Assembly: GCA_030823955.1 (NCBI GenBank) | Contig: JAVBYO010000014.1 | Location: forward strand, 1 to 64,000 | Reading direction: 5' to 3' | DNA: 64,000 nt | From: Gallionellaceae bacterium | GTDB taxonomy: Bacteria > Pseudomonadota > Gammaproteobacteria > Burkholderiales > Gallionellaceae | Shown here: positions 1-64,000 of the stretch, piece after piece | Numbering within the stretch: the stretch's first letter is position 1 | Layout of the letters: each line of letters opens with the position of its first letter | The notes under the pieces: generated by a model | Database searches by the model: none | Told to the model about the DNA's origin: nothing | Seen by the model: the letters and a program-made list of their open reading frames with translations, nothing else | Position numbers and translations under genes: made by a program

Positions 1-377
<377 letters not shown>

Positions 378-416
378 GTTACTACGTTTGGCAGGAGCGG
401 CAGCCTGGGACGGTCT

Positions 417-1577
417 TCATTCTTGCGGTTTTGGTCTGGGCCGTTTGCCGACTTTTACCTGAACGACGAGCTCGGTCTGGTTGCGTCGCAGTTTGAGTAC
501 GACCACTTTGCCGGGCGTCAGCGCGGAGATGGTTTCCAGCATGGTGCTGGAATCGGTCAGGGCTTTTTCCGCGACATGGGTAAGGATGTCGCCGGCTTTG
601 ATGCCGGCCTTGTCCGCTGGACTGCTGCGCACAACCTCTGAGATCAGCACTCCTTGTGTATCGCGTAATTTGAACGACTCGGCCAGTTCGGGGGTGAGTT
701 CCTGTACTGCCACTCCGATCCAGCCGCGCGTGACGGAACCGTTCTGGATGATCTGCTCCATGATTTTCTTGGCGGTGCTGACCGGGATGGCAAAACCGAT
801 GCCGAGTGAGCCCCCGTTGGGGGAGTAGATGGCACTGTTGATGCCGATCAGGTTGCCGCTCACATCGACCAGTGCACCGCCGGAGTTGCCGGGGTTGATC
901 GCTGCGTCGGTCTGGATGAAATTCTCAAAAGTGTTCAATCCGAGATGGTTGCGTTTAAGCGCGCTGACGATGCCCATCGTGACGGTCTGTCCGACACCGA
1001 ACGGGTTGCCGATAGCCAGCACGATGTCGCCGACGCGTGATTGTTCGGCGTGGCCGAAGGTGATGGCGGGCAAGTTATTCGCAAGGTCGATCTTGAGGAC
1101 GGCCAGATCGGTCTCGGGATCGGAGCCGACGATGTGGCCCTTGGCGTTACGGCCATCGGCCAGGGCGACCTCGATCTGGTCCGCTCCCTCGATGACATGA
1201 TGATTGGTGAGGATGTAGCCGTCGTGGCTGACGATGACCCCGGAGCCGAGGCTGGAGCTTTGTTGCGGCTCGCCTTCCTCAAACTGGTCACCGAAGAAGA
1301 AACGAAAACGCGGATCGTTCATGAACGGATGTGTCGGCGCTTTAACTTCATTGCTGGTGTAGATGTTCACCACTGCGGGCATGACTTTTTGTGCGGCAGC
1401 ACTGAAACCCACGGCGGGTACCTGACCGCCATGGTCGGCGGTGGCATTTTCATACAGCGTGACCACGCCGTTATGCGCCGCGCTTGGCAACAAGGAGGGC
1501 TTTAGCGTTTGGATGATGAACAGGGCCGCCAGACCGATCGTGGTGGCTTGGGCGAACAGGAGCCAGAATTTGCGCAT
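417..1577 (-). CDS. DegS/DegQ-like periplasmic serine protease, single PDZ
   Basis: The 386-residue protein has one N-terminal hydrophobic segment (about residues 5-25), a trypsin-like domain and one PDZ domain (about 275-370). The catalytic triad can be read as H127 (TNHHVIEGAD), D157 (DPETDLAVL) and S232 (PGNSGGAL). One anchor plus one PDZ is the DegS/AlgW architecture, in which the protease senses misfolded outer-membrane proteins and cuts an anti-sigma factor; DegQ-like quality control is the alternative. The start codon is 38 bases from the divergent Nif3-family gene, so the two share a promoter region. No rseA- or rpoE-like gene is in the window to confirm a DegS role. Confidence 0.9.
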   Translation of the reverse strand: MRKFWLLFAQATTIGLAALFIIQTLKPSLLPSAAHNGVVTLYENATADHGGQVPAVGFSAAAQKVMPAVVNIYTSNEVKAPTHPFMNDPRFRFFFGDQFEEGEPQQSSSLGSGVIVSHDGYILTNHHVIEGADQIEVALADGRNAKGHIVGSDPETDLAVLKIDLANNLPAITFGHAEQSRVGDIVLAIGNPFGVGQTVTMGIVSALKRNHLGLNTFENFIQTDAAINPGNSGGALVDVSGNLIGINSAIYSPNGGSLGIGFAIPVSTAKKIMEQIIQNGSVTRGWIGVAVQELTPELAESFKLRDTQGVLISEVVRSSPADKAGIKAGDILTHVAEKALTDSSTMLETISALTPGKVVVLKLRRNQTELVVQVKVGKRPRPKPQE

Positions 1578-1615
1578 GATATGATTGATTCGGTAAATGG
1601 ACTGGGGCGAATCGA

Positions 1616-2362
1616 ATGCAGTTAAATGAGTTGCGCGATTATATCGGAAGCTTGCTGGCCGTCGCCCGTTTTCGCGACTATTGCCCGAATGGTGTGCAGG
1701 TCGAAGGGCGCTCCGAGGTGCTGCGTATCGCGACGGCGGTCTCCGCCTCGCAAGCCGTGCTGGAGGCTGCGACAGCCTGGCGGGCGGATGCCCTCATCGT
1801 GCATCACGGATATTTCTGGCGCAACGAGGAAGCCAACATCACCGGTATCAAGAAACGTCGCATCGCACATCTGTTGCATCATGAGATGAGTCTGCTGGCC
1901 TACCACTTACCGCTGGATGCCCATCCCGAGCTGGGGAATAACGCTCACTTGGCAAAACAACTGGGCTGGCTGGAGCAGGGGCGATTCGGGGAACAGGAGA
2001 TTGCCAGCTTCGGTACCCTGCAACAGATGCAGACATTGGCACAGTTGGCGGCACAACTGACGACAGAGTTGCGACACACACCGCTGGTCATCGGCGATCT
2101 GGATCAGGGCATTCGCCGCATCGCTTGGTGTAGCGGCGGCGGGCAAGGTTATTTCGAGCAAGCCACCGCGCTGGGTGTGGACGCTTTCATCACCGGCGAG
2201 ATATCCGAGCAGAACGTGCATATGGCGCGGGAGACCGGGGTGGCTTTTATCGCTGCCGGCCATCATGCGACCGAGCGGGGTGGCGTGCAGGCGCTGGGGA
2301 GCCATCTTGCCGCCCATTTTGGTATCGAGCAGCGTTTCTTCGATCAGGATAATCCGGTCTAA
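1616..2362 (+). CDS. Nif3-like dinuclear metal-centre protein (YbgI family)
   Basis: The 248-residue protein matches the Nif3/YbgI family in length and motifs: VHHGYFW at residues 62-68 provides the first histidine pair, PLDAHPELGNN follows, and the C-terminal GHHATERGG closes the metal site. Family members form toroidal hexamers with two metal ions per subunit. The biochemical role is unsettled; GTP cyclohydrolase-type and hydrolase activities have been proposed. Despite the name the family is not tied to nitrogen fixation. It is a single gene divergent from the protease gene. Confidence 0.9.
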   Translation: MQLNELRDYIGSLLAVARFRDYCPNGVQVEGRSEVLRIATAVSASQAVLEAATAWRADALIVHHGYFWRNEEANITGIKKRRIAHLLHHEMSLLAYHLPLDAHPELGNNAHLAKQLGWLEQGRFGEQEIASFGTLQQMQTLAQLAAQLTTELRHTPLVIGDLDQGIRRIAWCSGGGQGYFEQATALGVDAFITGEISEQNVHMARETGVAFIAAGHHATERGGVQALGSHLAAHFGIEQRFFDQDNPV

Positions 2363-2567
2363 GCAGTCGTTGCATTCCGCACGGTCGTTGCGTAGTATTC
2401 CCCCTTGAAGGTCAATTCTCAGGATTGGCCTTTTTGTTAACAGGGTCTTTGATGCCTCGTTCGTTTCAGGGGGCGTGTCGTGGGGCAGCGCCGTTCCGCT
2501 GCACAGGTGGGGCTGGTGGTTTCTCCGGGTCAAAGGGTGAGCAACCAGGAATAAAAGGGGAGCAGGC

Positions 2568-2996
2568 ATGAAAATTAGAAAGTTGCTGGGCGGGGCGATG
2601 TTGGCTGCGCTTTCGTTCAATGCGCTGGCGGCGGTAGGTGATTCGTCCGCACCAGAACAGGGATCGCTCAAGGTGTTGAGCAAAGAGGAAGTGAGTTTTA
2701 AGAGTGATGTGCAACCCATCATTCACGATTATTGCGTGAATTGTCATATGCCCGGGGGCAAGGGTTATCTCAAGAGCGGCCTGGATCTGACTTCATATGA
2801 GAATCTGATGAAAGGAACGCGGTTCGGTAAGGTCGTCATTCCCGGCAATAGTGAAGCCAGCACTTTCACCAAGTTGCTCACCGGAACCAACAAGGGTCTG
2901 AAGATGCCTGCCGGGCTCAACGCCGGCGGCACACTGGACCGCCAGTATATTTTGACTTTGCGCAAATGGGTCAAGCAGGGTGCCAAGAACAATTGA
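2568..2996 (+). CDS. Periplasmic c-type cytochrome, monohaem
   Basis: The 142-residue protein begins with a clear signal peptide (MKIRKLLGGAMLAALS, cleavage near NALA-AVG) and has one haem-binding motif CVNCH at residues 56-60. The sequence around it (FKSDVQPIIHDYCVNCH, then LTSYENLMKGT and VIPGNSEAS) resembles the planctomycete-type cytochrome c domain. An AAGGGGAGCAGGC sequence provides a ribosome site. It lies just upstream of the bc1 operon but 200 bases away, so it may be a separate electron carrier or sensor. The partner is unknown. Confidence 0.85.
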   Translation: MKIRKLLGGAMLAALSFNALAAVGDSSAPEQGSLKVLSKEEVSFKSDVQPIIHDYCVNCHMPGGKGYLKSGLDLTSYENLMKGTRFGKVVIPGNSEASTFTKLLTGTNKGLKMPAGLNAGGTLDRQYILTLRKWVKQGAKNN

Positions 2997-3198
2997 GTGT
3001 GCCAAGGTTTGCCGCAGCTAATTTAGCTGTGTAGTATTCATCGTTGGTACGGAGCCTGGCTGGCAACAGCCTTTAATAGTTGTCCAAAACAATAATCACT
3101 AAAAGGACGATATCTGCGCCATTCCGATGAGGGTGCCTCGGTGTAAATGCGGCGCGTCTTTAATAACGATTAGATGCTTAACATGAGGGATGAGGGAA
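2997..3198 (+). promoter_or_regulatory. Intergenic region upstream of petABC
   Basis: About 200 bases without a gene. It holds a short palindrome (CAGCTAA/TTTAGCTG, near 3017-3032) that could end transcription of the cytochrome gene, although no T-run follows. The bc1 operon promoter must lie here, but no box is convincing. The ribosome site GAGGGA at 3185-3190 sits 8 bases from the ATG at 3199 and favours that start. Confidence 0.35.
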
Positions 3199-3795
3199 AT
3201 GACTGATAATGTGGATCACAGCAAGCGGCGACTATTGATCGCCGCTACGACAGCGGCGGGTGGTGTGGCTGCGGCAGGTGCCGGTGCACCGTTCGTTTTG
3301 AGTTTGATGCCGAGTGAGCGCGCCAAAGCAGCGGGCGCTCCGGTCGAGGTGGATATCGGTGCGATTGAGCCGGGCACGATGATCAGTATCGAATGGCAGG
3401 GTAAGCCGGTATGGATCGTGCGCCGCACCAAAGAGATGCTGGATCTGCTGGCTAAAAATGATGGCGATTTGGCCGACCCTTCTTCATCGGTTCCCCAGCA
3501 GCCTGATTACTGTAACAACCCCACGCGCTCGATCAAACCGGAAGTTCTTGTGGTGTTGGGGATTTGCACCCACTTGGGTTGCTCTCCGACCTTCCGCCCC
3601 GAAGTTGCTCCGGCGGATCTTGGTGCCAATTGGGCTGGAGGCTGGTTCTGCCCATGCCACGGTTCCCGCTTCGATCTGGCGGCACGCGTGTTCAAGGGCG
3701 TTCCCGCACCTACCAACCTCATCATCCCGCCGCACAAATATCTGAGCGAGACACGCTTGTTGATTGGGGATGATAGCAAGGGAGCCAAAGCATGA
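3199..3795 (+). CDS. petA: Ubiquinol-cytochrome c reductase, Rieske iron-sulfur subunit
   Basis: The Rieske protein of the cytochrome bc1 complex passes electrons from ubiquinol to cytochrome c1. It has a twin-arginine-type N-terminus (HSKRRLLIAATTAAGG) that doubles as the membrane anchor, and the two 2Fe-2S cluster motifs CTHLGC and CPCHGS. The start at 3199 is preferred over an in-frame ATG at 3190 because GAGGGA is well spaced only for the former; length is then 198 residues, normal for the family. The gene overlaps petB by four bases and heads the petABC operon. Confidence 0.95.
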   Translation: MTDNVDHSKRRLLIAATTAAGGVAAAGAGAPFVLSLMPSERAKAAGAPVEVDIGAIEPGTMISIEWQGKPVWIVRRTKEMLDLLAKNDGDLADPSSSVPQQPDYCNNPTRSIKPEVLVVLGICTHLGCSPTFRPEVAPADLGANWAGGWFCPCHGSRFDLAARVFKGVPAPTNLIIPPHKYLSETRLLIGDDSKGAKA

Positions 3796-5030
3796 TGAAT
3801 CTAATTCAAAAACTGATTGGTTGGGTTGATGAGCGGTTTCCGGTTATTGAAACCTGGAAATCCCAGATGACCGAATATTACGCGCCCAAGAATTTCAACT
3901 TCTGGTATTTCTTCGGCGGCTTGGCCTTGTTGGTGCTGGTCATCCAGATCCTCAGCGGTATCTTCCTGACCATGAACTACAAGCCGGATGCGCTGTTCGC
4001 CTTCGCTTCGGTGGAATACATCATGCGCGATGTGCAGTGGGGCTGGTTATTGCGTTACATCCATTCCACCGGCGCATCGATGTTCTTCATCGTGATCTAT
4101 CTGCATATGTTCCGCGGACTGATGTACGGTTCATACCGCAAGCCGCGCGAGTTGTTGTGGATCATCGGTATGATCATCTACCTGGCCTTGATGGGCGAAG
4201 CATTCATGGGCTATCTGTTGCCATGGGGGCAGATGTCGTTCTGGGGCGCACAAGTGATCGTGAACCTGTTCGCGTCGGTTCCGTTCGTCGGCCACGATCT
4301 GGCGATTCTGATCCGCGGCGACTTCGTGGTTTCCGATACCACGCTGAACCGTTTCTTCGCATTGCACGTGATCGCGATCCCGCTGTTGCTGGTAGCGATC
4401 ATCGGCGCGCATCTGGTCGCTTTGCGTCAGGTCGGTTCCAACAATCCCGACGGTATCGAGATCAAGAAGAACAAGGATGCGAACGGCGTTCCGCTGGATG
4501 GCGTTCCTTTCTTCCCCTACATGGTCATCAAGGACATCGTGGCTGTGATCGCCTTCCTGATGGTCTTTGTCGCGATCATCTTCTTTGCACCGGATATGGG
4601 CGGGTACTTCCTGGAGTACAACAACTTCGTGCCGGCCAATCCGATGAAGACGCCGGAACATATCGCTCCGGTGTGGTACTTCACGCCGTATTACGCCATC
4701 CTGCGCGCGGTGCCGCCTTTGTTCGGTTCCCAGTTCCCCGGCGTGGTGGCGATGGGAGTGGCAACCATGATCTTCTTTGCCCTGCCTTGGCTGGATCGCG
4801 GCAAGGTCAAGTCGATCCGTTATCGCGGCCCGATCTACAAAGCGTTCTTGGCAGCGTTTGTGGTCAGTTTCGTTGGTCTGGGCTGGCTGGGTCTGATGCC
4901 CGCAACAGAAACCTACACACTGATCTCGCGCATCCTGGCCGTGGTGTATTTTGCGTTCTTCCTCTTGATGCCTTGGTACACCAAGATCGACAAATGCAAA
5001 CCCGAGCCTGATCGTGTGACGTTCAAATAA
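3792..5030 (+). CDS. petB: Cytochrome b subunit of the bc1 complex
   Basis: The 412-residue integral membrane protein carries the Qo and Qi quinone sites and two b haems. Its N-terminal half shows the haem-binding helices (RYIHSTGASMFFIVIYLHMFRG; later FFALHVIAIPLL and GAHLVALRQ), and PEHIAPVWYFTPYYA is the conserved PEW-like Qo loop (here PVW). Eight or nine hydrophobic segments are visible. It overlaps petA by four bases (ATGA) and is followed by petC after 19 bases, so all three subunits are co-transcribed. Confidence 0.97.
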   Translation: MMNLIQKLIGWVDERFPVIETWKSQMTEYYAPKNFNFWYFFGGLALLVLVIQILSGIFLTMNYKPDALFAFASVEYIMRDVQWGWLLRYIHSTGASMFFIVIYLHMFRGLMYGSYRKPRELLWIIGMIIYLALMGEAFMGYLLPWGQMSFWGAQVIVNLFASVPFVGHDLAILIRGDFVVSDTTLNRFFALHVIAIPLLLVAIIGAHLVALRQVGSNNPDGIEIKKNKDANGVPLDGVPFFPYMVIKDIVAVIAFLMVFVAIIFFAPDMGGYFLEYNNFVPANPMKTPEHIAPVWYFTPYYAILRAVPPLFGSQFPGVVAMGVATMIFFALPWLDRGKVKSIRYRGPIYKAFLAAFVVSFVGLGWLGLMPATETYTLISRILAVVYFAFFLLMPWYTKIDKCKPEPDRVTFK

Positions 5031-5049
5031 TTGAGAAAGGTTCGTTGAC

Positions 5050-5772
5050 ATGAATGCAATCAAGAAACTATGGGTGCTGCTGATGGCAGTGCCGGCTATC
5101 GCGGTCGCCAGTACCGAGATCCACTTGGATAAAGCCCCGGTTAATCTGAACGATCAGGCATCGTTGCAGCGCGGAGCGAAACTGTTTACTTCAAGATGTC
5201 TGGCCTGTCACAGTGCGTCGTACATGCGTTACAACCGCCTGCACGATATCGGCATGAGTGAAGAGCAGATCAAGAAGGATCTGGAGTTGCCCGAGGATGT
5301 AAAGCTCGGCTCGACCATGCAGGCGGCGATGGATGCCAACTCGGCCAAGCTTGCCTATGGTGTGGCACCTCCGGATCTGAGCGTGATCGCACGTTCGCGC
5401 AGTGCCGACTGGTTGTACACCTACATGCGCAATTTCCATGTGGATGCTTCCCGTCCCAGCGGTTGGAACAATACGACATTCCCCAATGTGGGCATGCCGT
5501 TCGTGCTCGCCGATCTGCAGGGAGAGCAGGTCTTGGAGGTTGAGAAACATGAGGGCCACGAGACCAAGAAGCTGGTATTGAAGACGCCGGGTTCGTTGAC
5601 GCCTGCCGAATATGACAGCGCGGTCGGCGATCTGACCAACTATCTGGTATTTATGGGTGAGCCGGCCAAGCTGGTGCGCCATCAGCTTGGCTGGATCGTA
5701 CTGGCCTTCCTTGCCATCCTGCTGGTATTGACCTACGCCTTGAAGAAGGAAATCTGGAAGGACATCCGCTGA
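5050..5772 (+). CDS. petC: Cytochrome c1 subunit of the bc1 complex
   Basis: The 240-residue protein starts with a signal peptide (cleavage near AIAVAS) and has the haem motif CLACH at residues 50-54 followed by SASYMRYNRL. GMPFVLADLQG holds the axial methionine, and a C-terminal helix (LGWIVLAFLAILLVL, about 213-232) anchors it in the inner membrane. It accepts electrons from the Rieske centre and passes them to soluble cytochrome c. It is the last gene of the operon; a strong terminator follows at 5834. Confidence 0.96.
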   Translation: MNAIKKLWVLLMAVPAIAVASTEIHLDKAPVNLNDQASLQRGAKLFTSRCLACHSASYMRYNRLHDIGMSEEQIKKDLELPEDVKLGSTMQAAMDANSAKLAYGVAPPDLSVIARSRSADWLYTYMRNFHVDASRPSGWNNTTFPNVGMPFVLADLQGEQVLEVEKHEGHETKKLVLKTPGSLTPAEYDSAVGDLTNYLVFMGEPAKLVRHQLGWIVLAFLAILLVLTYALKKEIWKDIR

Positions 5773-5833
5773 GCCGATTGAATCGCAGGGTCGGTTTGTG
5801 GTAAGTTGCAGGTAGTTGCTTTAAGTGCCAGAT

Positions 5834-5866
5834 GGCGGAGCTGATCGCTCCGCCTTTTGGTTTTTT
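5834..5866 (+). terminator. Rho-independent terminator of petABC
   Basis: A perfect 8-bp stem GGCGGAGC (5834-5841) / GCTCCGCC (5847-5854) with a 5-base loop is followed by TTTTGGTTTTTT. It closes the petABC operon and separates it from sspA. Confidence 0.9.
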
Positions 5867-5898
5867 GTTGTAGTGATGTAATTGCGGGTGCTTTGATT

Positions 5899-6498
5899 AT
5901 GATGACACTTTATTCCGGGACAACAGATCCCTACAGCCATCGTTGCCGTTTCGTGTTGTTCGAAAAGGGGATGGATTTCCAAGTGATTGATGTGGACGTG
6001 TTCAACAAGCCGGAAGATCTGGCGGTGATGAACCCGTACAACAAAGTGCCGGTACTGGTCGAGCGCGACTTGATCCTGTACGAGGCCAATATCATCAACG
6101 AATACATCGATGAGCGCTTCCCGCATCCGCAACTGATGCCTGCCGACCCGGTGATGCGCGCCCGCGCCCGCTTGTTCCTGCACCGTTTCGAGCAGGAGTT
6201 GTTTTGCCATATCGAGGGCTTGGAGAGCGGCGTGGCAAAAACAGTCGAAAAGGCACGCATCGCAGTGCGTGAGAATCTGACCCAGATCGCGCCGGTCTTC
6301 GCCAAACAGAAGTATATGTTGGGCGACGAGTTTTCCATGCTGGATGTGGCCATCGCTCCGTTACTCTGGCGTTTGGATCACTACGGTATCCAATTGGACA
6401 AAGAAGCTGCGCCCCTGATGAAATATGCCGAGCGGCTGTTCTCCCGCCCGGCCTACAGCGAGGCGATGACGCCGTCAGAAAAAGCGATGCGTAAGTGA
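5899..6498 (+). CDS. sspA: Stringent starvation protein A (GST-fold RNA polymerase-associated protein)
   Basis: The protein has a glutathione S-transferase fold: an N-terminal thioredoxin-like domain (TLYSGTTDPYSHRCRFVLFEKGM, then NPYNKVPVLVERDLILYEANII) and an all-helical C-terminal domain. SspA binds RNA polymerase and alters transcription during starvation and acid stress. ATG codons at 5899 and 5902 are both usable; the longer frame upstream has no family support. The stop codon overlaps sspB by four bases, the arrangement normal in Beta- and Gammaproteobacteria. Confidence 0.93.
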   Translation: MMTLYSGTTDPYSHRCRFVLFEKGMDFQVIDVDVFNKPEDLAVMNPYNKVPVLVERDLILYEANIINEYIDERFPHPQLMPADPVMRARARLFLHRFEQELFCHIEGLESGVAKTVEKARIAVRENLTQIAPVFAKQKYMLGDEFSMLDVAIAPLLWRLDHYGIQLDKEAAPLMKYAERLFSRPAYSEAMTPSEKAMRK

Positions 6499-6914
6499 GC
6501 GAGCTGTCCACCAAGCCTTATTTGATCCGCGCGATCTATGATTGGTGTGCAGACAGCGGACTGACGCCGTATCTGGCGGTACAGGTGGATGAATACACCC
6601 ATGTACCGATGGCTTATGTGAAAGACGGCAAGATCGTTTTGAACATCAGCGTCGATGCGGTCAGGAACTTGCACATCGGCAACGAGGACATCAGTTGCAG
6701 TGGGCGCTTTGGCGGGGTCTCGCATCAGATCGGCGTTCCCGTCAGTGCGGTCATGGGGATATTTGCCAAAGAGAACGGGCAAGGTTTGGTGTTTCAGGGG
6801 CAAGACTCGATACCGATCTTGAGCGGACTCACGTCGGGAAGCGGGACGGATGGTGAAGATCCGCCGAGTAGTCCGGCCCCACAGGGCAAACCGAAACTCA
6901 GAGTCGTAAAATAA
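6495..6914 (+). CDS. sspB: ClpXP protease specificity-enhancing factor SspB
   Basis: SspB tethers ssrA-tagged proteins to ClpX. The family signature is intact: STKPYLIRAIYDWC at the N-terminus, LNIS and FGGVSHQIGVPVSAVMGIFAKENGQG in the core. The C-terminus is a flexible proline-rich tail ending in KPKLRVVK, the usual ClpX-docking peptide. The start is a GTG within the sspA stop (GTGA). Length 139 residues is normal. A bidirectional terminator follows at once. Confidence 0.94.
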   Translation: MSELSTKPYLIRAIYDWCADSGLTPYLAVQVDEYTHVPMAYVKDGKIVLNISVDAVRNLHIGNEDISCSGRFGGVSHQIGVPVSAVMGIFAKENGQGLVFQGQDSIPILSGLTSGSGTDGEDPPSSPAPQGKPKLRVVK

Positions 6915-6945
6915 AGAAGCCGCAGAATCTCTGCGGCTTCTTTTA
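6914..6945. terminator. Bidirectional terminator between sspB and rpoH
   Basis: A 14-bp perfect stem (AAAGAAGCCGCAGA at 6914-6927, complement at 6931-6944) with a 3-base loop has a T-run on the plus strand and an A-rich side that reads as T on the minus strand. It can end both the sspAB and the convergent rpoH transcripts. Confidence 0.93.
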
Positions 6946-6962
6946 TGCGCTAACCTTTTCTC

Positions 6963-7820
6963 TCAGGCCATCGCCATCATCGAGGCATGCATCTTGGCCA
7001 TGGCTTTCTGCTCGATCTGACGGATACGTTCAGCCGAGACAGCGAACTCGGCGGCAAGATCATGCAGCGTCAAAGCCTTGTCCGTATTCAGCCAGCGCGC
7101 CTCAATGATGCGGCGACTGCGCTCGTCCAGACTGTCCAAGGCCTGTTTTAGACCCGCACTCTCCAGCTTCTCGAATTCGACACGCTCAAGCACTTGATCG
7201 GGCTCATTCTCGCTATCTGCGGCCAAATAGGCGATTGGCGCGAAGCTGTGTTCATCATCCGTGCTGTCCGGTTCCAGCGACATCTCATGATTGCCGAAAC
7301 GCGTCTCCATTTCGACCACATCATGCTCGCTCACATTCAATTCCTGCGCGATACGGGAAACCTCCTGAGGCCGGAGCGCACCCAGACCCTGTTTCATGCT
7401 GCGCAGATTGAAGAACAATTTACGCTGTGCCTTGGTGGTCGCGATCTTGACCAGACGCCAGTTACGCAGGATGTATTCATGGATCTCGGCGCGTATCCAG
7501 TGCAAAGCGAACGACACCAGACGCACACCGCGGTCAGGGTCGTAACGTTTGACGGCTTTCATCAGTCCGATATTGCCTTCCTGGATCAGGTCGGCCTGGG
7601 GCAGGCCGTAGCCCGCATAACCGCGCGCGACACTGACTACGACGCGCAGATGCGAGAGCACCAGAGAGCGTGCCGCATCCAAATCGTTGTCACGACGGAA
7701 GCGCGAAGCCAGCGTCAACTCCTCCTCATGCGTCAGCACGGGGATGGCCTTGACGGATGTAATGTAACTATCAATGCTGCCGACGGCTGACGGCATAGGT
7801 AACGACATGTTGTAGCTCAT
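6963..7820 (-). CDS. rpoH: RNA polymerase heat-shock sigma factor sigma-32
   Basis: The 285-residue sigma-70 family protein has the core-binding/-10 region (DLIQEGNIGLMKAVKRYDP, then FALHWIRAEIHEYILRNWRLVK) and a C-terminal helix-turn-helix (LTLHDLAAEFAVSAERIRQIEQ). The motif QRKLFFNLR is the RpoH box that marks this subfamily and is involved in regulated turnover. It directs transcription of chaperone and protease genes. A perfect AGGAGG (7829-7834) precedes the ATG, and a CIRCE-like operator covers the promoter, suggesting that HrcA also controls this gene. Confidence 0.97.
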   Translation of the reverse strand: MSYNMSLPMPSAVGSIDSYITSVKAIPVLTHEEELTLASRFRRDNDLDAARSLVLSHLRVVVSVARGYAGYGLPQADLIQEGNIGLMKAVKRYDPDRGVRLVSFALHWIRAEIHEYILRNWRLVKIATTKAQRKLFFNLRSMKQGLGALRPQEVSRIAQELNVSEHDVVEMETRFGNHEMSLEPDSTDDEHSFAPIAYLAADSENEPDQVLERVEFEKLESAGLKQALDSLDERSRRIIEARWLNTDKALTLHDLAAEFAVSAERIRQIEQKAMAKMHASMMAMA

Positions 7821-7841
7821 GGTTGATACCTCCTGTCGAGA

Positions 7842-7871
7842 ATTCTAGCACTCACCCATCGAGAGTGCCAG
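7842..7871 (-). promoter_or_regulatory. rpoH promoter (CTGGCA-N18-TAGAAT)
   Basis: On the minus strand a -35-like CTGGCA (7866-7871) is followed 18 bases later by the -10-like TAGAAT (7842-7847). Transcription would start near 7835, giving a short leader that contains the AGGAGG ribosome site. The assignment rests on consensus resemblance only. Confidence 0.5.
7845..7871. promoter_or_regulatory. CIRCE-type HrcA operator over the rpoH promoter
   Basis: The 27-bp inverted repeat CTAGCACTC-N9-GAGTGCCAG matches the CIRCE consensus TTAGCACTC-N9-GAGTGCTAA at 8 of 9 and 7 of 9 arm positions with the exact 9-base spacer. It lies between the putative -35 and -10 boxes, where HrcA binding would block RNA polymerase. 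CIRCE is classically found before groESL and dnaK. Confidence 0.8.
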
Positions 7872-8075
7872 CCCCTTGAGACACTTAAAATTTTGGCTGG
7901 TAAGAGGCTATGCGCTACGGACAGATAATATATAGATATTGTACGAATCAAAGTTGATAAAACTGAGGCATAATCCATTCATCTAGGATGGGTTCTAGTG
8001 AGCATTACGGTCAAAGCGAGCAGGCCTCGTAAAATATAAAAAGAGTCGTTAAGCCGGGGGTAACGGAGTCCGTAC

Positions 8076-9632
8076 ATGAACAAAGAAGAAGAATTAAGGG
8101 CTATCAGCAAACTGGTATTCGAGCTGACCATCACCAGCAGCCTGACGTCGGATCTGGATGTGCTGCTGGAGCGATTATTTTCGATTTTGCGGGATTATCA
8201 CGATCTTCCGCTGGAGCCACGCGGTGCGGTGGTGTTGCTGAATCCGCGCGGACGTTATTTCCAGGTCGCGCAATTTGGTATGGAGCCGGCCTGGAAGTCC
8301 AAGCAGCGCTGGGATTTCCAGGCGCTGGTGCCAACCGGGGATTCCGTAACCAGCCGGGTGGAGACTGTCTCCGTCAAGAGCGAGACCGGGCAAGAAGAAT
8401 CACAGCAGCGGCTATTTCTTCTCCCCCTGTCTATCGACGGCAAGGGGATCGGCTATACAGTACTGTTCGTGCCCTTGGCCTATCAGCCGACGGTCATACA
8501 TTTCGACTTCATGAACGATCTGGCGCGCGCGCTTTCCGGCTTGGTGAATCGGGCATTGACCAGCGAAACGTTGCGTATCCGCGAGCTTGAGCTGGAAGAG
8601 GCGCGTGCGGATGCGATACGCAGCCTGGGAGTGGCATCGGAATATCGTGACAACGAAACGGGTTGGCACATCATGCGCATGACCAACTATGCCCAGGCGA
8701 TCGCAAAGGCGCTGGGCCTGTCTTCGGAGCTGCGCGACCTGCTCTACATCGCGGCTCCCATGCATGATGTCGGCAAGATCGGCATCGCCGATGCGGTATT
8801 ACTCAAGCCTGGTAAATTGACCAGCGATGAATATGATGTCATGAAGACGCATACCAAGATCGGCGTCACTATCCTGACCGGCAACGATACATTGATTGCG
8901 GCTGCGCGTGACATCGCCGGGTCACACCACGAGCGCTGGGATGGAACGGGATATCCGCAGGGTTTGGCCGGAGAACAGATTCCGATACTGGCACGGATCT
9001 GCTCCGTCGCCGATGTATTCGATGCGCTCACCTCGACGCGTCCCTATAAACAGGCATGGTCGATGGAAGAGGCGAGAGTCTGGATCATTTCGGAATCCGG
9101 CAAATATTTCGACCCGGCCATCGTGGAAGCCTTCAAGAGCGCGATGCCAGAAATATTGCGAGTACGTGAGTTATACCGCGACGACATCATCGATCCCAAG
9201 CAGGTACTGACGCTGCCCCCGCTCAAGCCGCGCGAGAACGCATGGATACCGTGGGACGAAAGTCTCAGTGTCGGCATAGACATCATTGATGAGCACCATC
9301 GTTACCTGTTCGATCTGATCAACGACCTGTTCGAAGTCGTCACCAACAAACAGGGTGCGCGCGAAGTCGCGCGCGTCATCAAAGCGCTGGATGCTTATGC
9401 CAAAGTCCATTTTCGGGCTGAGGAGCAGATGATGGCACACTATGCGTTCGCGGGTGTCGAGCAGCAGGAACAGCAACACCATGCTTTCGAAGCAAAGATC
9501 AGGGAGTTCTACGAAGAGTTGCATGCCAATCCGCTGGTTGCCCAGTTCGATGTGTTGGCGTATCTGCGTGACTGGCTGGTGAAGCACATCCAGGTGGAGG
9601 ATGCCAAGCTGCGAGTGTTGGTCGAAGCCTGA
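8076..9632 (+). CDS. GAF - HD-GYP - hemerythrin fusion, putative oxygen-responsive c-di-GMP phosphodiesterase
   Basis: The 518-residue protein has three parts: a GAF-like sensor (about 15-180), an HD-GYP phosphodiesterase (about 195-380; HDVGKIG near residue 230 and HHERWDGTGYP) and a C-terminal bacteriohemerythrin (about 390-515; IDEHHRYLF, HFRAEEQMM, QQQHHAFE, HIQVED) that keeps the histidine/acidic diiron ligand pattern. HD-GYP domains hydrolyse cyclic di-GMP, and hemerythrins bind O2 at a diiron site. The fusion suggests that oxygen or redox state sets c-di-GMP level and so motility or attachment; that is inference. There is no membrane segment. ACGGAG precedes the ATG. It ends five bases from fliR on the other strand. 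Confidence 0.9.
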   Translation: MNKEEELRAISKLVFELTITSSLTSDLDVLLERLFSILRDYHDLPLEPRGAVVLLNPRGRYFQVAQFGMEPAWKSKQRWDFQALVPTGDSVTSRVETVSVKSETGQEESQQRLFLLPLSIDGKGIGYTVLFVPLAYQPTVIHFDFMNDLARALSGLVNRALTSETLRIRELELEEARADAIRSLGVASEYRDNETGWHIMRMTNYAQAIAKALGLSSELRDLLYIAAPMHDVGKIGIADAVLLKPGKLTSDEYDVMKTHTKIGVTILTGNDTLIAAARDIAGSHHERWDGTGYPQGLAGEQIPILARICSVADVFDALTSTRPYKQAWSMEEARVWIISESGKYFDPAIVEAFKSAMPEILRVRELYRDDIIDPKQVLTLPPLKPRENAWIPWDESLSVGIDIIDEHHRYLFDLINDLFEVVTNKQGAREVARVIKALDAYAKVHFRAEEQMMAHYAFAGVEQQEQQHHAFEAKIREFYEELHANPLVAQFDVLAYLRDWLVKHIQVEDAKLRVLVEA

Positions 9633-9637
9633 GTCGG

Positions 9638-10426
9638 TTAGCGTTTCGCCATCTGCAGTGCGATACGCTGCATCATATCCAGTCCCTCGTTCACAACATG
9701 CTCCAGCATCGGGGCAAGGTAGGGCAAAGATAGCGCCAGCGTGGAGAGACCGACCGCCAGTGTGATCGGAAAGCCGACCGCGAAGATGTTGAGCTGCGGC
9801 GCACTGCGCGTCAGGATACCCAGCGCAAGATTGGTGATCATCAACGCGCCGATCAGAGGCATGGCAAGTTGCAGGGCGTGCGAAAAGATCGTGCTTCCCC
9901 AGTCGACCAGCGTACGGAATGCCGCCGCCGAAGGCAGTGACGAACTGATCGGAAAAGCCTGGAAGCTGTCTGCCAATGCCGCCAGCATATAGAGGTGTCC
10001 GTTCATCGCCAGAAAAGCGAGCGTGGCGATGACGCCGAGGAATTGCGCGATGACCGGCGAATAAGAAGCGTTCACCGGGTCATAGAAGCTGGCAAAACCC
10101 AGACCCATCTGCATACCGGCAAGATCGCCCGCCATTTCCACTGCGGTGAAGATCAGCCGCATCGCAAAACCCATCGCCAATCCGGCCAATATCTGTTGTA
10201 TCAGGATCAGCAGTCCTTGTGCCGTGGCCGGGTCGATGCCGCTGGGGACATCGATGTTCGGCGCGATGATGAAGGTGAGTAACATCCCCAGAGAGATCTT
10301 GATGCGTATCGGGATCTGTTTGTTGCCGAGAACGGGGGCGCTGGCGATCAGCGCCATGATGCGCGCCAACGGGAAAACAAAGGCGGCCATCCAAGCTGTG
10401 AGTTGCGCGCTGGTGACGCTAATCAT
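9638..10426 (-). CDS. fliR: Flagellar export apparatus protein FliR
   Basis: A 262-residue polytopic membrane protein with the family N-terminus (FVFPLARIMALIASAPVLGNKQIPIRIK) and the conserved GLGFASFYDPVNASYSPVIAQFLG stretch. FliR forms the export gate of the flagellar type III secretion system with FliP and FliQ. It is the last gene of the minus-strand fli cluster, 52 bases after fliQ. Confidence 0.95.
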   Translation of the reverse strand: MISVTSAQLTAWMAAFVFPLARIMALIASAPVLGNKQIPIRIKISLGMLLTFIIAPNIDVPSGIDPATAQGLLILIQQILAGLAMGFAMRLIFTAVEMAGDLAGMQMGLGFASFYDPVNASYSPVIAQFLGVIATLAFLAMNGHLYMLAALADSFQAFPISSSLPSAAAFRTLVDWGSTIFSHALQLAMPLIGALMITNLALGILTRSAPQLNIFAVGFPITLAVGLSTLALSLPYLAPMLEHVVNEGLDMMQRIALQMAKR

Positions 10427-10478
10427 GACTGCACGGAGCGCAGAGAAGTCGTTGTAGACATGGTTGCCTGTACGGAGG

Positions 10479-10748
10479 TCAGCCGACCATCCACGGGATA
10501 CTGCTGAACAGGCGCTGCATGTAATCCAGCAACAGACCCATCATCCAGGGACCGGCAATGATCAGTACGACGAACATACCCAGCAGCTTGGGAATGAACG
10601 ACAGGGTCATTTCGTTGATCTGGGTCGCAGCCTGAAAGATGCTGACGATCAGGCCGATGACGAGCGCTGTCAGCAGCAGTGGTGCCGAAACCAGCAGGGT
10701 GAGTTCCAGCGCCTGCCTTCCTATGGTCATTACGGTTTCTGGGGTCAT
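10479..10748 (-). CDS. fliQ: Flagellar export apparatus protein FliQ
   Basis: An 89-residue protein with two membrane helices; MTPETVMTIGRQALELTLLVSAPLL and QINEMTLSFIPKLLG are standard FliQ sequence. It packs around FliP in the export gate. It lies 10 bases downstream of fliP. Confidence 0.95.
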   Translation of the reverse strand: MTPETVMTIGRQALELTLLVSAPLLLTALVIGLIVSIFQAATQINEMTLSFIPKLLGMFVVLIIAGPWMMGLLLDYMQRLFSSIPWMVG

Positions 10749-10758
10749 GGTTCAGCCG

Positions 10759-11502
10759 TCAGGTATAAAAGCTCTGCACCAGCGAGCCGATGAGCAGGTT
10801 CCAGCCGTCGGCCAGCACGAATAACATGATCTTGAACGGTAGCGAAATGACCGAAGGCGACACCATCATCATACCCATGGACATCAGCACGCTGGCGACC
10901 ACCATATCGATGATCAGGAACGGGATAAAGACCACGAAACCGATCTGGAACGCGGTCTTCAGTTCGCTGGTGACGTAAGCCGGAACCAGTATCTTCATCG
11001 GTACCTCCTCGGCGCTTTGCAGCGGCTCGCTATTGGAGATACGCACGAACAAAGCGAGATCGGTCTCCCGCGTCTGTTTCAGCATGAACGTCTTGAGCGG
11101 GGCACTGCCGCGGTCGATAGCCTGTTGCAGTGACATCTTGTTCTCACTGTAGGGCAGGTAGGCATCGGTATAGATCTTGTCGAGTACCGGGGACATGACG
11201 AAAAAGGTAAGGAACAGAGCCAGGCCGATGAGGACTTGATTGGGCGGCGAAGAAGGAGTGCCGATCGCAGATCGCAGCAGGGATAACACGATGATGATGC
11301 GGGTGAACGATGTCATCAGCAACAGCACCGCAGGCAAAAAAGACAGCGAGGTGAGCAGGATGAGCGTCTGCAGGCTCAGCGAATAAGTCTGTCCACCGCC
11401 GCCGGTCGGGGTGCTGGTGAAAGCGGGTAATCCGGCGTCGGCAGCGTGTGCAAAAGGCACCAGAGCCAGCAGCACCGCCGCCAGCAACAATCTAAGCCGC
11501 AT
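10759..11502 (-). CDS. fliP: Flagellar export apparatus protein FliP
   Basis: A 247-residue protein with a cleavable signal peptide ([20 protein letters not shown]) and four membrane segments. [39 protein letters not shown] and the C-terminal [25 protein letters not shown] are the conserved family blocks. FliP pentamers form the core of the export gate. The start overlaps the end of fliO by 11 bases. Confidence 0.96.
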
Positions 11503-11938
11503 TGCGTTTCTCCATCACCACCTTCAGCCAATTCTTGAACTTGTTGTCCGCGTCCGGGGTGGTAGCATCGGTGACAGGCAGAACGTTCTTGGGCATCGTG
11601 TGCAAAGCGGTTACTTGCCCGGGCGCGACGCCGACCACCAGCCAGGTATCGTTCACTTCGACCAGTACGATACGTTCGCGCTGCCCCACGGCTACGCCGC
11701 TGACCACTTTGAGCGCGCTGCCCGCGCTGTTTTGGGGAAGGTTGATGCGCTTCAGCAGCCAGGCGACCAGCACGATGGCCGCCAGCACCAGCAGCAGGCT
11801 CAGGATGACCTGCATCACGCTGCCGGAGGAGACTGCGGAGGCGGGCGGCGGCGTGAACGCCGGACGGACCGGATCAGCCGCGTAAGTCAGAGATGTACAA
11901 CATAATGCAGAAAAGAAAACGGATAGTCGTGTGAACAT
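11492..11938 (-). CDS. fliO: Flagellar biosynthesis protein FliO
   Basis: A 148-residue protein with a signal peptide (cleaved near TYAAD), a single membrane helix ([24 protein letters not shown], about 41-65) and a cytoplasmic domain with [14 protein letters not shown], the conserved FliO signature. It helps assemble the FliP-FliR complex. Position between fliN and fliP is standard. The family is poorly conserved, but context makes the call firm. Confidence 0.9.
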
Positions 11939-11942
11939 AAAG

Positions 11943-12383
11943 TTAGCGGTTGATACGGCGCAAGCGTTCGGATGGCGTGATGATATCGGTCAGGCGTATG
12001 CCCAGTTTATCATTCACCACGACCACCTCGCCCTGGGCGATCAAAAAGCCGTTGATCAGCACATCCAGCGGCTCACCTGCCATACCGGCGAGTTCGACCA
12101 CCGAGCCTTGTGCCAGTTGCAACAGATTCTTGATCGGCATCTTGGTACGCCCCAACTCTACCGTGAGTTGTACGGGGATGTCCAGAATCATATCCAGATC
12201 ATTGTGCGCGGTCGCGCCGCCGGCACCGCCGAACTGTTCGAACACATGGGGCTCAACTTTGGGAGCCGCCGCCTGTTCCGACATCGCAGCGCCCCAGTCG
12301 TCGGCTGCGGGTGGAGTGGTAGCTTGTTCAGCCATCGCAGCGCCCCAGTCGTCGGCGCTAATTTCTGTGGTTTCGTCAGCCAT
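11943..12383 (-). CDS. fliN: Flagellar motor switch protein FliN
   Basis: The C-terminal 80 residues (ILDIPVQLTVELGRTKMPIKNLLQLAQGSVVELAG, then PLDVLINGFLIAQGEVVVVNDKLGIRLTDI) are the conserved SpoA-type domain that forms the bottom of the C-ring. The N-terminal 40 residues are unusual: DDWGAAMxEQ occurs twice, and both the protein and its DNA show a tandem duplication. The start overlaps fliM by eight bases. Confidence 0.95.
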   Translation of the reverse strand: MADETTEISADDWGAAMAEQATTPPAADDWGAAMSEQAAAPKVEPHVFEQFGGAGGATAHNDLDMILDIPVQLTVELGRTKMPIKNLLQLAQGSVVELAGMAGEPLDVLINGFLIAQGEVVVVNDKLGIRLTDIITPSERLRRINR

Positions 12384-13380
12384 TTCTTCCTCCGTTTGAT
12401 TGTTCGCTGTTGTCGGCAGCCACCATTTTGACTACTTTGAGTGCGTATTGATTGTTGAAGACCCCGTATTTGCATTCCATCACCGGCACACCGCTGACAT
12501 GGGCAACCACATTCTCGGGTACATCCATCGGCATGAAATCGCCCACTTTCATCTTCAATACCTGATCTACGGTGGTCTTGCTCTTCCCCAGCACTGCGGT
12601 GAGCTCGATCTCGGCGGCCTGGATCTGTTTCGACAGCATATGCAGCCAGCGCTTGTCGGCGACGACATGATCGCCTTGCATCGTGCTGTAGAGTAGCTCG
12701 CGCAGGGGTTCGATCATCGAATAGGGTTTGCAGATATGGATCGATCCGCCCACGCCGTTGAACTCGACCTCGAAGGTGGTGATCACCACCACCTCGTTGG
12801 GCGTGGCGATATTGGCGAACTGCGGGTTCACCTCGGAACGCACGAATTCGAACTCGAGCTTGTGGACAGCTTCCCATGCCTTGCCGTAAGTCTCGAACAC
12901 CACCCCCAGCATCTGCTGGATGATGCGATGTTCTGTCTGGGTGAATTCGCGGCCTTCCACGCGGGTATGGAAACGGCCATCTCCGCCGAACAGGCTGTCC
13001 ACCACCAGGAACACCAGATTGGGGTCGAAGATGAACAGCGAATTGCCGCGCAGCGGTTTGATCTGAACCAGGTTCAGATTGGCCGGTACCGGCAGATTGC
13101 GGATGAACTCGGAGAATTTCAGTACCCGTACCGGACCGACAGATACTTCTGCACTGCGGTGTATGAAGTTATACAGCCCGATACGCAACAAGCGCGCAAA
13201 ACGCTCGTTGATGATCTCCATCGTCGGCATACGCCCGCGCACGATGCGCTCCTGCGTCGCCATATTGTACGGGCGCACACCGTCTGCGGGGCCGGCATCC
13301 TGAGCGGTGTCCTCGGTTTCACCCGTGACTCCCCGCAGTAGCGAGTCGACTTCGTCTTGGGAGAGGAATTCTTGGCTCAT
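12376..13380 (-). CDS. fliM: Flagellar motor switch protein FliM
   Basis: A 334-residue C-ring protein. The N-terminal EFLSQDEVDSLLRGV is the CheY-P binding peptide, the middle domain has GGDGRFHTRVEGREFTQTE, and the C-terminal SpoA-like domain binds FliN. It sets rotation direction in response to phosphorylated CheY. It lies seven bases after fliL. Confidence 0.96.
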   Translation of the reverse strand: MSQEFLSQDEVDSLLRGVTGETEDTAQDAGPADGVRPYNMATQERIVRGRMPTMEIINERFARLLRIGLYNFIHRSAEVSVGPVRVLKFSEFIRNLPVPANLNLVQIKPLRGNSLFIFDPNLVFLVVDSLFGGDGRFHTRVEGREFTQTEHRIIQQMLGVVFETYGKAWEAVHKLEFEFVRSEVNPQFANIATPNEVVVITTFEVEFNGVGGSIHICKPYSMIEPLRELLYSTMQGDHVVADKRWLHMLSKQIQAAEIELTAVLGKSKTTVDQVLKMKVGDFMPMDVPENVVAHVSGVPVMECKYGVFNNQYALKVVKMVAADNSEQSNGGRNG

Positions 13381-13387
13381 GGCATCA

Positions 13388-14059
13388 TCACTGGATAATG
13401 AACGAGGTGAACAACACGTCCACCACTCCCTTCATTTCCGGCATGGCCGGAGCTGCGGGTACGGGTGCGGAAGGAATAGCAGGAGCCTCGGCCGCGCCTT
13501 CTGCCGGAGCTTCTTCACCTTCTGCCGGAGCAGGTGCTGTCGCCACCTCGGCTACGAGGTCCGGTGTGGCCACGGGTGCCGAAGCGGGTGCATGGGCTGC
13601 GGGCGCGTTGTGGATACCCAGAACATGGTTGGTCTCAGCCATGATCTCTGCCGCCAGCGCCTTCTTTCCTTCTGCCGATGCCAGTTCGGAGGCGCGCTTG
13701 CTCGACAACAACAGGTTCAATTTGCTGCGAATCTCGGGCAGCACAGCTTTGATCTTCTCCACCAGCTCCAGCTCGAAAACCTTGAGCGAGAGAGTGATTT
13801 GCAGGTATTGGTCACCTTCGTCCTCGCGTTGCAAATTGACAGTGAAAGCATCCAGTGCGATGAAAGTGGGAGTCTGGGACACTTCCACTTTGGGCGCTTC
13901 GCTATGGGAAGCATCGTTGCCTTTCATGAAATACCAGCCCGCAGCGCCGGCAACAAGCAGACCCACCACCCCGATGATGATGAGTTTCTTCTTGCTTTTG
14001 GGCGCGTCCGCAACGACTTCTTCTTTCTTTGCGGCGGCTGGTTTTGCTGGTTTGGCCAT
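13388..14059 (-). CDS. fliL: Flagellar basal-body protein FliL with an Ala/Pro-rich insert
   Basis: A 223-residue protein with one membrane helix (KKLIIIGVVGLLVAGAAGWYFM, about 24-45) and a periplasmic domain (FIALDAFTVNLQ, YLQITLSLKV, LPEIRSKLNLLLSSK). FliL interacts with the stator. The usual protein is about 160-180 residues; here roughly 60 Ala/Pro/Glu-rich residues lie between the conserved helix (ALAAEIMAETNHVL) and the terminal VVDVLFTSFIIQ, which looks like a low-complexity insertion. Confidence 0.93.
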   Translation of the reverse strand: MAKPAKPAAAKKEEVVADAPKSKKKLIIIGVVGLLVAGAAGWYFMKGNDASHSEAPKVEVSQTPTFIALDAFTVNLQREDEGDQYLQITLSLKVFELELVEKIKAVLPEIRSKLNLLLSSKRASELASAEGKKALAAEIMAETNHVLGIHNAPAAHAPASAPVATPDLVAEVATAPAPAEGEEAPAEGAAEAPAIPSAPVPAAPAMPEMKGVVDVLFTSFIIQ

Positions 14060-14154
14060 GCTACTTTCCCTTCTTAGATGTGGGTGATTATCGAACTTAT
14101 CGCCTGGTCACCATCCGTGGAACAGACGAAGAAATCATCCCCAATTCCGCGTGT

Positions 14155-15354
14155 TCAGGCAAAGGTGTCAACTATACCGTTATGCCGGCTGATTGGGGAG
14201 ACGCGCATACTGGCGTTGCCTGTCGTGGCCGAGTCACTGATGCCATTGATGCCCTGGCGGGAATTGCCCGATCTGCCCTCACTGTCGTTCTGCCGGTTAC
14301 GCGGGGCCTGATCGTTGACGGTCGCATTGCCGAGCATGATGCCGCTGTCGGCCATCATTTCACGGAGCTTGGGCAATGCCTGCTCGATCGCTTCACGTAC
14401 CGCAGCGTGCGGGGAGGAGAACATGGCGGTCGCCTGGTCTCCGCTGACCTTGAGCACCACATCCATCGGCCCGAGTTGCGGCGGGTTCAGGTGTAACTCG
14501 GCACTTTGTTCTTTTTGTGTGGAGAGCCAAGTGATCTTCTGGTTGAACTCGTCGCCCCATTTCTCATTGGTCACCGGAGTATTGATAGTTACCAATGTTG
14601 GTGCCACGATGGCCGGGGCCAGCGTGGTGTTATTGGCTTGCATGGCGGCCAGAGCTGAGGCATTCGGTTGCGGTGCCGCAGCCAGAGCGATGGCTTTCTC
14701 ATCCGCAGCGGAATTTTTGTTTGTCTGTGTTGCGCTCATGGTAGCCATCATGCTGGCAAAGACGGCATCCTTCTTCGAGTCGGCAAGCGCCTCACGTCCG
14801 CTATTCGCAGCACCTTTGGCAGCAGCGGGGATTAGCGATTCGGTTCCCGCGCCGGTTTTTGTACCGACAGCGGCGGGAGCGGCTTTTGCTGTTCCGCGTT
14901 GTTCTGCCGCGTTATTTGCCGAAGACGATCCCGGCAGTCCGGGTCTGGCCGATGATCCCGATTGGCCGAGCAGCCCCGACAACTCCGCTGCCGCCTCATC
15001 CTGCCCCAACTGCTCGGACGATTCGGCTGCCGATACAGAGGTAGTCGCTTGAACCGTGGCAGCACCTTGCGGGAGCAGTGCGGCGAGCATGTCGCCGGGC
15101 AGATTGGCGGTTGTATCCGTTGGCGCCTTCGTATCTTCTGCCTTGAGCAACTCTTCTGCGGATTTTGCAGCGGTCTTTGCCGTGACTTTCTTCAATGCCG
15201 GAGCGGGTTCATCCGCCGGAGTGGTCTCGGAGACCTGGCGTGCCAACACATCACCGAAAGGCTTGCTTTGTGTAGAGGCCTCTTCGGCAGGGGCCGCTTG
15301 CGTCGGTTTTGCAGCAGTCTGGGGGGCACTGGCAGTGATGGGTAGGTTAGTCAT
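14155..15354 (-). CDS. fliK: Flagellar hook-length control protein FliK
   Basis: A 399-residue protein with a long Ala/Ser/Thr-rich, poorly conserved N-terminal ruler region and a conserved C-terminal domain (about 275-365: QSAELHLNPPQLGPMDVVLK, AMFSSPHAAVREAIEQALPKLREMM). It measures hook length and switches export specificity. The start overlaps the end of fliJ by eight bases. Calls inside the low-complexity half depend on context. Confidence 0.92.
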   Translation of the reverse strand: MTNLPITASAPQTAAKPTQAAPAEEASTQSKPFGDVLARQVSETTPADEPAPALKKVTAKTAAKSAEELLKAEDTKAPTDTTANLPGDMLAALLPQGAATVQATTSVSAAESSEQLGQDEAAAELSGLLGQSGSSARPGLPGSSSANNAAEQRGTAKAAPAAVGTKTGAGTESLIPAAAKGAANSGREALADSKKDAVFASMMATMSATQTNKNSAADEKAIALAAAPQPNASALAAMQANNTTLAPAIVAPTLVTINTPVTNEKWGDEFNQKITWLSTQKEQSAELHLNPPQLGPMDVVLKVSGDQATAMFSSPHAAVREAIEQALPKLREMMADSGIMLGNATVNDQAPRNRQNDSEGRSGNSRQGINGISDSATTGNASMRVSPISRHNGIVDTFA

Positions 15355-15847
15355 GGTTCGCTCCTAAAAGGGTTTGTTCCTGTTCGTCGTTGTTTTTCTC
15401 TATCGCCTGGTATGCGGCAAAACGTCCCGTATGTTCATCCTGCATCTTTTGCTCGATCTTGGCTTCCCGCTTCTTTTCGGTCTCGATATGGCGCTGTGCC
15501 AGTGTCTCGAACGATTGCATCTTGCGTTGCGCGTCTTTAAGTTCCACCCGTCCCGCATCGAGCGAAGAGACCGAGAAATCGACGGCGTTCTGCTGTTGTT
15601 CGATCGCTTTGTCCAGGCGATAGATAAAGTCCTGGAAGTTGCGCAGATCTGCCGGAGCCATGCCGTTTCTGGCTGCCTCCTGGAACTTTTCCTGATAGTC
15701 GCGGCGGAACTGTTGCAGCATAGTCAGCTTGGTTTCGGCAGACTGATGTTGCTGGTTCAACTTGCCAAGGGTCTTGATCGCGGCTTCGTTCTTTTGTTTC
15801 GCCAACTGCACCAGTGGTTGTAATGAGAAGGGTTTGGACATGGTCAA
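15347..15847 (-). CDS. fliJ: Flagellar export chaperone FliJ
   Basis: A 166-residue, highly charged, predicted coiled-coil protein ([29 protein letters not shown] onward), the expected shape of the FliJ stalk that links the FliI ATPase ring to the export gate. It overlaps fliI by four bases. Confidence 0.9.
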
Positions 15848-17244
15848 TTCCCTTGTTCAAATAATCCGGAGAACGCCGCCATACTGGTGTCGAAATGGTC
15901 GGCTTCGTACATGCCCTGCTTGAGGAAATGGGACTGGTGCGGATGCATCAGGATCGCCTCGTCCAGCAGGGGGTCGCTACCGTGCACATAGGCACCCACG
16001 CTGATCAAGTCATGGTTGCGCTGGTAATGCGCGTACAACTGCTTGAAGCGCTGTACTTTGAAAAAATGTGGCTGGTCGACCAGATTGTTCATGGCGCGGC
16101 TGATCGATGCCTCGATGTCGATGGCCGGGTAATGCCCCTGCTCGACCAGACGGCGCGAAAGCACGATATGCCCGTCCAGGATCGCACGCGCACTGTCCGC
16201 GATCGGATCCTGCTGATCGTCACCTTCCGTCAGCACGGTATAAAAGGCCGTGATAGAGCCGCCGCCCTCGGTGCCGTTACCGGCACGCTCCACCAGTTGC
16301 GGTAACTTGGCGAAGACCGAGGGAGGATAACCTTTCGTAGCGGGCGGTTCGCCGATGGCCAGCGCGATCTCGCGTTGTGCCATCGCATAACGGGTGAGCG
16401 AATCCATGATCAGCAACACGTTCTTGCCCTGGTCGCGGAAATATTCGGCGATGGTGGTGGCGTAAGCCGCGCCCTGCATACGCAGCAGCGGGCTGGTATC
16501 GGCAGGCGCTGCAACTACCACCGCACGTTTCAGACCTTCTTCGCCGAGGATGTCGGTGATGAACTCTTTCACTTCGCGGCCACGTTCGCCGATCAGACCA
16601 ACGACGATCACATCGGCAGTGGTGTAACGCGCCATCATGCCGAGCAACACACTCTTGCCCACGCCGGAACCGGCGAACAGGCCCATACGCTGTCCGCGTC
16701 CGACCGTGAGCAGCGCGTTGATGGCGCGCACGCCGACGTCCAGCGCTTCTTTGATAGGAGCGCGGTCGAGCGGGTTGATCGGGCGGCTCTGCAAAGTGGC
16801 GCTGGGGCCGTCCGGCAACGGGCCGAACTGGTCGAGCGGACGTCCGGCACCGTCCAATACGCGGCCCAGCAGCATCTCGCCGACCGGCAGATGGCGTGCC
16901 AAGTCCTCACTGTGGCGGAGTGTTTGAGCCGGTTGTCCGGGTGTCGGAGCGTTGCGCGTAGCCTCGAAGGGAATCACGCGGGCGCCGGGGACGAGACCCT
17001 GTACATCGTTTTCCGGCATCAGGAATAACTTCTCGCCGGAGAAACCGACCACCTCGGCCTCGATCTGGCTATTGGGTAGCTGGATGATGCAGGTGCTGCC
17101 GACGGCCATGCGCAGACCGACCGCTTCCATGACCAATCCGGTCGCCTTGGTCAGGCGCCCGCTGGTGAGCAAAGGCGGGCTTTGCCTGGCCGCATCGCGG
17201 TTGGCTTGTAATACGTTGTGCCAGCGTTGTTGGTGGCTGTTCAT
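15844..17244 (-). CDS. fliI: Flagellum-specific ATPase FliI
   Basis: An F1-beta-like ATPase that powers unfolding and delivery of export substrates. The Walker A motif is [11 protein letters not shown], with [12 protein letters not shown] and Walker-B-like [19 protein letters not shown]. The ATG at 17244 overlaps the fliH stop (ATGA) and is chosen over a TTG four codons upstream. Length about 466 residues is normal. Confidence 0.95.
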
Positions 17245-17861
17245 TTCATCAACCAAGCAGAATCTTGGCCCAGGTTCGCGGTGATGCGTTTCCAGCGTGT
17301 CTCCAGCGTGGCGTCGATCTGACAGTGTGCCGTCTCGATGCGCGCGCCGCCGGGGGTGATCTGGTTATCTTCGAAGATCTTCCAGCCGGAATGGGCCAGT
17401 TGCTCGCCCATACGGGCACGCACGATCTCGGCATCGGCGGGATGCAGGACGATATGTGCACCGGGATTGAAATGCGGCAGACTGGCGATGGCCTCGCGGA
17501 TGATATCCAGCAACACTTCCGGTTGCACCTTCAATGTTTGATGCAGCATCTGTTGTGCCAGTTCCAGCGAGAGATCCAGCAGGCTCTGCGAGACTTGCTG
17601 GTCAACGTCCTGCTCCAGTGCGGCCAGCAGAGAGGCGAAACGCTGCGTCTCCGCAGTCGCCTTTTGCAGACCTTCCGCGTAGCCGGCCTGGAAACCTTCG
17701 GCATGGGCCTGTTGCTGGATGCTTTCCAGTTCCGAAGCGGTCGGCAGCTTGATGCCGTTGGGATTGCCGGAGACACGGATGCCGCTGCTTGTGTCGAACG
17801 ACGGCAACTCCCACCGCTCATAGGCGGTGAGTTGGTCTTTGGGGGTCAGGACATCAGACAT
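17241..17861 (-). CDS. fliH: Flagellar assembly protein FliH
   Basis: FliH holds FliI in check and docks it to FliN. The protein has an N-terminal region with YERWELPSF, a central helix rich in E/Q/A ([17 protein letters not shown]) and a C-terminal V/A-ATPase E-subunit-like domain. The ATG at 17861 ([11 protein letters not shown]) has GGAGGAG about ten bases upstream inside fliG; a GTG at 17882 is possible. It overlaps fliG by eight bases. Confidence 0.9.
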
Positions 17862-18846
17862 AAGCCTCATCTCCTCCGCCACCTATCGAGATCTGGCCTT
17901 CGTCAGACAGACGGCGCACGATCTTGAGGATCTCTTTCTGTTCGGCCTCGACTTCGCTGACCTTGACCGGGCCCTTGGCTTCGAGATCCTCGCGCAACAT
18001 CTCGGCGGCACGTTGCGACATATTCTTGAGTATCTTCTCGCGCAACTCTTCGGTGGCGCCTTTGAGTGCCACGATCAGGGATTCGGACTGGACTTCGCGC
18101 AAGATCAACTGGATGCCGCGATCTTCGATATCCATCACGTCTTCGAACACGAACATCTCGTCCATGATCTTCTGCGCCAGCTCGGCGTCGTGGCCGCGCA
18201 CTGAATCCAGCACGGCATCCTGTGTGCCGCCGATGAAGTTGAGGATCTCGGCAGCGGTGCGCACACCGCCTTTGATCGATTTTTTGCTCACCGTATTGCC
18301 GGAAAGCAACTTGGTCAACACATCATTCAGTTCGTGTAATGCGATGGGCTGTACGCTATCCAGTGTGGCGATACGCAGCATCACGTCATTGCGTGTACGT
18401 TCGGTCAACAGGGCAAGCACGGTGGCGGCCTGTTCCGGTTCCAGATGCGCCATGATGGTGGCGATGATCTGCGGGTGTTCGTTGGCGACCAGGTCGGCCA
18501 CAGAAGAGGGGTCCATCCATTTCAGGCTTTCGATACCGCTGGTGTCGCTGTTGTGCAGAATACGGTCAATCAGGCCGGCCGCCTTGTCGTCGCCTAATGC
18601 CTTGGTCAACATGTCCTTGATATAAGCATCCGAATCCATGCCGAAGGTGGTCTTCTCGGAAGCGACATCATTGAAGTCTTCGAACACCGCCGCAATCTCT
18701 TCGCGGCTCAGGTTCTTGAGCGAGACCATCGCCGCACTGATCTTCTGCACTTCCTTGGGTTCAAGGAACTTCATGACCTCGGCCGCCTCGTTGGCACCCA
18801 GGGTCAGGAGCAGAATGGCACTTTTGGTAACTCCGGCGTCACTCAT
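17854..18846 (-). CDS. fliG: Flagellar motor switch protein FliG
   Basis: A 330-residue rotor protein. The middle-domain EHPQ motif (VANEHPQIIATIMAHLEPEQAA) and the C-terminal torque-generating domain (FEDVMDIEDRGIQLILREVQSESLIVALKG) are intact. FliG joins the MS-ring to the C-ring and meets the stator. It overlaps fliF by four bases. Confidence 0.97.
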   Translation of the reverse strand: MSDAGVTKSAILLLTLGANEAAEVMKFLEPKEVQKISAAMVSLKNLSREEIAAVFEDFNDVASEKTTFGMDSDAYIKDMLTKALGDDKAAGLIDRILHNSDTSGIESLKWMDPSSVADLVANEHPQIIATIMAHLEPEQAATVLALLTERTRNDVMLRIATLDSVQPIALHELNDVLTKLLSGNTVSKKSIKGGVRTAAEILNFIGGTQDAVLDSVRGHDAELAQKIMDEMFVFEDVMDIEDRGIQLILREVQSESLIVALKGATEELREKILKNMSQRAAEMLREDLEAKGPVKVSEVEAEQKEILKIVRRLSDEGQISIGGGGDEAYV

Positions 18847-20477
18847 TCTTTATTCACCCATTCTTTTACTACTGAAGCGACGATCTTGGGGTCGTCCTTG
18901 GTCAGTTGTTTGGCGAGTTGCAGATTGTCCTCATAGGAATTCTTCGTTTCATGCAACTGGCCCATGCCGTGGCCGTGGTGCAGGCGTGCCGCTTCGGCGG
19001 CTGCGGCTGCGGCTTCGGCCTGCGCCGCCGCCTGTGTCGCCAGATTCTTGAAAGCGGGGCGGATGATGCCGAACAACAAGAAGCCCACACCTCCGGCGAT
19101 CAATACATATTTCAGGATATCTTTGGCGAGCGCGATGATATCGGGTTGTTTCCACAGCGGAACTTCCGGTAAGGCGACTTCCGGCTCGCTATTAAACGCC
19201 CTGTTGAGCAGATTCAGGCTGTCTCCGCGTTTTGGATCGAAGCCCATGGCATCTTTCACCAGCGCGGTGATCTGCGCGTTCTCAGCCTCGGTATAAGGCT
19301 TGGATGAGACTTTGCCGGTCTTGGCGTCGGTCACATTGCGGTTATTGACCACCACGGCGACCGAGAGGCGGCGGATATTACCCACCGGCAGCTTGGTATG
19401 CTGGATGGTACGGTCCAGCTCGAAGTTGGAAGTGGCTTCTTTGCGGGTATTGGCCGCATTGCCGGAAGTGGCGTTGGCTACTTGGGCGCCGGTGGTGATC
19501 GGAGCCGTGGCCGCCGGAGCGGGCTGGTTGGATAACGCACCCGGTACGCCGCCAGCCTGGGCGATCCCGTTCAGCGCCTCCAGTGTCTGTGTGCTGCGTA
19601 TCGCCGCAGTATTGGGACGCTGGTTGGGTTTATAGATCTCGGCAGTCTCTTCCACCTGGGCAAAGTCGATATTGGCGGTGACCTGCGCTTTTACGTTCTG
19701 CTGGCCGGTGATCGGGGAGAGGATCGCTTCGATACGCTTGATGTAATCCTGTTCGATCTCGCGCACATATTTGAGCTGGGTCGCATCCATCAACAACTCG
19801 TTGCCTTCGCGCGCCGAACTCAACAGATTGCCGCTTTGATCGAGCACGGTCACGCTTTGCGGCGGCATGTTGGGGATGCTGCTGGAGACCAGATGCACGA
19901 TACCGTTCACTTGGCCGGGGTCCAGCTCGCGACCGGGATGCAGCGCCAAAACCACCGAAGCGCTGGGCTTTTGCTGGTCTTTGACGAAAACCGAGGGTTT
20001 GGGGATCGCCAGATGCACACGGGCGTTCTGCACCGCGCCTATGGTCTGCATCGAGCGTGCGAGCTCACCTTCCAGCGAGCGCTGATAGTTCACCTGCTCA
20101 AGGAACTGGCTGGTGCCGAACTTTTGCGATTCCATCAGCTCGAAACCTACCGTACCGCCCTTGGGCAGCCCTTGGGAAGCCAGACGCAGGCGCACTTCAT
20201 GCACCAGATTGCCGGGAACCAGCAGCGCACCGCCGCCCTCGGCGAATTTGTAGGGGATATTCTGCTGTTGCAGCGATTCGATGATGGCACCGCCGTCGCG
20301 GTCGGACAGATTGGTGTACAGCACGCGGTAGTCGGGGGTCTGTCCCCACATCCAAAAGCCCGCCAGCACGGCGATGGTGGCAGCGATGGCGACCATGAAA
20401 CCCATCTTCTGCTGGCCGTTGAGGCCCAGCAGCAGCGTGGCGATGGATGGAGTCGGATTGTTGGCTGTATCGGTCAT
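18843..20477 (-). CDS. fliF: Flagellar MS-ring protein FliF
   Basis: A 544-residue protein with two membrane helices (about 27-47 and 448-468) flanking a large periplasmic region. DYRVLYTNLSDRDGGAI, GFELMESQKFGTSQFLEQVNYQRSLEGELARS and the C-terminal FliG-binding tail (AKQLTKDDPKIVASVVKEWV) are diagnostic. It is the first gene of the minus-strand operon, and the whole run fliF-G-H-I-J-K is overlapped head to tail. Confidence 0.97.
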   Translation of the reverse strand: MTDTANNPTPSIATLLLGLNGQQKMGFMVAIAATIAVLAGFWMWGQTPDYRVLYTNLSDRDGGAIIESLQQQNIPYKFAEGGGALLVPGNLVHEVRLRLASQGLPKGGTVGFELMESQKFGTSQFLEQVNYQRSLEGELARSMQTIGAVQNARVHLAIPKPSVFVKDQQKPSASVVLALHPGRELDPGQVNGIVHLVSSSIPNMPPQSVTVLDQSGNLLSSAREGNELLMDATQLKYVREIEQDYIKRIEAILSPITGQQNVKAQVTANIDFAQVEETAEIYKPNQRPNTAAIRSTQTLEALNGIAQAGGVPGALSNQPAPAATAPITTGAQVANATSGNAANTRKEATSNFELDRTIQHTKLPVGNIRRLSVAVVVNNRNVTDAKTGKVSSKPYTEAENAQITALVKDAMGFDPKRGDSLNLLNRAFNSEPEVALPEVPLWKQPDIIALAKDILKYVLIAGGVGFLLFGIIRPAFKNLATQAAAQAEAAAAAAEAARLHHGHGMGQLHETKNSYEDNLQLAKQLTKDDPKIVASVVKEWVNKE

Positions 20478-20639
20478 GTTATCTTTCCAAGGGGAGCAAG
20501 AGCCTTACCTCACGCTGCACATTATCGGCGTCTGTGACAAGTTCAGTGTGCCGAAAAGCGGGGGAATTCTATAGCTTTTCTCGGGTTAATGATGGCGGAC
20601 GGGTGATATTGTGCGAACACTGGATGAAGGAGGTGCGGA

Positions 20640-20966
20640 ATGAACGTTTCGAATGTGGATAGTTTGCTTGCGCAGATGCGCGCCGCGATGACGGCTGCGC
20701 AAGGCGGGGCGGCTCAGGCTCCGGCAGCGGGCAGTACCGGCGGGGTGGACTTCGCCAATGTGCTGAAGTCCTCGCTGGACGGCGTATCGCAGGCACAGAA
20801 TAACGCCGAGCAGATGCAAAAAGCTTTTGTGATGGGCGACGACAAGGTGAGCCTGAGCGATACCATGATCTCCATGCAAAAAGCCAGCATCCAGTTCCAA
20901 ACCACCCTGCAAGTGCGCAACAAAGTCGTGGCGGCCTATAACGACATCATGAACATGCAGGTGTAA
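20640..20966 (+). CDS. fliE: Flagellar hook-basal body protein FliE
   Basis: A 108-residue export substrate that joins the MS-ring to the rod. DFANVLKSSLDGVSQAQNNAEQMQKAFVMGDDKVSLSDTMI and the terminal VVAAYNDIMNMQV are family hallmarks. AAGGAGGTG gives a strong ribosome site. It is transcribed away from fliF; the 162-base gap must hold both promoters. Confidence 0.95.
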   Translation: MNVSNVDSLLAQMRAAMTAAQGGAAQAPAAGSTGGVDFANVLKSSLDGVSQAQNNAEQMQKAFVMGDDKVSLSDTMISMQKASIQFQTTLQVRNKVVAAYNDIMNMQV

Positions 20967-20987
20967 GCGGCCTGTTCAAGCAACCTT

Positions 20988-21014
20988 AAGCCTTGTTCGT
21001 GGCAAGGCTTTATT
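20988..21014 (+). terminator. Probable terminator after fliE
   Basis: An 8-bp stem AAGCCTTG (20988-20995) / CAAGGCTT (21003-21010) with a 7-base loop is followed by only a short TATT. A second GC-rich palindrome (CGGGCCGAGCCCGG) follows directly. Confidence 0.6.
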
Positions 21015-21104
21015 CGGGCCGAGCCCGGCCTTCCAGAAGTTATACTTCACCTCCCATTAACTCGCATTACGGATCGCGGTACACCCGCAACCATCCGGCA
21101 TCCC

Positions 21105-22133
21105 ATGCCCCAAGATTTCGCTGCACGACTGATCGCATGGCAAAGAGCGCATGGCCGCCACGGCCTGCCGTGGCAGGGTGCGGATGCCTACCGCGTGTGG
21201 CTGTCCGAAATCATGCTGCAACAAACGCAGGTGGTCACCGTCATCCCCTATTTCGAGCGTTTCGTCGCTTCGTTCCCCAACATCGCCGCGCTGGCCGCTG
21301 CCAGCGAAGAACAAGTGCTCGCGCATTGGAGCGGCTTGGGCTATTACGCACGCGGACGCAATCTGCACAAAGCCGCGCAGCTCATCATGGCAAAACATGG
21401 AGGCGAATTCCCGCGCGACTTCGAACAGATACTCGAACTGCCCGGCATAGGCCGCTCCACCGCCGCTGCCGTTTGTGCGCTGGCTTATCACGAACGCCGC
21501 GCGATTTTGGACGGCAACGTCAAGCGTGTCTTGGCGCGCTACTGCGGTATTGCGGGCTGGTCGGGCAACAAACAGGTGGAAGAAAAACTCTGGCAACAGG
21601 CCGAAGCATTGCTGCCAGAGCGCGATGTCGCCACCTACACCCAGGCACTCATGGACATGGGGGCCACCGTCTGCACGCGCAGTCGCCCCAAGTGTGCGCT
21701 CTGTCCGGTGCAGGCCGACTGCGTAGCACTGCAAACAGAGCGCATCGCCGAGCTGCCCGCGCCGCGCCCGCGCAAAGCCGTACCGGAAAAACAGGCGACC
21801 TTCCTGCTGCTCATGCACGGCAACGACATCCTGCTGGAGAAACGTCCCGGCAGCGGCATCTGGGGCGGGCTGTGGTGCCCGCCGCAACTGGAAGACGGGC
21901 TGGAGAGTGACTATGTGCAGCGCAACGGCATGGTATTGAGTGATCGCACCGAACTGCCGGTATTCACCCACACCTTCACGCATTTCAAATTACACATCAC
22001 GCCGGTGCTGTTGCGCATGAAGCAAAAACCGCAGCGCGTGCAGCAGGCGGGCAGTGTGTGGCTGGATGTGGAAGAGGCGTTGCGGGCGGCGATACCGACC
22101 CCGGTGCGCAAGATGCTGGAGGGATTGATTTAA
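21105..22133 (+). CDS. mutY: A/G-specific adenine glycosylase MutY
   Basis: A base-excision repair enzyme that removes A opposite 8-oxoG. The 342-residue protein has EIMLQQTQV with the catalytic Glu, the helix-hairpin-helix LPGIGRSTAAAV, the DGNVKRVLAR Asp, the 4Fe-4S loop C-x6-C-x2-C-x5-C (CTRSRPKCALCPVQADC) and a C-terminal NUDIX-like domain (ILLEKRPGSGIWGGLW). It appears to be a single-gene unit. Confidence 0.96.
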   Translation: MPQDFAARLIAWQRAHGRHGLPWQGADAYRVWLSEIMLQQTQVVTVIPYFERFVASFPNIAALAAASEEQVLAHWSGLGYYARGRNLHKAAQLIMAKHGGEFPRDFEQILELPGIGRSTAAAVCALAYHERRAILDGNVKRVLARYCGIAGWSGNKQVEEKLWQQAEALLPERDVATYTQALMDMGATVCTRSRPKCALCPVQADCVALQTERIAELPAPRPRKAVPEKQATFLLLMHGNDILLEKRPGSGIWGGLWCPPQLEDGLESDYVQRNGMVLSDRTELPVFTHTFTHFKLHITPVLLRMKQKPQRVQQAGSVWLDVEEALRAAIPTPVRKMLEGLI

Positions 22134-22378
22134 ACGTAAGGGCAACACAAAGTGATGTTGATCTAAAGCAATGTGAAGTGCTGCTAACGACTGCGGACAG
22201 TCGCTTCTAGGGAAGGCGAACATACATTTTCGCTATTGACGCTGGAGCTTTGGCAGACTTCTTTAAGCCCATCAAAATTCGTTTCCTAATTCGGCCGCGT
22301 CTGATTTCTCCGGTTTCATCGCATTCCATCAGGAGCGTTACTGAAACATCGCCGATCTCAGAGTCACAGTTGACCAGA

Positions 22379-24397
22379 CTATTTGCTTCTGGGTTTCATT
22401 TCTTCCCACTGTTTAGCTGCTTCAGGATTGTCCCTCTTCCATGCTTCAAGTGCTCTCCCTCTTAGCCAGGAATCAGGTTCATAGCCATAGGTATTGGGAC
22501 TCACAACTTCTTTTAATGAGCTGGTTAATTGTGGGGGAGTTTTGGCACCACCGCTTCCGAGCGATTTCGAAAGCGCATTTGTGAGTTCAGGAAACAGCAG
22601 CTTCAAAAGCCTATCGTATTTCCTATCACGTTGATATGTATGCTCACCGGCATTGAGGCTTCGCAATACATTAGAGCGCCACTTCGCCACTCTTTCAGTT
22701 TGTTCCTCATTAAGTGTTGGCAGCCACGCCTTGATGCCTATCAGATAAAGTGTTTGCCATTGTGCGGACCGTGCCCTCTCTTGCAGGATTGCATTTATGA
22801 CCTGCCAAGCACTATCAAGCTTGTAACCCACAGCTTTATTCAATTTCAAAGACAGCAATCGTTCAAGGATATTTCCTCGCTGCCGGAATAACTCATCATC
22901 GTTTGCCTCAGGATACCCGTGGATGGCAAGTTTCTCAGCATATCTCCGTACGAGACTGATTGCGTTTGATAGCAGCAATGGATCGCTATCAGGGTCATCA
23001 GCATTCGCCCTAATATTTCCGTGAGACATCACAGAATCCAAATACAACCTCGCCCACTCGTTCACAGGAGTTGAAGTGGTTTCCGAATATAATCGCTCCT
23101 GCTCGATAACTTTGGCTGCTTCATCAGCAAGCTCAGCTTCAAGCAACGACCTCTCCTGCTCGATTCGAGGATGGGAAAGCCAACGCTTCCCGGCCACCTC
23201 TTCAATGATGAGTTGCGTAAATTCGGCTTCTGTTACAACACCCCCCATACGGGATATATCGATTTCAAGAGCTGGAATGTTCTCACGTCGAATACGTTCG
23301 ATTCGCTCCTCAGTAATTGTGTTGGTTACGGTAATTTCAATCAGAATCTGTTCGTCTAACCACTCGCCAGTAGGTATCGCGTTTGCAACCACATCTGGCC
23401 TAATACGACCGATACATTTTTCCAAGGTTACAGATTCAAGCTGAGCAATGTGTCCTGACAATATTTTGCTTTTCGTAAGAACGTGTCCACTCGGCAGCAC
23501 TGTTTCTACTTCCACAACAAGGGAGGGTAGGCAGATTCTTTTTTCTCGTTCCAAAATCTCCTTTGCCTTGATATGCAGAAGAGTCTCGCGCTTTAATTCA
23601 GTGCTTATATCTGCCGGTATGTCTGGTATGTCGCCAAGCCAGTCGAGTGCAATTTCAGCTTCTCTCTTTGCAGCATCCATAGCTGCATCGATTAATGCTT
23701 TGTTGTCCCAATAAGAGCACCAGATACCATCAACTGCTATTAGTTGAAGTCGCTTTCTCAAATCTTCGGGTGACATGGCAGCAATGCTCGGTTCGTCCAC
23801 GACCAGAAGTATTGTGGGTGTTAGCGAAACCGCAAAATTTGCCCCGCTTTCATCAGCTTCAATTCGACCAACCAAGCGTACTGTCAGTTGCCTACCATCA
23901 TCAAGCGTCAGAATTGCACTTGCCTTGTCATTAAAACCAAAGTTTGAAATGCTAACTCGCTCAGGAGGTGACTCAACCCACGCCTCGTAATATTTCCCGC
24001 TTAATCCTGTGACACTCGCTGATTGGCGATGACGAGGCAATTCAAGAACTCCGTCTCTTTTTAACATCTGCAAAGCGGCAAATCTTGCAGCTAAGACAAG
24101 GCAAGCGTTCTTTTCGGCACCAGCGGGATGACGAAAATGGGGGCGTTTTTTAAATTCTGGTTTTGCGGCGTTTACAGCGGTAAGCGGAAGTTTGCAACTT
24201 GTGCACCTGCAATTACACTTTGAACCGCGTTGGTCAACACTCAACTCACCTATATAGCGTGGCTCACCAGAAATCTGATCTTCCGCCCAAGCCATGATGA
24301 GATCATCAGCCAACAAATTCTCTGGTGATTCATCTGACTTGGTAATAGCCCAGCGCGATGGAGAAAATGGATTTGAGAAATGATCTGGATCAGTCAT
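22379..24397 (-). CDS. CoiA-like protein with a PD-(D/E)xK-type nuclease motif
   Basis: The 672-residue protein resembles the competence protein CoiA family in two places. An N-terminal Cys/His cluster (CNCRCTSCKLPL ... RPHFRHPAGAEKNAC, about 60-100) looks like the CoiA zinc-binding region. A central RPDVVANAI ... ILIEITVTNTITEERIERIRR block (about 340-385) reads as a PD-(D/E)xK nuclease core with Asp and Glu in place. The C-terminal 300 residues are unrecognised. The coding DNA is clearly more AT-rich than mutY upstream and the gene has no operon partner, so acquisition by transfer is likely. A role in DNA uptake or in defence is possible; neither is shown. Confidence 0.55.
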   Translation of the reverse strand: MTDPDHFSNPFSPSRWAITKSDESPENLLADDLIMAWAEDQISGEPRYIGELSVDQRGSKCNCRCTSCKLPLTAVNAAKPEFKKRPHFRHPAGAEKNACLVLAARFAALQMLKRDGVLELPRHRQSASVTGLSGKYYEAWVESPPERVSISNFGFNDKASAILTLDDGRQLTVRLVGRIEADESGANFAVSLTPTILLVVDEPSIAAMSPEDLRKRLQLIAVDGIWCSYWDNKALIDAAMDAAKREAEIALDWLGDIPDIPADISTELKRETLLHIKAKEILEREKRICLPSLVVEVETVLPSGHVLTKSKILSGHIAQLESVTLEKCIGRIRPDVVANAIPTGEWLDEQILIEITVTNTITEERIERIRRENIPALEIDISRMGGVVTEAEFTQLIIEEVAGKRWLSHPRIEQERSLLEAELADEAAKVIEQERLYSETTSTPVNEWARLYLDSVMSHGNIRANADDPDSDPLLLSNAISLVRRYAEKLAIHGYPEANDDELFRQRGNILERLLSLKLNKAVGYKLDSAWQVINAILQERARSAQWQTLYLIGIKAWLPTLNEEQTERVAKWRSNVLRSLNAGEHTYQRDRKYDRLLKLLFPELTNALSKSLGSGGAKTPPQLTSSLKEVVSPNTYGYEPDSWLRGRALEAWKRDNPEAAKQWEEMKPRSK

Positions 24398-24834
24398 TCA
24401 ACATCACAGTTTATAAAGCGTTTAATGTACTCATCACTAGTGTCCAACAGTTATTAGGCGGACGCGCCAGTCATTATTATTGGCATGAGTAAAACATACA
24501 CTATTTTGTTAACAACCGATTCATTGAGCGCCCTCAGGTTATATCTGTCCACGTATGCATAATAGTACGGGCAAACGCGAACGTCTCCTTCTGGCACAAA
24601 TCCGCCCCTCGCTTGGTGAAGAACTCTTTGCTGGCAACGTTGCGTATCCAATACTAAGCAATTTACTTGGCAGCTTTAAGCTGCTGCAAATACAGCTACT
24701 CGCCCCTCTCTCTTGCCCACGGTGTTCTGCGCAAGAATTTCAAACTGGATTTGATGCTGGGTTCAATCGTTCATTTTACAGAGTCTGGTGCGCAAGCGTT
24801 TACAATGACGCCCCATGCTTCCATCATTCATCTC
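24398..24834. other. Intergenic DNA, AT-rich, no gene recognised
   Basis: About 440 bases between the CoiA-like gene and the S4-domain gene. A 25-codon frame at about 24486-24563 and longer frames on the plus strand show no family resemblance. A near-perfect palindrome GCAGCTTTAAGCTGC occurs around 24670-24685. The lower GC content continues from the CoiA-like gene, so this may be the edge of an acquired segment. Confidence 0.4.
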
Positions 24835-25539
24835 ATGACCGCCCCCGTCCGTCTCGCCAAGCGTCTGGCCGAAATGTTGCCTTGCTCGCGCCGCGAAGCC
24901 GAGCTGTATATCGCCGGGGGTTGGGTGACGGTGGATGGACAGGTAGTGGAAGAGCCGCAGTTCATGGTGTCGGAGCAGAAGGTTGCATTGCATCCAGAAG
25001 CCAAACTTACGCCGCTGGAGCCTGTGACTATCCTGTTGCATCAGCCGCCGGATATTTCCTTCACGCCGCAACTGATATGCGCGGACACGCAGGCGGCGGA
25101 TGACCATTCCGGCATACGCATCCTCAAGCAGCATTTTGTGCGCCTCACGCAATGCCTGCCGCTGGAGGTTGGTGCGGGTGGTCTATCGGTGTTCACGCAA
25201 GACTATCGTGTGTCGCGCAAGCTCGGCGACGATGCTGCGACCATCGAGCAGGAATATGTGGTGGAGGTCGCGGGCGAGCTGATCGAGGAAGGTCTTAAGC
25301 TGCTCAACCACGGCTTGAGTTATAACGGCAAAGCGCTGCCACCGTCCAAGGTGAGTTGGCAGAATGAAACCCGTTTGCGCTTCGCGCTCAAAAGCGTGCA
25401 GCCCGGTCAGATCGCGCACATGTGCAACAGTGTGGGGCTGCAAGTGCGGGCGATGAGGCGGCTGCGGATTGGTCGCGTGTCGATGGCAAAGTTACAGTCT
25501 GGGCAATGGCGTTATTTGCTCGGGTATGAGCGTTTCTAA
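24835..25539 (+). CDS. S4-domain RNA pseudouridine synthase homologue (RsuA/RluF family) with altered catalytic motif
   Basis: The N-terminal S4 RNA-binding domain is clear (RLAKRLAEMLPCSRREAELYIAGGWVTVDG, residues 5-34), followed by the family core VTILLHQPPD and the C-terminal QIAHMCNSVGLQVRAMRRLRIG. The catalytic segment, normally GRLD-x5-GLLV-T-D, reads LPLEVGAGGLSVFTQD: the Arg is Pro and the essential Asp is Glu. It may be a non-catalytic RNA-binding relative. The start MTAPVRLAKRL fits the family; an ATG at 24805 is the alternative. Confidence 0.8.
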   Translation: MTAPVRLAKRLAEMLPCSRREAELYIAGGWVTVDGQVVEEPQFMVSEQKVALHPEAKLTPLEPVTILLHQPPDISFTPQLICADTQAADDHSGIRILKQHFVRLTQCLPLEVGAGGLSVFTQDYRVSRKLGDDAATIEQEYVVEVAGELIEEGLKLLNHGLSYNGKALPPSKVSWQNETRLRFALKSVQPGQIAHMCNSVGLQVRAMRRLRIGRVSMAKLQSGQWRYLLGYERF

Positions 25540-25551
25540 GAATGTGCTGAT

Positions 25552-25746
25552 TTAAGGAAGGTCTGATTAAGTCCGCAAGCCATGGTTCGATACATTTTCC
25601 GTTCGTCCCGAGTGCCGCACTTGTGCGGTGTATCGAGGGAGCGAACGGAAAATACTGAGCGTGTGCTGTTGGGGCTTCTGCCCCTTACAGCCACGGCCTA
25701 CTCCTTGCGGGTACACCACGAGCGGACTTAATCAGACCTTCCTTAA
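25552..25746. repeat. MITE-like element A, copy 1 (24-bp perfect terminal inverted repeats)
   Basis: The 195-bp element is bounded by a 24-bp perfect inverted repeat (25552-25575 and 25723-25746; inner part GGTCTGATTAAGTCCG). Inside it are a second inverted repeat (ATTTTCCGTTCG / CGAACGGAAAAT) and the small hairpin CCGCAC-TT-GTGCGG. Copy 2 lies at 37021-37209 in opposite orientation. This copy carries the 57-bp repeat B at 25658-25714. No coding capacity. Confidence 0.88.
25658..25714 (+). repeat. Repeat B, copy 1 (57 bp, nested in element A)
   Basis: Begins AGCGTGTGCTGTTGGGGC, contains the hairpin GGGGC-TTCT-GCCCC and ends TCCTTGCGGGTAC. It matches 29441-29497 at 52 of 57 positions. Element A copy 2 lacks it, so it was inserted into, or lost from, this element. 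Confidence 0.85.
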
Positions 25747-25800
25747 TCGTTTCTGCTCCCTCCCCCTCTGGGGGAGGGTTGGGGGAGGGCTGTGAGCGAT
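25747..25800. repeat. CCCTCCCC/GGGGGAGG-type inverted repeat
   Basis: CTCCCTCCCCCTCTGGGGGAGGGTTGGGGGAGGG-like sequence directly follows element A, a pattern related to those at 40457 and 44464. It is a common intergenic repeat type in Proteobacteria; no gene. Confidence 0.6.
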
Positions 25801-25868
25801 TGTTTTCGGGCTTTCTTTAATTTGCCCACATCCTTGCATATTGAAAGGCTATATTTTAATATGCAGGC

Positions 25869-27026
25869 ATGATAAGCCGAAGACTTCTTCCTCAGATCGA
25901 GCGTTCGCTGGGCGATTTTCCGGCAGTGGCCTTGCTCGGGCCGCGCCAAGCGGGCAAGACGACGTTGGCGCGCATCGTTGCGAATGCGCGACCGGACAGT
26001 GTGCATCTCGATCTTGAGCGGCCTTCCGATCTGGCGAAACTGTCCGATCCCGAGTTGTTCCTGTCGCGCCATGCCGGACAGTTCATCGTACTGGATGAGA
26101 TACAGCGCCAGCCGGAACTGTTCGCGGTGTTGCGCGCGCTGATCGATGCGCAGCGCACACCGGGACGTTTCCTGCTGCTGGGCTCGGCCTCGCCCCAGTT
26201 GTTGCGGCAAGCCTCGGAGTCTTTGGCGGGGCGCATCTGTTTTCACGAACTTGCGCCTTTCGATGTGAGCGAGATCAATCCTTTGCATCGCCAGTTGCAG
26301 GATTTCTGGCTGCGCGGCGGCTATCCGCTGAGCTGGCTGGCACCATCCGATGCTTCATCCTTTGCGTGGCGCGAATCTTTTATCGCCACCCATCTGGAGC
26401 GCGATATCCCTGCTTTCGGTATCCGCATTCCCGGCACGACGCTGCACCGCTTCTGGCAAATGCTCGCGCATCTGCACGGGCAGTTATGGAACGCTTCGCG
26501 GCTCGCTGCGGGGTTCGGCGTATCGGCTCCGACGGTTCAGCATTATCTGGACATACTGGAAGCGACCTACATGCTGCGCCGTTTGCCGCCGCTGCAAGCC
26601 AATCTGGGCAAACGTTTGGTGAAGTCACCCAAGGTGTATCTGCGCGACAGCGGCATATTGCATGCGCTGCTGGGCATCGAGAATCTCAACGATCTGGCGG
26701 GACATCCGATCGTGGGCGCTTCGTGGGAGGGGTGGGTGTTGGAGCAGATCGCGCAATTGATCGGAGCGCAATGGCAGCTCTCGTTTTACCGCACGGCAAG
26801 CGGGGCGGAGATGGACGTGGTGGCAACACGGGGCGGCAGGAAAATCGGTTTTGAGATCAAATTCTCCAGCGCACCGGCATTGAGCAAGGGCTTCTGGTCG
26901 GCGCTGAATGATCTGCAACTCGACCAAGCCTACGTCGTTGCGCCGGTAGAGAGCGGTTATCCGCTTGCGCCGAATGTGGAAGTCGTTGCGGCGACGGAGC
27001 TGGCCAATGTGTTGGCGGGAATATGA
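25869..27026 (+). CDS. AAA-type ATPase with DUF4143 domain
   Basis: The 385-residue protein has Walker A GPRQAGKTT (about 24-32), Walker B FIVLDEIQRQPELF, a sensor GSASPQLLR and a C-terminal DUF4143 region ending in a PD-(D/E)xK-like SGAEMDVVATRGGRKIGFEIKFS. This large family is widespread and often horizontally exchanged; functions are mostly unknown, with links to toxin-antitoxin-like or nucleic-acid transactions suggested. It overlaps the next gene by four bases (ATGA), unusual for a normally solitary gene. Confidence 0.85.
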   Translation: MISRRLLPQIERSLGDFPAVALLGPRQAGKTTLARIVANARPDSVHLDLERPSDLAKLSDPELFLSRHAGQFIVLDEIQRQPELFAVLRALIDAQRTPGRFLLLGSASPQLLRQASESLAGRICFHELAPFDVSEINPLHRQLQDFWLRGGYPLSWLAPSDASSFAWRESFIATHLERDIPAFGIRIPGTTLHRFWQMLAHLHGQLWNASRLAAGFGVSAPTVQHYLDILEATYMLRRLPPLQANLGKRLVKSPKVYLRDSGILHALLGIENLNDLAGHPIVGASWEGWVLEQIAQLIGAQWQLSFYRTASGAEMDVVATRGGRKIGFEIKFSSAPALSKGFWSALNDLQLDQAYVVAPVESGYPLAPNVEVVAATELANVLAGI

Positions 27027-27349
27027 GCGTGGTGATGAAACCGGAAGCCTCATTTTGTTATTGGGAAGAAGATACTTTGGTGCTGAATATCCTCGGGCGT
27101 CCGCGCGCCAAGAAAACCAAGATCGGCAAAGTCATCGGTAAACAACTGGAGATACACGTCGCCGAAAACCCGGTGCGCGGCAGGGCGACGGCGCACATGG
27201 TGAGGTTTTTGGCGGACGAGTTCGAGGTCACCGAGAGTGCGATCACCGTGGTGTTTGGAGTCTACAACGTGAACAAACAATTGCGCATCACGGCCCCCAA
27301 GAGTTTGCCTCCGTGTATCCCGCCGCCATCAACCAGCGGGAATCTATAG
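27023..27349 (+). CDS. DUF167 (YggU-like) protein
   Basis: A 108-residue protein with the DUF167 pattern: LVLNILGRPRAKKTKIGKVIGKQLEIHVAENPVRGRATAHMVRFLADEF followed by KQLRI. The family is small, conserved and of unknown function. It overlaps the upstream ATPase by four bases. A proline-rich tail (SLPPCIPPPSTS) extends beyond the usual end. Confidence 0.8.
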   Translation: MSVVMKPEASFCYWEEDTLVLNILGRPRAKKTKIGKVIGKQLEIHVAENPVRGRATAHMVRFLADEFEVTESAITVVFGVYNVNKQLRITAPKSLPPCIPPPSTSGNL

Positions 27350-27357
27350 TGCGACAC

Positions 27358-28422
27358 ATGCCCATCTATCGTTCGCGTGCCCTGTTGCGCAGTTATCTGA
27401 CAGCGGGTTACGCGCTGTTCATCGGCTATGCGAGCTTGTCGCCTTTTGCGGGTTGGCAGGAGCAGGGGCTGGAGTTCATGGCGGTGCTGGCCTCCCCGCT
27501 CGGCCAGACCTATTCCTGGTTCGATGCGGTCACCAACTTTCTCGCCTACCTGCCTTTCGGGCTGTTGTTCGGGCTGATGTTGCGGGCGCGGCTGAGCGCG
27601 GCGGCGAGCATTTTGCTGGCGACGCTGGTGGGGCTGATGTTCTCTGCGCTGATGGAATATTTACAGATGTATCTGCCCCACCGCATCAGCTCCAATCTCG
27701 ATCTGTTGATGAATGGTTTCGGCATGTTGAGCGGTTCGGTGCTGGCGGTGAGCATCGTTCCGCGCGCTTGGTTCTTTTATCTGATGCACTGGCGCTTCCA
27801 GTTGTTCCAGCGCGGGCAGGGAGTCGATTTCGGTTTGGCATTGGTGTTGTTGTGGATGTTCGCGCAGATCAATCCATCTTTGCCGATGCTGGGCAACGTG
27901 TTCATCAGTGCAGTGGTGCGCCAGCCTTTTGTGCCGCCGCCGGTGGAGTCGTTCAGTTGGCTGGAAAGTATCGCGGTGGCGCTCAACCTGCTGATGTTGG
28001 GTACCTTGCTGCTGACACTGCTGCGCTCGCGTCGTCACGCGGTGGCAGGACTAATGCTGGTGCTGTTCGTGATCGCGCTGACCAAGTTCATTGCCGCTGC
28101 GGTGTTGCTCAAATCCTGGGCGCTGTTGTTGTGGCTGAACAGCGAGGCGATGCTGGGTGTCGCCATCGGCGTGTTGTTGATGTCCATCATCGGCTGGCTG
28201 GCGCGACCGTACCTGATCCGTCTGGCGGTGCTGGTAGCCTGCGCCTATCTGCTGTTGGCACACGGCATCCTGGATAGCGGCTCCCCCTCCGCTGCGATGC
28301 GCCTCTACCAATGGCGCTTCGGGCATCTGCTCAATTACAACGGTCTGTCGCAGACGGTGATGCTGGCCTTTCCCCTGCTCATGTTGGGGTATCTGTGGCG
28401 TGGTGTGATGCGACGGGAGTAG
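27358..28422 (+). CDS. VanZ-family membrane protein
   Basis: A 354-residue polytopic protein. The N-terminal half is VanZ-like: SLSPFAGW, then DAVTNFLAYLPFGLLFG, ALMEYLQMYLPHRISSNLDLLMNGFGMLSG with the conserved Asp/Asn/Glu/Gln/Arg set. The C-terminal half adds six or so further hydrophobic segments. The founding member gives low-level teicoplanin resistance, but most bacterial homologues have no known role. The ATG at 27358 lies nine bases after the DUF167 stop. Confidence 0.85.
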   Translation: MPIYRSRALLRSYLTAGYALFIGYASLSPFAGWQEQGLEFMAVLASPLGQTYSWFDAVTNFLAYLPFGLLFGLMLRARLSAAASILLATLVGLMFSALMEYLQMYLPHRISSNLDLLMNGFGMLSGSVLAVSIVPRAWFFYLMHWRFQLFQRGQGVDFGLALVLLWMFAQINPSLPMLGNVFISAVVRQPFVPPPVESFSWLESIAVALNLLMLGTLLLTLLRSRRHAVAGLMLVLFVIALTKFIAAAVLLKSWALLLWLNSEAMLGVAIGVLLMSIIGWLARPYLIRLAVLVACAYLLLAHGILDSGSPSAAMRLYQWRFGHLLNYNGLSQTVMLAFPLLMLGYLWRGVMRRE

Positions 28423-28457
28423 TAGAATACACGTCCCAAAACCGGCACGGGGTCATC

Positions 28458-28769
28458 ATGAGCTATTTCGATAAACATGTTTTTTTCTGCACCAACCAGC
28501 GCGAGGATGGCAGCGACTGCTGCAATCGCTACGGCGCGCAAAAAGCACGCGACTACGTGAAGGACAAAGTGAAGCAGCAGGGCATCTCGGAGCGCGGCAA
28601 CAAGATACGCATCAATTCTGCCGGCTGTCTGGACCGTTGCGATGAGGGGCCGGTACTGGTGGTTTATCCCGAGGCAGTCTGGTACACCTATGTGGATGAA
28701 AGCGACCTCGACGAGATTGTCGAAGAACATCTGAAGCACGGGCGCGTCGTGGAGCGCTTAAAGATCTGA
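28458..28769 (+). CDS. 2Fe-2S ferredoxin with thioredoxin-like fold
   Basis: A 103-residue protein: FFCTNQREDGSDCC at the N-terminus and GCLDRCDEGPVLVVYPE near residue 58 provide four or more cysteines in the pattern of thioredoxin-like 2Fe-2S ferredoxins. An ATG at 28458 fits the family start; the reading frame upstream lies inside the VanZ gene. Its stop overlaps the start of the hydrolase gene by one base, so the two are co-transcribed. The partner is unknown. Confidence 0.85.
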   Translation: MSYFDKHVFFCTNQREDGSDCCNRYGAQKARDYVKDKVKQQGISERGNKIRINSAGCLDRCDEGPVLVVYPEAVWYTYVDESDLDEIVEEHLKHGRVVERLKI

Positions 28770-29407
28770 TGGCAGTGTTGCAAGCGTTTTCCACCACCGG
28801 AACAGCCGGGCATCTGGAAGGGGTCGTCCACACGCCCAGCCTTGCTCCGCGCGCCATCGCGCTGGTCTGTCACCCCTTGCCAACCATGGGCGGCTCGATG
28901 GAGAACAAGGTCGCGGTGACTTTGGCCAAGACCTTCACCGAGCTGGGTTGCGTGTCGTTGCGGTTCAATTTTCGCGGCGTGGGCGCAAGCGCGGGTGAGT
29001 TCACCGGCGGCGACGGCGAAGTGGAAGATGCCTGTGCCGTGACGGAATTCGCGCGCGAACAGTTCGGCGATCTGCCGCTTATCCTGTCCGGATTCTCCTT
29101 CGGCGGTTACGTCGCGGCACGTGCCGCGCAACAATTGCATCCGCGCCATCTCATTCTCGCCGCTCCGGCGGTGGGACGATTTTCCCCCGCGACGATGTTC
29201 AGGACCGGCATGCCCGCAGTCGCGGCAGACACGCTGGTGATACACGGCGAACATGACGATGTCGTGCCGCTGGCCGAAGCGCTGGAATGGGCGCGCCCGC
29301 AGCATCTGCCCATCGTGGTGCTGCCGCAGGCGGAACATTATTTTCACGGACGACTCACGCAGTTGCGCGACATCGTCAAGAAACATTTCAATGGAGTTGA
29401 ATTATGA
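28769..29407 (+). CDS. Alpha/beta hydrolase (YsgA/dienelactone-hydrolase-like)
   Basis: A 212-residue cytoplasmic protein with the nucleophile elbow GFSFGG (Ser about residue 109), HPLPTMGGSMENKV near the oxyanion side, RFNFRGVGASAG and the late Asp/His (GEHDDVVP, AEHYFHGR). The substrate cannot be inferred. It is translationally coupled to the ferredoxin gene, a pairing seen in other Betaproteobacteria. Confidence 0.87.
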   Translation: MAVLQAFSTTGTAGHLEGVVHTPSLAPRAIALVCHPLPTMGGSMENKVAVTLAKTFTELGCVSLRFNFRGVGASAGEFTGGDGEVEDACAVTEFAREQFGDLPLILSGFSFGGYVAARAAQQLHPRHLILAAPAVGRFSPATMFRTGMPAVAADTLVIHGEHDDVVPLAEALEWARPQHLPIVVLPQAEHYFHGRLTQLRDIVKKHFNGVEL

Positions 29408-29423
29408 ATACAAAAAATCGAAA

Positions 29424-29594
29424 TCTCACCACAGAGACAGAGCGTGCGTTGTTGGGGCTTCAGCCCCTTACAACTACGGCCTACTCCTTGCGGGTACCGA
29501 GACACAGAGAAATTCAAAAGCGAAAGACTGAGAGAACATTTTGTAATGCTTGGGTTAGGTTTTCCTCTGTGTCTCTGTGCCTCTGTGGTGAAAG
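29424..29594. repeat. Repeat C, copy 2 (ACCACAGAGACAC-type inverted repeat) carrying repeat B
   Basis: Left arm TCACCACAGAGACA, interrupted by repeat B, then ACACAGAGA; right arm TCTGTGTCTCTGTGCCTCTGTGGTGA near 29563-29592. The uninterrupted form is at 42355-42431. No gene; the ABC transporter starts nine bases beyond. Confidence 0.82.
29441..29497 (+). repeat. Repeat B, copy 2 (57 bp, nested in repeat C)
   Basis: Begins AGCGTGCGTTGTTGGGGC and ends TCCTTGCGGGTAC; 52 of 57 positions agree with the copy at 25658. It interrupts the left arm of repeat C at a point where the other C copy is continuous. Confidence 0.85.
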
Positions 29595-29600
29595 GTTGTA

Positions 29601-30515
29601 ATGCAGTCCATTATCCAGGTTACCGGGCTGCAAAAATCCTACGCTGGCCAGCGCGTGGTGGATGGTCTCGATCTGTCTATCCATAAAGGCGAATGTTTCG
29701 GTCTGCTGGGCCCCAACGGGGCGGGCAAGACCACGACCTTGCGTATGTTGCTGGGACTGATCGCGCCGGATGCGGGCGAGGTGACGCTGCTGGGTTTGCC
29801 CGTGCCGCAAGCTGCGCGCGAGGCGCGTATCCGTGTTGGTGTGGTGCCGCAGATGGACAATCTCGATCCCGATTTCACCGTGGCGGAAAACCTGCTGGTG
29901 TACGGGCGTTATTTCGGACTGACGGATGGCGAGGTCGAGGCGCGTATCCCGTCACTGCTCGAATTCGCCAATCTGACCAACAAGCGCGACGCCAAAGTGC
30001 CGACGCTGTCCGGCGGCATGAAGCGCCGTCTGACTCTGGCACGTGCCTTGGTGAACGATCCCGATGTCATCTTTCTGGACGAGCCGACCACGGGCCTTGA
30101 TCCGCAGGCGCGCCATCTCATCTGGCAACGTCTGCGCGAACTTACCCAGCAGGGCAAGACCTTGTTGCTCACCACGCACTTCATGGATGAAGCAGAGCGC
30201 CTGTGCCACCGCCTTGCGGTGATGGATAACGGCAGACTCATCAGCCAGGGTTCGCCGCGCGAACTGATCGAGCAGAACATCGAGCCGCAAGTGGTGGAGG
30301 TGTTCGGCGAGACATCCGCAGAATGGGCAAATGAACATGCGGCCAAATATGCGCAACGCTTCGAGCTGAGCGGCGAGTCGGCGTTCTGTTATGTGCAGGA
30401 TGCGCAGCCGTTGGTCGCGCATTTACAAGCGCAGAGCGCATTGCGTTATGTGCATCGTCCAGCGAATCTGGAGGATGTGTTCTTGAAATTGACGGGCAGG
30501 GAGATGAGAGAATGA
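29601..30515 (+). CDS. ABC transporter ATP-binding protein, NodI/DrrA type
   Basis: A 304-residue ATPase: Walker [11 protein letters not shown], signature LSGGMKRRL, Walker [14 protein letters not shown] and switch TTHFMDEAE. The C-terminal 70-residue extension is typical of NodI/DrrA exporters. With the permease that overlaps it by four bases it forms an export system. In rhizobia NodIJ exports Nod factors; in other bacteria the substrate is unknown. Confidence 0.93.
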
Positions 30516-31297
30516 ACATGCAAGAATTCGCACTCCCGAGATTCAGTCTGCGCTTCTTCCCCATCTGGCAGCGCCATTGGCTGGTGTGGAAGAAGATCGC
30601 GGCGGCTTCCATCATGGGGCATCTGGCCGATCCGGTGATCTACATGCTGGGCTTGGGTTATGGCTTGGGCAGTCTACTGCCGGAGATGGGTGGTATGTCG
30701 TATATGGCGTTCTTGGCGGCGGGTACGGTGTGTTACAGCACCATGAACAGCGCCAGTTTCGAGGCTCTGTATTCCGGCTTCGCGCGTATGCACGAACAGC
30801 GCACTTGGGAAGCGATCCTGAACACACCCATCTCGCTGGATGACGTGGTGCTGTCGGAGATCCTGTGGGCGGCCACCAAAAGCCTGATGTCCGGCGTGGC
30901 GGTGCTGGTGGTGATCTGGCTGCTGGGGCTGTCGCACTCACTCATGTCGCTGTGGATGATCCCGCTTGCATTGTTGATCGGACTGGCCTTCGCCGCCATC
31001 GGACTGATCATGACCGCACTCGCACCGGCCTACGATTTCTTCATGTATTACTTCACGCTGGTCATCACACCGATGATGCTACTATGCGGCGTTTTTTTTC
31101 CGGTCACCCAGTTGCCGGAAAGTGCGCAGATGGTCGCCAGCGTGTTGCCATTGACCCATGCCATTGATTTGGCGCGCCCGCTGATGAACGGTACTGTTCC
31201 GCCCCAGGCCCTGCTGCATATCGGGGTGCTGCTGGCTTACACGCTGTTCGGTTTTTATGTGTCGCTGGTGTTGTTCCGGCGGCGCCTGTCTAAATAG
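30512..31297 (+). CDS. ABC transporter permease, NodJ type
   Basis: A 261-residue permease with six membrane helices of the ABC-2 family. [58 protein letters not shown] is very close to NodJ sequence, as is [32 protein letters not shown]. It is the membrane partner of the upstream ATPase. Confidence 0.93.
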
Positions 31298-31305
31298 GAG
31301 AGCTC

Positions 31306-31716
31306 ATGCTCTGGATCAAAGCGTTTCACATCATTCTTGTCACTAGCTGGTTCGCCGGGTTGTTCTATCTGCCGCGCATTTTCGTCAATCTGGCGATGGT
31401 CAGAGGCGAAGAGGAGCGCGCGCGGCTGTTGCTGATGTCGCGCAAGTTGTACCGTTTTGTCACGCCTATCGGTGTGCTGGTGTTGTTATCCGGCACCTGG
31501 CTGTGGCTGGGCTACGGCTTCGCGGGGGTGTGGCTGCATATCAAGCTGACACTGGTGTTGTTCCTTGTTGCTTACCATCTGTATTGCGGCAAATTGCTGG
31601 CTGACTTTGAGCAGGGACGCAACACGCGCAGCCATGTCTGGTTCCGTTTCTTCAATGAGATCCCGGTGCTGATGCTGGTTGCGGTCGTCATCCTCGTCAC
31701 GGTCAAGCCGCTATGA
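31306..31716 (+). CDS. hemJ: HemJ-like protoporphyrinogen oxidase / CopD-family membrane protein
   Basis: A 136-residue protein with four membrane helices. WIKAFHIILVTSWFAGLFYLPRIFVN and LHIKLTLVLFLVAYH are the conserved HemJ blocks with the essential His and Lys. HemJ oxidises protoporphyrinogen IX, the penultimate haem step, in many Proteobacteria that lack HemY/HemG. The CopD copper family is a common alternative label. Its stop overlaps the next start by four bases. Confidence 0.75.
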   Translation: MLWIKAFHIILVTSWFAGLFYLPRIFVNLAMVRGEEERARLLLMSRKLYRFVTPIGVLVLLSGTWLWLGYGFAGVWLHIKLTLVLFLVAYHLYCGKLLADFEQGRNTRSHVWFRFFNEIPVLMLVAVVILVTVKPL

Positions 31717-32855
31717 GCGAACAATTCTTTGCGCCATGCCCGCGCGGCCTGGAGACGCCGCTGTGTAACGAACTGACCGCGCTGGGTGCAAGCGGGGTGA
31801 AGGCCACCGACGGCGGCGTGCATTTCGCCGGGGACTGGAACTTGTGTTATCGCGTCAATCTGCACAGCCGCACTGCCAGCCGCGTGTTGTGGCGTGTGGC
31901 ATCGCGCCACTATCGCAACGAGCAGGACATCTACGACACCGCTTTCGCGTTGCCGTGGGGCGACTGGTTCGACGTGCAGGACACCATCCGCGTCAACATG
32001 GCGGCGATCAAATGCCCGCTCAAGAGTCTGGACTTCGCCACCCTCAAGATCAAAGACGCGATCTGCGACAAATTCCGCCAACTGTGCGGCGAGCGCCCCA
32101 GCGTGGATACACACGACCCGGACATGCGCATCCACGCCTTCCTCGAAGAATCGCGCTTCACGCTGTATCTCGATACTTCCGGCGATGCGTTATTCAAGCG
32201 CGGTGTGCGCCAATACACCAACATCGCGCCGCTGCGCGAGAACCTGGCGGCAGGGATCTTGTATCTCACCGGCTGGAAACCGGGCACGCCGCTGCTCGAC
32301 CCGATGTGCGGCAGCGGCACTTTCCTCATCGAAGCGGTGCAGATGTCGCTGAACATCGCGCCCGGTATCGCGCGCCATTTCGCGTTCGAGAAGATGAAGA
32401 ATTTCAATGCCAAAAAATGGCATGAGATACGCAATCAGGCCATCGCCGCGCAGAAGCCGGTCACACCGCTGCCCATCTTCGGCAGCGATCTGTATGGCGA
32501 CGAACTGAAGACCGCGCGTATCAATCTGGAGAGCGCGGGACTGCTGGAGGCCGTGTCGCTCAAACAGGCCAATGTGCTGGAGATCTCCGCGCCTGCCGAG
32601 CAGGGCGTGCTGGTGGCGAACCTGCCCTATGGTGAACGCATGGGTGATCTGGCCGATCTGGAAGTGCTGTATCCGCAACTGGGCGACGCATTGAAGCAAA
32701 AGTTCGGCGGCTGGAACGCCTATCTGTTCACTTCCGATCTGCGTATGCCCAAATTCATCCGGCTCTCCGTGTCGCGGCGCACACCGCTGTACAACGGGGC
32801 GATCGAATGCCGTCTGTTCGAATACAAGATGGTGCTGGGCGGCAACCGCAAGTAG
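31713..32855 (+). CDS. THUMP-domain class I RNA methyltransferase (RlmL-type)
   Basis: A 380-residue protein with an N-terminal ferredoxin-like/THUMP region (FFAPCPRGLETPLCNEL; DTSGDALFKRGVRQY) and a Rossmann methyltransferase domain with DPMCGSGTFLIEA and the catalytic NLPYGER. It matches the RlmL half of E. coli RlmKL, which makes m2G2445 in 23S rRNA; the fused RlmK half is absent, as in many Betaproteobacteria. Confidence 0.88.
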   Translation: MSEQFFAPCPRGLETPLCNELTALGASGVKATDGGVHFAGDWNLCYRVNLHSRTASRVLWRVASRHYRNEQDIYDTAFALPWGDWFDVQDTIRVNMAAIKCPLKSLDFATLKIKDAICDKFRQLCGERPSVDTHDPDMRIHAFLEESRFTLYLDTSGDALFKRGVRQYTNIAPLRENLAAGILYLTGWKPGTPLLDPMCGSGTFLIEAVQMSLNIAPGIARHFAFEKMKNFNAKKWHEIRNQAIAAQKPVTPLPIFGSDLYGDELKTARINLESAGLLEAVSLKQANVLEISAPAEQGVLVANLPYGERMGDLADLEVLYPQLGDALKQKFGGWNAYLFTSDLRMPKFIRLSVSRRTPLYNGAIECRLFEYKMVLGGNRK

Positions 32856-32900
32856 TGCTGCCATCCCGTCCGGGCAGGTTTCTTCGTTTGTCCTAAATAC

Positions 32901-32916
32901 AGGCACGGAATTTGCT
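32901..32916 (+). promoter_or_regulatory. Sigma-54 promoter (-24/-12) upstream of the Nif11-domain gene
   Basis: AGGCACG-GAAT-TTGCT matches the sigma-54 consensus TGGCACG-N4-TTGCW at all but the first position, with GG (32902-32903) and GC (32914-32915) exactly 10 bases apart. The predicted start of transcription is near 32927. It nearly duplicates the nifB promoter at 40791, so both may respond to NifA. No perfect TGT-N10-ACA site was found in the 230 bases upstream; TGTCGCGGCGCACACC at 32770 is one base off. Confidence 0.82.
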
Positions 32917-32922
32917 GCCAGA

Positions 32923-32968
32923 TGTCCCGAGGTCGAAAAATGACGTTTCGACCGACAATATCGGGACA
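32923..32968. promoter_or_regulatory. Nested palindrome at the predicted 5' end of the Nif11 mRNA
   Basis: TGTCCCGA (32923-32930) pairs with TCGGGACA (32961-32968), and directly inside it GGTCGAAA (32931-32938) pairs with TTTCGACC (32946-32953), with a 7-base loop and a 7-base bulge. In RNA it would form a stable stem within the first bases of the sigma-54 transcript. Another GGGACA half lies at 33006-33011 next to the start codon, so an operator for a DNA-binding protein is the alternative. Confidence 0.7.
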
Positions 32969-33014
32969 AATACGCTCCCGATGTTTCGTTTACTCCAACA
33001 TTCACGGGACATAT

Positions 33015-33233
33015 ATGGCCATCAAAAACATCAAGGCATTCGCTGACAAAGCAAAAATCGACGCCGAATTAAAAGAAAAGCTGCTCGCCTGCCAGAAGGT
33101 GCGTGAATTACTCACGTTGGCAAAAGACAGCGGCTTCGACTTCATCGAAGACGAAATGTATCCGCCCAACGAACCGCAATTCACCGCCGACCAGCTTTCC
33201 GAAAGACTAGGCAAAGCCCTGTTGCGCGCCTGA
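33015..33233 (+). CDS. Nif11-domain small protein
   Basis: A 72-residue protein whose N-terminal 45 residues fit the Nif11 pattern (IKAFADKAKIDAELKEKLLACQ ... LLTLAKDSGFDFIEDEM). Nif11 domains were first noticed in nif clusters and also occur as leader regions of ribosomally made peptides. The tail (YPPNEPQFTADQLSERLGKALLRA) has no Gly-Gly cleavage site and no Cys/Ser-rich core, so a modified-peptide precursor is unlikely. The ATG at 33015 starts the domain cleanly. It heads a tight set of small genes behind a sigma-54 promoter. Confidence 0.78.
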   Translation: MAIKNIKAFADKAKIDAELKEKLLACQKVRELLTLAKDSGFDFIEDEMYPPNEPQFTADQLSERLGKALLRA

Positions 33234-33238
33234 CAGCG

Positions 33239-33547
33239 ATGGGTACCACGAGCAACGAGGACCGGGGCACGCTCCGGTTCTTTGTCACCTACACCGGCAT
33301 CAAGCTGCCGCTCAAGCTAATCAACGAATTACAGCCTGACGAGGTCGAGAATCGCAACACCTTCTTTCGCGGCTATTTCGACGGGCAAGACCGCCTTACC
33401 AGCTTCGACAAACTCGCCTATGGCGAGGTCGAACTGAGGCACGACTACACCTATCACGACAACGGCAAGATACGCGCGGCGGAGATCACCGACATCGACG
33501 GCGAAGTGACCATGTTGCTGTTTAGTGCCGAGGGTGAAGCGGTTTGA
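33239..33547 (+). CDS. Small conserved protein, resembles DUF6156
   Basis: A 102-residue acidic, aromatic-rich protein (FFVTYTGIKLPLKLINEL, NTFFRGYFDGQDRL, AYGEVELRHDYTYHDNGKIRAAEI). The pattern recalls a small family (DUF6156) that I associate with nif regions; the match is from memory of the sequence style and is not certain. It starts five bases after the Nif11 gene and overlaps the next start, so it belongs to the same operon. Function unknown. Confidence 0.6.
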   Translation: MGTTSNEDRGTLRFFVTYTGIKLPLKLINELQPDEVENRNTFFRGYFDGQDRLTSFDKLAYGEVELRHDYTYHDNGKIRAAEITDIDGEVTMLLFSAEGEAV

Positions 33548-33768
33548 GCAGTTTCGTTCCCTGCAAAGGCAAAACGGCCTGCCGCGATGACGGCAGGCAT
33601 TGCCTGACCTGCGGGCGCAGTCTTGCCGAGATCGAGCAAACACGAAAACTGATCGACGCTTTGGCCGAGCTCGTCTGTGAGCGCGGCTACGACAACGTGA
33701 GCGAATTTTCCGCGTATGTTGCAGACAAAGTGGAGAAGAAGGTCGGACACCGGCGTGCGTCGGTGTAG
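33544..33768 (+). CDS. Small four-cysteine protein (DUF1289-like)
   Basis: A 74-residue protein with an N-terminal cysteine set C-x4-C-x6-C-x2-C (PCKGKTACRDDGRHCLTCGRSLAEI) similar to DUF1289 proteins, then a helical tail. The start is a TTG overlapping the previous stop (TTGA). The cysteines could bind zinc or an Fe-S cluster. Function unknown; operon with the Nif11 gene. Confidence 0.6.
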   Translation: MSSFVPCKGKTACRDDGRHCLTCGRSLAEIEQTRKLIDALAELVCERGYDNVSEFSAYVADKVEKKVGHRRASV

Positions 33769-33822
33769 TTTTGTCGTGGTGTGAACTGTTATAGTTCAGC
33801 CACTCAAAACCTGCCCTACGCC

Positions 33823-34197
33823 ATGTCCAAACACACCACCCCCGATCATGCCCGCCTCGACCGCGTTGTGGCCGAGGCCAGACAGCAACGCGAATCACGC
33901 GAGGCCGGTTACCGCGAGCGCGCGCTCAAATTATTTCCGTGGATATGCGGTCGCTGTGGTCGTGAATTCGCCGGCGTGAGATTGCGCGAACTCACCGTCC
34001 ACCACAAAGACCACAACCACGACAACAATCCGCCGGATGGCAGCAACTGGGAGTTGCTGTGCCTGTATTGCCACGATAACGAACACTCGCGTGAGATGGA
34101 CGAGGCCGTGCGCAAGCGCGGCGCGGAGAGTCAGGCGGTGGCGACGCACAATCCTTTTGCCGACCTGAAGTCGTTGCTCAAGAAAAAATCGGATTGA
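33823..34197 (+). CDS. HNH nuclease, YajD family
   Basis: A 124-residue protein with CGRCGREF, the HNH core LTVHHKDHNHDNNPPDGSNWELLCLYCHDNEH and an upstream helical region, as in E. coli YajD. HNH domains cut or nick nucleic acid using a metal ion; YajD's role is unknown. It lies 54 bases after the four-cysteine gene on the same strand and may belong to that operon. Confidence 0.85.
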   Translation: MSKHTTPDHARLDRVVAEARQQRESREAGYRERALKLFPWICGRCGREFAGVRLRELTVHHKDHNHDNNPPDGSNWELLCLYCHDNEHSREMDEAVRKRGAESQAVATHNPFADLKSLLKKKSD

Positions 34198-34234
34198 GCT
34201 TGCGAAGATTCGGTGTCGGCTTCGCAGGGAAGAG

Positions 34235-34429
34235 TTATTCGCAACTTGCGCTCTGAACGAGCGCCTTGCGGTACAGGGGAATATAGCCGTCATACGGATC
34301 GTGTTCATTGGCGGCGCGGGTCTTGAAGACGCGCGCATCCAGTGTCGGCATGCGGAGTCGCGTATCGTGTTCGGCGAGTTCCATAAAAGCGAGATCGACT
34401 TCCTCGGGCTGGGAAAGATGCTGGCTCAT
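34235..34429 (-). CDS. Small hypothetical protein
   Basis: A 64-residue frame (MSQHLSQPEEVDLAFMELAEHD ... HDPYDGYIPLYRKALVQ) with a good ribosome site (GAAAGGAAAC) and a composition like a real soluble protein. No family recognised. It faces the neighbouring small genes on the plus strand. Confidence 0.5.
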   Translation of the reverse strand: MSQHLSQPEEVDLAFMELAEHDTRLRMPTLDARVFKTRAANEHDPYDGYIPLYRKALVQSASCE

Positions 34430-34531
34430 GATGTTTCCTTTCGAATCAAATCAAGTCACAACAAACGGGTTCACCACATACGGCGGGCGCGAGTGTAATA
34501 AAATCAAATGAAGAAAATGTGACGGTCATCC

Positions 34532-34744
34532 ATGAATCCACAACACCTGCAACTCTTGGTCACGCGCGAGATGCCATACGGCAAATATAAAGGCCGCCTC
34601 ATCGCCGACCTGCCCGGCAACTACCTCAACTGGTTTGCCCGCAAAGGCTTCCCGCCCGGCGAGATCGGCCTGCTGCTCGCGCTGATGCAGGAGCTGGATC
34701 ACAACGGACTTTCGGCATTGTTAGACCCGTTGAGAAAACGCTGA
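34532..34744 (+). CDS. DUF3820 family protein
   Basis: A 70-residue protein matching the DUF3820 pattern MPYGKYKGRLIADLPGNYLNWFARKGFPPGEIGLLLALMQELDHNGL. The family is described as putative quorum-sensing-regulated factors, but function is unknown. It appears to be a single gene. Confidence 0.85.
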   Translation: MNPQHLQLLVTREMPYGKYKGRLIADLPGNYLNWFARKGFPPGEIGLLLALMQELDHNGLSALLDPLRKR

Positions 34745-34811
34745 TCCGTTTTGCACCCTAGCCGTTTAGTTCGTATTACTATGCAGCCTCACCTACACAA
34801 GGAGAACGATC

Positions 34812-34883
34812 ATGGCCAAAGGACAACAGCGCAAGAACAAAGAAGCGAAGAAACCCAAGAAGAAACCGACTCCGGCGATTTGA
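34812..34883 (+). CDS. Very small lysine-rich protein
   Basis: A 23-codon frame (MAKGQQRKNKEAKKPKKKP, then TPAI) preceded by AAGGAGAACGATC, a well-spaced strong ribosome site. Short MAKGQ-R-NKE-KKPKK proteins are frequent in Proteobacteria annotations, which supports a real gene. Strongly basic, so a nucleic-acid or ribosome contact is possible. Confidence 0.6.
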   Translation: MAKGQQRKNKEAKKPKKKPTPAI

Positions 34884-35096
34884 GTTATTTACTTTGGATC
34901 GACTGTTGTGAACGGCAGCAGTCGGCCAGAATCAGCCCGTCATAACGATTGAGCTGTTTGCTCGCCACGGGCCGCCAGCCTCAATCTCAAATTCCCTGCT
35001 GCACCCACAATCAATAGTTGACAAAATTGCTCTGGAGTTTGAAGATGGTTCTGACGGCTGGCATCCTGCACGCCGTAGTCAGCAGGAGGATTCATC

Positions 35097-35462
35097 ATGC
35101 TCGACATCAACAAAGCTATCAGCAATCAATCACGCTACGAACTCGATCCTGAAGGCAATATGGCCGACTTGGATTCATGGTCGCCCCAACATGCAAATCG
35201 CGCAGCAGCACTTGAAGGTATCGAGTTAACCGATGCACACTGGGAAGTTGTCTACTACTTGCGAGAACGCTTCCGCGATCATGGCAACAAGGATGCAGCA
35301 AGGGATGTGTTACATGACTTGGAAGAGAGATTTTGCGAAAAAAACGGACGCGAACATCTGTATGAACTGTTCCCACGAGGCCCAGTCGGTCAGGCCAGTC
35401 GAATCGCCGGTTTGCCCTTACCGCCGCACACACAAGATAAGTCTTTCGGCACCATGATGTAG
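35097..35462 (+). CDS. DsrC/TusE-family protein lacking both conserved cysteines
   Basis: A 121-residue protein with the DsrC/TusE pattern: MADLDSWSPQHANRAAALEGIELTDAHWEVVYYLRERF and LYELFPRGPVGQASRIAGLPLPP. DsrC has two cysteines on its C-terminal arm and TusE one, used to carry sulfur. Here the QACKIAGLP cysteine is Ser and the protein ends TQDKSFGTMM without the last one. It therefore cannot be a sulfur carrier in the usual way and fits the cysteine-free, presumed regulatory branch. AGGAGGA precedes the ATG. Confidence 0.82.
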   Translation: MLDINKAISNQSRYELDPEGNMADLDSWSPQHANRAAALEGIELTDAHWEVVYYLRERFRDHGNKDAARDVLHDLEERFCEKNGREHLYELFPRGPVGQASRIAGLPLPPHTQDKSFGTMM

Positions 35463-35750
35463 TTCGCCAACAAATACGCGGCGGTGCGTATTCGACGTAC
35501 ACGGATAAAGCCGGGGAGACCTGCCGCTGAACTCTACCTTCCAAGCGCTGATGAGTCTCAGGACGATTTTAGGTGTTGAGAGTCCGCTTTTGATAATGCC
35601 CAAGGACTCTTATGGGTTATCTGGAGCCGGAAGATAAAATGCAAAATGAGCGGCTGATGTACTCCCAGATGCGGTCTTTCACATATGGTGAAGGTGTACT
35701 GGCGAGATCGGCCAAAAGCAGACTTTTAAAGTTGTAATCGATTTCTGTAA
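35463..35750. other. Intergenic region, no gene recognised
   Basis: About 290 bases between the DsrC-like and HD-GYP genes. No frame with family resemblance, no hairpin and no clear promoter box was seen. Confidence 0.4.
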
Positions 35751-36413
35751 GTGCCACGACAGATGTATGAAAATATCCATCACAAACAATACAGGCATCT
35801 CAAAATGGAGCAAGAAGACACCACCTTCATCACTCTCTACAACTACACCAAGGCGTTGGCAGTTGCTTTGGGGCATCGCGATCTATTAACCCGTCTTCAT
35901 TCTGATCGTGTGCTTGGTCTTGCTGGAGAAATAGCAGCGGCTCTTGGTATAGACAAGAAAGATTTGGCTATTCTTAAAGTAGCTGCCTTGTTTCACGATA
36001 TTGGCAAGATTGGAATTCCTGACGCCATTCTTCTTAAACCTTCAAAACATGACGCTGCAGAGTGGGAGATGATGAAAGAGCACTCAGCGATTGGTGAAAA
36101 TATCATGTCAGCGCTCGAAATCGAAGATTCGTCCCGTGCTTCCAAGGTAATTCGACACCACCATGAATACTACAATGGCATGGGCTATCCAGATAAACTG
36201 GTTGGAGAAGATATTCCAATTTGTTCACGCATTATCTCAATCGCAGATTGCTACGATGCGATGGCCGTAACAAGGTCATACCATAGCGCAAGAACGCATC
36301 CGGAAATCATGTCTATCCTGGAGTCTGAAACAGGGGTAAAGCACGACCCGAACCTGATGAAGATATTTTGCAAAATCATCGAATCCAGCAAATTTAAGGC
36401 GGCCTCCAATTAA
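35751..36413 (+). CDS. HD-GYP-type phosphodiesterase domain protein
   Basis: A stand-alone HD-GYP domain: HSDRVLGLAGEIAAALG, LFHDIGKIGIPDAILLKPSK, then HHHEYYNGMGYPDKLVGEDIP and ISIADCYDAMAVTRSY. The GYP loop is slightly variant (YNGMGYP rather than WDGxGYP), but metal-binding His and Asp residues are kept. It would degrade c-di-GMP. The start is unsure: GTG 35751, ATG 35763 or ATG 35805 (MEQEDTTFITLYNYTKAL, which looks like the family start). The DNA is more AT-rich than its neighbours. Confidence 0.85.
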   Translation: MPRQMYENIHHKQYRHLKMEQEDTTFITLYNYTKALAVALGHRDLLTRLHSDRVLGLAGEIAAALGIDKKDLAILKVAALFHDIGKIGIPDAILLKPSKHDAAEWEMMKEHSAIGENIMSALEIEDSSRASKVIRHHHEYYNGMGYPDKLVGEDIPICSRIISIADCYDAMAVTRSYHSARTHPEIMSILESETGVKHDPNLMKIFCKIIESSKFKAASN

Positions 36414-36497
36414 TACTTTAGATTCTGAGAAGGTTGATGGACGTCTGTTATCGGGAAGTCTGAATTTCTCAAAAGGGTAAAAGCGGCCGTTAATCTA

Positions 36498-37019
36498 ATG
36501 CACTCGAAGCCTTCACCCAACTACCTCTCCGGCTATCCCGTCTCACTTGTCGCACAAGTGCAGTCCCTGATCGAACAAGACCGCCTCGCCGAGTGGTTGT
36601 TGCAAAGATACCCGCAATCCCATGATGTGCGCACCGACAGGGCGCTGTACGACTACGTGCTGGAGCTCAAGAATTCATATCTACGCAATGCGGGACAACT
36701 GAGCAAGGTGGCGTTTGACAGCAAGATCCACGTCATCAAGAACGCGCTGGGGACACACACCACCATCTCGCGGGTGCAGGGGGCGAAGCTGAAGACCAAG
36801 CGCGAGATACGTGTGGCGGTGGTGTTCAAAGAGATGCCGCCGGAGTTTCTGCGCATGATTGTCGTGCATGAGTTGGCGCACATGAAAGAGCGTGAGCACG
36901 ACAAGGCGTTCTATCAATTGTGTATGAACATGGAGCCGGACTATGCGCAGCTGGAGTTTCATCTGCGCGCCTATCTCACTTATCTGGACGCGGGGGGCGT
37001 GCCGCTCTGGAAAACGTAA
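36498..37019 (+). CDS. YgjP-like zinc metallopeptidase
   Basis: A 173-residue protein with the zinc-binding motif HELAHMKEREHDKAF (HExxH-x5-H) near residue 122, characteristic of the YgjP-like M48-related group. The N-terminal 60 residues are family-typical (YPQSHDVRTDRALYDYVLELKNSYLRN). Cytoplasmic; substrate unknown. Element A copy 2 begins directly after its stop. Confidence 0.87.
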   Translation: MHSKPSPNYLSGYPVSLVAQVQSLIEQDRLAEWLLQRYPQSHDVRTDRALYDYVLELKNSYLRNAGQLSKVAFDSKIHVIKNALGTHTTISRVQGAKLKTKREIRVAVVFKEMPPEFLRMIVVHELAHMKEREHDKAFYQLCMNMEPDYAQLEFHLRAYLTYLDAGGVPLWKT

Positions 37020-37020
37020 G

Positions 37021-37209
37021 GGAAGGTCTGATTAAGTCCGTTCGTGGTGAGTGTTTTCCGTTCGCTCCCTCGATACACCGCACAAGTGCGGCACTGATGA
37101 AACTACTAGCCATTCGACTAAGTGCGATAACGCATGCACTAAGTCGCTGGTTATCGGGACGAACGGAAAATTTATCGAACCATGGTTTTCGGACTTAGTC
37201 AGACCTTTC
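37021..37209. repeat. MITE-like element A, copy 2
   Basis: Terminal repeats GGAAGGTCTGATTAAGTCCG (37021-37040) and its complement with two mismatches (37190-37209). Read on the minus strand it aligns with copy 1 at 25552 through the CCATGGTTCGATA, TTTTCCGTTCGTCCCGA, GTGCCGCACTTGTGCGG and GAGCGAACGGAAAA blocks. It has an extra segment of about 60 bp (near 37096-37155) absent from copy 1 and lacks repeat B. Confidence 0.88.
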
Positions 37210-37322
37210 TAAGCGGATGCGCGGAAGCGTGTTATGCTCGGCGCGTTGTTTGCCTTTGCAGTTCCCTCCTTAACCAGTCTTGTGCCTGTTCGATCAGAAC
37301 GTTCCCCTGACGCACGAGACCG

Positions 37323-38042
37323 ATGAACAAACAGATCAGCACGCCCCCACCCGTCGCCCCCACCCATAGCGATCAGGACAATCATCTCTGGTTGCAATGT
37401 TGGCGCGAGCAGGACACCGATTTCCATCAAACCGAGGTCAACCCTTTGCTGAGCCGTTTTTGGCCGGGGCTGGGATTGGCGCGGGGCAGCCGTGTGTTCG
37501 TACCGCTTTGCGGCAAAAGTTTGGACATGCTCTGGTTGGCCGGACAGGGCCACGAGGTCATCGGTATCGAGCTGAGTCCCGTTGCAGTACACGATTTCTT
37601 TCACGACAATGGGCTACAGCCGGACAAAAGTCAGGTCGGGCCATTCACGTTATGGCGACACGGCAATCTGAGTATCTTGTGCGGAGACTATTTCGCGCTG
37701 GACAAAAGCCATCTCGGGCCGTTCGACACTGTCTATGACCGCGCCGCCCTGACCGCTTTGCCGGAGAACATCCGCACGTTGTATGTGGCCCAATTGGAGC
37801 GCCTCGTACCGAAAGCCGCCACGGTGTTTTTGCTGACCACGGAAGATGCGATAGAAGGCGCGACTTTGGCGCAGGCCGTCGGTGTAGACACGGAGATCGC
37901 CGGGCTGTATTCGGCGGGATTCGAGATCGACCTTGCTTATGTGGAAAGTGTGTTCGAGCCGGACCCGCAAGCGAGCGGAACGGTACGTCGCGTCGAATTC
38001 AAGGTCTATCGCTTGTCCGGCAAGGCCAAGCCGCCAGGCTAG
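37323..38042 (+). CDS. tpm: Thiopurine S-methyltransferase (TPMT family)
   Basis: A 239-residue SAM-dependent methyltransferase: NHLWLQCWREQDTDFHQTEVNPLLSRF, RVFVPLCGKSLDMLWLAGQGHEVIGIELS and FDTVYDRAALTALP are TPMT signatures. Bacterial TPMTs methylate tellurite, selenite and thiopurine-like compounds. It ends in a four-base overlap with the convergent cyclic-nucleotide-binding gene. Confidence 0.9.
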   Translation: MNKQISTPPPVAPTHSDQDNHLWLQCWREQDTDFHQTEVNPLLSRFWPGLGLARGSRVFVPLCGKSLDMLWLAGQGHEVIGIELSPVAVHDFFHDNGLQPDKSQVGPFTLWRHGNLSILCGDYFALDKSHLGPFDTVYDRAALTALPENIRTLYVAQLERLVPKAATVFLLTTEDAIEGATLAQAVGVDTEIAGLYSAGFEIDLAYVESVFEPDPQASGTVRRVEFKVYRLSGKAKPPG

Positions 38043-38524
38043 AAGCGGCCGTTGGTGCGATTGATGTAATTGTTCATCTCGACCACTTCTTTGTTGGTGC
38101 GCCGGACGATATCGTGCAGGCTGCGCGCGACGCCGCGCATCATGTGATGGGCGATGATGGGTTGGGAGACGACCAGATCAAGGAATTTGTTCTGTGTCAG
38201 ATTGAGCATCTTTACGTTTCCGCTAGCGTAAAGTTTGGCGCTGATCTTTTTGGGATCGCCGCCGACGAAAGTGATCATCCCTGCCAGATCGCCTTGCCTA
38301 AGCACATGATGGGTGACATCACCATCTTCGCCGCTGTTTTTCACTTCGATATTGCCTTGGGCAACAACCAGCAGGCTGTCGGGATGTTCGGCAGTCGAGG
38401 GGGATATCTCATCGCCGGGTTTGAATTCATGGATATCGAACAGGTTTTGGACTTGGCGAATGTCGTCATCCGACAGTTCTTTGGTTATGCTTGAAGCACG
38501 TAATGAATCGAACACTATTGTCAT
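38039..38524 (-). CDS. Cyclic-nucleotide-binding domain protein
   Basis: A 161-residue Crp-like beta-barrel (FDIHEFKPGDEISPSTAEHPDSLLVVAQGNIEV, HVLRQGDLAGMITFVGG) without a C-terminal DNA-binding helix-turn-helix. It is probably a regulatory or sensor subunit; the ligand is uncertain because the phosphate-binding RxA motif is not seen. Confidence 0.8.
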   Translation of the reverse strand: MTIVFDSLRASSITKELSDDDIRQVQNLFDIHEFKPGDEISPSTAEHPDSLLVVAQGNIEVKNSGEDGDVTHHVLRQGDLAGMITFVGGDPKKISAKLYASGNVKMLNLTQNKFLDLVVSQPIIAHHMMRGVARSLHDIVRRTNKEVVEMNNYINRTNGRF

Positions 38525-38640
38525 GTTATCCCCTTGCTGGTCAAAGCGGACTGGGGTGTTTGATGTTCCGATAGGACACTTGTTTACCCGCCCGCAAGCC
38601 TGATTCTACGTGGCACAAGCGGGAAATGAAACGTGCATGA

Positions 38641-38664
38641 CGGTCTAGATAGTTCTCTAGACCG
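38641..38664. repeat. Perfect 9-bp inverted repeat
   Basis: CGGTCTAGA / TCTAGACCG with a 6-base loop lies in the gap between two minus-strand genes. No T-run on either strand, so a simple terminator is doubtful. Confidence 0.5.
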
Positions 38665-38711
38665 CGGGTGAATTGCTCGGTGCGGGATACTGAAGATCCT
38701 GTCTGGCTGGG

Positions 38712-39062
38712 TCAGGGGACGATAGAAAACAGCTTTGGTTGTGTACGCCGGTAATCGTTCAGATGATGCACGGTCATGGGTGTGAGCTCCTTGACGGCGA
38801 CCCAGATCTGTAACGGAAATTGTGCCGGATCGGCCAGCTTCTTCGGCAATGACAGCCATGCCGCCCAATCGACCTGCGGCATCCGCCCGCGCACCTCGAC
38901 CGGGATGTCGGCGGCGGTCTGCGCCATGCTGCCCAGCAGTCGCAAGGTCTCGATACGGGTCAACCGACTGTTGAAGAATTCGCGTTCGTCCAGCTCCTCG
39001 GTCAAGGTGATGACATCCAGCCCGAGCTCCCGCATCAAACCGAGTAGCGCCCCGATCAGCAT
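38712..39062 (-). CDS. Hypothetical protein, weakly HepT/DUF86-like
   Basis: A 116-residue alpha/beta protein (LRLLGSMAQTAADIPVEVRGRMPQVDWAAWLSLPKKL, then VKELTPMTVHHLNDY). The helical layout recalls HepT-like proteins, but the RNase-type RxxxxH motif is missing. The gene overlaps the Fe-S protein gene by seven bases and is its downstream operon partner, which suggests a joint but unknown role. Confidence 0.6.
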   Translation of the reverse strand: MLIGALLGLMRELGLDVITLTEELDEREFFNSRLTRIETLRLLGSMAQTAADIPVEVRGRMPQVDWAAWLSLPKKLADPAQFPLQIWVAVKELTPMTVHHLNDYRRTQPKLFSIVP

Positions 39063-40420
39063 CGCGCACCTCCCGTATCGAGCGCATCACGCAGCAACAG
39101 CGCGACATGGAACGGCTTCCGCTCCACACCCTCGCGTATCTGGTGGCGGCAGGAAAAACCGTTGGCGAGGATGGCCGCGTCGGGAGCGGCGCGTAATGCA
39201 GGCAGCAGGTCGAGTTCGGCCATCTGCATGGAGACGGTCGCGTGTTCGGCTTCCAGCCCAAAGCTACCCGCCATACCGCAACAACTGGCTTCGATGAATT
39301 CAAACTCGAACTCCGGAATCAGGCGCAACACTTTGCGCAACGACTTCATCGCGCCCACCGCTTTTTGATGGCAGTGTCCGTGTACCAATGTCTTGCCTTG
39401 CGGCAGTGGTTTGAATTCGAGCGTGAAACGTTTGCGGTCGTGTTCACGCGCGATGAACTCTTCGAACAGATAGACCTGTTTCGCCAACGCTTCGGCTGTT
39501 TCACCCAGCCCGAGTTTCAAATGATCGTCGCGCAGGGACAGGATGCAGGAAGGTTCCAGCCCGACGATGGGAATGCCTTTCTCCAGTGCCGGGCGCAAGG
39601 CTTGGTGCATGCGTTGTGCTTCACGCCGCGCCGCATCGACTTGACCCAATGAGAGATAAGTACGGCCACAACACAGGGCACGGTTTGGTTCGGCATCGTC
39701 GGCGAGCGGGCGCAGGGTGATGACGTTATACCCTGCCGCCACCAACACTTGATGCGCGGCCTGGGCGATCTCAGGCTCGAAGTGGGTGGCGAAGGTGTCG
39801 ATGAACAGAATCACATCGCGGTCGTTCGATAAATCTGTGGTGCCTGATACAGGCGCGGCATAAGGTGTGGCGGAAGGCTCCGGTAATTGTCGTTGGGCGG
39901 AGATGCCGAAAAATCTTGCGCCCAACTGCGCCAGCCACGGCGCACGATTACGCCAGCGGATCAGGCCGCGCACAAGATGGCGGTGGCGTAGTTGCTGGGG
40001 CAGGCTTGCCACCAGCCTGTCGCGCCAGGAAACCCCCACGCGCGCATTGCGCTGTGCCTGATATTCGATCTTGATGGCGGCCATATCCACCTGATTGGCG
40101 CATTCGCGCTTGCAGCCTTTGCAACCGACACACAACTCCATCGCGGCGGCGAGGCGCGCATCGGCGAAAGCATCGTCGCCCAGTTCACCGTTCAACGCGG
40201 CTTTGAGCACCTTCACCCGACCACCCGGCGAATGCGCGGGGTCGTCGGTAGCGCGAAAGCTGGGACACATCACGCCTTTGGGTTTGCGCTGGCATTGTTT
40301 GTCGCCGATGCACACGGCTACCGCTTTGGCGAAATCACCACCCGTGGCAGGAATACCCGCGTAGGCGTCGCCTTGCCCGGCGGTTTCATAAGAAGACCAA
40401 TCGAGATGATGTTTTTTCAT
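39056..40420 (-). CDS. Cysteine-rich (Fe-S)-binding oxidoreductase subunit (GlpC/HdrD-like)
   Basis: A 454-residue protein. An N-terminal ferredoxin-like cluster (CVGCKGCKRECANQVD) lies near residue 97-112, and the C-terminal half holds two CCG-type domains (LCCGRTYLS; EASCCGMAGSFG, plus HGHCHQKAVG). In many Betaproteobacteria this half is fused to an FAD-linked D-2-hydroxyacid oxidase; here it is separate, and the FAD partner is not in the window. It would pass electrons from such a dehydrogenase to the quinone pool. Confidence 0.85.
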   Translation of the reverse strand: MKKHHLDWSSYETAGQGDAYAGIPATGGDFAKAVAVCIGDKQCQRKPKGVMCPSFRATDDPAHSPGGRVKVLKAALNGELGDDAFADARLAAAMELCVGCKGCKRECANQVDMAAIKIEYQAQRNARVGVSWRDRLVASLPQQLRHRHLVRGLIRWRNRAPWLAQLGARFFGISAQRQLPEPSATPYAAPVSGTTDLSNDRDVILFIDTFATHFEPEIAQAAHQVLVAAGYNVITLRPLADDAEPNRALCCGRTYLSLGQVDAARREAQRMHQALRPALEKGIPIVGLEPSCILSLRDDHLKLGLGETAEALAKQVYLFEEFIAREHDRKRFTLEFKPLPQGKTLVHGHCHQKAVGAMKSLRKVLRLIPEFEFEFIEASCCGMAGSFGLEAEHATVSMQMAELDLLPALRAAPDAAILANGFSCRHQIREGVERKPFHVALLLRDALDTGGARC

Positions 40421-40456
40421 ATCAGGCGTAATTCCATTTCAATACTTGAAGTTACT

Positions 40457-40569
40457 CCCTTCTCCCGTAAGCGGGAGAAGGGTTGGGGATGAGGGTCTGT
40501 GCGCTGAATCAAAACGATTTTTAACTCAACGTCCCTCACCCTAACCCTCTCCCGCCTACGGGAGAGGGG
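40457..40569. repeat. CCCTCTCCC/GGGAGAGGG inverted repeat cluster
   Basis: Two hairpins, CCCTTCTCCC-GTAAGC-GGGAGAAGGG at 40457-40482 and CCCTCTCCCG-CCTA-CGGGAGAGGG near 40545-40569, also pair with each other. The type is common in proteobacterial intergenic DNA. It separates the Fe-S gene from the nifB control region. Confidence 0.75.
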
Positions 40570-40688
40570 ATGCCGCCAGCTCACTATTGATCGAGAGATT
40601 GATTAAGACGCAAATACAGTGCCAGTGCATAAGGAATGGTGGTGAAGCTGCTCAACTCGCACCCCGCGCACCGGGTTGTGCACGGTTT

Positions 40689-40704
40689 TGTCGCCTTCAT
40701 CACA
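40689..40704. promoter_or_regulatory. nifB: NifA upstream activator site 1
   Basis: TGT-CGCCTTCATC-ACA is an exact TGT-N10-ACA site, centred about 120 bases before the predicted nifB transcription start. Confidence 0.8.
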
Positions 40705-40721
40705 AGCCATGTACCGAGTCA

Positions 40722-40737
40722 TGTGCCATTTCTAACA
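40722..40737. promoter_or_regulatory. nifB: NifA upstream activator site 2
   Basis: TGT-GCCATTTCTA-ACA is a second exact TGT-N10-ACA site 33 bases (three helical turns) from the first, so both NifA sites lie on the same DNA face. Confidence 0.8.
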
Positions 40738-40761
40738 GCACAGGATATGCGGGGTTATATA

Positions 40762-40774
40762 AAACAACGAGTTA
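40762..40774 (+). promoter_or_regulatory. Putative IHF site between NifA sites and nifB promoter
   Basis: AAACAA-CGAG-TTA differs from the IHF consensus WATCAA-N4-TTR at one position and lies in an AT-rich stretch between the activator sites and the -24 box, where IHF bends DNA at many nif promoters. Confidence 0.5.
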
Positions 40775-40790
40775 ATTCCGGGTTGGGGTC

Positions 40791-40806
40791 GGGCACGCAG
40801 TTTGCT
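40791..40806 (+). promoter_or_regulatory. nifB: Sigma-54 promoter of the nifB operon
   Basis: GGGCACG-CAGT-TTGCT matches TGGCACG-N4-TTGCW at all but the first base; GG (40792-40793) and GC (40804-40805) are 10 bases apart. Transcription should begin near 40817. Confidence 0.9.
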
Positions 40807-40841
40807 CATTCTCTGGCAAACCCTAGTCGGAGGATAACAGC

Positions 40842-42347
40842 GTGCAACTACCCGTCATCAACAACACAGCAAGTGAAGCATCCCAAGGTGGCTGCTCCGC
40901 CGGATCGTGCGGCTCGACCGACGATCAGATGAACCACCTGCCGGAACATATCCGCCAGAAGGTGTTCAACCATCCCTGCTATTCCGAAGAGGCCCACCAT
41001 TACTTTGCGCGTATGCACGTTGCCGTGGCTCCGGCTTGCAACATCCAGTGCAACTACTGCAACCGCAAATACGATTGTGCCAACGAATCGCGCCCCGGCG
41101 TGGTGTCCGAATTGCACCATCCGGTGCAGGCGGTGAAGAAGGTGCTGGCTGTTGCGGCGACCATCCCGCAGATGACGGTGCTGGGTATCGCCGGCCCCGG
41201 TGATCCTTTGGCTAACCCGGAGCGCACTTTCGAGACGTTCCGCATGTTGTCCGAGCAAGCGCCGGACATCAAGCTGTGTGTCTCGACCAACGGCCTGTCG
41301 CTGCCCGAACAGGTGGAAGAGTTGTCCAAGTACAACATCGACCACGTGACCATCACCATCAACTGCGTCGATCCCGACGTGGGCGCGCAAATCTATCCGT
41401 GGATATTCTGGAAGAACAAGCGCATCAAGGGACGCGAAGCGGCCGAGATACTCATCGCGCAACAACAGAAGGGTCTGGAGATGCTGGTGGCTAAAGGCAT
41501 CCTGGTGAAGGTGAACTCGGTGATGATCCCCGGCGTGAACGACAAACATCTGGAAGAAGTATCCAAGATCGTCAAGGCCAAGGGTGCTTTCCTGCACAAC
41601 GTGATGCCGCTGATCTCGGAAGCCGAGCACGGCACGTTCTACGGTCTCACCGGCCAGCGCGGCCCGACCAACGAAGAGCTGCAAGCTCTTCAGGACGCGT
41701 GCGAGGGCGACATGAATATGATGCGCCATTGCCGCCAGTGCCGCGCCGATGCGGTCGGTCTGCTCGGCGAAGATAGAGGTTCTGAGTTCACTATGGACAA
41801 GGTCGAACAGATGGAGATCAACTATCCCGAGGCGATGAAGATGCGCGCCGAGGTGCATGCGGCCATCAACGAAGAACTGGAGAGCAAGCGCCTCGCCAAG
41901 GAATCCAAGGTGCAGTTGGTCAGCATACAGGGCGTGCAGAAGAAAGAAGTGACGCGTCCGGTGCTGATGGCAGTTGCCACCAAGGGCGGCGGTGTGATCA
42001 ACGAACACTTCGGCCATGCCGGTGAGTTCCTGATCTACGAAGCCTCATCCGAGGGTGTGCGTTTCATCGGCCACCGCAAGACCACCCCGTATTGCGAAGG
42101 CGGCGATACCTGTGGCGACGGCGAGAGCGCGCTGGATAAAACACTGAAAGTGCTGGCCGGATGCGAAGCCGTGCTGTGCAGCAAAGTCGGCTACGAACCC
42201 TGGGGGCCGCTGGAGGCGGCGGGCATCCAGCCCAACGGCGAGCATGCGATGGAGCCTATTGAGGAGGCGGTGCTCAAGGTTTATGAAGAGATGCGTGTCG
42301 CGGGCAAGCTGGCAGTGAAGGTTGTGGAGCAACAGAAGGTAGCCTGA
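40842..42347 (+). CDS. nifB: Nitrogenase cofactor biosynthesis protein NifB
   Basis: A radical-SAM enzyme that inserts carbide and fuses clusters to make NifB-co, the core of FeMo-co. The 501-residue protein has CNIQCNYC (C-x3-C-x2-C) near residue 67, further cysteines (NRKYDC; CRQC), and a C-terminal NifX-like domain (VLMAVATKGGGVINEHFGHAGEFLIYE). The start is a GTG with GGAGG eight bases upstream (40829-40833). It heads the nif operon behind two NifA sites and a sigma-54 promoter. Confidence 0.97.
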   Translation: MQLPVINNTASEASQGGCSAGSCGSTDDQMNHLPEHIRQKVFNHPCYSEEAHHYFARMHVAVAPACNIQCNYCNRKYDCANESRPGVVSELHHPVQAVKKVLAVAATIPQMTVLGIAGPGDPLANPERTFETFRMLSEQAPDIKLCVSTNGLSLPEQVEELSKYNIDHVTITINCVDPDVGAQIYPWIFWKNKRIKGREAAEILIAQQQKGLEMLVAKGILVKVNSVMIPGVNDKHLEEVSKIVKAKGAFLHNVMPLISEAEHGTFYGLTGQRGPTNEELQALQDACEGDMNMMRHCRQCRADAVGLLGEDRGSEFTMDKVEQMEINYPEAMKMRAEVHAAINEELESKRLAKESKVQLVSIQGVQKKEVTRPVLMAVATKGGGVINEHFGHAGEFLIYEASSEGVRFIGHRKTTPYCEGGDTCGDGESALDKTLKVLAGCEAVLCSKVGYEPWGPLEAAGIQPNGEHAMEPIEEAVLKVYEEMRVAGKLAVKVVEQQKVA

Positions 42348-42354
42348 AAACCAT

Positions 42355-42431
42355 TTCACCACAGAGACACCGAGGCACAGAGAAAACCTGTTTGCATTAT
42401 CTCTGTGCCCCCTCTGCGTCTCGGTGGTGAA
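42355..42431. repeat. Repeat C, copy 1 (ACCACAGAGACAC-type inverted repeat)
   Basis: TTCACCACAGAGACACCGAG and its imperfect complement ending GTCTCGGTGGTGAA flank a short loop, between nifB and the ferredoxin gene. It would fold in the nif mRNA and could affect transcript stability. A disrupted copy lies at 29424-29594. Confidence 0.82.
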
Positions 42432-42464
42432 TGAATTAACTTGTGGAATGAGAGGGGCGAATAA

Positions 42465-42719
42465 ATGGCACTCGAAATCATCGAATCTTGCACCAATTGT
42501 TGGGCCTGCCAACCGCTGTGCCCGAGCAAGGCGATCTACGAAGCGAAGCCGCATTTCATGATCGACGCCCAAAAATGCACCGAATGCGCGGGCGATTTTG
42601 AAGATCCGCAGTGCGCGACCATTTGCCCCATCGAGGGCGCAATCCTGAATGAAGACGGTGTGCCGCTGAATCCGCCCGGTTCGCTTACCGGCATCCCGCT
42701 GCAAAAGCTGGCGGCATAA
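42465..42719 (+). CDS. fdxN: 4Fe-4S ferredoxin, nif-associated (FdxN-like)
   Basis: An 84-residue protein with two cysteine groups, CTNCWACQPLCPSKAI and CTECAGDFEDPQCATICPIEGAI, as in the bacterial 2[4Fe-4S] ferredoxins encoded next to nifB. Such FdxN proteins supply electrons for NifB action or for nitrogenase. The spacing in the second group is longer than in clostridial ferredoxin, usual for this subgroup. Eleven bases to the next gene. Confidence 0.85.
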   Translation: MALEIIESCTNCWACQPLCPSKAIYEAKPHFMIDAQKCTECAGDFEDPQCATICPIEGAILNEDGVPLNPPGSLTGIPLQKLAA

Positions 42720-42730
42720 GGAGCTCAATC

Positions 42731-43159
42731 ATGGCGACCGTCATCTTTTACGAGAAGCCCGGCTGCGGCAACAACACCAAACAAAAGGTGTGGTTGGCTG
42801 CATCCGGCCATACCGTATTGGCGAAGAATCTGCTCACGGAGAAATGGAGCACGGAACGGCTGCGCGCGTTCTTCGGCGATCTGCCGGTGGCAAAGTGGTT
42901 CAATCCCGCCGCGCCCAAGGTCAAATCCGGCGAGATCGATCCGTCCGCATTCGATGACCGGGCCGCACTCGACCTGATGCTGGCTGAACCGTTGCTGATC
43001 CGCCGTCCGTTGATGGAGGTGGAAGGTGTGTTGCGCGTCGGTTTTGATGCCAAGGCGGTGGATGCGTGGATAGGGCTGAACGACTCGCAGCCGAAAGAAG
43101 AGCCTTGCCCGATCTGCCACCGTTCCGAGCCGTGCCCGACACCGGAAGTCGTCACATGA
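42731..43159 (+). CDS. nifO: NifO-like nitrogenase-associated protein (ArsC/Spx fold)
   Basis: A 142-residue thioredoxin-fold protein with FYEKPGCGNNTKQK at the N-terminus and RPLMEVEGVLRVGFD in the ArsC-type arm. It matches the ArsC-like proteins of nif clusters (NifO), linked to molybdenum or nitrate effects in Azotobacter. A cysteine-rich tail (PCPICHRSEPCP) may bind metal. It overlaps the flavodiiron gene by four bases. Confidence 0.8.
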   Translation: MATVIFYEKPGCGNNTKQKVWLAASGHTVLAKNLLTEKWSTERLRAFFGDLPVAKWFNPAAPKVKSGEIDPSAFDDRAALDLMLAEPLLIRRPLMEVEGVLRVGFDAKAVDAWIGLNDSQPKEEPCPICHRSEPCPTPEVVT

Positions 43160-44427
43160 AATCCGCGCCGGATGCCGTCGAGATCGCACCCGGCACGCAT
43201 TGGATCGGCGCGCTCGATCCCGGCTTGCGCGAATTCGACATCATCCTCAAGACAGCCAACGGCACCACCTACAATTCTTACTGTGTGCGCGGCAGCAGCG
43301 GTGTGGCCATCATCGACACGGTGAAACTGTCGCATGCCGGCGAATTCTTCGCCCGACTCGAACAGGTCGCGCGTTACGACGAGATCAGCACCATCGTGCT
43401 GAACCATCTGGAGCCGGATCACAGCGGTGCGTTACCCGAGCTGATGCGCCGGGCGCCGCAAGCCAAGTTGTATATCTCCACCAAAGCGCAGTTGATGCTG
43501 AAGGCGCTGGTGAAAGATACCGAACTTGATTACACCGTGGTACAGACGGGTGATACCGTGGATCTGGGTGAGCGCACGCTACACTTTTTCAGTACGCCGT
43601 TCCTGCATTGGCCGGACACGCAATGCACTTTGGTCGAGGAGCAGGGCATCCTGTTCAGCGGCGATGTGTTCGGCTGCCATTTCTGCGATGCGCGACTGTT
43701 CAACGATCAGGTGGGTGATTTCCGCTTCTCGTTTGAATACTACTACCAGCACATCATGCGTCCGTTCCGCGAGCATGTGCTGGAAGCACTCGAATTGCTT
43801 GAACCACTCGCGCTGAAACTCATCGCGCCAGCGCACGGCCCCATCCTGCGTGATGTGCCGCAAAGCTACGTGCAGCGTTACCGTCAGCTCGCATCGCCGC
43901 TGTTGGCCAACGAAGTGGGTGCTGACAACAAGTCGTTGCTGGTGTTCTACATCTCGTCTTATGGCAATACCGCACGGATGGCGCAAGCGGTCGCGGAAGG
44001 CGCCGAGACGGTGTCCGGCGTGCGCGTCTCGTTATATGACTTGCAGGCGATGGGTGATCTGCCTTTTGTTGATCTGATCGAGGAAGCCGACGGTATCGCC
44101 TTCGGTTCACCCACCATCAACGGTGATGCGGTGAAGCCGGTATGGGATCTGCTGTCGTCGCTGGTCGCCATCAAGGTGCGCGACAAGCTGGGTGCCGCTT
44201 TCGGTTCTTACGGGTGGAGCGGCGAAGCCATCAATATGATCGAAGACCGGCTACGCGGACTCAAGCTGCGCGTACCGATCAAGGGTGTGCGCGCAAGGCT
44301 GATTCCCACCGACGAGGAACTTGGCAAGTGCCACGATCTCGGCAAACAACTCGCCCAACACCTGACCGGCACCGTTGATCGCCGCGTCATTTCCATGTCT
44401 GAACTACTCGCTAGCAGCCATGTGTGA
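43156..44427 (+). CDS. Flavodiiron protein (FprA-type A flavoprotein)
   Basis: A 423-residue two-domain protein. The N-terminal metallo-beta-lactamase-like domain has the diiron ligands HLEPDHSG near residue 84, the GDVFGCHF Asp and the late APAHGPI His. The C-terminal flavodoxin domain begins at LLVFYISSYGNTARMAQAV (about 258). Such proteins reduce O2 to water or NO to N2O. Its place inside the nif operon suggests O2 removal around nitrogenase; no direct evidence. Confidence 0.92.
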   Translation: MKSAPDAVEIAPGTHWIGALDPGLREFDIILKTANGTTYNSYCVRGSSGVAIIDTVKLSHAGEFFARLEQVARYDEISTIVLNHLEPDHSGALPELMRRAPQAKLYISTKAQLMLKALVKDTELDYTVVQTGDTVDLGERTLHFFSTPFLHWPDTQCTLVEEQGILFSGDVFGCHFCDARLFNDQVGDFRFSFEYYYQHIMRPFREHVLEALELLEPLALKLIAPAHGPILRDVPQSYVQRYRQLASPLLANEVGADNKSLLVFYISSYGNTARMAQAVAEGAETVSGVRVSLYDLQAMGDLPFVDLIEEADGIAFGSPTINGDAVKPVWDLLSSLVAIKVRDKLGAAFGSYGWSGEAINMIEDRLRGLKLRVPIKGVRARLIPTDEELGKCHDLGKQLAQHLTGTVDRRVISMSELLASSHV

Positions 44428-44463
44428 AATTATAAAAAATTCGGGATTCAGCATGTCTGCTTT

Positions 44464-44530
44464 CCCTCACCCCAACCCTCTCCCGAGTGATGCCCCTCTC
44501 TCTAACTCTCTCCCGCAAGCGGGAGAAAGG
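44464..44530. repeat. CCCTCTCCC-type repeat within the nif cluster
   Basis: CCCTCACCCCAACCCTCTCCC, then the hairpin CTCTCCCGC-AAG-CGGGAGA, of the same type as at 40457. It lies in the 185-base gap between the flavodiiron and ferredoxin genes, which contains no other signal I can read. Confidence 0.7.
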
Positions 44531-44540
44531 ACGAACGTGA

Positions 44541-44897
<357 letters not shown>

Positions 44898-44972
44898 CCA
44901 ACAGCCCGTACGATGGGGCGGGCGCAGGAATACCCATCGATTTATCAACTCTAAACAACAGGAGCAATCGCA

Positions 44973-45332
44973 ATGCCTAACATCACTTTTTCCAGCCCGT
45001 TACACAAAGACAAGACCGTTTATGCCGTGGCCGGTAGCCATACCATGACCGTGTTGAAACTGGCCAAGGACAACCACATCCCCATCGATTTCGGCTGCGA
45101 GAACGGCGAGTGTTCAACTTGTCTGGTAAAAGTCACCAACCTCACCAACAAAGGTCCGATGGCAGGTCCGCTTACCGACCGCGAGATCAATGTGTTGAAG
45201 CAGGAAAACAAGATCACTGCGGCGCAGATCGAGGCGATGAAAGTAAACGACGTGATCACCACCGAATGGCGTCTGGCTTGCCAGATGGTGTTGCGCGACG
45301 AAGATCTGCTGATCGAATATCCCAGCAAGTAA
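44973..45332 (+). CDS. Shethna FeSII-type 2Fe-2S protein (nitrogenase protection)
   Basis: A 119-residue 2Fe-2S protein with CENGECSTC and RLACQ. Beyond the cluster it follows the Azotobacter FeSII (Shethna II) pattern: ITFSSPL at the start, YAVAG, CLVKVTNL, a long insert (GPLTDREINVLK) and a DEDLLIEY end. FeSII binds both nitrogenase components under oxygen stress and locks them in an inactive, protected complex. Its presence in the nifB operon supports that job. Confidence 0.82.
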   Translation: MPNITFSSPLHKDKTVYAVAGSHTMTVLKLAKDNHIPIDFGCENGECSTCLVKVTNLTNKGPMAGPLTDREINVLKQENKITAAQIEAMKVNDVITTEWRLACQMVLRDEDLLIEYPSK

Positions 45333-45355
45333 ACATCACCGTGCGTACCGGAACC

Positions 45356-45922
45356 ATGCAGAAACAGAGATCACCGGTGCAGCCGCAGGGGCTGTATGGG
45401 GAGTTGATGGCACATGCGGCCGGTTCGCCGAACGACGAGCTGTTCGCGCAGATGATCGCCAGCCAGATCGACGGCATCGGCGCGTTGCCACCGGGTCTCG
45501 GCCTGGCGGAGCAGGATTTCTCCGCCTTGCTGGCGCGGCACTTTCCCGGTGCCGAGCTGGTCATTCGCAATGCGGGACAGACGGAAGATCCGCGCGCACT
45601 GGAGCGGGACGATGTGCTCGCGCTACTGATTGAACATCGTGCTTACCGGGATAGTTCGGAGGCGTGGATGGCAGAGATCGTCACCGCGGCCTGTATGGCC
45701 AGCGACCATCTGTGGCAGGACCTCGGTCTGCGCTCGCGCGACTATCTCGGCAAGCTGATGACGCAGAACTTTCCCTCGCTGGCCGCGAAGAACGTGCATG
45801 ACATGAAGTGGAAGAAGTTCATCTACAAACAGTTGTGCGAGAAAGAAGGCATCAACGCCTGTCGTGCGCCGACGTGTGAATACTGTGCCGATTATCTGAA
45901 TTGTTTCGGCCCCGAAGAATAA
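45356..45922 (+). CDS. nifQ: NifQ, molybdenum donor for nitrogenase cofactor
   Basis: NifQ carries an Mo-Fe-S cluster to the FeMo-co assembly machinery. The C-terminal C-x4-C-x2-C-x5-C (CRAPTCEYCADYLNC) is the family signature, and DLGLRSRDYLGKLMTQNFPSLAAKNVHDMKWKKFIYK is typical NifQ. The start is either ATG 45356 or GTG 45341; the second would be nine bases from the FeSII stop. Confidence 0.93.
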   Translation: MQKQRSPVQPQGLYGELMAHAAGSPNDELFAQMIASQIDGIGALPPGLGLAEQDFSALLARHFPGAELVIRNAGQTEDPRALERDDVLALLIEHRAYRDSSEAWMAEIVTAACMASDHLWQDLGLRSRDYLGKLMTQNFPSLAAKNVHDMKWKKFIYKQLCEKEGINACRAPTCEYCADYLNCFGPEE

Positions 45923-45929
45923 GCGGCCC

Positions 45930-46808
45930 ATGCCTGTTACCGACCATGCCATCGCAGCCTATCTGGGATTAGCCATCGGTGATGCGCTGGGCTCCACGGT
46001 GGAGTTCATGACGCCGCGCGAGATCAAGGCGCAATACGGCCTTCACGACAAGCTCGTCGGCGGCGGGTGGCTGCATCTCAAGCCGGGACAGGTCACCGAT
46101 GACACCACCATGTCGCTCGCGCTGGGTGAGGCTATCCTCGCGCTGGGTGACGTGGATGCACTGGCGGCAGCGCGGGCCTTCGATGCCTGGATGCGCGCCA
46201 AGCCGGTGGACATCGGCAACACGGTGCGGCGCAACTTGTTGCAGTTCCGCAAGACCGGCCATCCGGAAGCCGCCTACTCCGACCACGACGCGGGCAATGG
46301 TGCGGCGATGCGTGTGTTGCCCGTGGCGCTGGCCACCTTCGGCCAGGCGGAAGCGGAGGTGCGTGCCGCATGCCGGGCACAGGCGCATGTCACCCACCAT
46401 TGCGCACTCTCCGATGCCGCATGTGAATGTCTGGTGTTCATGGTGCAGGATGCGATGCGGGGCGCGGACAAGAATTATTTGTTGCATAACCATGCGCATC
46501 CGCTTGCCGCCCGTCATCCTGAATTCAGGTTCCGTGCAGTAAAGCAGCAGAGCAATCCCAGCGGTTATGTTGCCGACACGCTGCAAGCCGTGTTCCAGAG
46601 TTTCTTCGATACCGATGATTTTCGCGATTGCCTGGTCGATGTGGTCAATCGCGGCGGCGATGCCGATACTACCGGGGCGATTGCCGGGATGTTGGCGGGT
46701 GCCTTATACGGGATGCGGGAGATTCCGGCGGAGTGGCTGAAGGATTTGGATGCACAGACAAGAGACCAGTGTGAGGCACAGGCGCGCAGTCTGTTTTCCG
46801 CTCACTAG
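45930..46808 (+). CDS. draG: ADP-ribosyl-[dinitrogen reductase] hydrolase DraG
   Basis: DraG removes ADP-ribose from NifH and so reactivates nitrogenase after ammonium or darkness switch-off. The 292-residue protein has the metal-binding motifs GDALGSTVEFM, TDDTTMSLAL and the C-terminal NRGGDADTTGAIAG. It follows nifQ by seven bases. The matching transferase gene draT is not in the window. Its end overlaps the convergent PAS gene by four bases. Confidence 0.92.
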   Translation: MPVTDHAIAAYLGLAIGDALGSTVEFMTPREIKAQYGLHDKLVGGGWLHLKPGQVTDDTTMSLALGEAILALGDVDALAAARAFDAWMRAKPVDIGNTVRRNLLQFRKTGHPEAAYSDHDAGNGAAMRVLPVALATFGQAEAEVRAACRAQAHVTHHCALSDAACECLVFMVQDAMRGADKNYLLHNHAHPLAARHPEFRFRAVKQQSNPSGYVADTLQAVFQSFFDTDDFRDCLVDVVNRGGDADTTGAIAGMLAGALYGMREIPAEWLKDLDAQTRDQCEAQARSLFSAH

Positions 46809-47323
46809 ATCGCCAGTACGAGTTCGTCGTAACTGAGGCCTTTCTCCTTCAAGATGTCATTCAGCAGCTTGGTCGAGGCGGCGACGGCGTTGGCGGCCCC
46901 GGCTTTGCGCTCTACATCCAGCATGGCTGCATAGACATCACGCATGATCTTCACTCCGCTGGCCTTGGGTTTGCGGCGCACGGAAAAGAAACCGGTGAGT
47001 TCGTTGGACAGATCGAACGTGGGCGTGACATTGGTGAACACCCAGTAGAAACTGCCATCCTTGTTCATGTTCTTCACGTAGGCGAAACATTCCTCGCGGC
47101 TCTTGATCTTGTCCCAGAGCAACTTGAACACCCCGCGCGGCATGTCCGGGTGACGGATGATGTTGTGCTGGCTGCCGATCAGTTCGGCCTCGCTGTAGCC
47201 GGAGAACTCGATAAAGATACGGTTGCCGTAGGTGATGCGGCCACTCATATCGGTGGTCGAAACGATGAAATCATCCTCGCGCATGGCGCGTTCGATGGCG
47301 GTCGGGGTGATGCCTCTCTTCAC
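46805..47323 (-). CDS. PAS-domain aerotaxis-type sensor (Aer-like), soluble
   Basis: A 172-residue protein with one PAS domain close to the FAD-binding PAS of Aer (FIVSTTDMSGRITYGNRIFIEFSGYSEAELIGSQHNIIRHPDMPRGVFKLLWDKI) and a short helical tail. No membrane or methyl-accepting region is present, unlike Aer. It lies 62 bases downstream of the CheW/Cache gene on the same strand, so the two may form an energy- or oxygen-taxis unit. Confidence 0.85.
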   Translation of the reverse strand: MKRGITPTAIERAMREDDFIVSTTDMSGRITYGNRIFIEFSGYSEAELIGSQHNIIRHPDMPRGVFKLLWDKIKSREECFAYVKNMNKDGSFYWVFTNVTPTFDLSNELTGFFSVRRKPKASGVKIMRDVYAAMLDVERKAGAANAVAASTKLLNDILKEKGLSYDELVLAI

Positions 47324-47385
47324 AAGTGTTCTCCAAAATCAATGTTGCGGTCTGTCTGCCGCGCGCCGTGACGGCACGGCGCGGC

Positions 47386-50013
47386 TTACTCGGTGATGTT
47401 CATGAATTTGCGCCGCAGGCGTTCCGGCGACAGGATCACGATCATTTCGCGCGAGCTCTTTCCTGCGGATGGCTTGACCAGGCTTTCTGCCAGGATGTTG
47501 CCGTTGGACAACATCGGTGAGACTTTTTCGATCCGCTCCAGCGGGATCTCGGGAATCTCGCCCAGCTCGTCCACCATCACGCCGATCAGCATGTCGTTCT
47601 TGCCACCCAGGCGCAGCACCACGATCTGCGGCTCGTGGCTGCTGCGGCGCTGGCTCTCTTTGTCCAGCATGCCCCACAGACCCACGACGGAGATGAGCTT
47701 GTCGTGGAACATGATGTAGCCGAGCAAGCTTTCTCCGGCCCCGGGAACACTGGTCAGTCCTTTGACATCGATGGACTCGACCACATATTCCGTCGGGATG
47801 CCCAGCCAGTGTTGTCCGACATAGAACGTCGCGATCTCTAGGCTTTCGCCGCCGGGACTGGTGGTCTGGGTCTCCGCGTTCTGCAGACGGCTGCGCACCG
47901 GCATCTGGTCCTTGTGCCCGTCCTGCCGGTATTCACCCAGTGGTACGAAGATCAATGCCACGACATCGTTGCGATAGGCATCGCGGGTGCCTTTATATTC
48001 GCGGTAGCCTTTGGACATACAGGCGCCCACCGCGTAGTAGTGCCCGTTGAATACCGCGATACCGGATCTTCTCTCGCCGCTACCGATGCGGAAGAAATGT
48101 TCTTCCAGCTCCAGCGTCATGCCCGGAGTGAGTTTGTCCATAGTGGAGGCGATGATGCGGCGCTCGCGGTCGGCGAATACGCCGAAACAGCCGGCGGGAA
48201 CTTCGCCGTTCTCGTTGTGCGGCAAGGCATCGTTGAGCATCGCCGCGAACTGCGGCGCGGCATCGAACACGATACCGATACCGCCGACGATGTTCTGTTC
48301 CACCGACTGGTCGCGTATCGCGGCAGCGTAGATGTAGGAATGCCGCTCCTGATACAGCGGGCTGGGCACGAAGTCGGAAACGGCATAACTCTGACTGTCG
48401 CTTAACGACAGAGTGCGCCGCACCCATTCTTCGCCCAGCACTTGGCCGCAGAATTCCTGATAGATGGCATTGGATACCGCCAGCGCGCGACCGCTATGGT
48501 CGAACACCACCAGATTGTCATATACGGTGTAGAGGCCGTTGATATGCACCAGCGTCTTGGCGATCTCGCGCAACGCTGCGGTATCGACCGGCGACTTGGA
48601 CAGGGCGCGCCGGAACACCGACGACAACGCCCACCAGCGCACGTCATTGGCGCGTTCGTACAGGTTGCGGTCCATGATGTCGATGGCCAATGCCGCCTGG
48701 AACTGGCTATCTTGCAGGATGCTGGAAACGACGGTCTGGTGCAGATTGCTGATCGACTGGTCGAACACGTCCTGTGTCTTCAGGCCGGTGTTGCTGATCT
48801 CCCACAGCAGGATCTTGGAGAACGCCGGATTCAGTGCTTTGTTGTCGCTCTTCTGGCTGACGTTGCCATTCCATACCGAGCGGTTCAGCGCGCGCTGGAT
48901 CTTGGCCGCGTGGCAGGGGATCTCGCGCAGGGCATCACTGAATAAACGCGGGTTGCTCATCACCGCAGCCAGCGCGTTTTCCGGGATGGCCGCTTCCTGT
49001 AGCCGGGTTTCTTCGTGATTGAAAGCATGATCCAGAGGCAGCATCACGTGCCCGTACCAGCCCGGCCCCATATAGCCCTGATAACCCTGGGTTGCGCGAG
49101 TCACCGACAGATAACGCCGTCCCGCGAAACGGGCCACACTCCAGTCCCGCTCCGGGTGATGACTGACCGTCGCACCCACCGGGATGTGGAAAGCATCGCT
49201 GCTGGCGATGACCGTGCCATGCTGGTCGAGCAACGTAACCACGCTCCAGTCTTCCGCCTCCACCAGATTGGAGAATATCCGCTCGGCCTCGTTGGCGAAA
49301 CGGAAACACAGACACAACACGCCCAGATTGTTCTGCCCGTCGGCGCTGGTGACGCGATAGGAATAGATCAGGCTGTTCGGTTGGGCCGGTTGCAGGTCGC
49401 TATGCCGGAAGGTCTCGACATAGGCATGGGTGCTGGTGAGTGATTCGGCGATGAGGGCATCGGTAGAGCGTTGTACCGGATTGTTTTCATCCAGTTGCAG
49501 CAACACGTTGCCGTCGACATCCAGCAGGATGATGTTGGCGTACACGGAATATTTCTGCACGTATTCGCGGAACTGTATCAGCAGGGATGCGTCGGATCTT
49601 TCCCGTTCCAGACGGGCTTCCTCGCCGATGACGCGGGATTTGAGCGGCGCGAAGCGGCTAAGATATGCGCGCACATCGTCGTCCATGGCCAGAAAGCCGA
49701 TGTCGGCGGTGCGCTCGAACAGGTTGCGCACCATGATGTCCACCGCCACTTGTGCCTTGGACTTCATCGCCAGCGTGGTCTTTTTGAGGGTCTCGCGCGC
49801 GAGCTGGTTGAGCAGGCTGCCGCTCAACTGTTGGAAAGCGATGCGGGTATCGGACATATCGGTGGCTGTGCCGGAAAGATGGCCGAGTAACGTCAGACTG
49901 TCCCATACCGATTGGAGCGCCTGCAATCGTTCGCGGTATTCCTCCGCTTTGCCCATTACCCGAATCACATCAACCAGTTCCTGATCGACTTCCATCCCCT
50001 CATACGTAGCCAT
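47386..50013 (-). CDS. Large cytoplasmic sensor with repeated Cache-like regions and a C-terminal CheW domain
   Basis: An 875-residue protein without signal peptide or membrane helix. It has two similar sensor-like halves (about 70-340 and 400-690; DLERTAD/DRNLYERANDVRWWALSS, NIILLDVDGNVLL, VVTLLDQHGTVIASSDAFHI) and a CheW domain (about 725-860: FYVGQHWLGIPTEYVVESIDVKGLTSVPG, LLGYIMFHDKLISVVGL). The CheW part would dock to CheA and a receptor array. Cache regions usually face the periplasm; a soluble arrangement is unusual. Its ligand is unknown. Confidence 0.75.
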   Translation of the reverse strand: MATYEGMEVDQELVDVIRVMGKAEEYRERLQALQSVWDSLTLLGHLSGTATDMSDTRIAFQQLSGSLLNQLARETLKKTTLAMKSKAQVAVDIMVRNLFERTADIGFLAMDDDVRAYLSRFAPLKSRVIGEEARLERERSDASLLIQFREYVQKYSVYANIILLDVDGNVLLQLDENNPVQRSTDALIAESLTSTHAYVETFRHSDLQPAQPNSLIYSYRVTSADGQNNLGVLCLCFRFANEAERIFSNLVEAEDWSVVTLLDQHGTVIASSDAFHIPVGATVSHHPERDWSVARFAGRRYLSVTRATQGYQGYMGPGWYGHVMLPLDHAFNHEETRLQEAAIPENALAAVMSNPRLFSDALREIPCHAAKIQRALNRSVWNGNVSQKSDNKALNPAFSKILLWEISNTGLKTQDVFDQSISNLHQTVVSSILQDSQFQAALAIDIMDRNLYERANDVRWWALSSVFRRALSKSPVDTAALREIAKTLVHINGLYTVYDNLVVFDHSGRALAVSNAIYQEFCGQVLGEEWVRRTLSLSDSQSYAVSDFVPSPLYQERHSYIYAAAIRDQSVEQNIVGGIGIVFDAAPQFAAMLNDALPHNENGEVPAGCFGVFADRERRIIASTMDKLTPGMTLELEEHFFRIGSGERRSGIAVFNGHYYAVGACMSKGYREYKGTRDAYRNDVVALIFVPLGEYRQDGHKDQMPVRSRLQNAETQTTSPGGESLEIATFYVGQHWLGIPTEYVVESIDVKGLTSVPGAGESLLGYIMFHDKLISVVGLWGMLDKESQRRSSHEPQIVVLRLGGKNDMLIGVMVDELGEIPEIPLERIEKVSPMLSNGNILAESLVKPSAGKSSREMIVILSPERLRRKFMNITE

Positions 50014-50488
50014 AGTTGCCCTCTCTGAGTTAGCCCCGGCCCACTTTCTGCAAGACCGATCTCATCAAGCGCGCAAGTTCTATGCCCGGAAGCCATGATG
50101 CTCTGATAAATATAAAAAATGCCAATAACGTATTGATAATAAATTGATAGTTTTTTGCTCGGGTGGTCGATAGAGAGCGTCGGAGAGGTATTAAGGGGAT
50201 GTTACAAAAGAAACAAACTCGCTCCCTGTGTAGGATAAGCACCACTCTATATCTTGATGATATTTATCGTGTTTATGGCTGTGTAGTGGTACAGATACAG
50301 GGGGATGTCAATATCGGAACAGGACAGAAAAAATAGCGCTATTCGCATTGATGAAGTGGCAGATGCTGGGTAGAATACATTCCGTGGGAAAAAAGACCAC
50401 AAAAATTGAGCTTCGATATCATGTCGGCATGGATGTGGAAACTCGGCCAGTCGAGCTCGCCGATTATTAACAATCAATAGGTTGAAAA
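50014..50488. other. Intergenic region, AT-rich, divergent promoters
   Basis: About 475 bases between the CheW/Cache gene and the barrel gene. AT-rich tracts (near 50101-50150 and 50252-50300) suit promoters on both sides, but no box can be named with confidence. No coding frame shows family features. Confidence 0.4.
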
Positions 50489-51076
50489 ATGATGAAGAAA
50501 AAACTGCTTGCGTTTGTTGTCTCCTCGGCGTTTGCGGCGCCTGTATTGGCTGCCGATGACAGTGGTCTGTATCTCGTCGGCCTGGTCGGCACTACGACCA
50601 ACATCAGCAATGTCGACAGCGGCCAATCTTTCGGCGGCTTCTTTGGTTATCGTTTTAACGAGGTCGCTGCGGTCGAAGCCGGCATGGTCTCGCTGGTCGA
50701 TAAAGCCAATTATCTGGTACCTCCAGTGGGTTATGGCGGCACCGGCACGTATACCTCTACCTCGCTGGCCGGTTCCGATCTTGCCGCCGTCCTCAGTCTG
50801 CCGGTGAGTGATTACTTCTCCGGCTTCCTGCGCCTCGGGTATGCTGGCATGGAAAGAACGGATAACCCTGCTCCGGCCGAAGTCGAGACCAAATGGTCGG
50901 GCTCGACCTACGGACTCGGGTTACAGTTCATGTTGCCGTATGATTTCGGCGTGGGTGGCGGCAAGATGCAGATTGGCTTCCGTGCCGGATACAACCTCTA
51001 TAATCTGAAGGATTCGACCGGAACATTGACTGCCTCACCGAGCAACGCCTATGTCGGCGGCGTGATCATGTTCTGA
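50489..51076 (+). CDS. Outer-membrane beta-barrel protein
   Basis: A 195-residue protein with a signal peptide (MMKKKLLAFVVSSAFAAPVLA), alternating hydrophobic/polar strands (SGLYLVGLVGTTT, GGFFGYRFNEVAAVEAGMV, LGLQFMLPYDFGVGG) and a terminal Phe, as expected for an 8-stranded OmpA/OmpW-type barrel. No specific function inferred. Confidence 0.83.
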   Translation: MMKKKLLAFVVSSAFAAPVLAADDSGLYLVGLVGTTTNISNVDSGQSFGGFFGYRFNEVAAVEAGMVSLVDKANYLVPPVGYGGTGTYTSTSLAGSDLAAVLSLPVSDYFSGFLRLGYAGMERTDNPAPAEVETKWSGSTYGLGLQFMLPYDFGVGGGKMQIGFRAGYNLYNLKDSTGTLTASPSNAYVGGVIMF

Positions 51077-51153
51077 TGCTGCCGGACATCGTTGTACGTT
51101 GATAAGCGGGGATGCTTACGGGCGTCCCCTGTTCTACCCCAGATCGGAAAAGC

Positions 51154-51837
51154 ATGATGGATCAGACTCCGCTGCTGCGCATCAAAGGCCTGACCCTGCA
51201 TTTCGATGAGGGAAGGACCAAGGCATTGAACGGGGTTGATCTGGAGGTGCGCGCAGGTGAGTTCGTCGCCATCGTCGGGCCCAGCGGCTCCGGCAAGTCT
51301 AGCCTGCTCAACGTCATCGGCACTTTGGACCAGCCCAGTTCCGGTGAGATATCTTTCCGCGCACAATCTTATGCGGAGCTCAAAGATAGTTCGCTGTTTC
51401 GCCGCGCGCACATCGGTTTCGTGTTCCAGTCGTTCCATCTCATCCCGACCCTGTCGGCGCTCGACAACGTGATCGTCGCCACCATCGGCTGTGACGGTGC
51501 GACCGGCGAACACCGGGCGCGCGCCACAGAGCTGTTGACGCAGTTGGGTTTGCGCGACCGGCTGGGCCATTTCCCCGGCAAGCTGTCCGGGGGAGAGCGG
51601 CAGCGAGTGGCCATCGCGCGCGCCTTGATCAACCGACCGGAGATGGTGCTGGCCGACGAGCCTACCGGCAGTCTGGATAGCGCCAACGCGGCACAGGTGC
51701 TGGATATGCTGACCGGCATCGTCAAACAACAGGGACTCACGCTGATCATGGTCACGCACGATGCCAGCGTCTCGGCGCGCGCCGACCGCATCATCCATAT
51801 GCGCGACGGCAGGATAGAACACGAGGTGACCGCATGA
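51154..51837 (+). CDS. ABC transporter ATP-binding protein (LolD/MacB-type)
   Basis: Walker A GPSGSGKSS, signature LSGGERQRVAIARAL, Walker B MVLADEPTGSLDS and MVTHD place it in the LolD/MacB family. ATGs at 51154 and 51157 fit; the open frame upstream shows no homology. With the permease (overlap four bases) and the LolA-like protein it forms a probable envelope export or lipoprotein transport system. Confidence 0.92.
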   Translation: MMDQTPLLRIKGLTLHFDEGRTKALNGVDLEVRAGEFVAIVGPSGSGKSSLLNVIGTLDQPSSGEISFRAQSYAELKDSSLFRRAHIGFVFQSFHLIPTLSALDNVIVATIGCDGATGEHRARATELLTQLGLRDRLGHFPGKLSGGERQRVAIARALINRPEMVLADEPTGSLDSANAAQVLDMLTGIVKQQGLTLIMVTHDASVSARADRIIHMRDGRIEHEVTA

Positions 51838-52961
51838 ACCTGTTCCGTTTTGCGCTGGACAATCTGTACCGTCGGCCTGCGCGCACCATGCTGACCGTGT
51901 CGGCCATTGCGCTCGGCATCGCCGCCGTGGTGGCGCTGACCAGCATCGCATGGGGATTCGAGGCGAGCTGGCAGAGAGCCAACGATGCGCGCGGCACCGA
52001 TCTGATCGTGACGCGGATGGCCAGCGAGAACACCATGCCGTCGCCGTTCCGTGCGGAACAGGTGCAGCAGGTAGTGAGCCAATTGCCGCATGTACAAGAG
52101 GTGGTCGGTCTGCTCAGCGAGATGCTGACCGTCAGTCAGGACGCGCCGCCGATGTTCGTGTTCGGCTGGGTGCATGGCAGCTATCTGTGGGAGCATCTGA
52201 AGTTGCAGGAGGGGCGCTGGCCGAACAAGTCCAACGAGCAGGTGGTCGTCATCGGTACACTCGCTGGCGAGATGTTGCACAAGAAGGTCGGCGACACAGT
52301 CGAGATCGAGGGACGCATATTCCCGGTGGTCGGCATATTCGAGAGCCCCGCACTGGTGGAGAACGGTGCGCTGATCCTGACGCTGGATCAGGCGCAGCAG
52401 GTTACCGATAAACCCGGCAAAGTGAACGTGCTGAACATCAAGGTGGACAGCGATACCGGCGAGGCCGACCTGGCGCGGATCAAGGAGCAGGTCAAGACGA
52501 GCCTGCCCGGTTTCATGGCGATCACGTCGGGAGAGCTGGTCAGCAAGAACGCGGTGGTACGCATCTCCAAGGCGATGAGTAATGCCACTATCCTTATCGC
52601 CGGGCTGGTCGGTGCCCTGGTGGTGTTCAACACCATGTTGATGAGCATCAACGAGCGCACACGCGAGATCGGCATCCTGCTGGCGCTGGGTTGGCAGCGC
52701 GCGACCATCATGAAGCTGATCGTCAGCGAGGCGATGATCCTGTCGCTGGTCGGCGGAGTGCTGGGCATCCTGCTGGGAGTCGGCATCGCCTGGGGCTTGG
52801 AACACATCGAGTTGATGCGCGGCAAGATCGACGCGATCTTCTCCGTGCCGTTCTTCTTCGCGGTGCTGGGGTTGTCGGTAGTGCTGGGGGTGAGCGGCGG
52901 TGCTTATCCCGCATTCAAAGCTTCGCGCTTGTTGCCGTCTTCCGCACTGAGGCAGGAATGA
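51834..52961 (+). CDS. ABC transporter permease, FtsX/MacB type
   Basis: A 375-residue protein with an N-terminal helix, a MacB-like periplasmic domain (about 45-260) and three C-terminal helices. NATILIAGLVGALVVFNTMLMSINERTREIGILLALGWQRATIMKLIVSEAMILSLVGGVLGILLG is the FtsX/MacB-type core. It overlaps both neighbours by four bases. Confidence 0.92.
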   Translation: MNLFRFALDNLYRRPARTMLTVSAIALGIAAVVALTSIAWGFEASWQRANDARGTDLIVTRMASENTMPSPFRAEQVQQVVSQLPHVQEVVGLLSEMLTVSQDAPPMFVFGWVHGSYLWEHLKLQEGRWPNKSNEQVVVIGTLAGEMLHKKVGDTVEIEGRIFPVVGIFESPALVENGALILTLDQAQQVTDKPGKVNVLNIKVDSDTGEADLARIKEQVKTSLPGFMAITSGELVSKNAVVRISKAMSNATILIAGLVGALVVFNTMLMSINERTREIGILLALGWQRATIMKLIVSEAMILSLVGGVLGILLGVGIAWGLEHIELMRGKIDAIFSVPFFFAVLGLSVVLGVSGGAYPAFKASRLLPSSALRQE

Positions 52962-53725
52962 AACATTTTGTCCTGTGCCTGTTGCTCGGTTGCTTGTGTG
53001 TGCCTCCGGCATATGCGGCAGAGCCTGAAACGGCGGCCAGTCTGGTGGCGTTGATGCGGCAAGCGCAGTATTCGCAAGGTTTTGAAGCGCGTATGAATGT
53101 GTTTGTGACCAAGGCCAACGGTGCCCATCCTGCGCCGATGAAGATCGCCGTGATCGGACAGTTCAGCGCCGCGCGGCAGCGCCTGCTGGTGCGGGCAATC
53201 GCGCCCGAGGCGCTGCGGGAGACTTCTTTTGCCATCGCGAAACAGGCGAATCGCGGCATCAAAACGGTAAAATATCGTGCCGGGGGAGAGCTTATCGGCA
53301 CCGATGCGCAGGCCCGATTATTCGATACCGGCCTGGTGGCATGGGACATGTTGAACCCCTGGTGGGAATGGGCCAGCCAGTCGCTGGAAGGAAAAGACCG
53401 CGTTGGCGGGCGCGAGTGTCTCAAAATGCGCTCACGCGCCGACGAGCAAGATAGCCCCGTGCGCGAAGTCGAGAGTTGTATCGATGTACAGGCTGGGCTG
53501 GCGCTGCGTACCCGCTTGTTCGATGGTGGGCACAATCTGTTGCGCACCATCACGGTGGAAAAGGTGCTGCGCAAGCACGATGGCAGCGGGTCTTTGGCCA
53601 AAAAACTCAACATCACCGGGCCTGCAAAGCTGCGTACGGACATCGAAGTTTATGCGGGTGATGAAGAATATCTGGTTTCCGATGAAACCTTTGCGGTGTT
53701 GGATCGTCCAATGCGCGCCGAATGA
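52958..53725 (+). CDS. Periplasmic outer-membrane lipoprotein-sorting-type protein (LolA-like)
   Basis: A 255-residue secreted protein (signal peptide to PPAYA) with the fold pattern of LolA-like/TP0789 domain proteins: VALMRQAQYSQGFEARMNVFVTKANG, VRAIAPEALRETSFAIAK, DRVGGRECLKM. LolA-type proteins ferry lipids or lipoproteins from a Lol-like ABC complex. The ABC and permease genes upstream make this a complete three-part system; cargo unknown. Confidence 0.82.
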   Translation: MKHFVLCLLLGCLCVPPAYAAEPETAASLVALMRQAQYSQGFEARMNVFVTKANGAHPAPMKIAVIGQFSAARQRLLVRAIAPEALRETSFAIAKQANRGIKTVKYRAGGELIGTDAQARLFDTGLVAWDMLNPWWEWASQSLEGKDRVGGRECLKMRSRADEQDSPVREVESCIDVQAGLALRTRLFDGGHNLLRTITVEKVLRKHDGSGSLAKKLNITGPAKLRTDIEVYAGDEEYLVSDETFAVLDRPMRAE

Positions 53726-54513
53726 CAGAGAGCGAGATGAATACACGGTCTCACCATGATGATGCCAATGTTGTGCCCGTCGCCTGGTGCAACGACGATG
53801 CGGTCACCTCTAGCGTGATGGAGGCGGTCAGCTTCGTCACGCCGGTGCTGGAGAACTTCTTCATCCGTACGGTGCTTGAGGGCATGCGCGAACACGGTGA
53901 CCAGGCACTGGAAGCGCGTTGCCTCTCTTTTGTCCGCGAAGAGTCCAACCATACGCAGGCGCACCGCAAGTTCAATATCCCGTTGCAGGGCTATCTGGGG
54001 CGACAACCTCCCGGACTGGCTATGGTGGAAGTATTGCTGGATGCGGCCAAGCGGCATCTATCCCTGCCCAAACGGTTGGCTCTGGCCGCAGCACTGGAAC
54101 ATTTCGCGGCGGTGATCTCCAAGCTGTATATCAGCCACGAGGCCAAACTCACTTTCAAACTGACCTCTGCCAGGGAGTTGTTCGCCATGCATGCGCGTGA
54201 AGAATTGGCGCACCGTTCGGTGGTGTTCGATCTGTGGGAGGCGCACGGCTCGCGCGGTTTCATCGACCGTGTCACCACCATCATGGCGACCTTGGTAGTT
54301 GGTGCGGCCTATGTGGGTATCGCCGTGCCGTGGATCTTGCACCGCAAGATGAAACGCCGCTTCGTTCCAACGCTACTGGCACTGAGCGGTTTCACGGCGA
54401 AAAACATGAAAGACACACTCACACATACCCCGGTCAGGGAGCTGTTGTCCTTCGTGCGGCGCGACTTCCATCCGGAGTCGCTGGTCGACGACGGTCAGGC
54501 GAGCAAGGTGTGA
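53722..54513 (+). CDS. Ferritin-like metal-dependent hydrolase (PF10118 type)
   Basis: A 263-residue helical protein with EESNHTQAH near residue 74 and HAREELAHRSV near 157 as likely diiron ligands, and a membrane-like segment (ATLVVGAAYVGIAVPWIL). It matches the metal-dependent hydrolase family often found with lipid genes. It overlaps the LolA-like gene by four bases, so may modify the exported lipid. Function inferred from context. Confidence 0.78.
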   Translation: MTESEMNTRSHHDDANVVPVAWCNDDAVTSSVMEAVSFVTPVLENFFIRTVLEGMREHGDQALEARCLSFVREESNHTQAHRKFNIPLQGYLGRQPPGLAMVEVLLDAAKRHLSLPKRLALAAALEHFAAVISKLYISHEAKLTFKLTSARELFAMHAREELAHRSVVFDLWEAHGSRGFIDRVTTIMATLVVGAAYVGIAVPWILHRKMKRRFVPTLLALSGFTAKNMKDTLTHTPVRELLSFVRRDFHPESLVDDGQASKV

Positions 54514-54537
54514 TGCATAACAGAGCGGGAGCAGAAG

Positions 54538-55122
54538 ATGAGTGACGAGACACAACAGGTGAAAGTGTGGGATCTGCCGGTCCGATTGTTCCACTGGTCG
54601 CTGGTATTGGCTTTTGCCGCAGCTTATTTCAGCGCGGAGCTAAAGGTCGGCTTCATCCATGTCTGGATCGGTTATTTCCTGTGTGTGTTGTTGCTGGCAC
54701 GGGTGGGCTGGGGATTCGCCGGCAACGAATTCGCACGCTTCCGTTCGTTCATCTTCTCCCCGGCTGAGACGCTGGCCTATGTGCGTTCCCTGCGACAGGG
54801 GCAGCCTGTCCATTACCTCGGGCACAATCCTGCCGGTGCGCTGATGGTGTTCGCCTTGCTGGGGCTGCTGGCGCTGACCTTTCTGTCCGGTCTGGTCACG
54901 CTGGCGGTGATCGATTTCGAAGGGCCGCTGTTGTTCCTGATCGACTATGTGGATGACGATACCAGTTATTTCGTGCGCCACCTGCACGGTTGGCTGGTGA
55001 ATGGCATCCTGATCTTGATTCCCCTGCATCTGCTCGGGGTGGTCGCGGGCAGTATCCAGCACCAAGAGAATCTGGTGCGCGCCATGTTCACGGGAAAGAA
55101 AAAGAATGTCGCAGGCCATTAA
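54538..55122 (+). CDS. Cytochrome b (b561 / hydrogenase b-type), partner of SHP and DHC
   Basis: A 194-residue four-helix membrane protein. VWDLPVRLFHWSLVLAFAAAYFS, FIHVWIGYFLCVLL and RHLHGWLVNGILILIPLHLLGVVAGSIQHQENL carry the histidine haem ligands of the b561/Ni-Fe hydrogenase b family. It heads an operon with SHP and DHC cytochromes, the known shp-dhc-cytb grouping, and would pass electrons from quinol to DHC. Confidence 0.88.
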   Translation: MSDETQQVKVWDLPVRLFHWSLVLAFAAAYFSAELKVGFIHVWIGYFLCVLLLARVGWGFAGNEFARFRSFIFSPAETLAYVRSLRQGQPVHYLGHNPAGALMVFALLGLLALTFLSGLVTLAVIDFEGPLLFLIDYVDDDTSYFVRHLHGWLVNGILILIPLHLLGVVAGSIQHQENLVRAMFTGKKKNVAGH

Positions 55123-55138
55123 GAACCAAGGAGAGAAC

Positions 55139-55744
55139 ATGACCGTTGCAAACAAACTGCACCGTCTGCTGCTGGCGCTGTGTCTGGCGAGTTGTGCCGG
55201 TGTGGCGTATGCCGCCGAGCCGTTGCTGGATCTGAGTCTGCCGCAGGAGCGCGAGCAGATTCAAGCGGCAAGACCGTTTCTGCTCGCCGCGAATGATGTC
55301 GAGAACGCTAGTGTCGGTCGGGATTCCTCTGCGGTAACGCAAGAGGCATTTGAGCCGAAACTGTTTTCGGGCAGCAAGATGCACCAGTATCTGGGCGTGG
55401 GAACCGCAGTGTTCGCTGCCGCCGCATTCATGACCCACCCGCATCCGACCGACCCCAACGCGCCGCGCGAGACCAACGGCACCCATGCGCAACTGGCCAA
55501 AGCCACGGTGGCCATGGCGGCGGCCACGGTGGCGACCGGTTTATACACACACTGGGACGATTTCAGCATGGAAGACGGCTGGAGCGACCCGGATAACCTG
55601 CACGTTCTGCTGGGCGCGACCGGTGCGGCGCTGATGGCGTATGCCACAGTCCGTTCGGCGAACTCATCGGTACCCGTCAGTCATGCCGCGATGTCGGAAC
55701 TCGGCGCGCTCGGCATGGTCATAGCCATCAAATTAACCTGGTAA
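55139..55744 (+). CDS. Conserved membrane protein of the cytochrome b-SHP-DHC operon
   Basis: A 201-residue protein with a signal peptide (ATG 55139, AAGGAGAG upstream; an ATG at 55106 is alternative) and about four hydrophobic segments (KMHQYLGVGTAVFAAAAF; THAQLAKATVAMAAATVATGLYTHW; NLHVLLGATGAALMAYATV). Repeated His in each helix suggests haem b or metal binding. No family recognised. Its place between the cytochromes suggests an added redox subunit. Confidence 0.65.
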   Translation: MTVANKLHRLLLALCLASCAGVAYAAEPLLDLSLPQEREQIQAARPFLLAANDVENASVGRDSSAVTQEAFEPKLFSGSKMHQYLGVGTAVFAAAAFMTHPHPTDPNAPRETNGTHAQLAKATVAMAAATVATGLYTHWDDFSMEDGWSDPDNLHVLLGATGAALMAYATVRSANSSVPVSHAAMSELGALGMVIAIKLTW

Positions 55745-55758
55745 TGGAGAGCATGAAG

Positions 55759-56160
55759 ATGAAGCGCTTGTTTAGCCTGATGATCCTGAGTACCTGTGTG
55801 ATCGCCCCGATCGCACAAGCCACCCCTGCCAGTGATGCCCTGCTGGCCAAATACAAGAGCGAAGGCGCGGGTAAAGCCGATCCCGCCAAGGCCAAAGCCG
55901 ACTGGACCAAAGAAGCTGTCGGTGAAGACGGACAGAAGATGTCCTGCTCCACCTGCCACGGCACCGATTTCAGCAAAGCCGGTAAACATCACAAGACCAG
56001 CAAGGTCATCGAGCCGATGTCCAGACGTGTCAATGCGGAGCGTTACACCGACGAGAAGAAGATCGAAAAATGGTTCAAGCGTAACTGCAAAGATGCCTGG
56101 GGTCGCGAATGCACCGCCCAGGAAAAAACCGACTTCCTCACCTACCTGATCGCGCAATAA
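55759..56160 (+). CDS. SHP-type monohaem cytochrome c (DUF1924)
   Basis: A 133-residue periplasmic protein (signal peptide MKRLFSLMILSTCVIAPIAQA) with haem motif CSTCHG and GKHHKTSKVIEPMSRRVN, FKRNCKDAWGRECTAQEK. This is the sphaeroides haem protein pattern, which binds O2 or NO through a loose Asn ligand. The ATG at 55759 has GGAGAG nine bases upstream and is preferred over ATG 55744 or 55753. Confidence 0.85.
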   Translation: MKRLFSLMILSTCVIAPIAQATPASDALLAKYKSEGAGKADPAKAKADWTKEAVGEDGQKMSCSTCHGTDFSKAGKHHKTSKVIEPMSRRVNAERYTDEKKIEKWFKRNCKDAWGRECTAQEKTDFLTYLIAQ

Positions 56161-56173
56161 ACAAGGACTACAC

Positions 56174-56734
56174 ATGAACCGTACAACCTACACCCTGGCG
56201 TTGTTCGCCGTACTGACCCTGAGCAACACCGTTGCATGGGCCGAAGAAAGTCTGGTCACCGCCGTCGTCACCCCGTTCCGCCAGAAAGAGATCGTCGCGG
56301 TGGACAACAAGACCTATCAGGACGAATGTGGCTCGTGCCACTTCGCCTACCAGCCGGGCCTGCTACCGACCAAGTCGTGGGAGAAGCTGCTGAACGAAAA
56401 AGCACTGGCCGAACACTTTGGTGAGAACGCCGAACTGGATGCCGACACCCTCAAGATCATCCGTGACTACGCCTTGGCCAATGCGGCGGACAAGAGCTAC
56501 CACAAACGCTCGCGCAAGATCGCCATCGCCACGGAAAAGGGCGAAGCACCGTTGCGCATCACCGAAGTGCGCTACATCAAACGCAAACACCACGAACTCA
56601 GCGACAAGATGGTCAAAGGCAACAAAGACGTCAAATCGTTGAGCTACTGCGATGCCTGCCACACTCAGGCAGCCAAAGGGGTGTTCGACGAAGACACGGT
56701 GAAGATCCCCAACTATCCGAATTGGGAAGACTGA
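56174..56734 (+). CDS. Dihaem cytochrome c DHC
   Basis: A 186-residue periplasmic protein (signal peptide to TVAWA) with two haem motifs, CGSCHFAYQPGLLPTKSWEKLL near residue 52 and CDACHTQAAKG near 161. It matches DHC, the electron donor to SHP. End of the operon; a bidirectional terminator follows. Confidence 0.9.
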   Translation: MNRTTYTLALFAVLTLSNTVAWAEESLVTAVVTPFRQKEIVAVDNKTYQDECGSCHFAYQPGLLPTKSWEKLLNEKALAEHFGENAELDADTLKIIRDYALANAADKSYHKRSRKIAIATEKGEAPLRITEVRYIKRKHHELSDKMVKGNKDVKSLSYCDACHTQAAKGVFDEDTVKIPNYPNWED

Positions 56735-56764
56735 GCGAGTCCGTTGTCGCGCAGTACATCTGAA

Positions 56765-56800
56765 AACAAGAAGGGCAGCCTAGGCTGCCCTTCTTGTTTT
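56765..56800. terminator. Bidirectional terminator between DHC and FKBP genes
   Basis: AACAAGAAGGGCAGCC (56765-56780) pairs perfectly with GGCTGCCCTTCTTGTT (56783-56798) around TA, with T-run on the plus strand and A-run on the other. It serves both convergent operons. Confidence 0.92.
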
Positions 56801-56815
56801 TGCGGAGCACCTTGT

Positions 56816-57271
56816 TTAGCGCACGCCCAGCAACTCCACATCGAACACCAGCGTCGCGTTCGGCGGAATCACACCACCCGCGCCGCGTGAGCCGTAGCCC
56901 ATCTCCGGCGGAATGACGAGAGTGCGTTGCCCGCCCACTTTCATGCCCGCCACACCTTCATCCCAGCCCCTGATGACATTGCCGCTACCCAGAGAGAATT
57001 CGAACGGTGTGCCGCGATCACGCGAACTGTCGAACTTCGCGCCCTTGTGATCGGGCGCGGCTGCGTCATACAGCCAGCCGGTGTAATGCACCGCCACGAC
57101 GCGGCCCGCAACAGCCTCTGCACCCGTGCCCGGCTTGCGGTCTTGTTTGACCAGCGCGGTGACGTTGCTGGCTGCCAGCGGTGCGGATGCCTGTTGCGAA
57201 CAGGCGGTGGTAGAAAAGATGCCGATTGATAACAACAAGGCCAAAGGTAAGGTAATGCGGTTTATTTTCAT
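56816..57271 (-). CDS. FKBP-type peptidyl-prolyl isomerase lipoprotein
   Basis: A 151-residue protein with a lipobox (IGIFSTTAC, Cys about residue 24) and one FKBP domain ([60 protein letters not shown]). It would help folding of envelope proteins. It is close in sequence to both halves of the tandem FKBP gene 560 bases upstream. Confidence 0.92.
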
Positions 57272-57278
57272 CGCTGAA

Positions 57279-57584
57279 TTATTCCAAGTTAATTAAATCT
57301 GGGGTTAATAATCTTCTGCCGTGAATCACGGCAACTATCAATATCTGCTCTTTGCTTGCGCGGTAGATGAGGCGGTAACTATAGACAAAGCGTTCGCGAA
57401 ACTGCGATTCACCAACTTCGGGAACAATGGATCCGGCAAGGGGGAAATTCCTTAGGTTATCCGCTGTACCCAGAATTTTTTGCACCACGGCAGAGGCATA
57501 GAATGGCGAATCTTTTGCGATGTAAGCAGCGATGGCATCTACATCATCCAGCGCCTCTGGAGACCACGTTACTCGCGTATCCAT
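57279..57584 (-). CDS. RelE/ParE-family toxin
   Basis: A 101-residue protein with the ParE/RelE fold pattern ([64 protein letters not shown]). The family cuts mRNA on ribosomes (RelE) or poisons gyrase (ParE). It overlaps its antitoxin gene by 16 bases. Confidence 0.88.
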
Positions 57585-57757
57585 TTGGCTAGACGGGCTT
57601 CCGCATTTTGTTGCGAGACGGCACCTTCTGTCTCGGTGCGCGCCACACCGTTCTTGATCTTCTCAATCACGTAAAGGTGATATTGAATATCTTCCAGCGA
57701 ACAATCATCCGGCAGTTTCTGGAGCATCGAAGCAACTTGCTGTTTTGCGACCTGCAT
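57569..57757 (-). CDS. Antitoxin of the RelE/ParE pair
   Basis: A 62-residue protein (MQVAKQQVASMLQKLPDDCSLEDIQYHLYVIEKI) in the size range and helical style of ParD/RelB-type antitoxins. AGGAGG lies just upstream of ATG 57757. It overlaps the toxin, the usual coupling. Confidence 0.8.
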   Translation of the reverse strand: MQVAKQQVASMLQKLPDDCSLEDIQYHLYVIEKIKNGVARTETEGAVSQQNAEARLAKWIRE

Positions 57758-57828
57758 TGCACACCTCCTGCAAACGGTTGAATGATTATACCGCGCACCT
57801 TGCGCCAATATTCACAACGGAGACGACA

Positions 57829-58515
57829 TTACTGCACGTCCAGCAGTTCCACATCGAACACCAGTGTCGCATTCGGCGGGATCACGCCGCCCGCACCGCG
57901 CTTGCCGTAACCCATCTCCGGCGGAATGATGAGAGTGCGTTGCCCGCCCACCTTCATCCCTTGCACGCCCATGTCCCAGCCTGGGATGACACGACCCATG
58001 CCGAGCGGAAAGTCGAACGGCTCATCGCGGTCGCGCGAGCTGTCGAACTTCGTGCCCTTGTTGTTCTCTGCATTCTTGTCGAACAACCAGCCGGTGTAAT
58101 GCACGGTCACCTGTTGTCCCGCAGTGGCTTCTTCACCTTCGCCGAGCTTGGTGTCGGTGATGTCGGTCTTGATGACCTTGAGCAGCTTCACCTCGAACAC
58201 CAAAGTCGCATTCGGCGGAATATCGTCGCCCGCACCGCTGGCGCCATAACCCATCTCCGACGGGATGATGAGCGTGCGGTGTCCGCCTTCTTTCATGCCC
58301 TGTACGCCCTCGTCCCAACCTTCAATCACATGCCCCGCGCCGAGCGGAAAATCGAAAGGGTCATTGCGGTCGAGTGAGCTGTCAAACTTCGCGCCCTTGT
58401 TTTCAGGTGCGCTCTCGTCGAACAGCCAGCCGGTGTAATGCACGATGACGGTTTGTCCTGCTTGCGCTTCCGCGCCTTCGCCTAGTTGGGTGTCGGTTTT
58501 GATGAGGGTGGTCAT
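57829..58515 (-). CDS. Tandem-domain FKBP-type peptidyl-prolyl isomerase
   Basis: A 228-residue cytoplasmic protein made of two full FKBP domains (about 1-113 and 114-228), each with [47 protein letters not shown]. The two are near-copies, indicating internal duplication. There is no signal peptide. It and the FKBP lipoprotein gene flank the toxin-antitoxin pair. Confidence 0.93.
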
Positions 58516-58543
58516 GTTGCTTGTTCCTTAGTGGTTGGTTGTT

Positions 58544-58622
58544 GTAGGGTGCAATAAGCGTAGCGCATTGCGCCATTGATTGTGAATATACGGCGCAATG
58601 CCCGTTGGTTATTGCGCCCTAC
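58544..58622. repeat. GTAGGGTGCAATAA / TTATTGCGCCCTAC inverted repeat
   Basis: Outer arms 58544-58557 and 58609-58622, with perfect inner arms GCATTGCGCC (58565-58574) and GGCGCAATGC (58592-58601). Of a type repeated in many bacterial genomes; no gene. Confidence 0.8.
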
Positions 58623-58654
58623 CAGGGTACGTGGCACGCTTGCTAAGCGCGTTA

Positions 58655-59254
58655 TTAATTTGATGCGGAGATCCTTTGCGATTGGACTTCACGCAGATAT
58701 TTGAGTTGGGCTATAGCTTTCTCAGTATGGTCTTCACGGAACTGTTTATTTTTGATTTGCTTGTCGAGAACACCCAAAAGGTAGGTTGGGAACTCTATAG
58801 CTTTTTTTAAATTGTTTTGTATCATCGCTTTGACATTTTCGTCTTTAACCGAATCATAGTTTGCTTTCTGAAGTTGTTTGGTATTCGCAACCATAAGCCA
58901 GAAAAAAACTTCAAAATAATCCAAGTATTCAGCATCATACTGGCCCGGCGACTGTTCAAATGCATTTCCGTAATTATGCCCAATAGGATTATATCGTTGG
59001 GTTAAAAGCCACAGCTTGCTGGGGTAGTCTTTCTCTTGGCTTATTTCGTCTAATACGTCGACAACCTTCTTTGGGCTTAAAATTGTCAGGGCAATATTCC
59101 CATTACTGTCACCGTACTTGATAATTTTATCGGGCATCTTATCTTGCTCAACCAAGTAGTCCTCAATCTCCTTTTTCAGTGAATCAAATTTTTCGCCTGC
59201 ATAGGCGAATGAAGTATGTAAGATCAGAAATACGGCGAGGAATAACTTGTTCAT
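58655..59254 (-). CDS. Secreted hypothetical protein
   Basis: A 199-residue protein with a signal peptide (MNKLFLAVFLILHTSFAYA) and a mainly helical, charged body (FDSLKKEIEDYLVEQDKMPDKIIKYGDS, FFWLMVANTKQLQKANYDSVK). No family recognised. The DNA is much more AT-rich than metH or the FKBP genes, a sign of transfer. Confidence 0.75.
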   Translation of the reverse strand: MNKLFLAVFLILHTSFAYAGEKFDSLKKEIEDYLVEQDKMPDKIIKYGDSNGNIALTILSPKKVVDVLDEISQEKDYPSKLWLLTQRYNPIGHNYGNAFEQSPGQYDAEYLDYFEVFFWLMVANTKQLQKANYDSVKDENVKAMIQNNLKKAIEFPTYLLGVLDKQIKNKQFREDHTEKAIAQLKYLREVQSQRISASN

Positions 59255-59415
59255 CGGGAGTTCCTTTTACAAAAAATATCGAACAGCAGCTTTAGGATAG
59301 GCATACGCTGAATAAGCTCCGATATTCGGCAACTACGGCGCTTGTAGTAACTTTGCTCGAAACAGATGCGTGCCAATATTTCTTCATCGTGCTCAATGGT
59401 TTTGTTTCAGTTAAA

Positions 59416-63102
<3,687 letters not shown>

Positions 63103-63251
63103 GGTTTGGCGGCTCTTTGAACGAATGCGGATTTTAGCACGCTGATTTGGCGGCTTGCTGTTGCGGAGCTTTATCAATACTATTGGTGTGGTTATATGCT
63201 TCAGGGAGCCGTTGCGATCCTAAAGGGATCTTGAAATATCAAGGAGAATCA

Positions 63252-63707
63252 ATGGCTAAGTTCATGTGGACAGAGCAGCTCAATATTGGCATCGAAGTTA
63301 TCGACCAGCAGCATCGCCGTATCGTGGAGTACATCAACCAGTTGGATGATGCGCGTTCGAACAATCTCTCGCGGGAAGAAATACGCTGGCTTATCAATGA
63401 TCTGGTGGATTACACGATCTCCCATTTTGCCTTCGAAGAAAGCATGCAGGAAGAGGCTAAATACCCGTTTTTCAAGTCACACAAAAAAGTACATGACTTG
63501 TTCGCCCAGCGGGTTGGGGAGTTCCAAGCCAAATTCGAACAGGGTGAAGATGTCACCAAGGGGCTGAATAGTATGCTGGTGACTTGGCTGTTTAATCACA
63601 TCAAGCGCGATGATGCCGACTATGTCGAAACGGTCAAAGCACATTTACAGCGACAGACCGATTTTGTGGAAAAGAAGAAGGGTTTCTTCGCGCGCTTGTT
63701 CAACTGA
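63252..63707 (+). CDS. Bacteriohemerythrin
   Basis: A 151-residue diiron O2-binding protein. The ligand set reads IDQQHRRIVEYIN, ISHFAFEESMQEE, FFKSHKKVHDLF and FNHIKRDDADY. It may carry, store or sense oxygen. AAGGAGAATC precedes the ATG. The other hemerythrin domain in the window is fused to an HD-GYP protein at 8076. Confidence 0.94.
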   Translation: MAKFMWTEQLNIGIEVIDQQHRRIVEYINQLDDARSNNLSREEIRWLINDLVDYTISHFAFEESMQEEAKYPFFKSHKKVHDLFAQRVGEFQAKFEQGEDVTKGLNSMLVTWLFNHIKRDDADYVETVKAHLQRQTDFVEKKKGFFARLFN

Positions 63708-63725
63708 GAGATTTCGCTCTGGTTG

Positions 63726-64000
63726 CTAGGCGTCTGGGTCGCGCGGGGCTTGCGGGTCACTCACCAGTTTGTACACCACGCCGATCACTAACAGCGCGGC
63801 GAGGAGCAGCCCATAATGCAGGGGATTGAAATTTGCTTCGCTTCCTCCGCTACTGATGACTTGTACTGGCTGCACGATCATTTCCCGTATCACCGAGATC
63901 ATGGCGACTTCAACGAATACGCGCACATAGATGCGCCCGGTTTGCAGATAATTCATTTCCGCAGAGATGAGCGTGGACAGTGTCCACAAGATGAATAACG
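63726..64000 (-). CDS. PsiE-like membrane protein, 3' part (start outside window)
   Basis: The frame stays open to the window end, so the start is missing; about 91 codons are visible. IYVRVFVEVAMISVIREMI and the C-terminal helix (GLLLAALLVIGVVYKLV) match phosphate-starvation-inducible PsiE family proteins. Function unknown. Confidence 0.72.
   Translation of the reverse strand, partial: LFILWTLSTLISAEMNYLQTGRIYVRVFVEVAMISVIREMIVQPVQVISSGGSEANFNPLHYGLLLAALLVIGVVYKLVSDPQAPRDPDA

Follow-up and report, generated by a model that had tools for sequence, protein, structure and literature searches.

A CIRCE repeat lies between rpoH and a divergent gene

The window, as we call the whole 64,000-nucleotide stretch of Gallionellaceae DNA analyzed here, carries rpoH and, across a shared 255-bp intergenic region, a divergently transcribed gene (Table 1). 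An earlier note on this DNA had assigned rpoH from the letters and their translations, and the assignment held in a protein-family search. The note had also described a 27-bp repeat close to the CIRCE consensus with the exact 9-base spacer, which we confirmed. Read on the rpoH strand, it is a 9-9-9 inverted repeat, CTGGCACTC-TCGATGGGT-GAGTGCTAG (7845–7871 reads CTAGCACTCACCCATCGAGAGTGCCAG on the plus strand). It matches the consensus TTAGCACTC-N9-GAGTGCTAA at 15 of 18 positions, including 12 of 12 in the core, and has the exact spacer; the GCACTC/GAGTGC core is thus unbroken.

Table 1. Features of the rpoH upstream region, in window coordinates.
Feature	Position	Strand	Evidence or remark
rpoH (sigma-32)	6963..7820	-	TIGR02392, 401.6 bits (cut-off 323.1)
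Shine-Dalgarno sequence AGGAGG of rpoH	7829..7834	-	read from sequence
-10 hexamer TAGAAT, from right CIRCE arm plus three bases	7842..7847	-	promoter scan; final T conserved
CIRCE operator, predicted HrcA site (9-bp arms, 9-nt spacer)	7845..7871	-	3/18 mismatches
-35-like hexamer CTGGCA of sigma-70-like rpoH promoter, from left CIRCE arm	7866..7871	-	promoter scan; TTGGCA, TTAGCA or CTGGCA in relatives
Divergent gene, HD-GYP-like/bacteriohemerythrin protein	8076..9632	+	unlikely operator target

Dinucleotide shuffles gave a chance expectation of 0.01 for such a repeat in the window, and base composition predicts ~8e-5 such sites for the 255-bp rpoH upstream region. The same calculation predicts ~0.8 sites with at most three mismatches in a genome of this size (2.25 Mb), so the quality of the match would not by itself be significant genome-wide, and the case must be made from position and conservation. 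Both speak against a chance palindrome, which the comparative data below in practice rule out and to which we assign a negligible probability.

The divergent gene unites HD-GYP-like and bacteriohemerythrin domains and may encode a cyclic-di-GMP phosphodiesterase that senses oxygen or iron. Because CIRCE lies within the shared intergenic region, it could act on this gene and not on rpoH. However, CIRCE lies 24 bp from the rpoH ATG (7820) and 204 bp from the divergent gene. In addition, a relative of the divergent gene was found beside rpoH at 0 of 80 related loci, examined up to 1.5 kb upstream, although 74 of the 80 keep the CIRCE. The gene is therefore an unlikely operator target, and we consider this reading very improbable.

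The rpoH transcript would begin at about 7835, giving a very short leader. An RNA thermometer at the rpoH start gained no support: folded at one temperature only, an approach that can miss a thermosensor, the 221 nt from this predicted transcript start were as stable as shuffled sequence (z -0.31). A search of 6900–8150 against Rfam produced no match above gathering scores.

The same genome encodes HrcA and has a second CIRCE before groESL

The genome that contains the window (2.25 Mb in 36 contigs, 85% complete) has one hrcA gene, without stops, that scores 322.7 bits against TIGR00331 (cut-off 197.2). Only two CIRCEs with at most three mismatches occur genome-wide, the rpoH site and a site with one mismatch preceding groES-groEL, where gene order was read from the sequence and groES was confirmed by search. 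The groESL site adjoins a sigma-32-type match, CTTGAA...CCCNAT. Both partners by which the earlier note proposed to check its idea, an hrcA gene and a CIRCE before groESL, are therefore present.

No CIRCE was found before the genome's own hrcA, either by pattern search or by eye in the upstream stretch, and none was seen at hrcA in Burkholderiales among the matches listed. This genome, and perhaps the whole order, appears to lack hrcA autoregulation. In several other orders, a CIRCE does accompany hrcA among the matches listed (as in genomes G237, G327, G347, and G253).

The rpoH site is conserved in relatives and lost together with hrcA

To assess conservation, we examined the 80 rpoH genes nearest in sequence to that of the window. 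A CIRCE with at most four mismatches directly precedes the start of 74 of them; the best candidates at the other six have 7–8 mismatches. Among the 74 is the rpoH of Nitrosomonas europaea (L080), whose CIRCE departs from consensus at a single position. The search for hrcA covered 40 of these 80 genomes. Among the 34 with an rpoH site, hrcA scored over the cut-off in 28, was a contig-end fragment in one, and was not detected in five; these last six are mostly metagenome-assembled genomes (MAGs), possibly incomplete, so absence of hrcA is weak evidence here. The six genomes without an rpoH site divide equally: three lack hrcA (L023, L029, and L031) and three have it (L030, L060, and L070). In L030 the rpoH start is unusual, with the match starting at residue 11. 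In the two Nitrosospira genomes, L060 and L070, the CIRCE is gone or unrecognizable and GGAACTT still precedes rpoH; rpoH seems to have escaped HrcA control here while the repressor stayed. Gallionella STC_7 (L031, whose sequence matches G144) retains the left CIRCE arm, and its right arm and spacer have decayed. One MAG in the match list, L046, is labeled Bordetella parapertussis, but its rpoH is 64% identical to that of the window and falls among environmental MAGs, so this species label looks doubtful.

We then compared 150 Burkholderiales genomes, the window's own and 149 with completeness of at least 95%. hrcA scored over the cut-off in 132, was absent from 17, and was a broken relic in one. 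A CIRCE with at most two mismatches is present in 131 of the 132 hrcA-positive genomes versus 0 of the 18 hrcA-less or relic genomes; in the sole hrcA-positive exception, G069, no rpoH was detected. By hand tally at the same threshold, 113 genomes have two CIRCEs, 11 have one, seven have three, and 19 have none.

rpoH was detected in 148 of the 150 genomes (149 matches), and 147 upstream regions could be compared, 130 from hrcA-positive genomes and 17 from genomes in which hrcA is absent or a relic. A CIRCE with at most four mismatches precedes rpoH at 130/130 hrcA-positive loci versus 0/17 hrcA-less or relic loci (Fisher p = 1e-22, uncorrected for phylogeny). Most of the hrcA-positive sites are close to consensus (0–1 mismatch in 100 of 130, the window's site with its three mismatches being weaker than most), and the best candidates at the 17 other loci have 5–9 mismatches. 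Only 1 of 1470 shuffles reached four or fewer mismatches. The losses of hrcA are spread across eight GTDB families (f1, f4, f19, f33, f39, f40, f43, and f49), and f1, f4, f33, and f49 also include hrcA-positive members with the rpoH site; the counts allow for kinship by this family tally only. Conservation in relatives, which the earlier note had named as a check, was thus borne out in both sets.

The relic, G118 (G118:C49:23701-24150), has two in-frame stops in a genome already without CIRCE, and is hrcA loss caught midway. In another genome, G085, two genes score above the rpoH family cut-off, and each has its own CIRCE.

To look beyond Burkholderiales, we used 187 genomes of the class Gammaproteobacteria, three of them Burkholderiales; 132 have an hrcA above the cut-off. 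A CIRCE with at most three mismatches precedes rpoH in 26 of 30 sampled hrcA-positive non-Burkholderiales genomes (one, G241, counted on a partial match only) versus 1 of 10 hrcA-negative genomes. The exceptions are G350, G275, G309, and G306, which have hrcA and no rpoH CIRCE, and G351, which has a 3-mismatch CIRCE before rpoH and no hrcA. A hand comparison of the 27 non-Burkholderiales genomes with both a CIRCE and rpoH among the matches listed placed the CIRCE at most 400 bp upstream of rpoH in 24 (exceptions: G210, G327, and G331). The presence of the site in nearly all hrcA-bearing relatives examined, and its absence from almost all that lost hrcA, indicate that one heat-shock system very likely governs the other.

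The arms of the operator supply a predicted sigma-70-like promoter

The earlier note placed the operator between the -35 and -10 boxes of rpoH. Its overlap with the promoter stands, but 'between' is slightly off, as the arms themselves supply the hexamers. A scan of the region returned a single sigma-70-type promoter, predicted to span 7871–7842, and the operator covers nearly all of it. The arrangement CTGGCA-18-TAGAAT scores 9/12, and a TG at 7850–7849 precedes TAGAAT as an extended -10. Because this simple scan expects 0.6 matches per shuffle, the promoter call leans on conservation in relatives too.

For comparison, we used CIRCEs at 24 of 30 groE loci, leaving out three from hrcA-less genomes, one at a contig end, and two without a CIRCE (G086 and G124, each of which has a second groES). 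Numbering the first base of CIRCE as 0, T24 and A25 of the TAnnAT motif are invariant in the rpoH CIRCEs, and 126 of 129 sites retain T29, a base beyond the palindrome (G115 had too little flank to be scored); only 1 of 24 groE sites has a T at the equivalent base. In 48 of 130 rpoH sites, position 3 of the left arm has changed to G, producing a better -35 (TTGGCA), and its symmetric partner is never altered. The conservation of T29 and this one-sided change argue for a sigma-70-like promoter built from the operator. We also looked for selection on symmetry in the covariation of the outermost CIRCE bases (position 1/27), with no significant result (p = 0.15 and 0.18).

These same signs of promoter constraint would be expected if the conserved sequence were a strong core promoter (TTRGCA-N18-TAnnAT, or a sigma-E promoter in relatives) that resembles CIRCE, with HrcA uninvolved, and the -35 and left half do persist in the hrcA-less genomes G144 and G249. 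The right arm argues otherwise: its GAGTGC lies outside the hexamers of both promoters except for the TG, yet is near-invariant in genomes with hrcA and decays in those without, as in the 130/130 versus 0/17 contrast. We consider a promoter without HrcA improbable. Our preferred reading, to which these comparisons lead us to assign a probability of roughly 0.88, is that the rpoH site functions as a CIRCE, with HrcA repressing the gene by promoter occlusion.

A sigma-E-type promoter is interlaced with CIRCE in relatives

The flanks of the rpoH sites revealed a second promoter type. Of the 129 rpoH sites scored in Burkholderiales, 56 have GGAACTT (at least 5/7) at -16 from CIRCE, versus 0 of 24 groE sites. 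Exactly 16 bp after it, TC from the CIRCE arm is followed by TNA, which places the -10 in the arm and spacer. The spacer has an A at base 11 in 81 of 129 rpoH sites versus 4 of 24 groE sites, and this A co-occurs with GGAACTT (50/6 versus 31/42, p = 2e-8, uncorrected for phylogeny). Scored as one unit, GGAACTT-N16-TCTNA (threshold at least 9/11, spacer mostly 16), it is present at 97 of 130 hrcA-positive Burkholderiales rpoH loci, against a null of 9%, and at 27 of 30 loci from the class set, against a null of 8%. Among hrcA-less rpoH loci, the corresponding counts are 4 of 17 and 6 of 10, against a null of 15–16%.

The window has no such unit, its best score being 7/11, and its genome encodes RpoE (308 bits). 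To judge from its sequence, the window has lost the sigma-E-type promoter and retains only the sigma-70-like one. E. coli K-12 has TGAACTT-N16-TCTGA before rpoH, which we take to be rpoHP3, and no CIRCE (best candidate, 8 mismatches). In Bordetella bronchiseptica, a sigma-E homologue transcribes rpoH in vitro, and the SigE-dependent rpoH (fam) promoter, like E. coli rpoHP3, is of the relatives' GGAACTT-N16-TCTNA type (PMC3490749). The window differs in being without such a promoter, and HrcA is nowhere mentioned in PMC3490749.

These patterns can be accommodated by an ancestral arrangement that we consider about an even bet. In the class Gammaproteobacteria (in the GTDB sense, including the former Betaproteobacteria), rpoH control would originally have been a ~45-bp triple overlay of a sigma-E promoter (its -10, TC|TNA, shared between CIRCE arm and spacer), a sigma-70 promoter (its hexamers being the CIRCE arms), and an HrcA operator, such that one repressor gated both envelope-stress and housekeeping transcription of rpoH. 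Where HrcA was lost, as may have happened in the ancestry of E. coli, only the promoter half would have been kept, making rpoHP3 a relic, and the window would represent the opposite loss.

A model for HrcA control of sigma-32

Textbook descriptions usually treat heat-shock control by the HrcA repressor and by the sigma-32 activator as two parallel circuits, and in Gram-positive, Bacillus-type systems GroEL supports HrcA activity. The comparative evidence supports the earlier note's proposal that HrcA repression of rpoH may join the two. HrcA bound to CIRCE would cover both sigma-70-like hexamers and exclude RNA polymerase. With GroEL occupied by unfolded protein, HrcA activity would fall, and rpoH and groESL would be derepressed together; sigma-32 would then further activate groESL. 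With HrcA repressing both rpoH and groESL and sigma-32 activating groESL, the circuit would form a coherent feed-forward loop. The sequences themselves show the operator, hrcA, the groESL CIRCE next to its sigma-32-like promoter, the conservation, and the joint loss with hrcA; from these we infer HrcA binding, repression, the GroEL signal, and the loop dynamics.

If this model holds, the parallel circuits would become serial in most of the hrcA-bearing Gammaproteobacteria examined, with GroEL occupancy setting sigma-32 transcription. Deletion of hrcA would raise the entire sigma-32 regulon, and the E. coli model, without HrcA, would be the exception.

Relation to known systems

Our searches of the open literature brought up no paper in which HrcA controls a betaproteobacterial rpoH, though the survey of beta-, gamma-, and epsilon-proteobacteria by Permina and Gelfand (2003) may already list the betaproteobacterial sites. 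HrcA is not mentioned in PMC5343134, and the available parts of papers on Laribacter and Xylella mention HrcA and RpoH with no link between them. The idea of HrcA acting over rpoH is already known in principle from Geobacter sulfurreducens, a deltaproteobacterium in which a perfect CIRCE was predicted before rpoH in 2004 (PMC545781). As in the window, that site is a prediction only. In the part of PMC545781 available, Geobacter is the sole genome in Table 8 with an rpoH site, its hrcA-grpE-dnaK-dnaJ locus also has a CIRCE, and overlap with a promoter is not described. Nor did these searches bring up a paper describing CIRCE and a sigma-E promoter in such an interlaced arrangement, and of the findings here this nested element is the likeliest to be new.

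The arrangement at rpoH shares its operator, repressor family, heat-shock target, and promoter location with HrcA/CIRCE control of groESL and hrcA-grpE-dnaK-dnaJ, and differs in that the target is a sigma-factor gene. It also differs in layout: the 24 groE CIRCEs sit just downstream of a sigma-32-like CTTGAAA...CCCTATTAT element, whereas at rpoH the CIRCE and the core promoter fall on the same stretch.

Follow-up and report, generated by a model that had tools for sequence, protein, structure and literature searches.

Three small genes in the window (the whole stretch of DNA analysed here, 64,000 nucleotides long) are best explained as an accessory operon for nitrogen fixation that is transcribed with sigma-54, in which two genes probably derived from the nifL-nifA operon tail stand behind a nif11 gene, under a promoter and a folded mRNA leader of their own, and whose products may have a joint tuning role. 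The probability of this reading as a whole is put at about 0.6. That the genes form an operon, that the operon is linked to nif and that it has a leader are well supported. The gene order, the position of the promoter, the co-occurrence with nif, the conservation of the leader and the missing upstream NifA site are established at the level of sequence comparison. The conserved structured leader and the probable descent from the nifLA tail were both missed by the initial annotation of this DNA.

The three genes and their link to nitrogen fixation

All features of the locus lie on the forward strand. A sigma-54 -24/-12 promoter element, AGGCACGGAATTTGCT (32901-32916), recognised by pattern match and kept in relatives, precedes the structured leader (32923-33014) at the 5' end of the nif11 mRNA. 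A likely ribosome-binding site, CGGGAC (33002-33007), is kept as GRGAC before the nif11 start. The stand-alone Nif11-domain gene (33015-33233, 72 aa, orthologues 76-88% identical) is followed after a gap of 5 bases by the DUF6156 gene (33239-33547, 102 aa), whose stop is overlapped (TTGA) by the TTG start of the third gene, cys4 (33544-33768, 74 aa). The gap and the overlap in the window's open reading frames, like the presence of a gene with four cysteines in third place, are as the initial annotation had described them. A terminator-like hairpin with a TTTT tail (33747-33766) lies at the end of cys4. An HNH gene (33823-34197) was considered as a fourth member and rejected, being beyond the terminator and, in many relatives, not adjoining the unit. 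In the source genome the operon lies behind rlmL, away from nifLA.

The domain assignments proposed for the first two genes hold against curated models. The Nif11 protein matches PF07862 with 54.3 bits (cut-off 23.8, E 1.6e-14) over residues 1-47, in a single copy, and its best NCBIfam match is TIGR03798, leader_Nif11 (38.8 bits, cut-off 32.3). At its C-terminus, conserved across 17 orthologues, a YPPNEPQFTADQLSE stretch that never varies leads into a short tail of helix-like character; there is no variable core peptide, in agreement with the initial annotation. The second protein matches PF19653 with 127.1 bits (cut-off 27, E 3e-37), in line with its alignment, and is modelled as a 7-stranded beta-sheet (pLDDT 83.6). 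The Foldseek matches of this model to beta-sheets of OspA, teneurin and RHS proteins have E values of at least 0.02 and were set aside as generic beta-meander likeness. In cys4 the alignment shows four invariant cysteines, spaced C-x5-C-x6-C-x2-C, and the structure model is a helical hairpin (pLDDT 92.4), for which Foldseek returned no structural neighbour in the PDB. Sequence profiles found no solved relatives of either DUF6156 or cys4, and no mention of DUF6156 was found in the literature outside subscription papers.

The initial annotation had suggested that the gene set be checked for co-occurrence with nitrogen fixation, and the outcome was the opposite of the refuting case that it had named, a gene set present mainly in non-diazotrophs. 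Among 100 genomes of the window's GTDB family, in which the named relatives are Gallionella, Sideroxydans and Sideroxyarcus MAGs, 29 carry DUF6156, and 24 of those 29 also have Nif11. All 29 have a nif match and fall within the 44 genomes recognised by the nifD model, a model that picks up nifE as well (Fisher p = 2e-14), and in a class set of 369 genomes the carriers (8/8) are all among the 32 nif genomes (p = 1e-9); both p-values ignore shared ancestry. Loci taken from the genome search and loci taken from genome contigs partly represent the same genomes, so that counts from these two collections are not additive. In these sets the genes are found with nitrogenase genes only, and they are linked to nifLA and nifB. 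The gene cys4 follows DUF6156 in 16 of the 29 family loci and is absent in the other 13. NifL is present in 29/29 family genomes with DUF6156 and in 6/8 class carriers. Because two class genomes have DUF6156 with no recognised NifL, NifL is unlikely to be an obligatory partner, and because nine NifL-bearing family genomes have no DUF6156, DUF6156 is dispensable.

The source genome itself carries nifB inside the window; its nifLA genes are some 38 kb off, at C19:71062-74155, and a nifE-type match is also present, but nifD was not found in the assembly, which is about 85% complete. Neither Nif11 nor DUF6156 had a match in plasmid records. The nif accessory region of the window (40842-46808) contains nifB with two upstream NifA sites, genes for a 4Fe-4S ferredoxin, an ArsC-like protein and two 2Fe-2S ferredoxins, and a draG-like gene for an ADP-ribosylglycohydrolase.

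Gene order in relatives and the nifL-nifA operon

The nifL and nifA genes are a textbook regulatory pair. In other betaproteobacteria, DUF6156 and cys4 come third and fourth, after nifL and nifA. They follow nifA directly in nine named loci (Thiobacillus, Hydrogenophilales and other betaproteobacterial MAGs), overlapping the nifA stop in four (L095, L096, L098 and L099) and lying 55-370 bases behind nifA in L080, L083, L087, L092 and L097. Curated models identify the upstream genes of L099 as NifL and NifA, and that of L097 as NifA. In the Gallionellaceae, nif11 and a promoter of its own are placed ahead of the two genes. This nif11 stands after nifA in, for example, L075, L079 and L112; in L030, L084 and the window the unit instead comes after rlmL. 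By these orders, DUF6156 and cys4 are related to the genes that end the nifL-nifA operon on its 3' side and are probably descended from them; the same orders suggest that the direction was from the nifLA tail to a separate operon and not the reverse.

Locus L112 (G048:C10) has the order nifL-nifA-nif11-nifB and the leader, with neither DUF6156 nor cys4; therefore nif11 can occur without these two genes. In gammaproteobacteria, cys4 relatives are found in the nif region near draT and nifD, and in L122 they come after draT and a gene of SIR2-like type. Across the gammaproteobacterial diazotrophs L120-L123 they adjoin nif genes that are draT, SIR2-like or ArsC-like; one neighbour of similar appearance recurs in 4/4 of these loci and is SIR2-like by Pfam in L122. 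A thiopurine S-methyltransferase-like gene directly follows DUF6156/cys4 in L014, L019, L021, L075, L076 and L092 among the relatives, and the window has a copy at 37323-38042.

The literature on genes downstream of nifA and on Nif11 in nif clusters, subscription papers aside, yielded nothing on the unit. Two conserved small genes right behind nifL-nifA in many betaproteobacteria appear to be without a described role, and an accessory part of nitrogen fixation in iron-oxidising Gallionella-type bacteria is apparently unreported.

Promoter, activator and leader

The box AGGCACGGAATTTGCT has one mismatch to the sigma-54 consensus TGGCACGNNNNTTGCW, as had been claimed, and resembles the nifB box GGGCACGCAGTTTGCT at 40791. 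The match alone is weak: the window contains 14 boxes with no more than two mismatches against 16.8 expected. The exact core occurs 7 times in the whole genome against 2 for a reversed-pattern control. The box is considered real because its distance to nif11 is conserved. With up to two mismatches to the pattern allowed in relatives, a box lies 110-118 bases upstream of the nif11 start in 21 of 23 aligned nif11 loci, with GG at -24 and GC at -12 kept at fixed spacing. Sequence conservation among relatives begins at the box and extends downstream only, the DNA upstream of it being unconserved. The transcript start is predicted near 32927, about 12 bases past the -12 element.

The initial annotation had proposed a NifA-regulon unit of three small proteins. 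The sigma-54 promoter and the nif linkage stand, but the usual NifA site was not found. Membership of the NifA regulon was judged by a TGT-N10-ACA site about 70-200 bp before the box, and no such site occurs upstream of the nif11-operon box in any of 22 loci, either within 250 bp or within 800 bp, where about 3 of 22 loci would be expected to have one by chance. The same site is present at 13/13 nifL promoters checked and at five other sigma-54 sites of the source genome, nifB included. Alternative spacings (8-12) or likeness to the upstream activator site of nifL gave no clear excess. A NifA site downstream of the box, at 33220 (TGTTGCGCGCCTGACA), has a counterpart at that position in only one other locus (L014) and was taken as chance. 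Judged by these patterns, the promoter is of the sigma-54 type and is without a conventional upstream NifA site, and it may be activated by NifA without such a site, by another activator, or from a site inside the leader. Further sigma-54 boxes with an upstream NifA site in the source genome include L001 (G000:C7:84703) and L006 (G000:C22:4958); the latter lies ahead of a gene resembling one for an outer-membrane porin, which would be unusual as a candidate target of NifA.

The leader, about 90 bases from the box to the nif11 start, is conserved across relatives and is predicted to form two covarying hairpins, together with an unpaired stretch, TTGTTTCRTTTACTCC, that hardly varies. Built on the sequences of 20 relatives, a covariance model scores 80.9 bits on the source locus (32923-33018), and a search with it finds one copy per genome, only before this operon; in L023 and L081, which have no nif11, a weaker copy stands directly before DUF6156. 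In hairpins 1 and 2 together, 28 cells carry a change in both partners, where shuffles give 12.4, and the covariation is 0.317 against 0.218 in shuffles (0/500 as high) and at most 0.137 with partners slid. Kinship among the sequences, however, inflates the control by shuffling, and in alignment A2 the sequences had been fitted to the model. The support from covariation for a conserved structured RNA is therefore strong but not final. Given the predicted transcript start, the mRNA would open with hairpin 1 at its extreme 5' end. An Rfam cmscan of nine loci, up to E 1, matched no family at the leader; a WsnRNA46 match in L027, which scored under the gathering threshold and lay on the other strand, was discarded. 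A third helix proposed by RNAalifold, pairing GUUUC with the GRGAC ribosome-binding site, was likewise rejected: it is conserved, with no covariation and a mean pairing probability of 0.12.

Mechanism, alternatives and known systems

Under the proposed explanation, transcription would rise during nitrogen fixation, driven by NifA or by a different sigma-54 activator that works without the conventional site upstream; the leader would set mRNA stability or translation. The three small proteins might then jointly tune NifL-NifA signalling or nitrogenase, with DUF6156 as a putative beta-sheet binding protein and cys4 as a putative metal- or redox-binding helical hairpin; these protein functions are argued from genomic context. 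A more specific proposal sees in the leader a cis-regulatory RNA new to nitrogen fixation, a covarying two-hairpin element with sigma-54-dependent initiation whose conserved single-stranded segment serves as a sensor or sRNA-binding site, controlling a three-protein NifL-NifA/nitrogenase tuning module from a promoter without the usual NifA enhancer. It is offered tentatively, as rather less probable than not. A structured leader on such a promoter, if true, would add RNA-level control to nif regulation. Like the two small genes behind nifL-nifA, it could be relevant to moving nif systems into new hosts.

One competitor is an ordinary NifA-regulon operon, whose promoter NifA activates directly, the way it does at nifB, from a weak or remote upstream site, with the leader acting solely as an mRNA-stabilising sequence. 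The nif linkage and the consensus sigma-54 box agree with it, as does the same promoter class at nifB, 8 kb off; the contrast between 0/22 loci with TGT-N10-ACA within 800 bp and 13/13 nifL promoters speaks against it, however, as does the lack of conservation upstream of the box, and it is considered a serious possibility with the odds somewhat against it. The missing upstream site, the conservation that runs only downstream from the box and the near-invariance of TTGTTTCRTTTACTCC would also be expected if a sigma-54 activator bound within the leader DNA as a downstream enhancer, the leader then being conserved as DNA and not as RNA. Yet the arms of both hairpins change jointly with pairing retained, a pattern easier to reconcile with RNA than with a fixed sequence bound by a protein, and a role as DNA is judged unlikely.

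Two further alternatives concern the proteins. Since gammaproteobacterial cys4 follows draT and a SIR2-like gene near nifD, and the window has a draG-like gene (45930-46808), cys4 could act in the reversible ADP-ribosylation of nitrogenase reductase by DraT-DraG and not with NifL-NifA, the operon then serving a post-translational switch-off; betaproteobacterial cys4, however, follows nifA and not draT, and there is perhaps one chance in several that this is its role. It is very improbable that Nif11 is the leader peptide of a RiPP precursor, with unrelated genes as neighbours. The TIGR03798 match above cut-off would suit such a peptide, but the tail shows no variation at the place where the core of a RiPP should be variable, no modifying or maturation enzyme or peptidase-transporter was recognised among the open reading frames around nif11, and nif11 shows nif linkage and shares one unit with DUF6156 and cys4. 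On these features, the protein is a stand-alone Nif11 protein and not a RiPP precursor.

Compared with known systems, the source protein shares its one Nif11 domain with Nif11-domain proteins and Nif11-like RiPP precursors; it differs in its invariant tail, in having no core peptide and in its nif linkage. DUF1289 resembles cys4 in its four-cysteine spacing and the E-I motif that follows, but PF06945 scores 15.9 bits on cys4, under the cut-off of 27, and its weak matches to 7 of 17 cys4 members reach at most 18.2 bits, also below the cut-off; the two differ further by a longer C-terminal helix pair. In passages of the published account (PMC13207237), the Nif11 gene BRADOA9_v1_p0609 of Bradyrhizobium sp. 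DOA9 has a sigma-54 box, TGGCACGCTCCTTGC, and is expressed at a lower level in rpoN mutants. It may serve as an indirect precedent for a sigma-54-driven nif11, likened by description; its box is at -76, and those passages report no DUF6156/cys4 context. A further comparison is with the nifLA operon of proteobacteria (NifL TIGR02938, NifA TIGR01817). Its nifL promoters have the upstream NifA site that the nif11-operon promoter lacks, and in the source genome DUF6156-cys4 stand apart from nifLA in their own operon with nif11; yet a sigma-54 box precedes nifL as it precedes nif11, and DUF6156-cys4 come after betaproteobacterial nifA, in some loci overlapping it.
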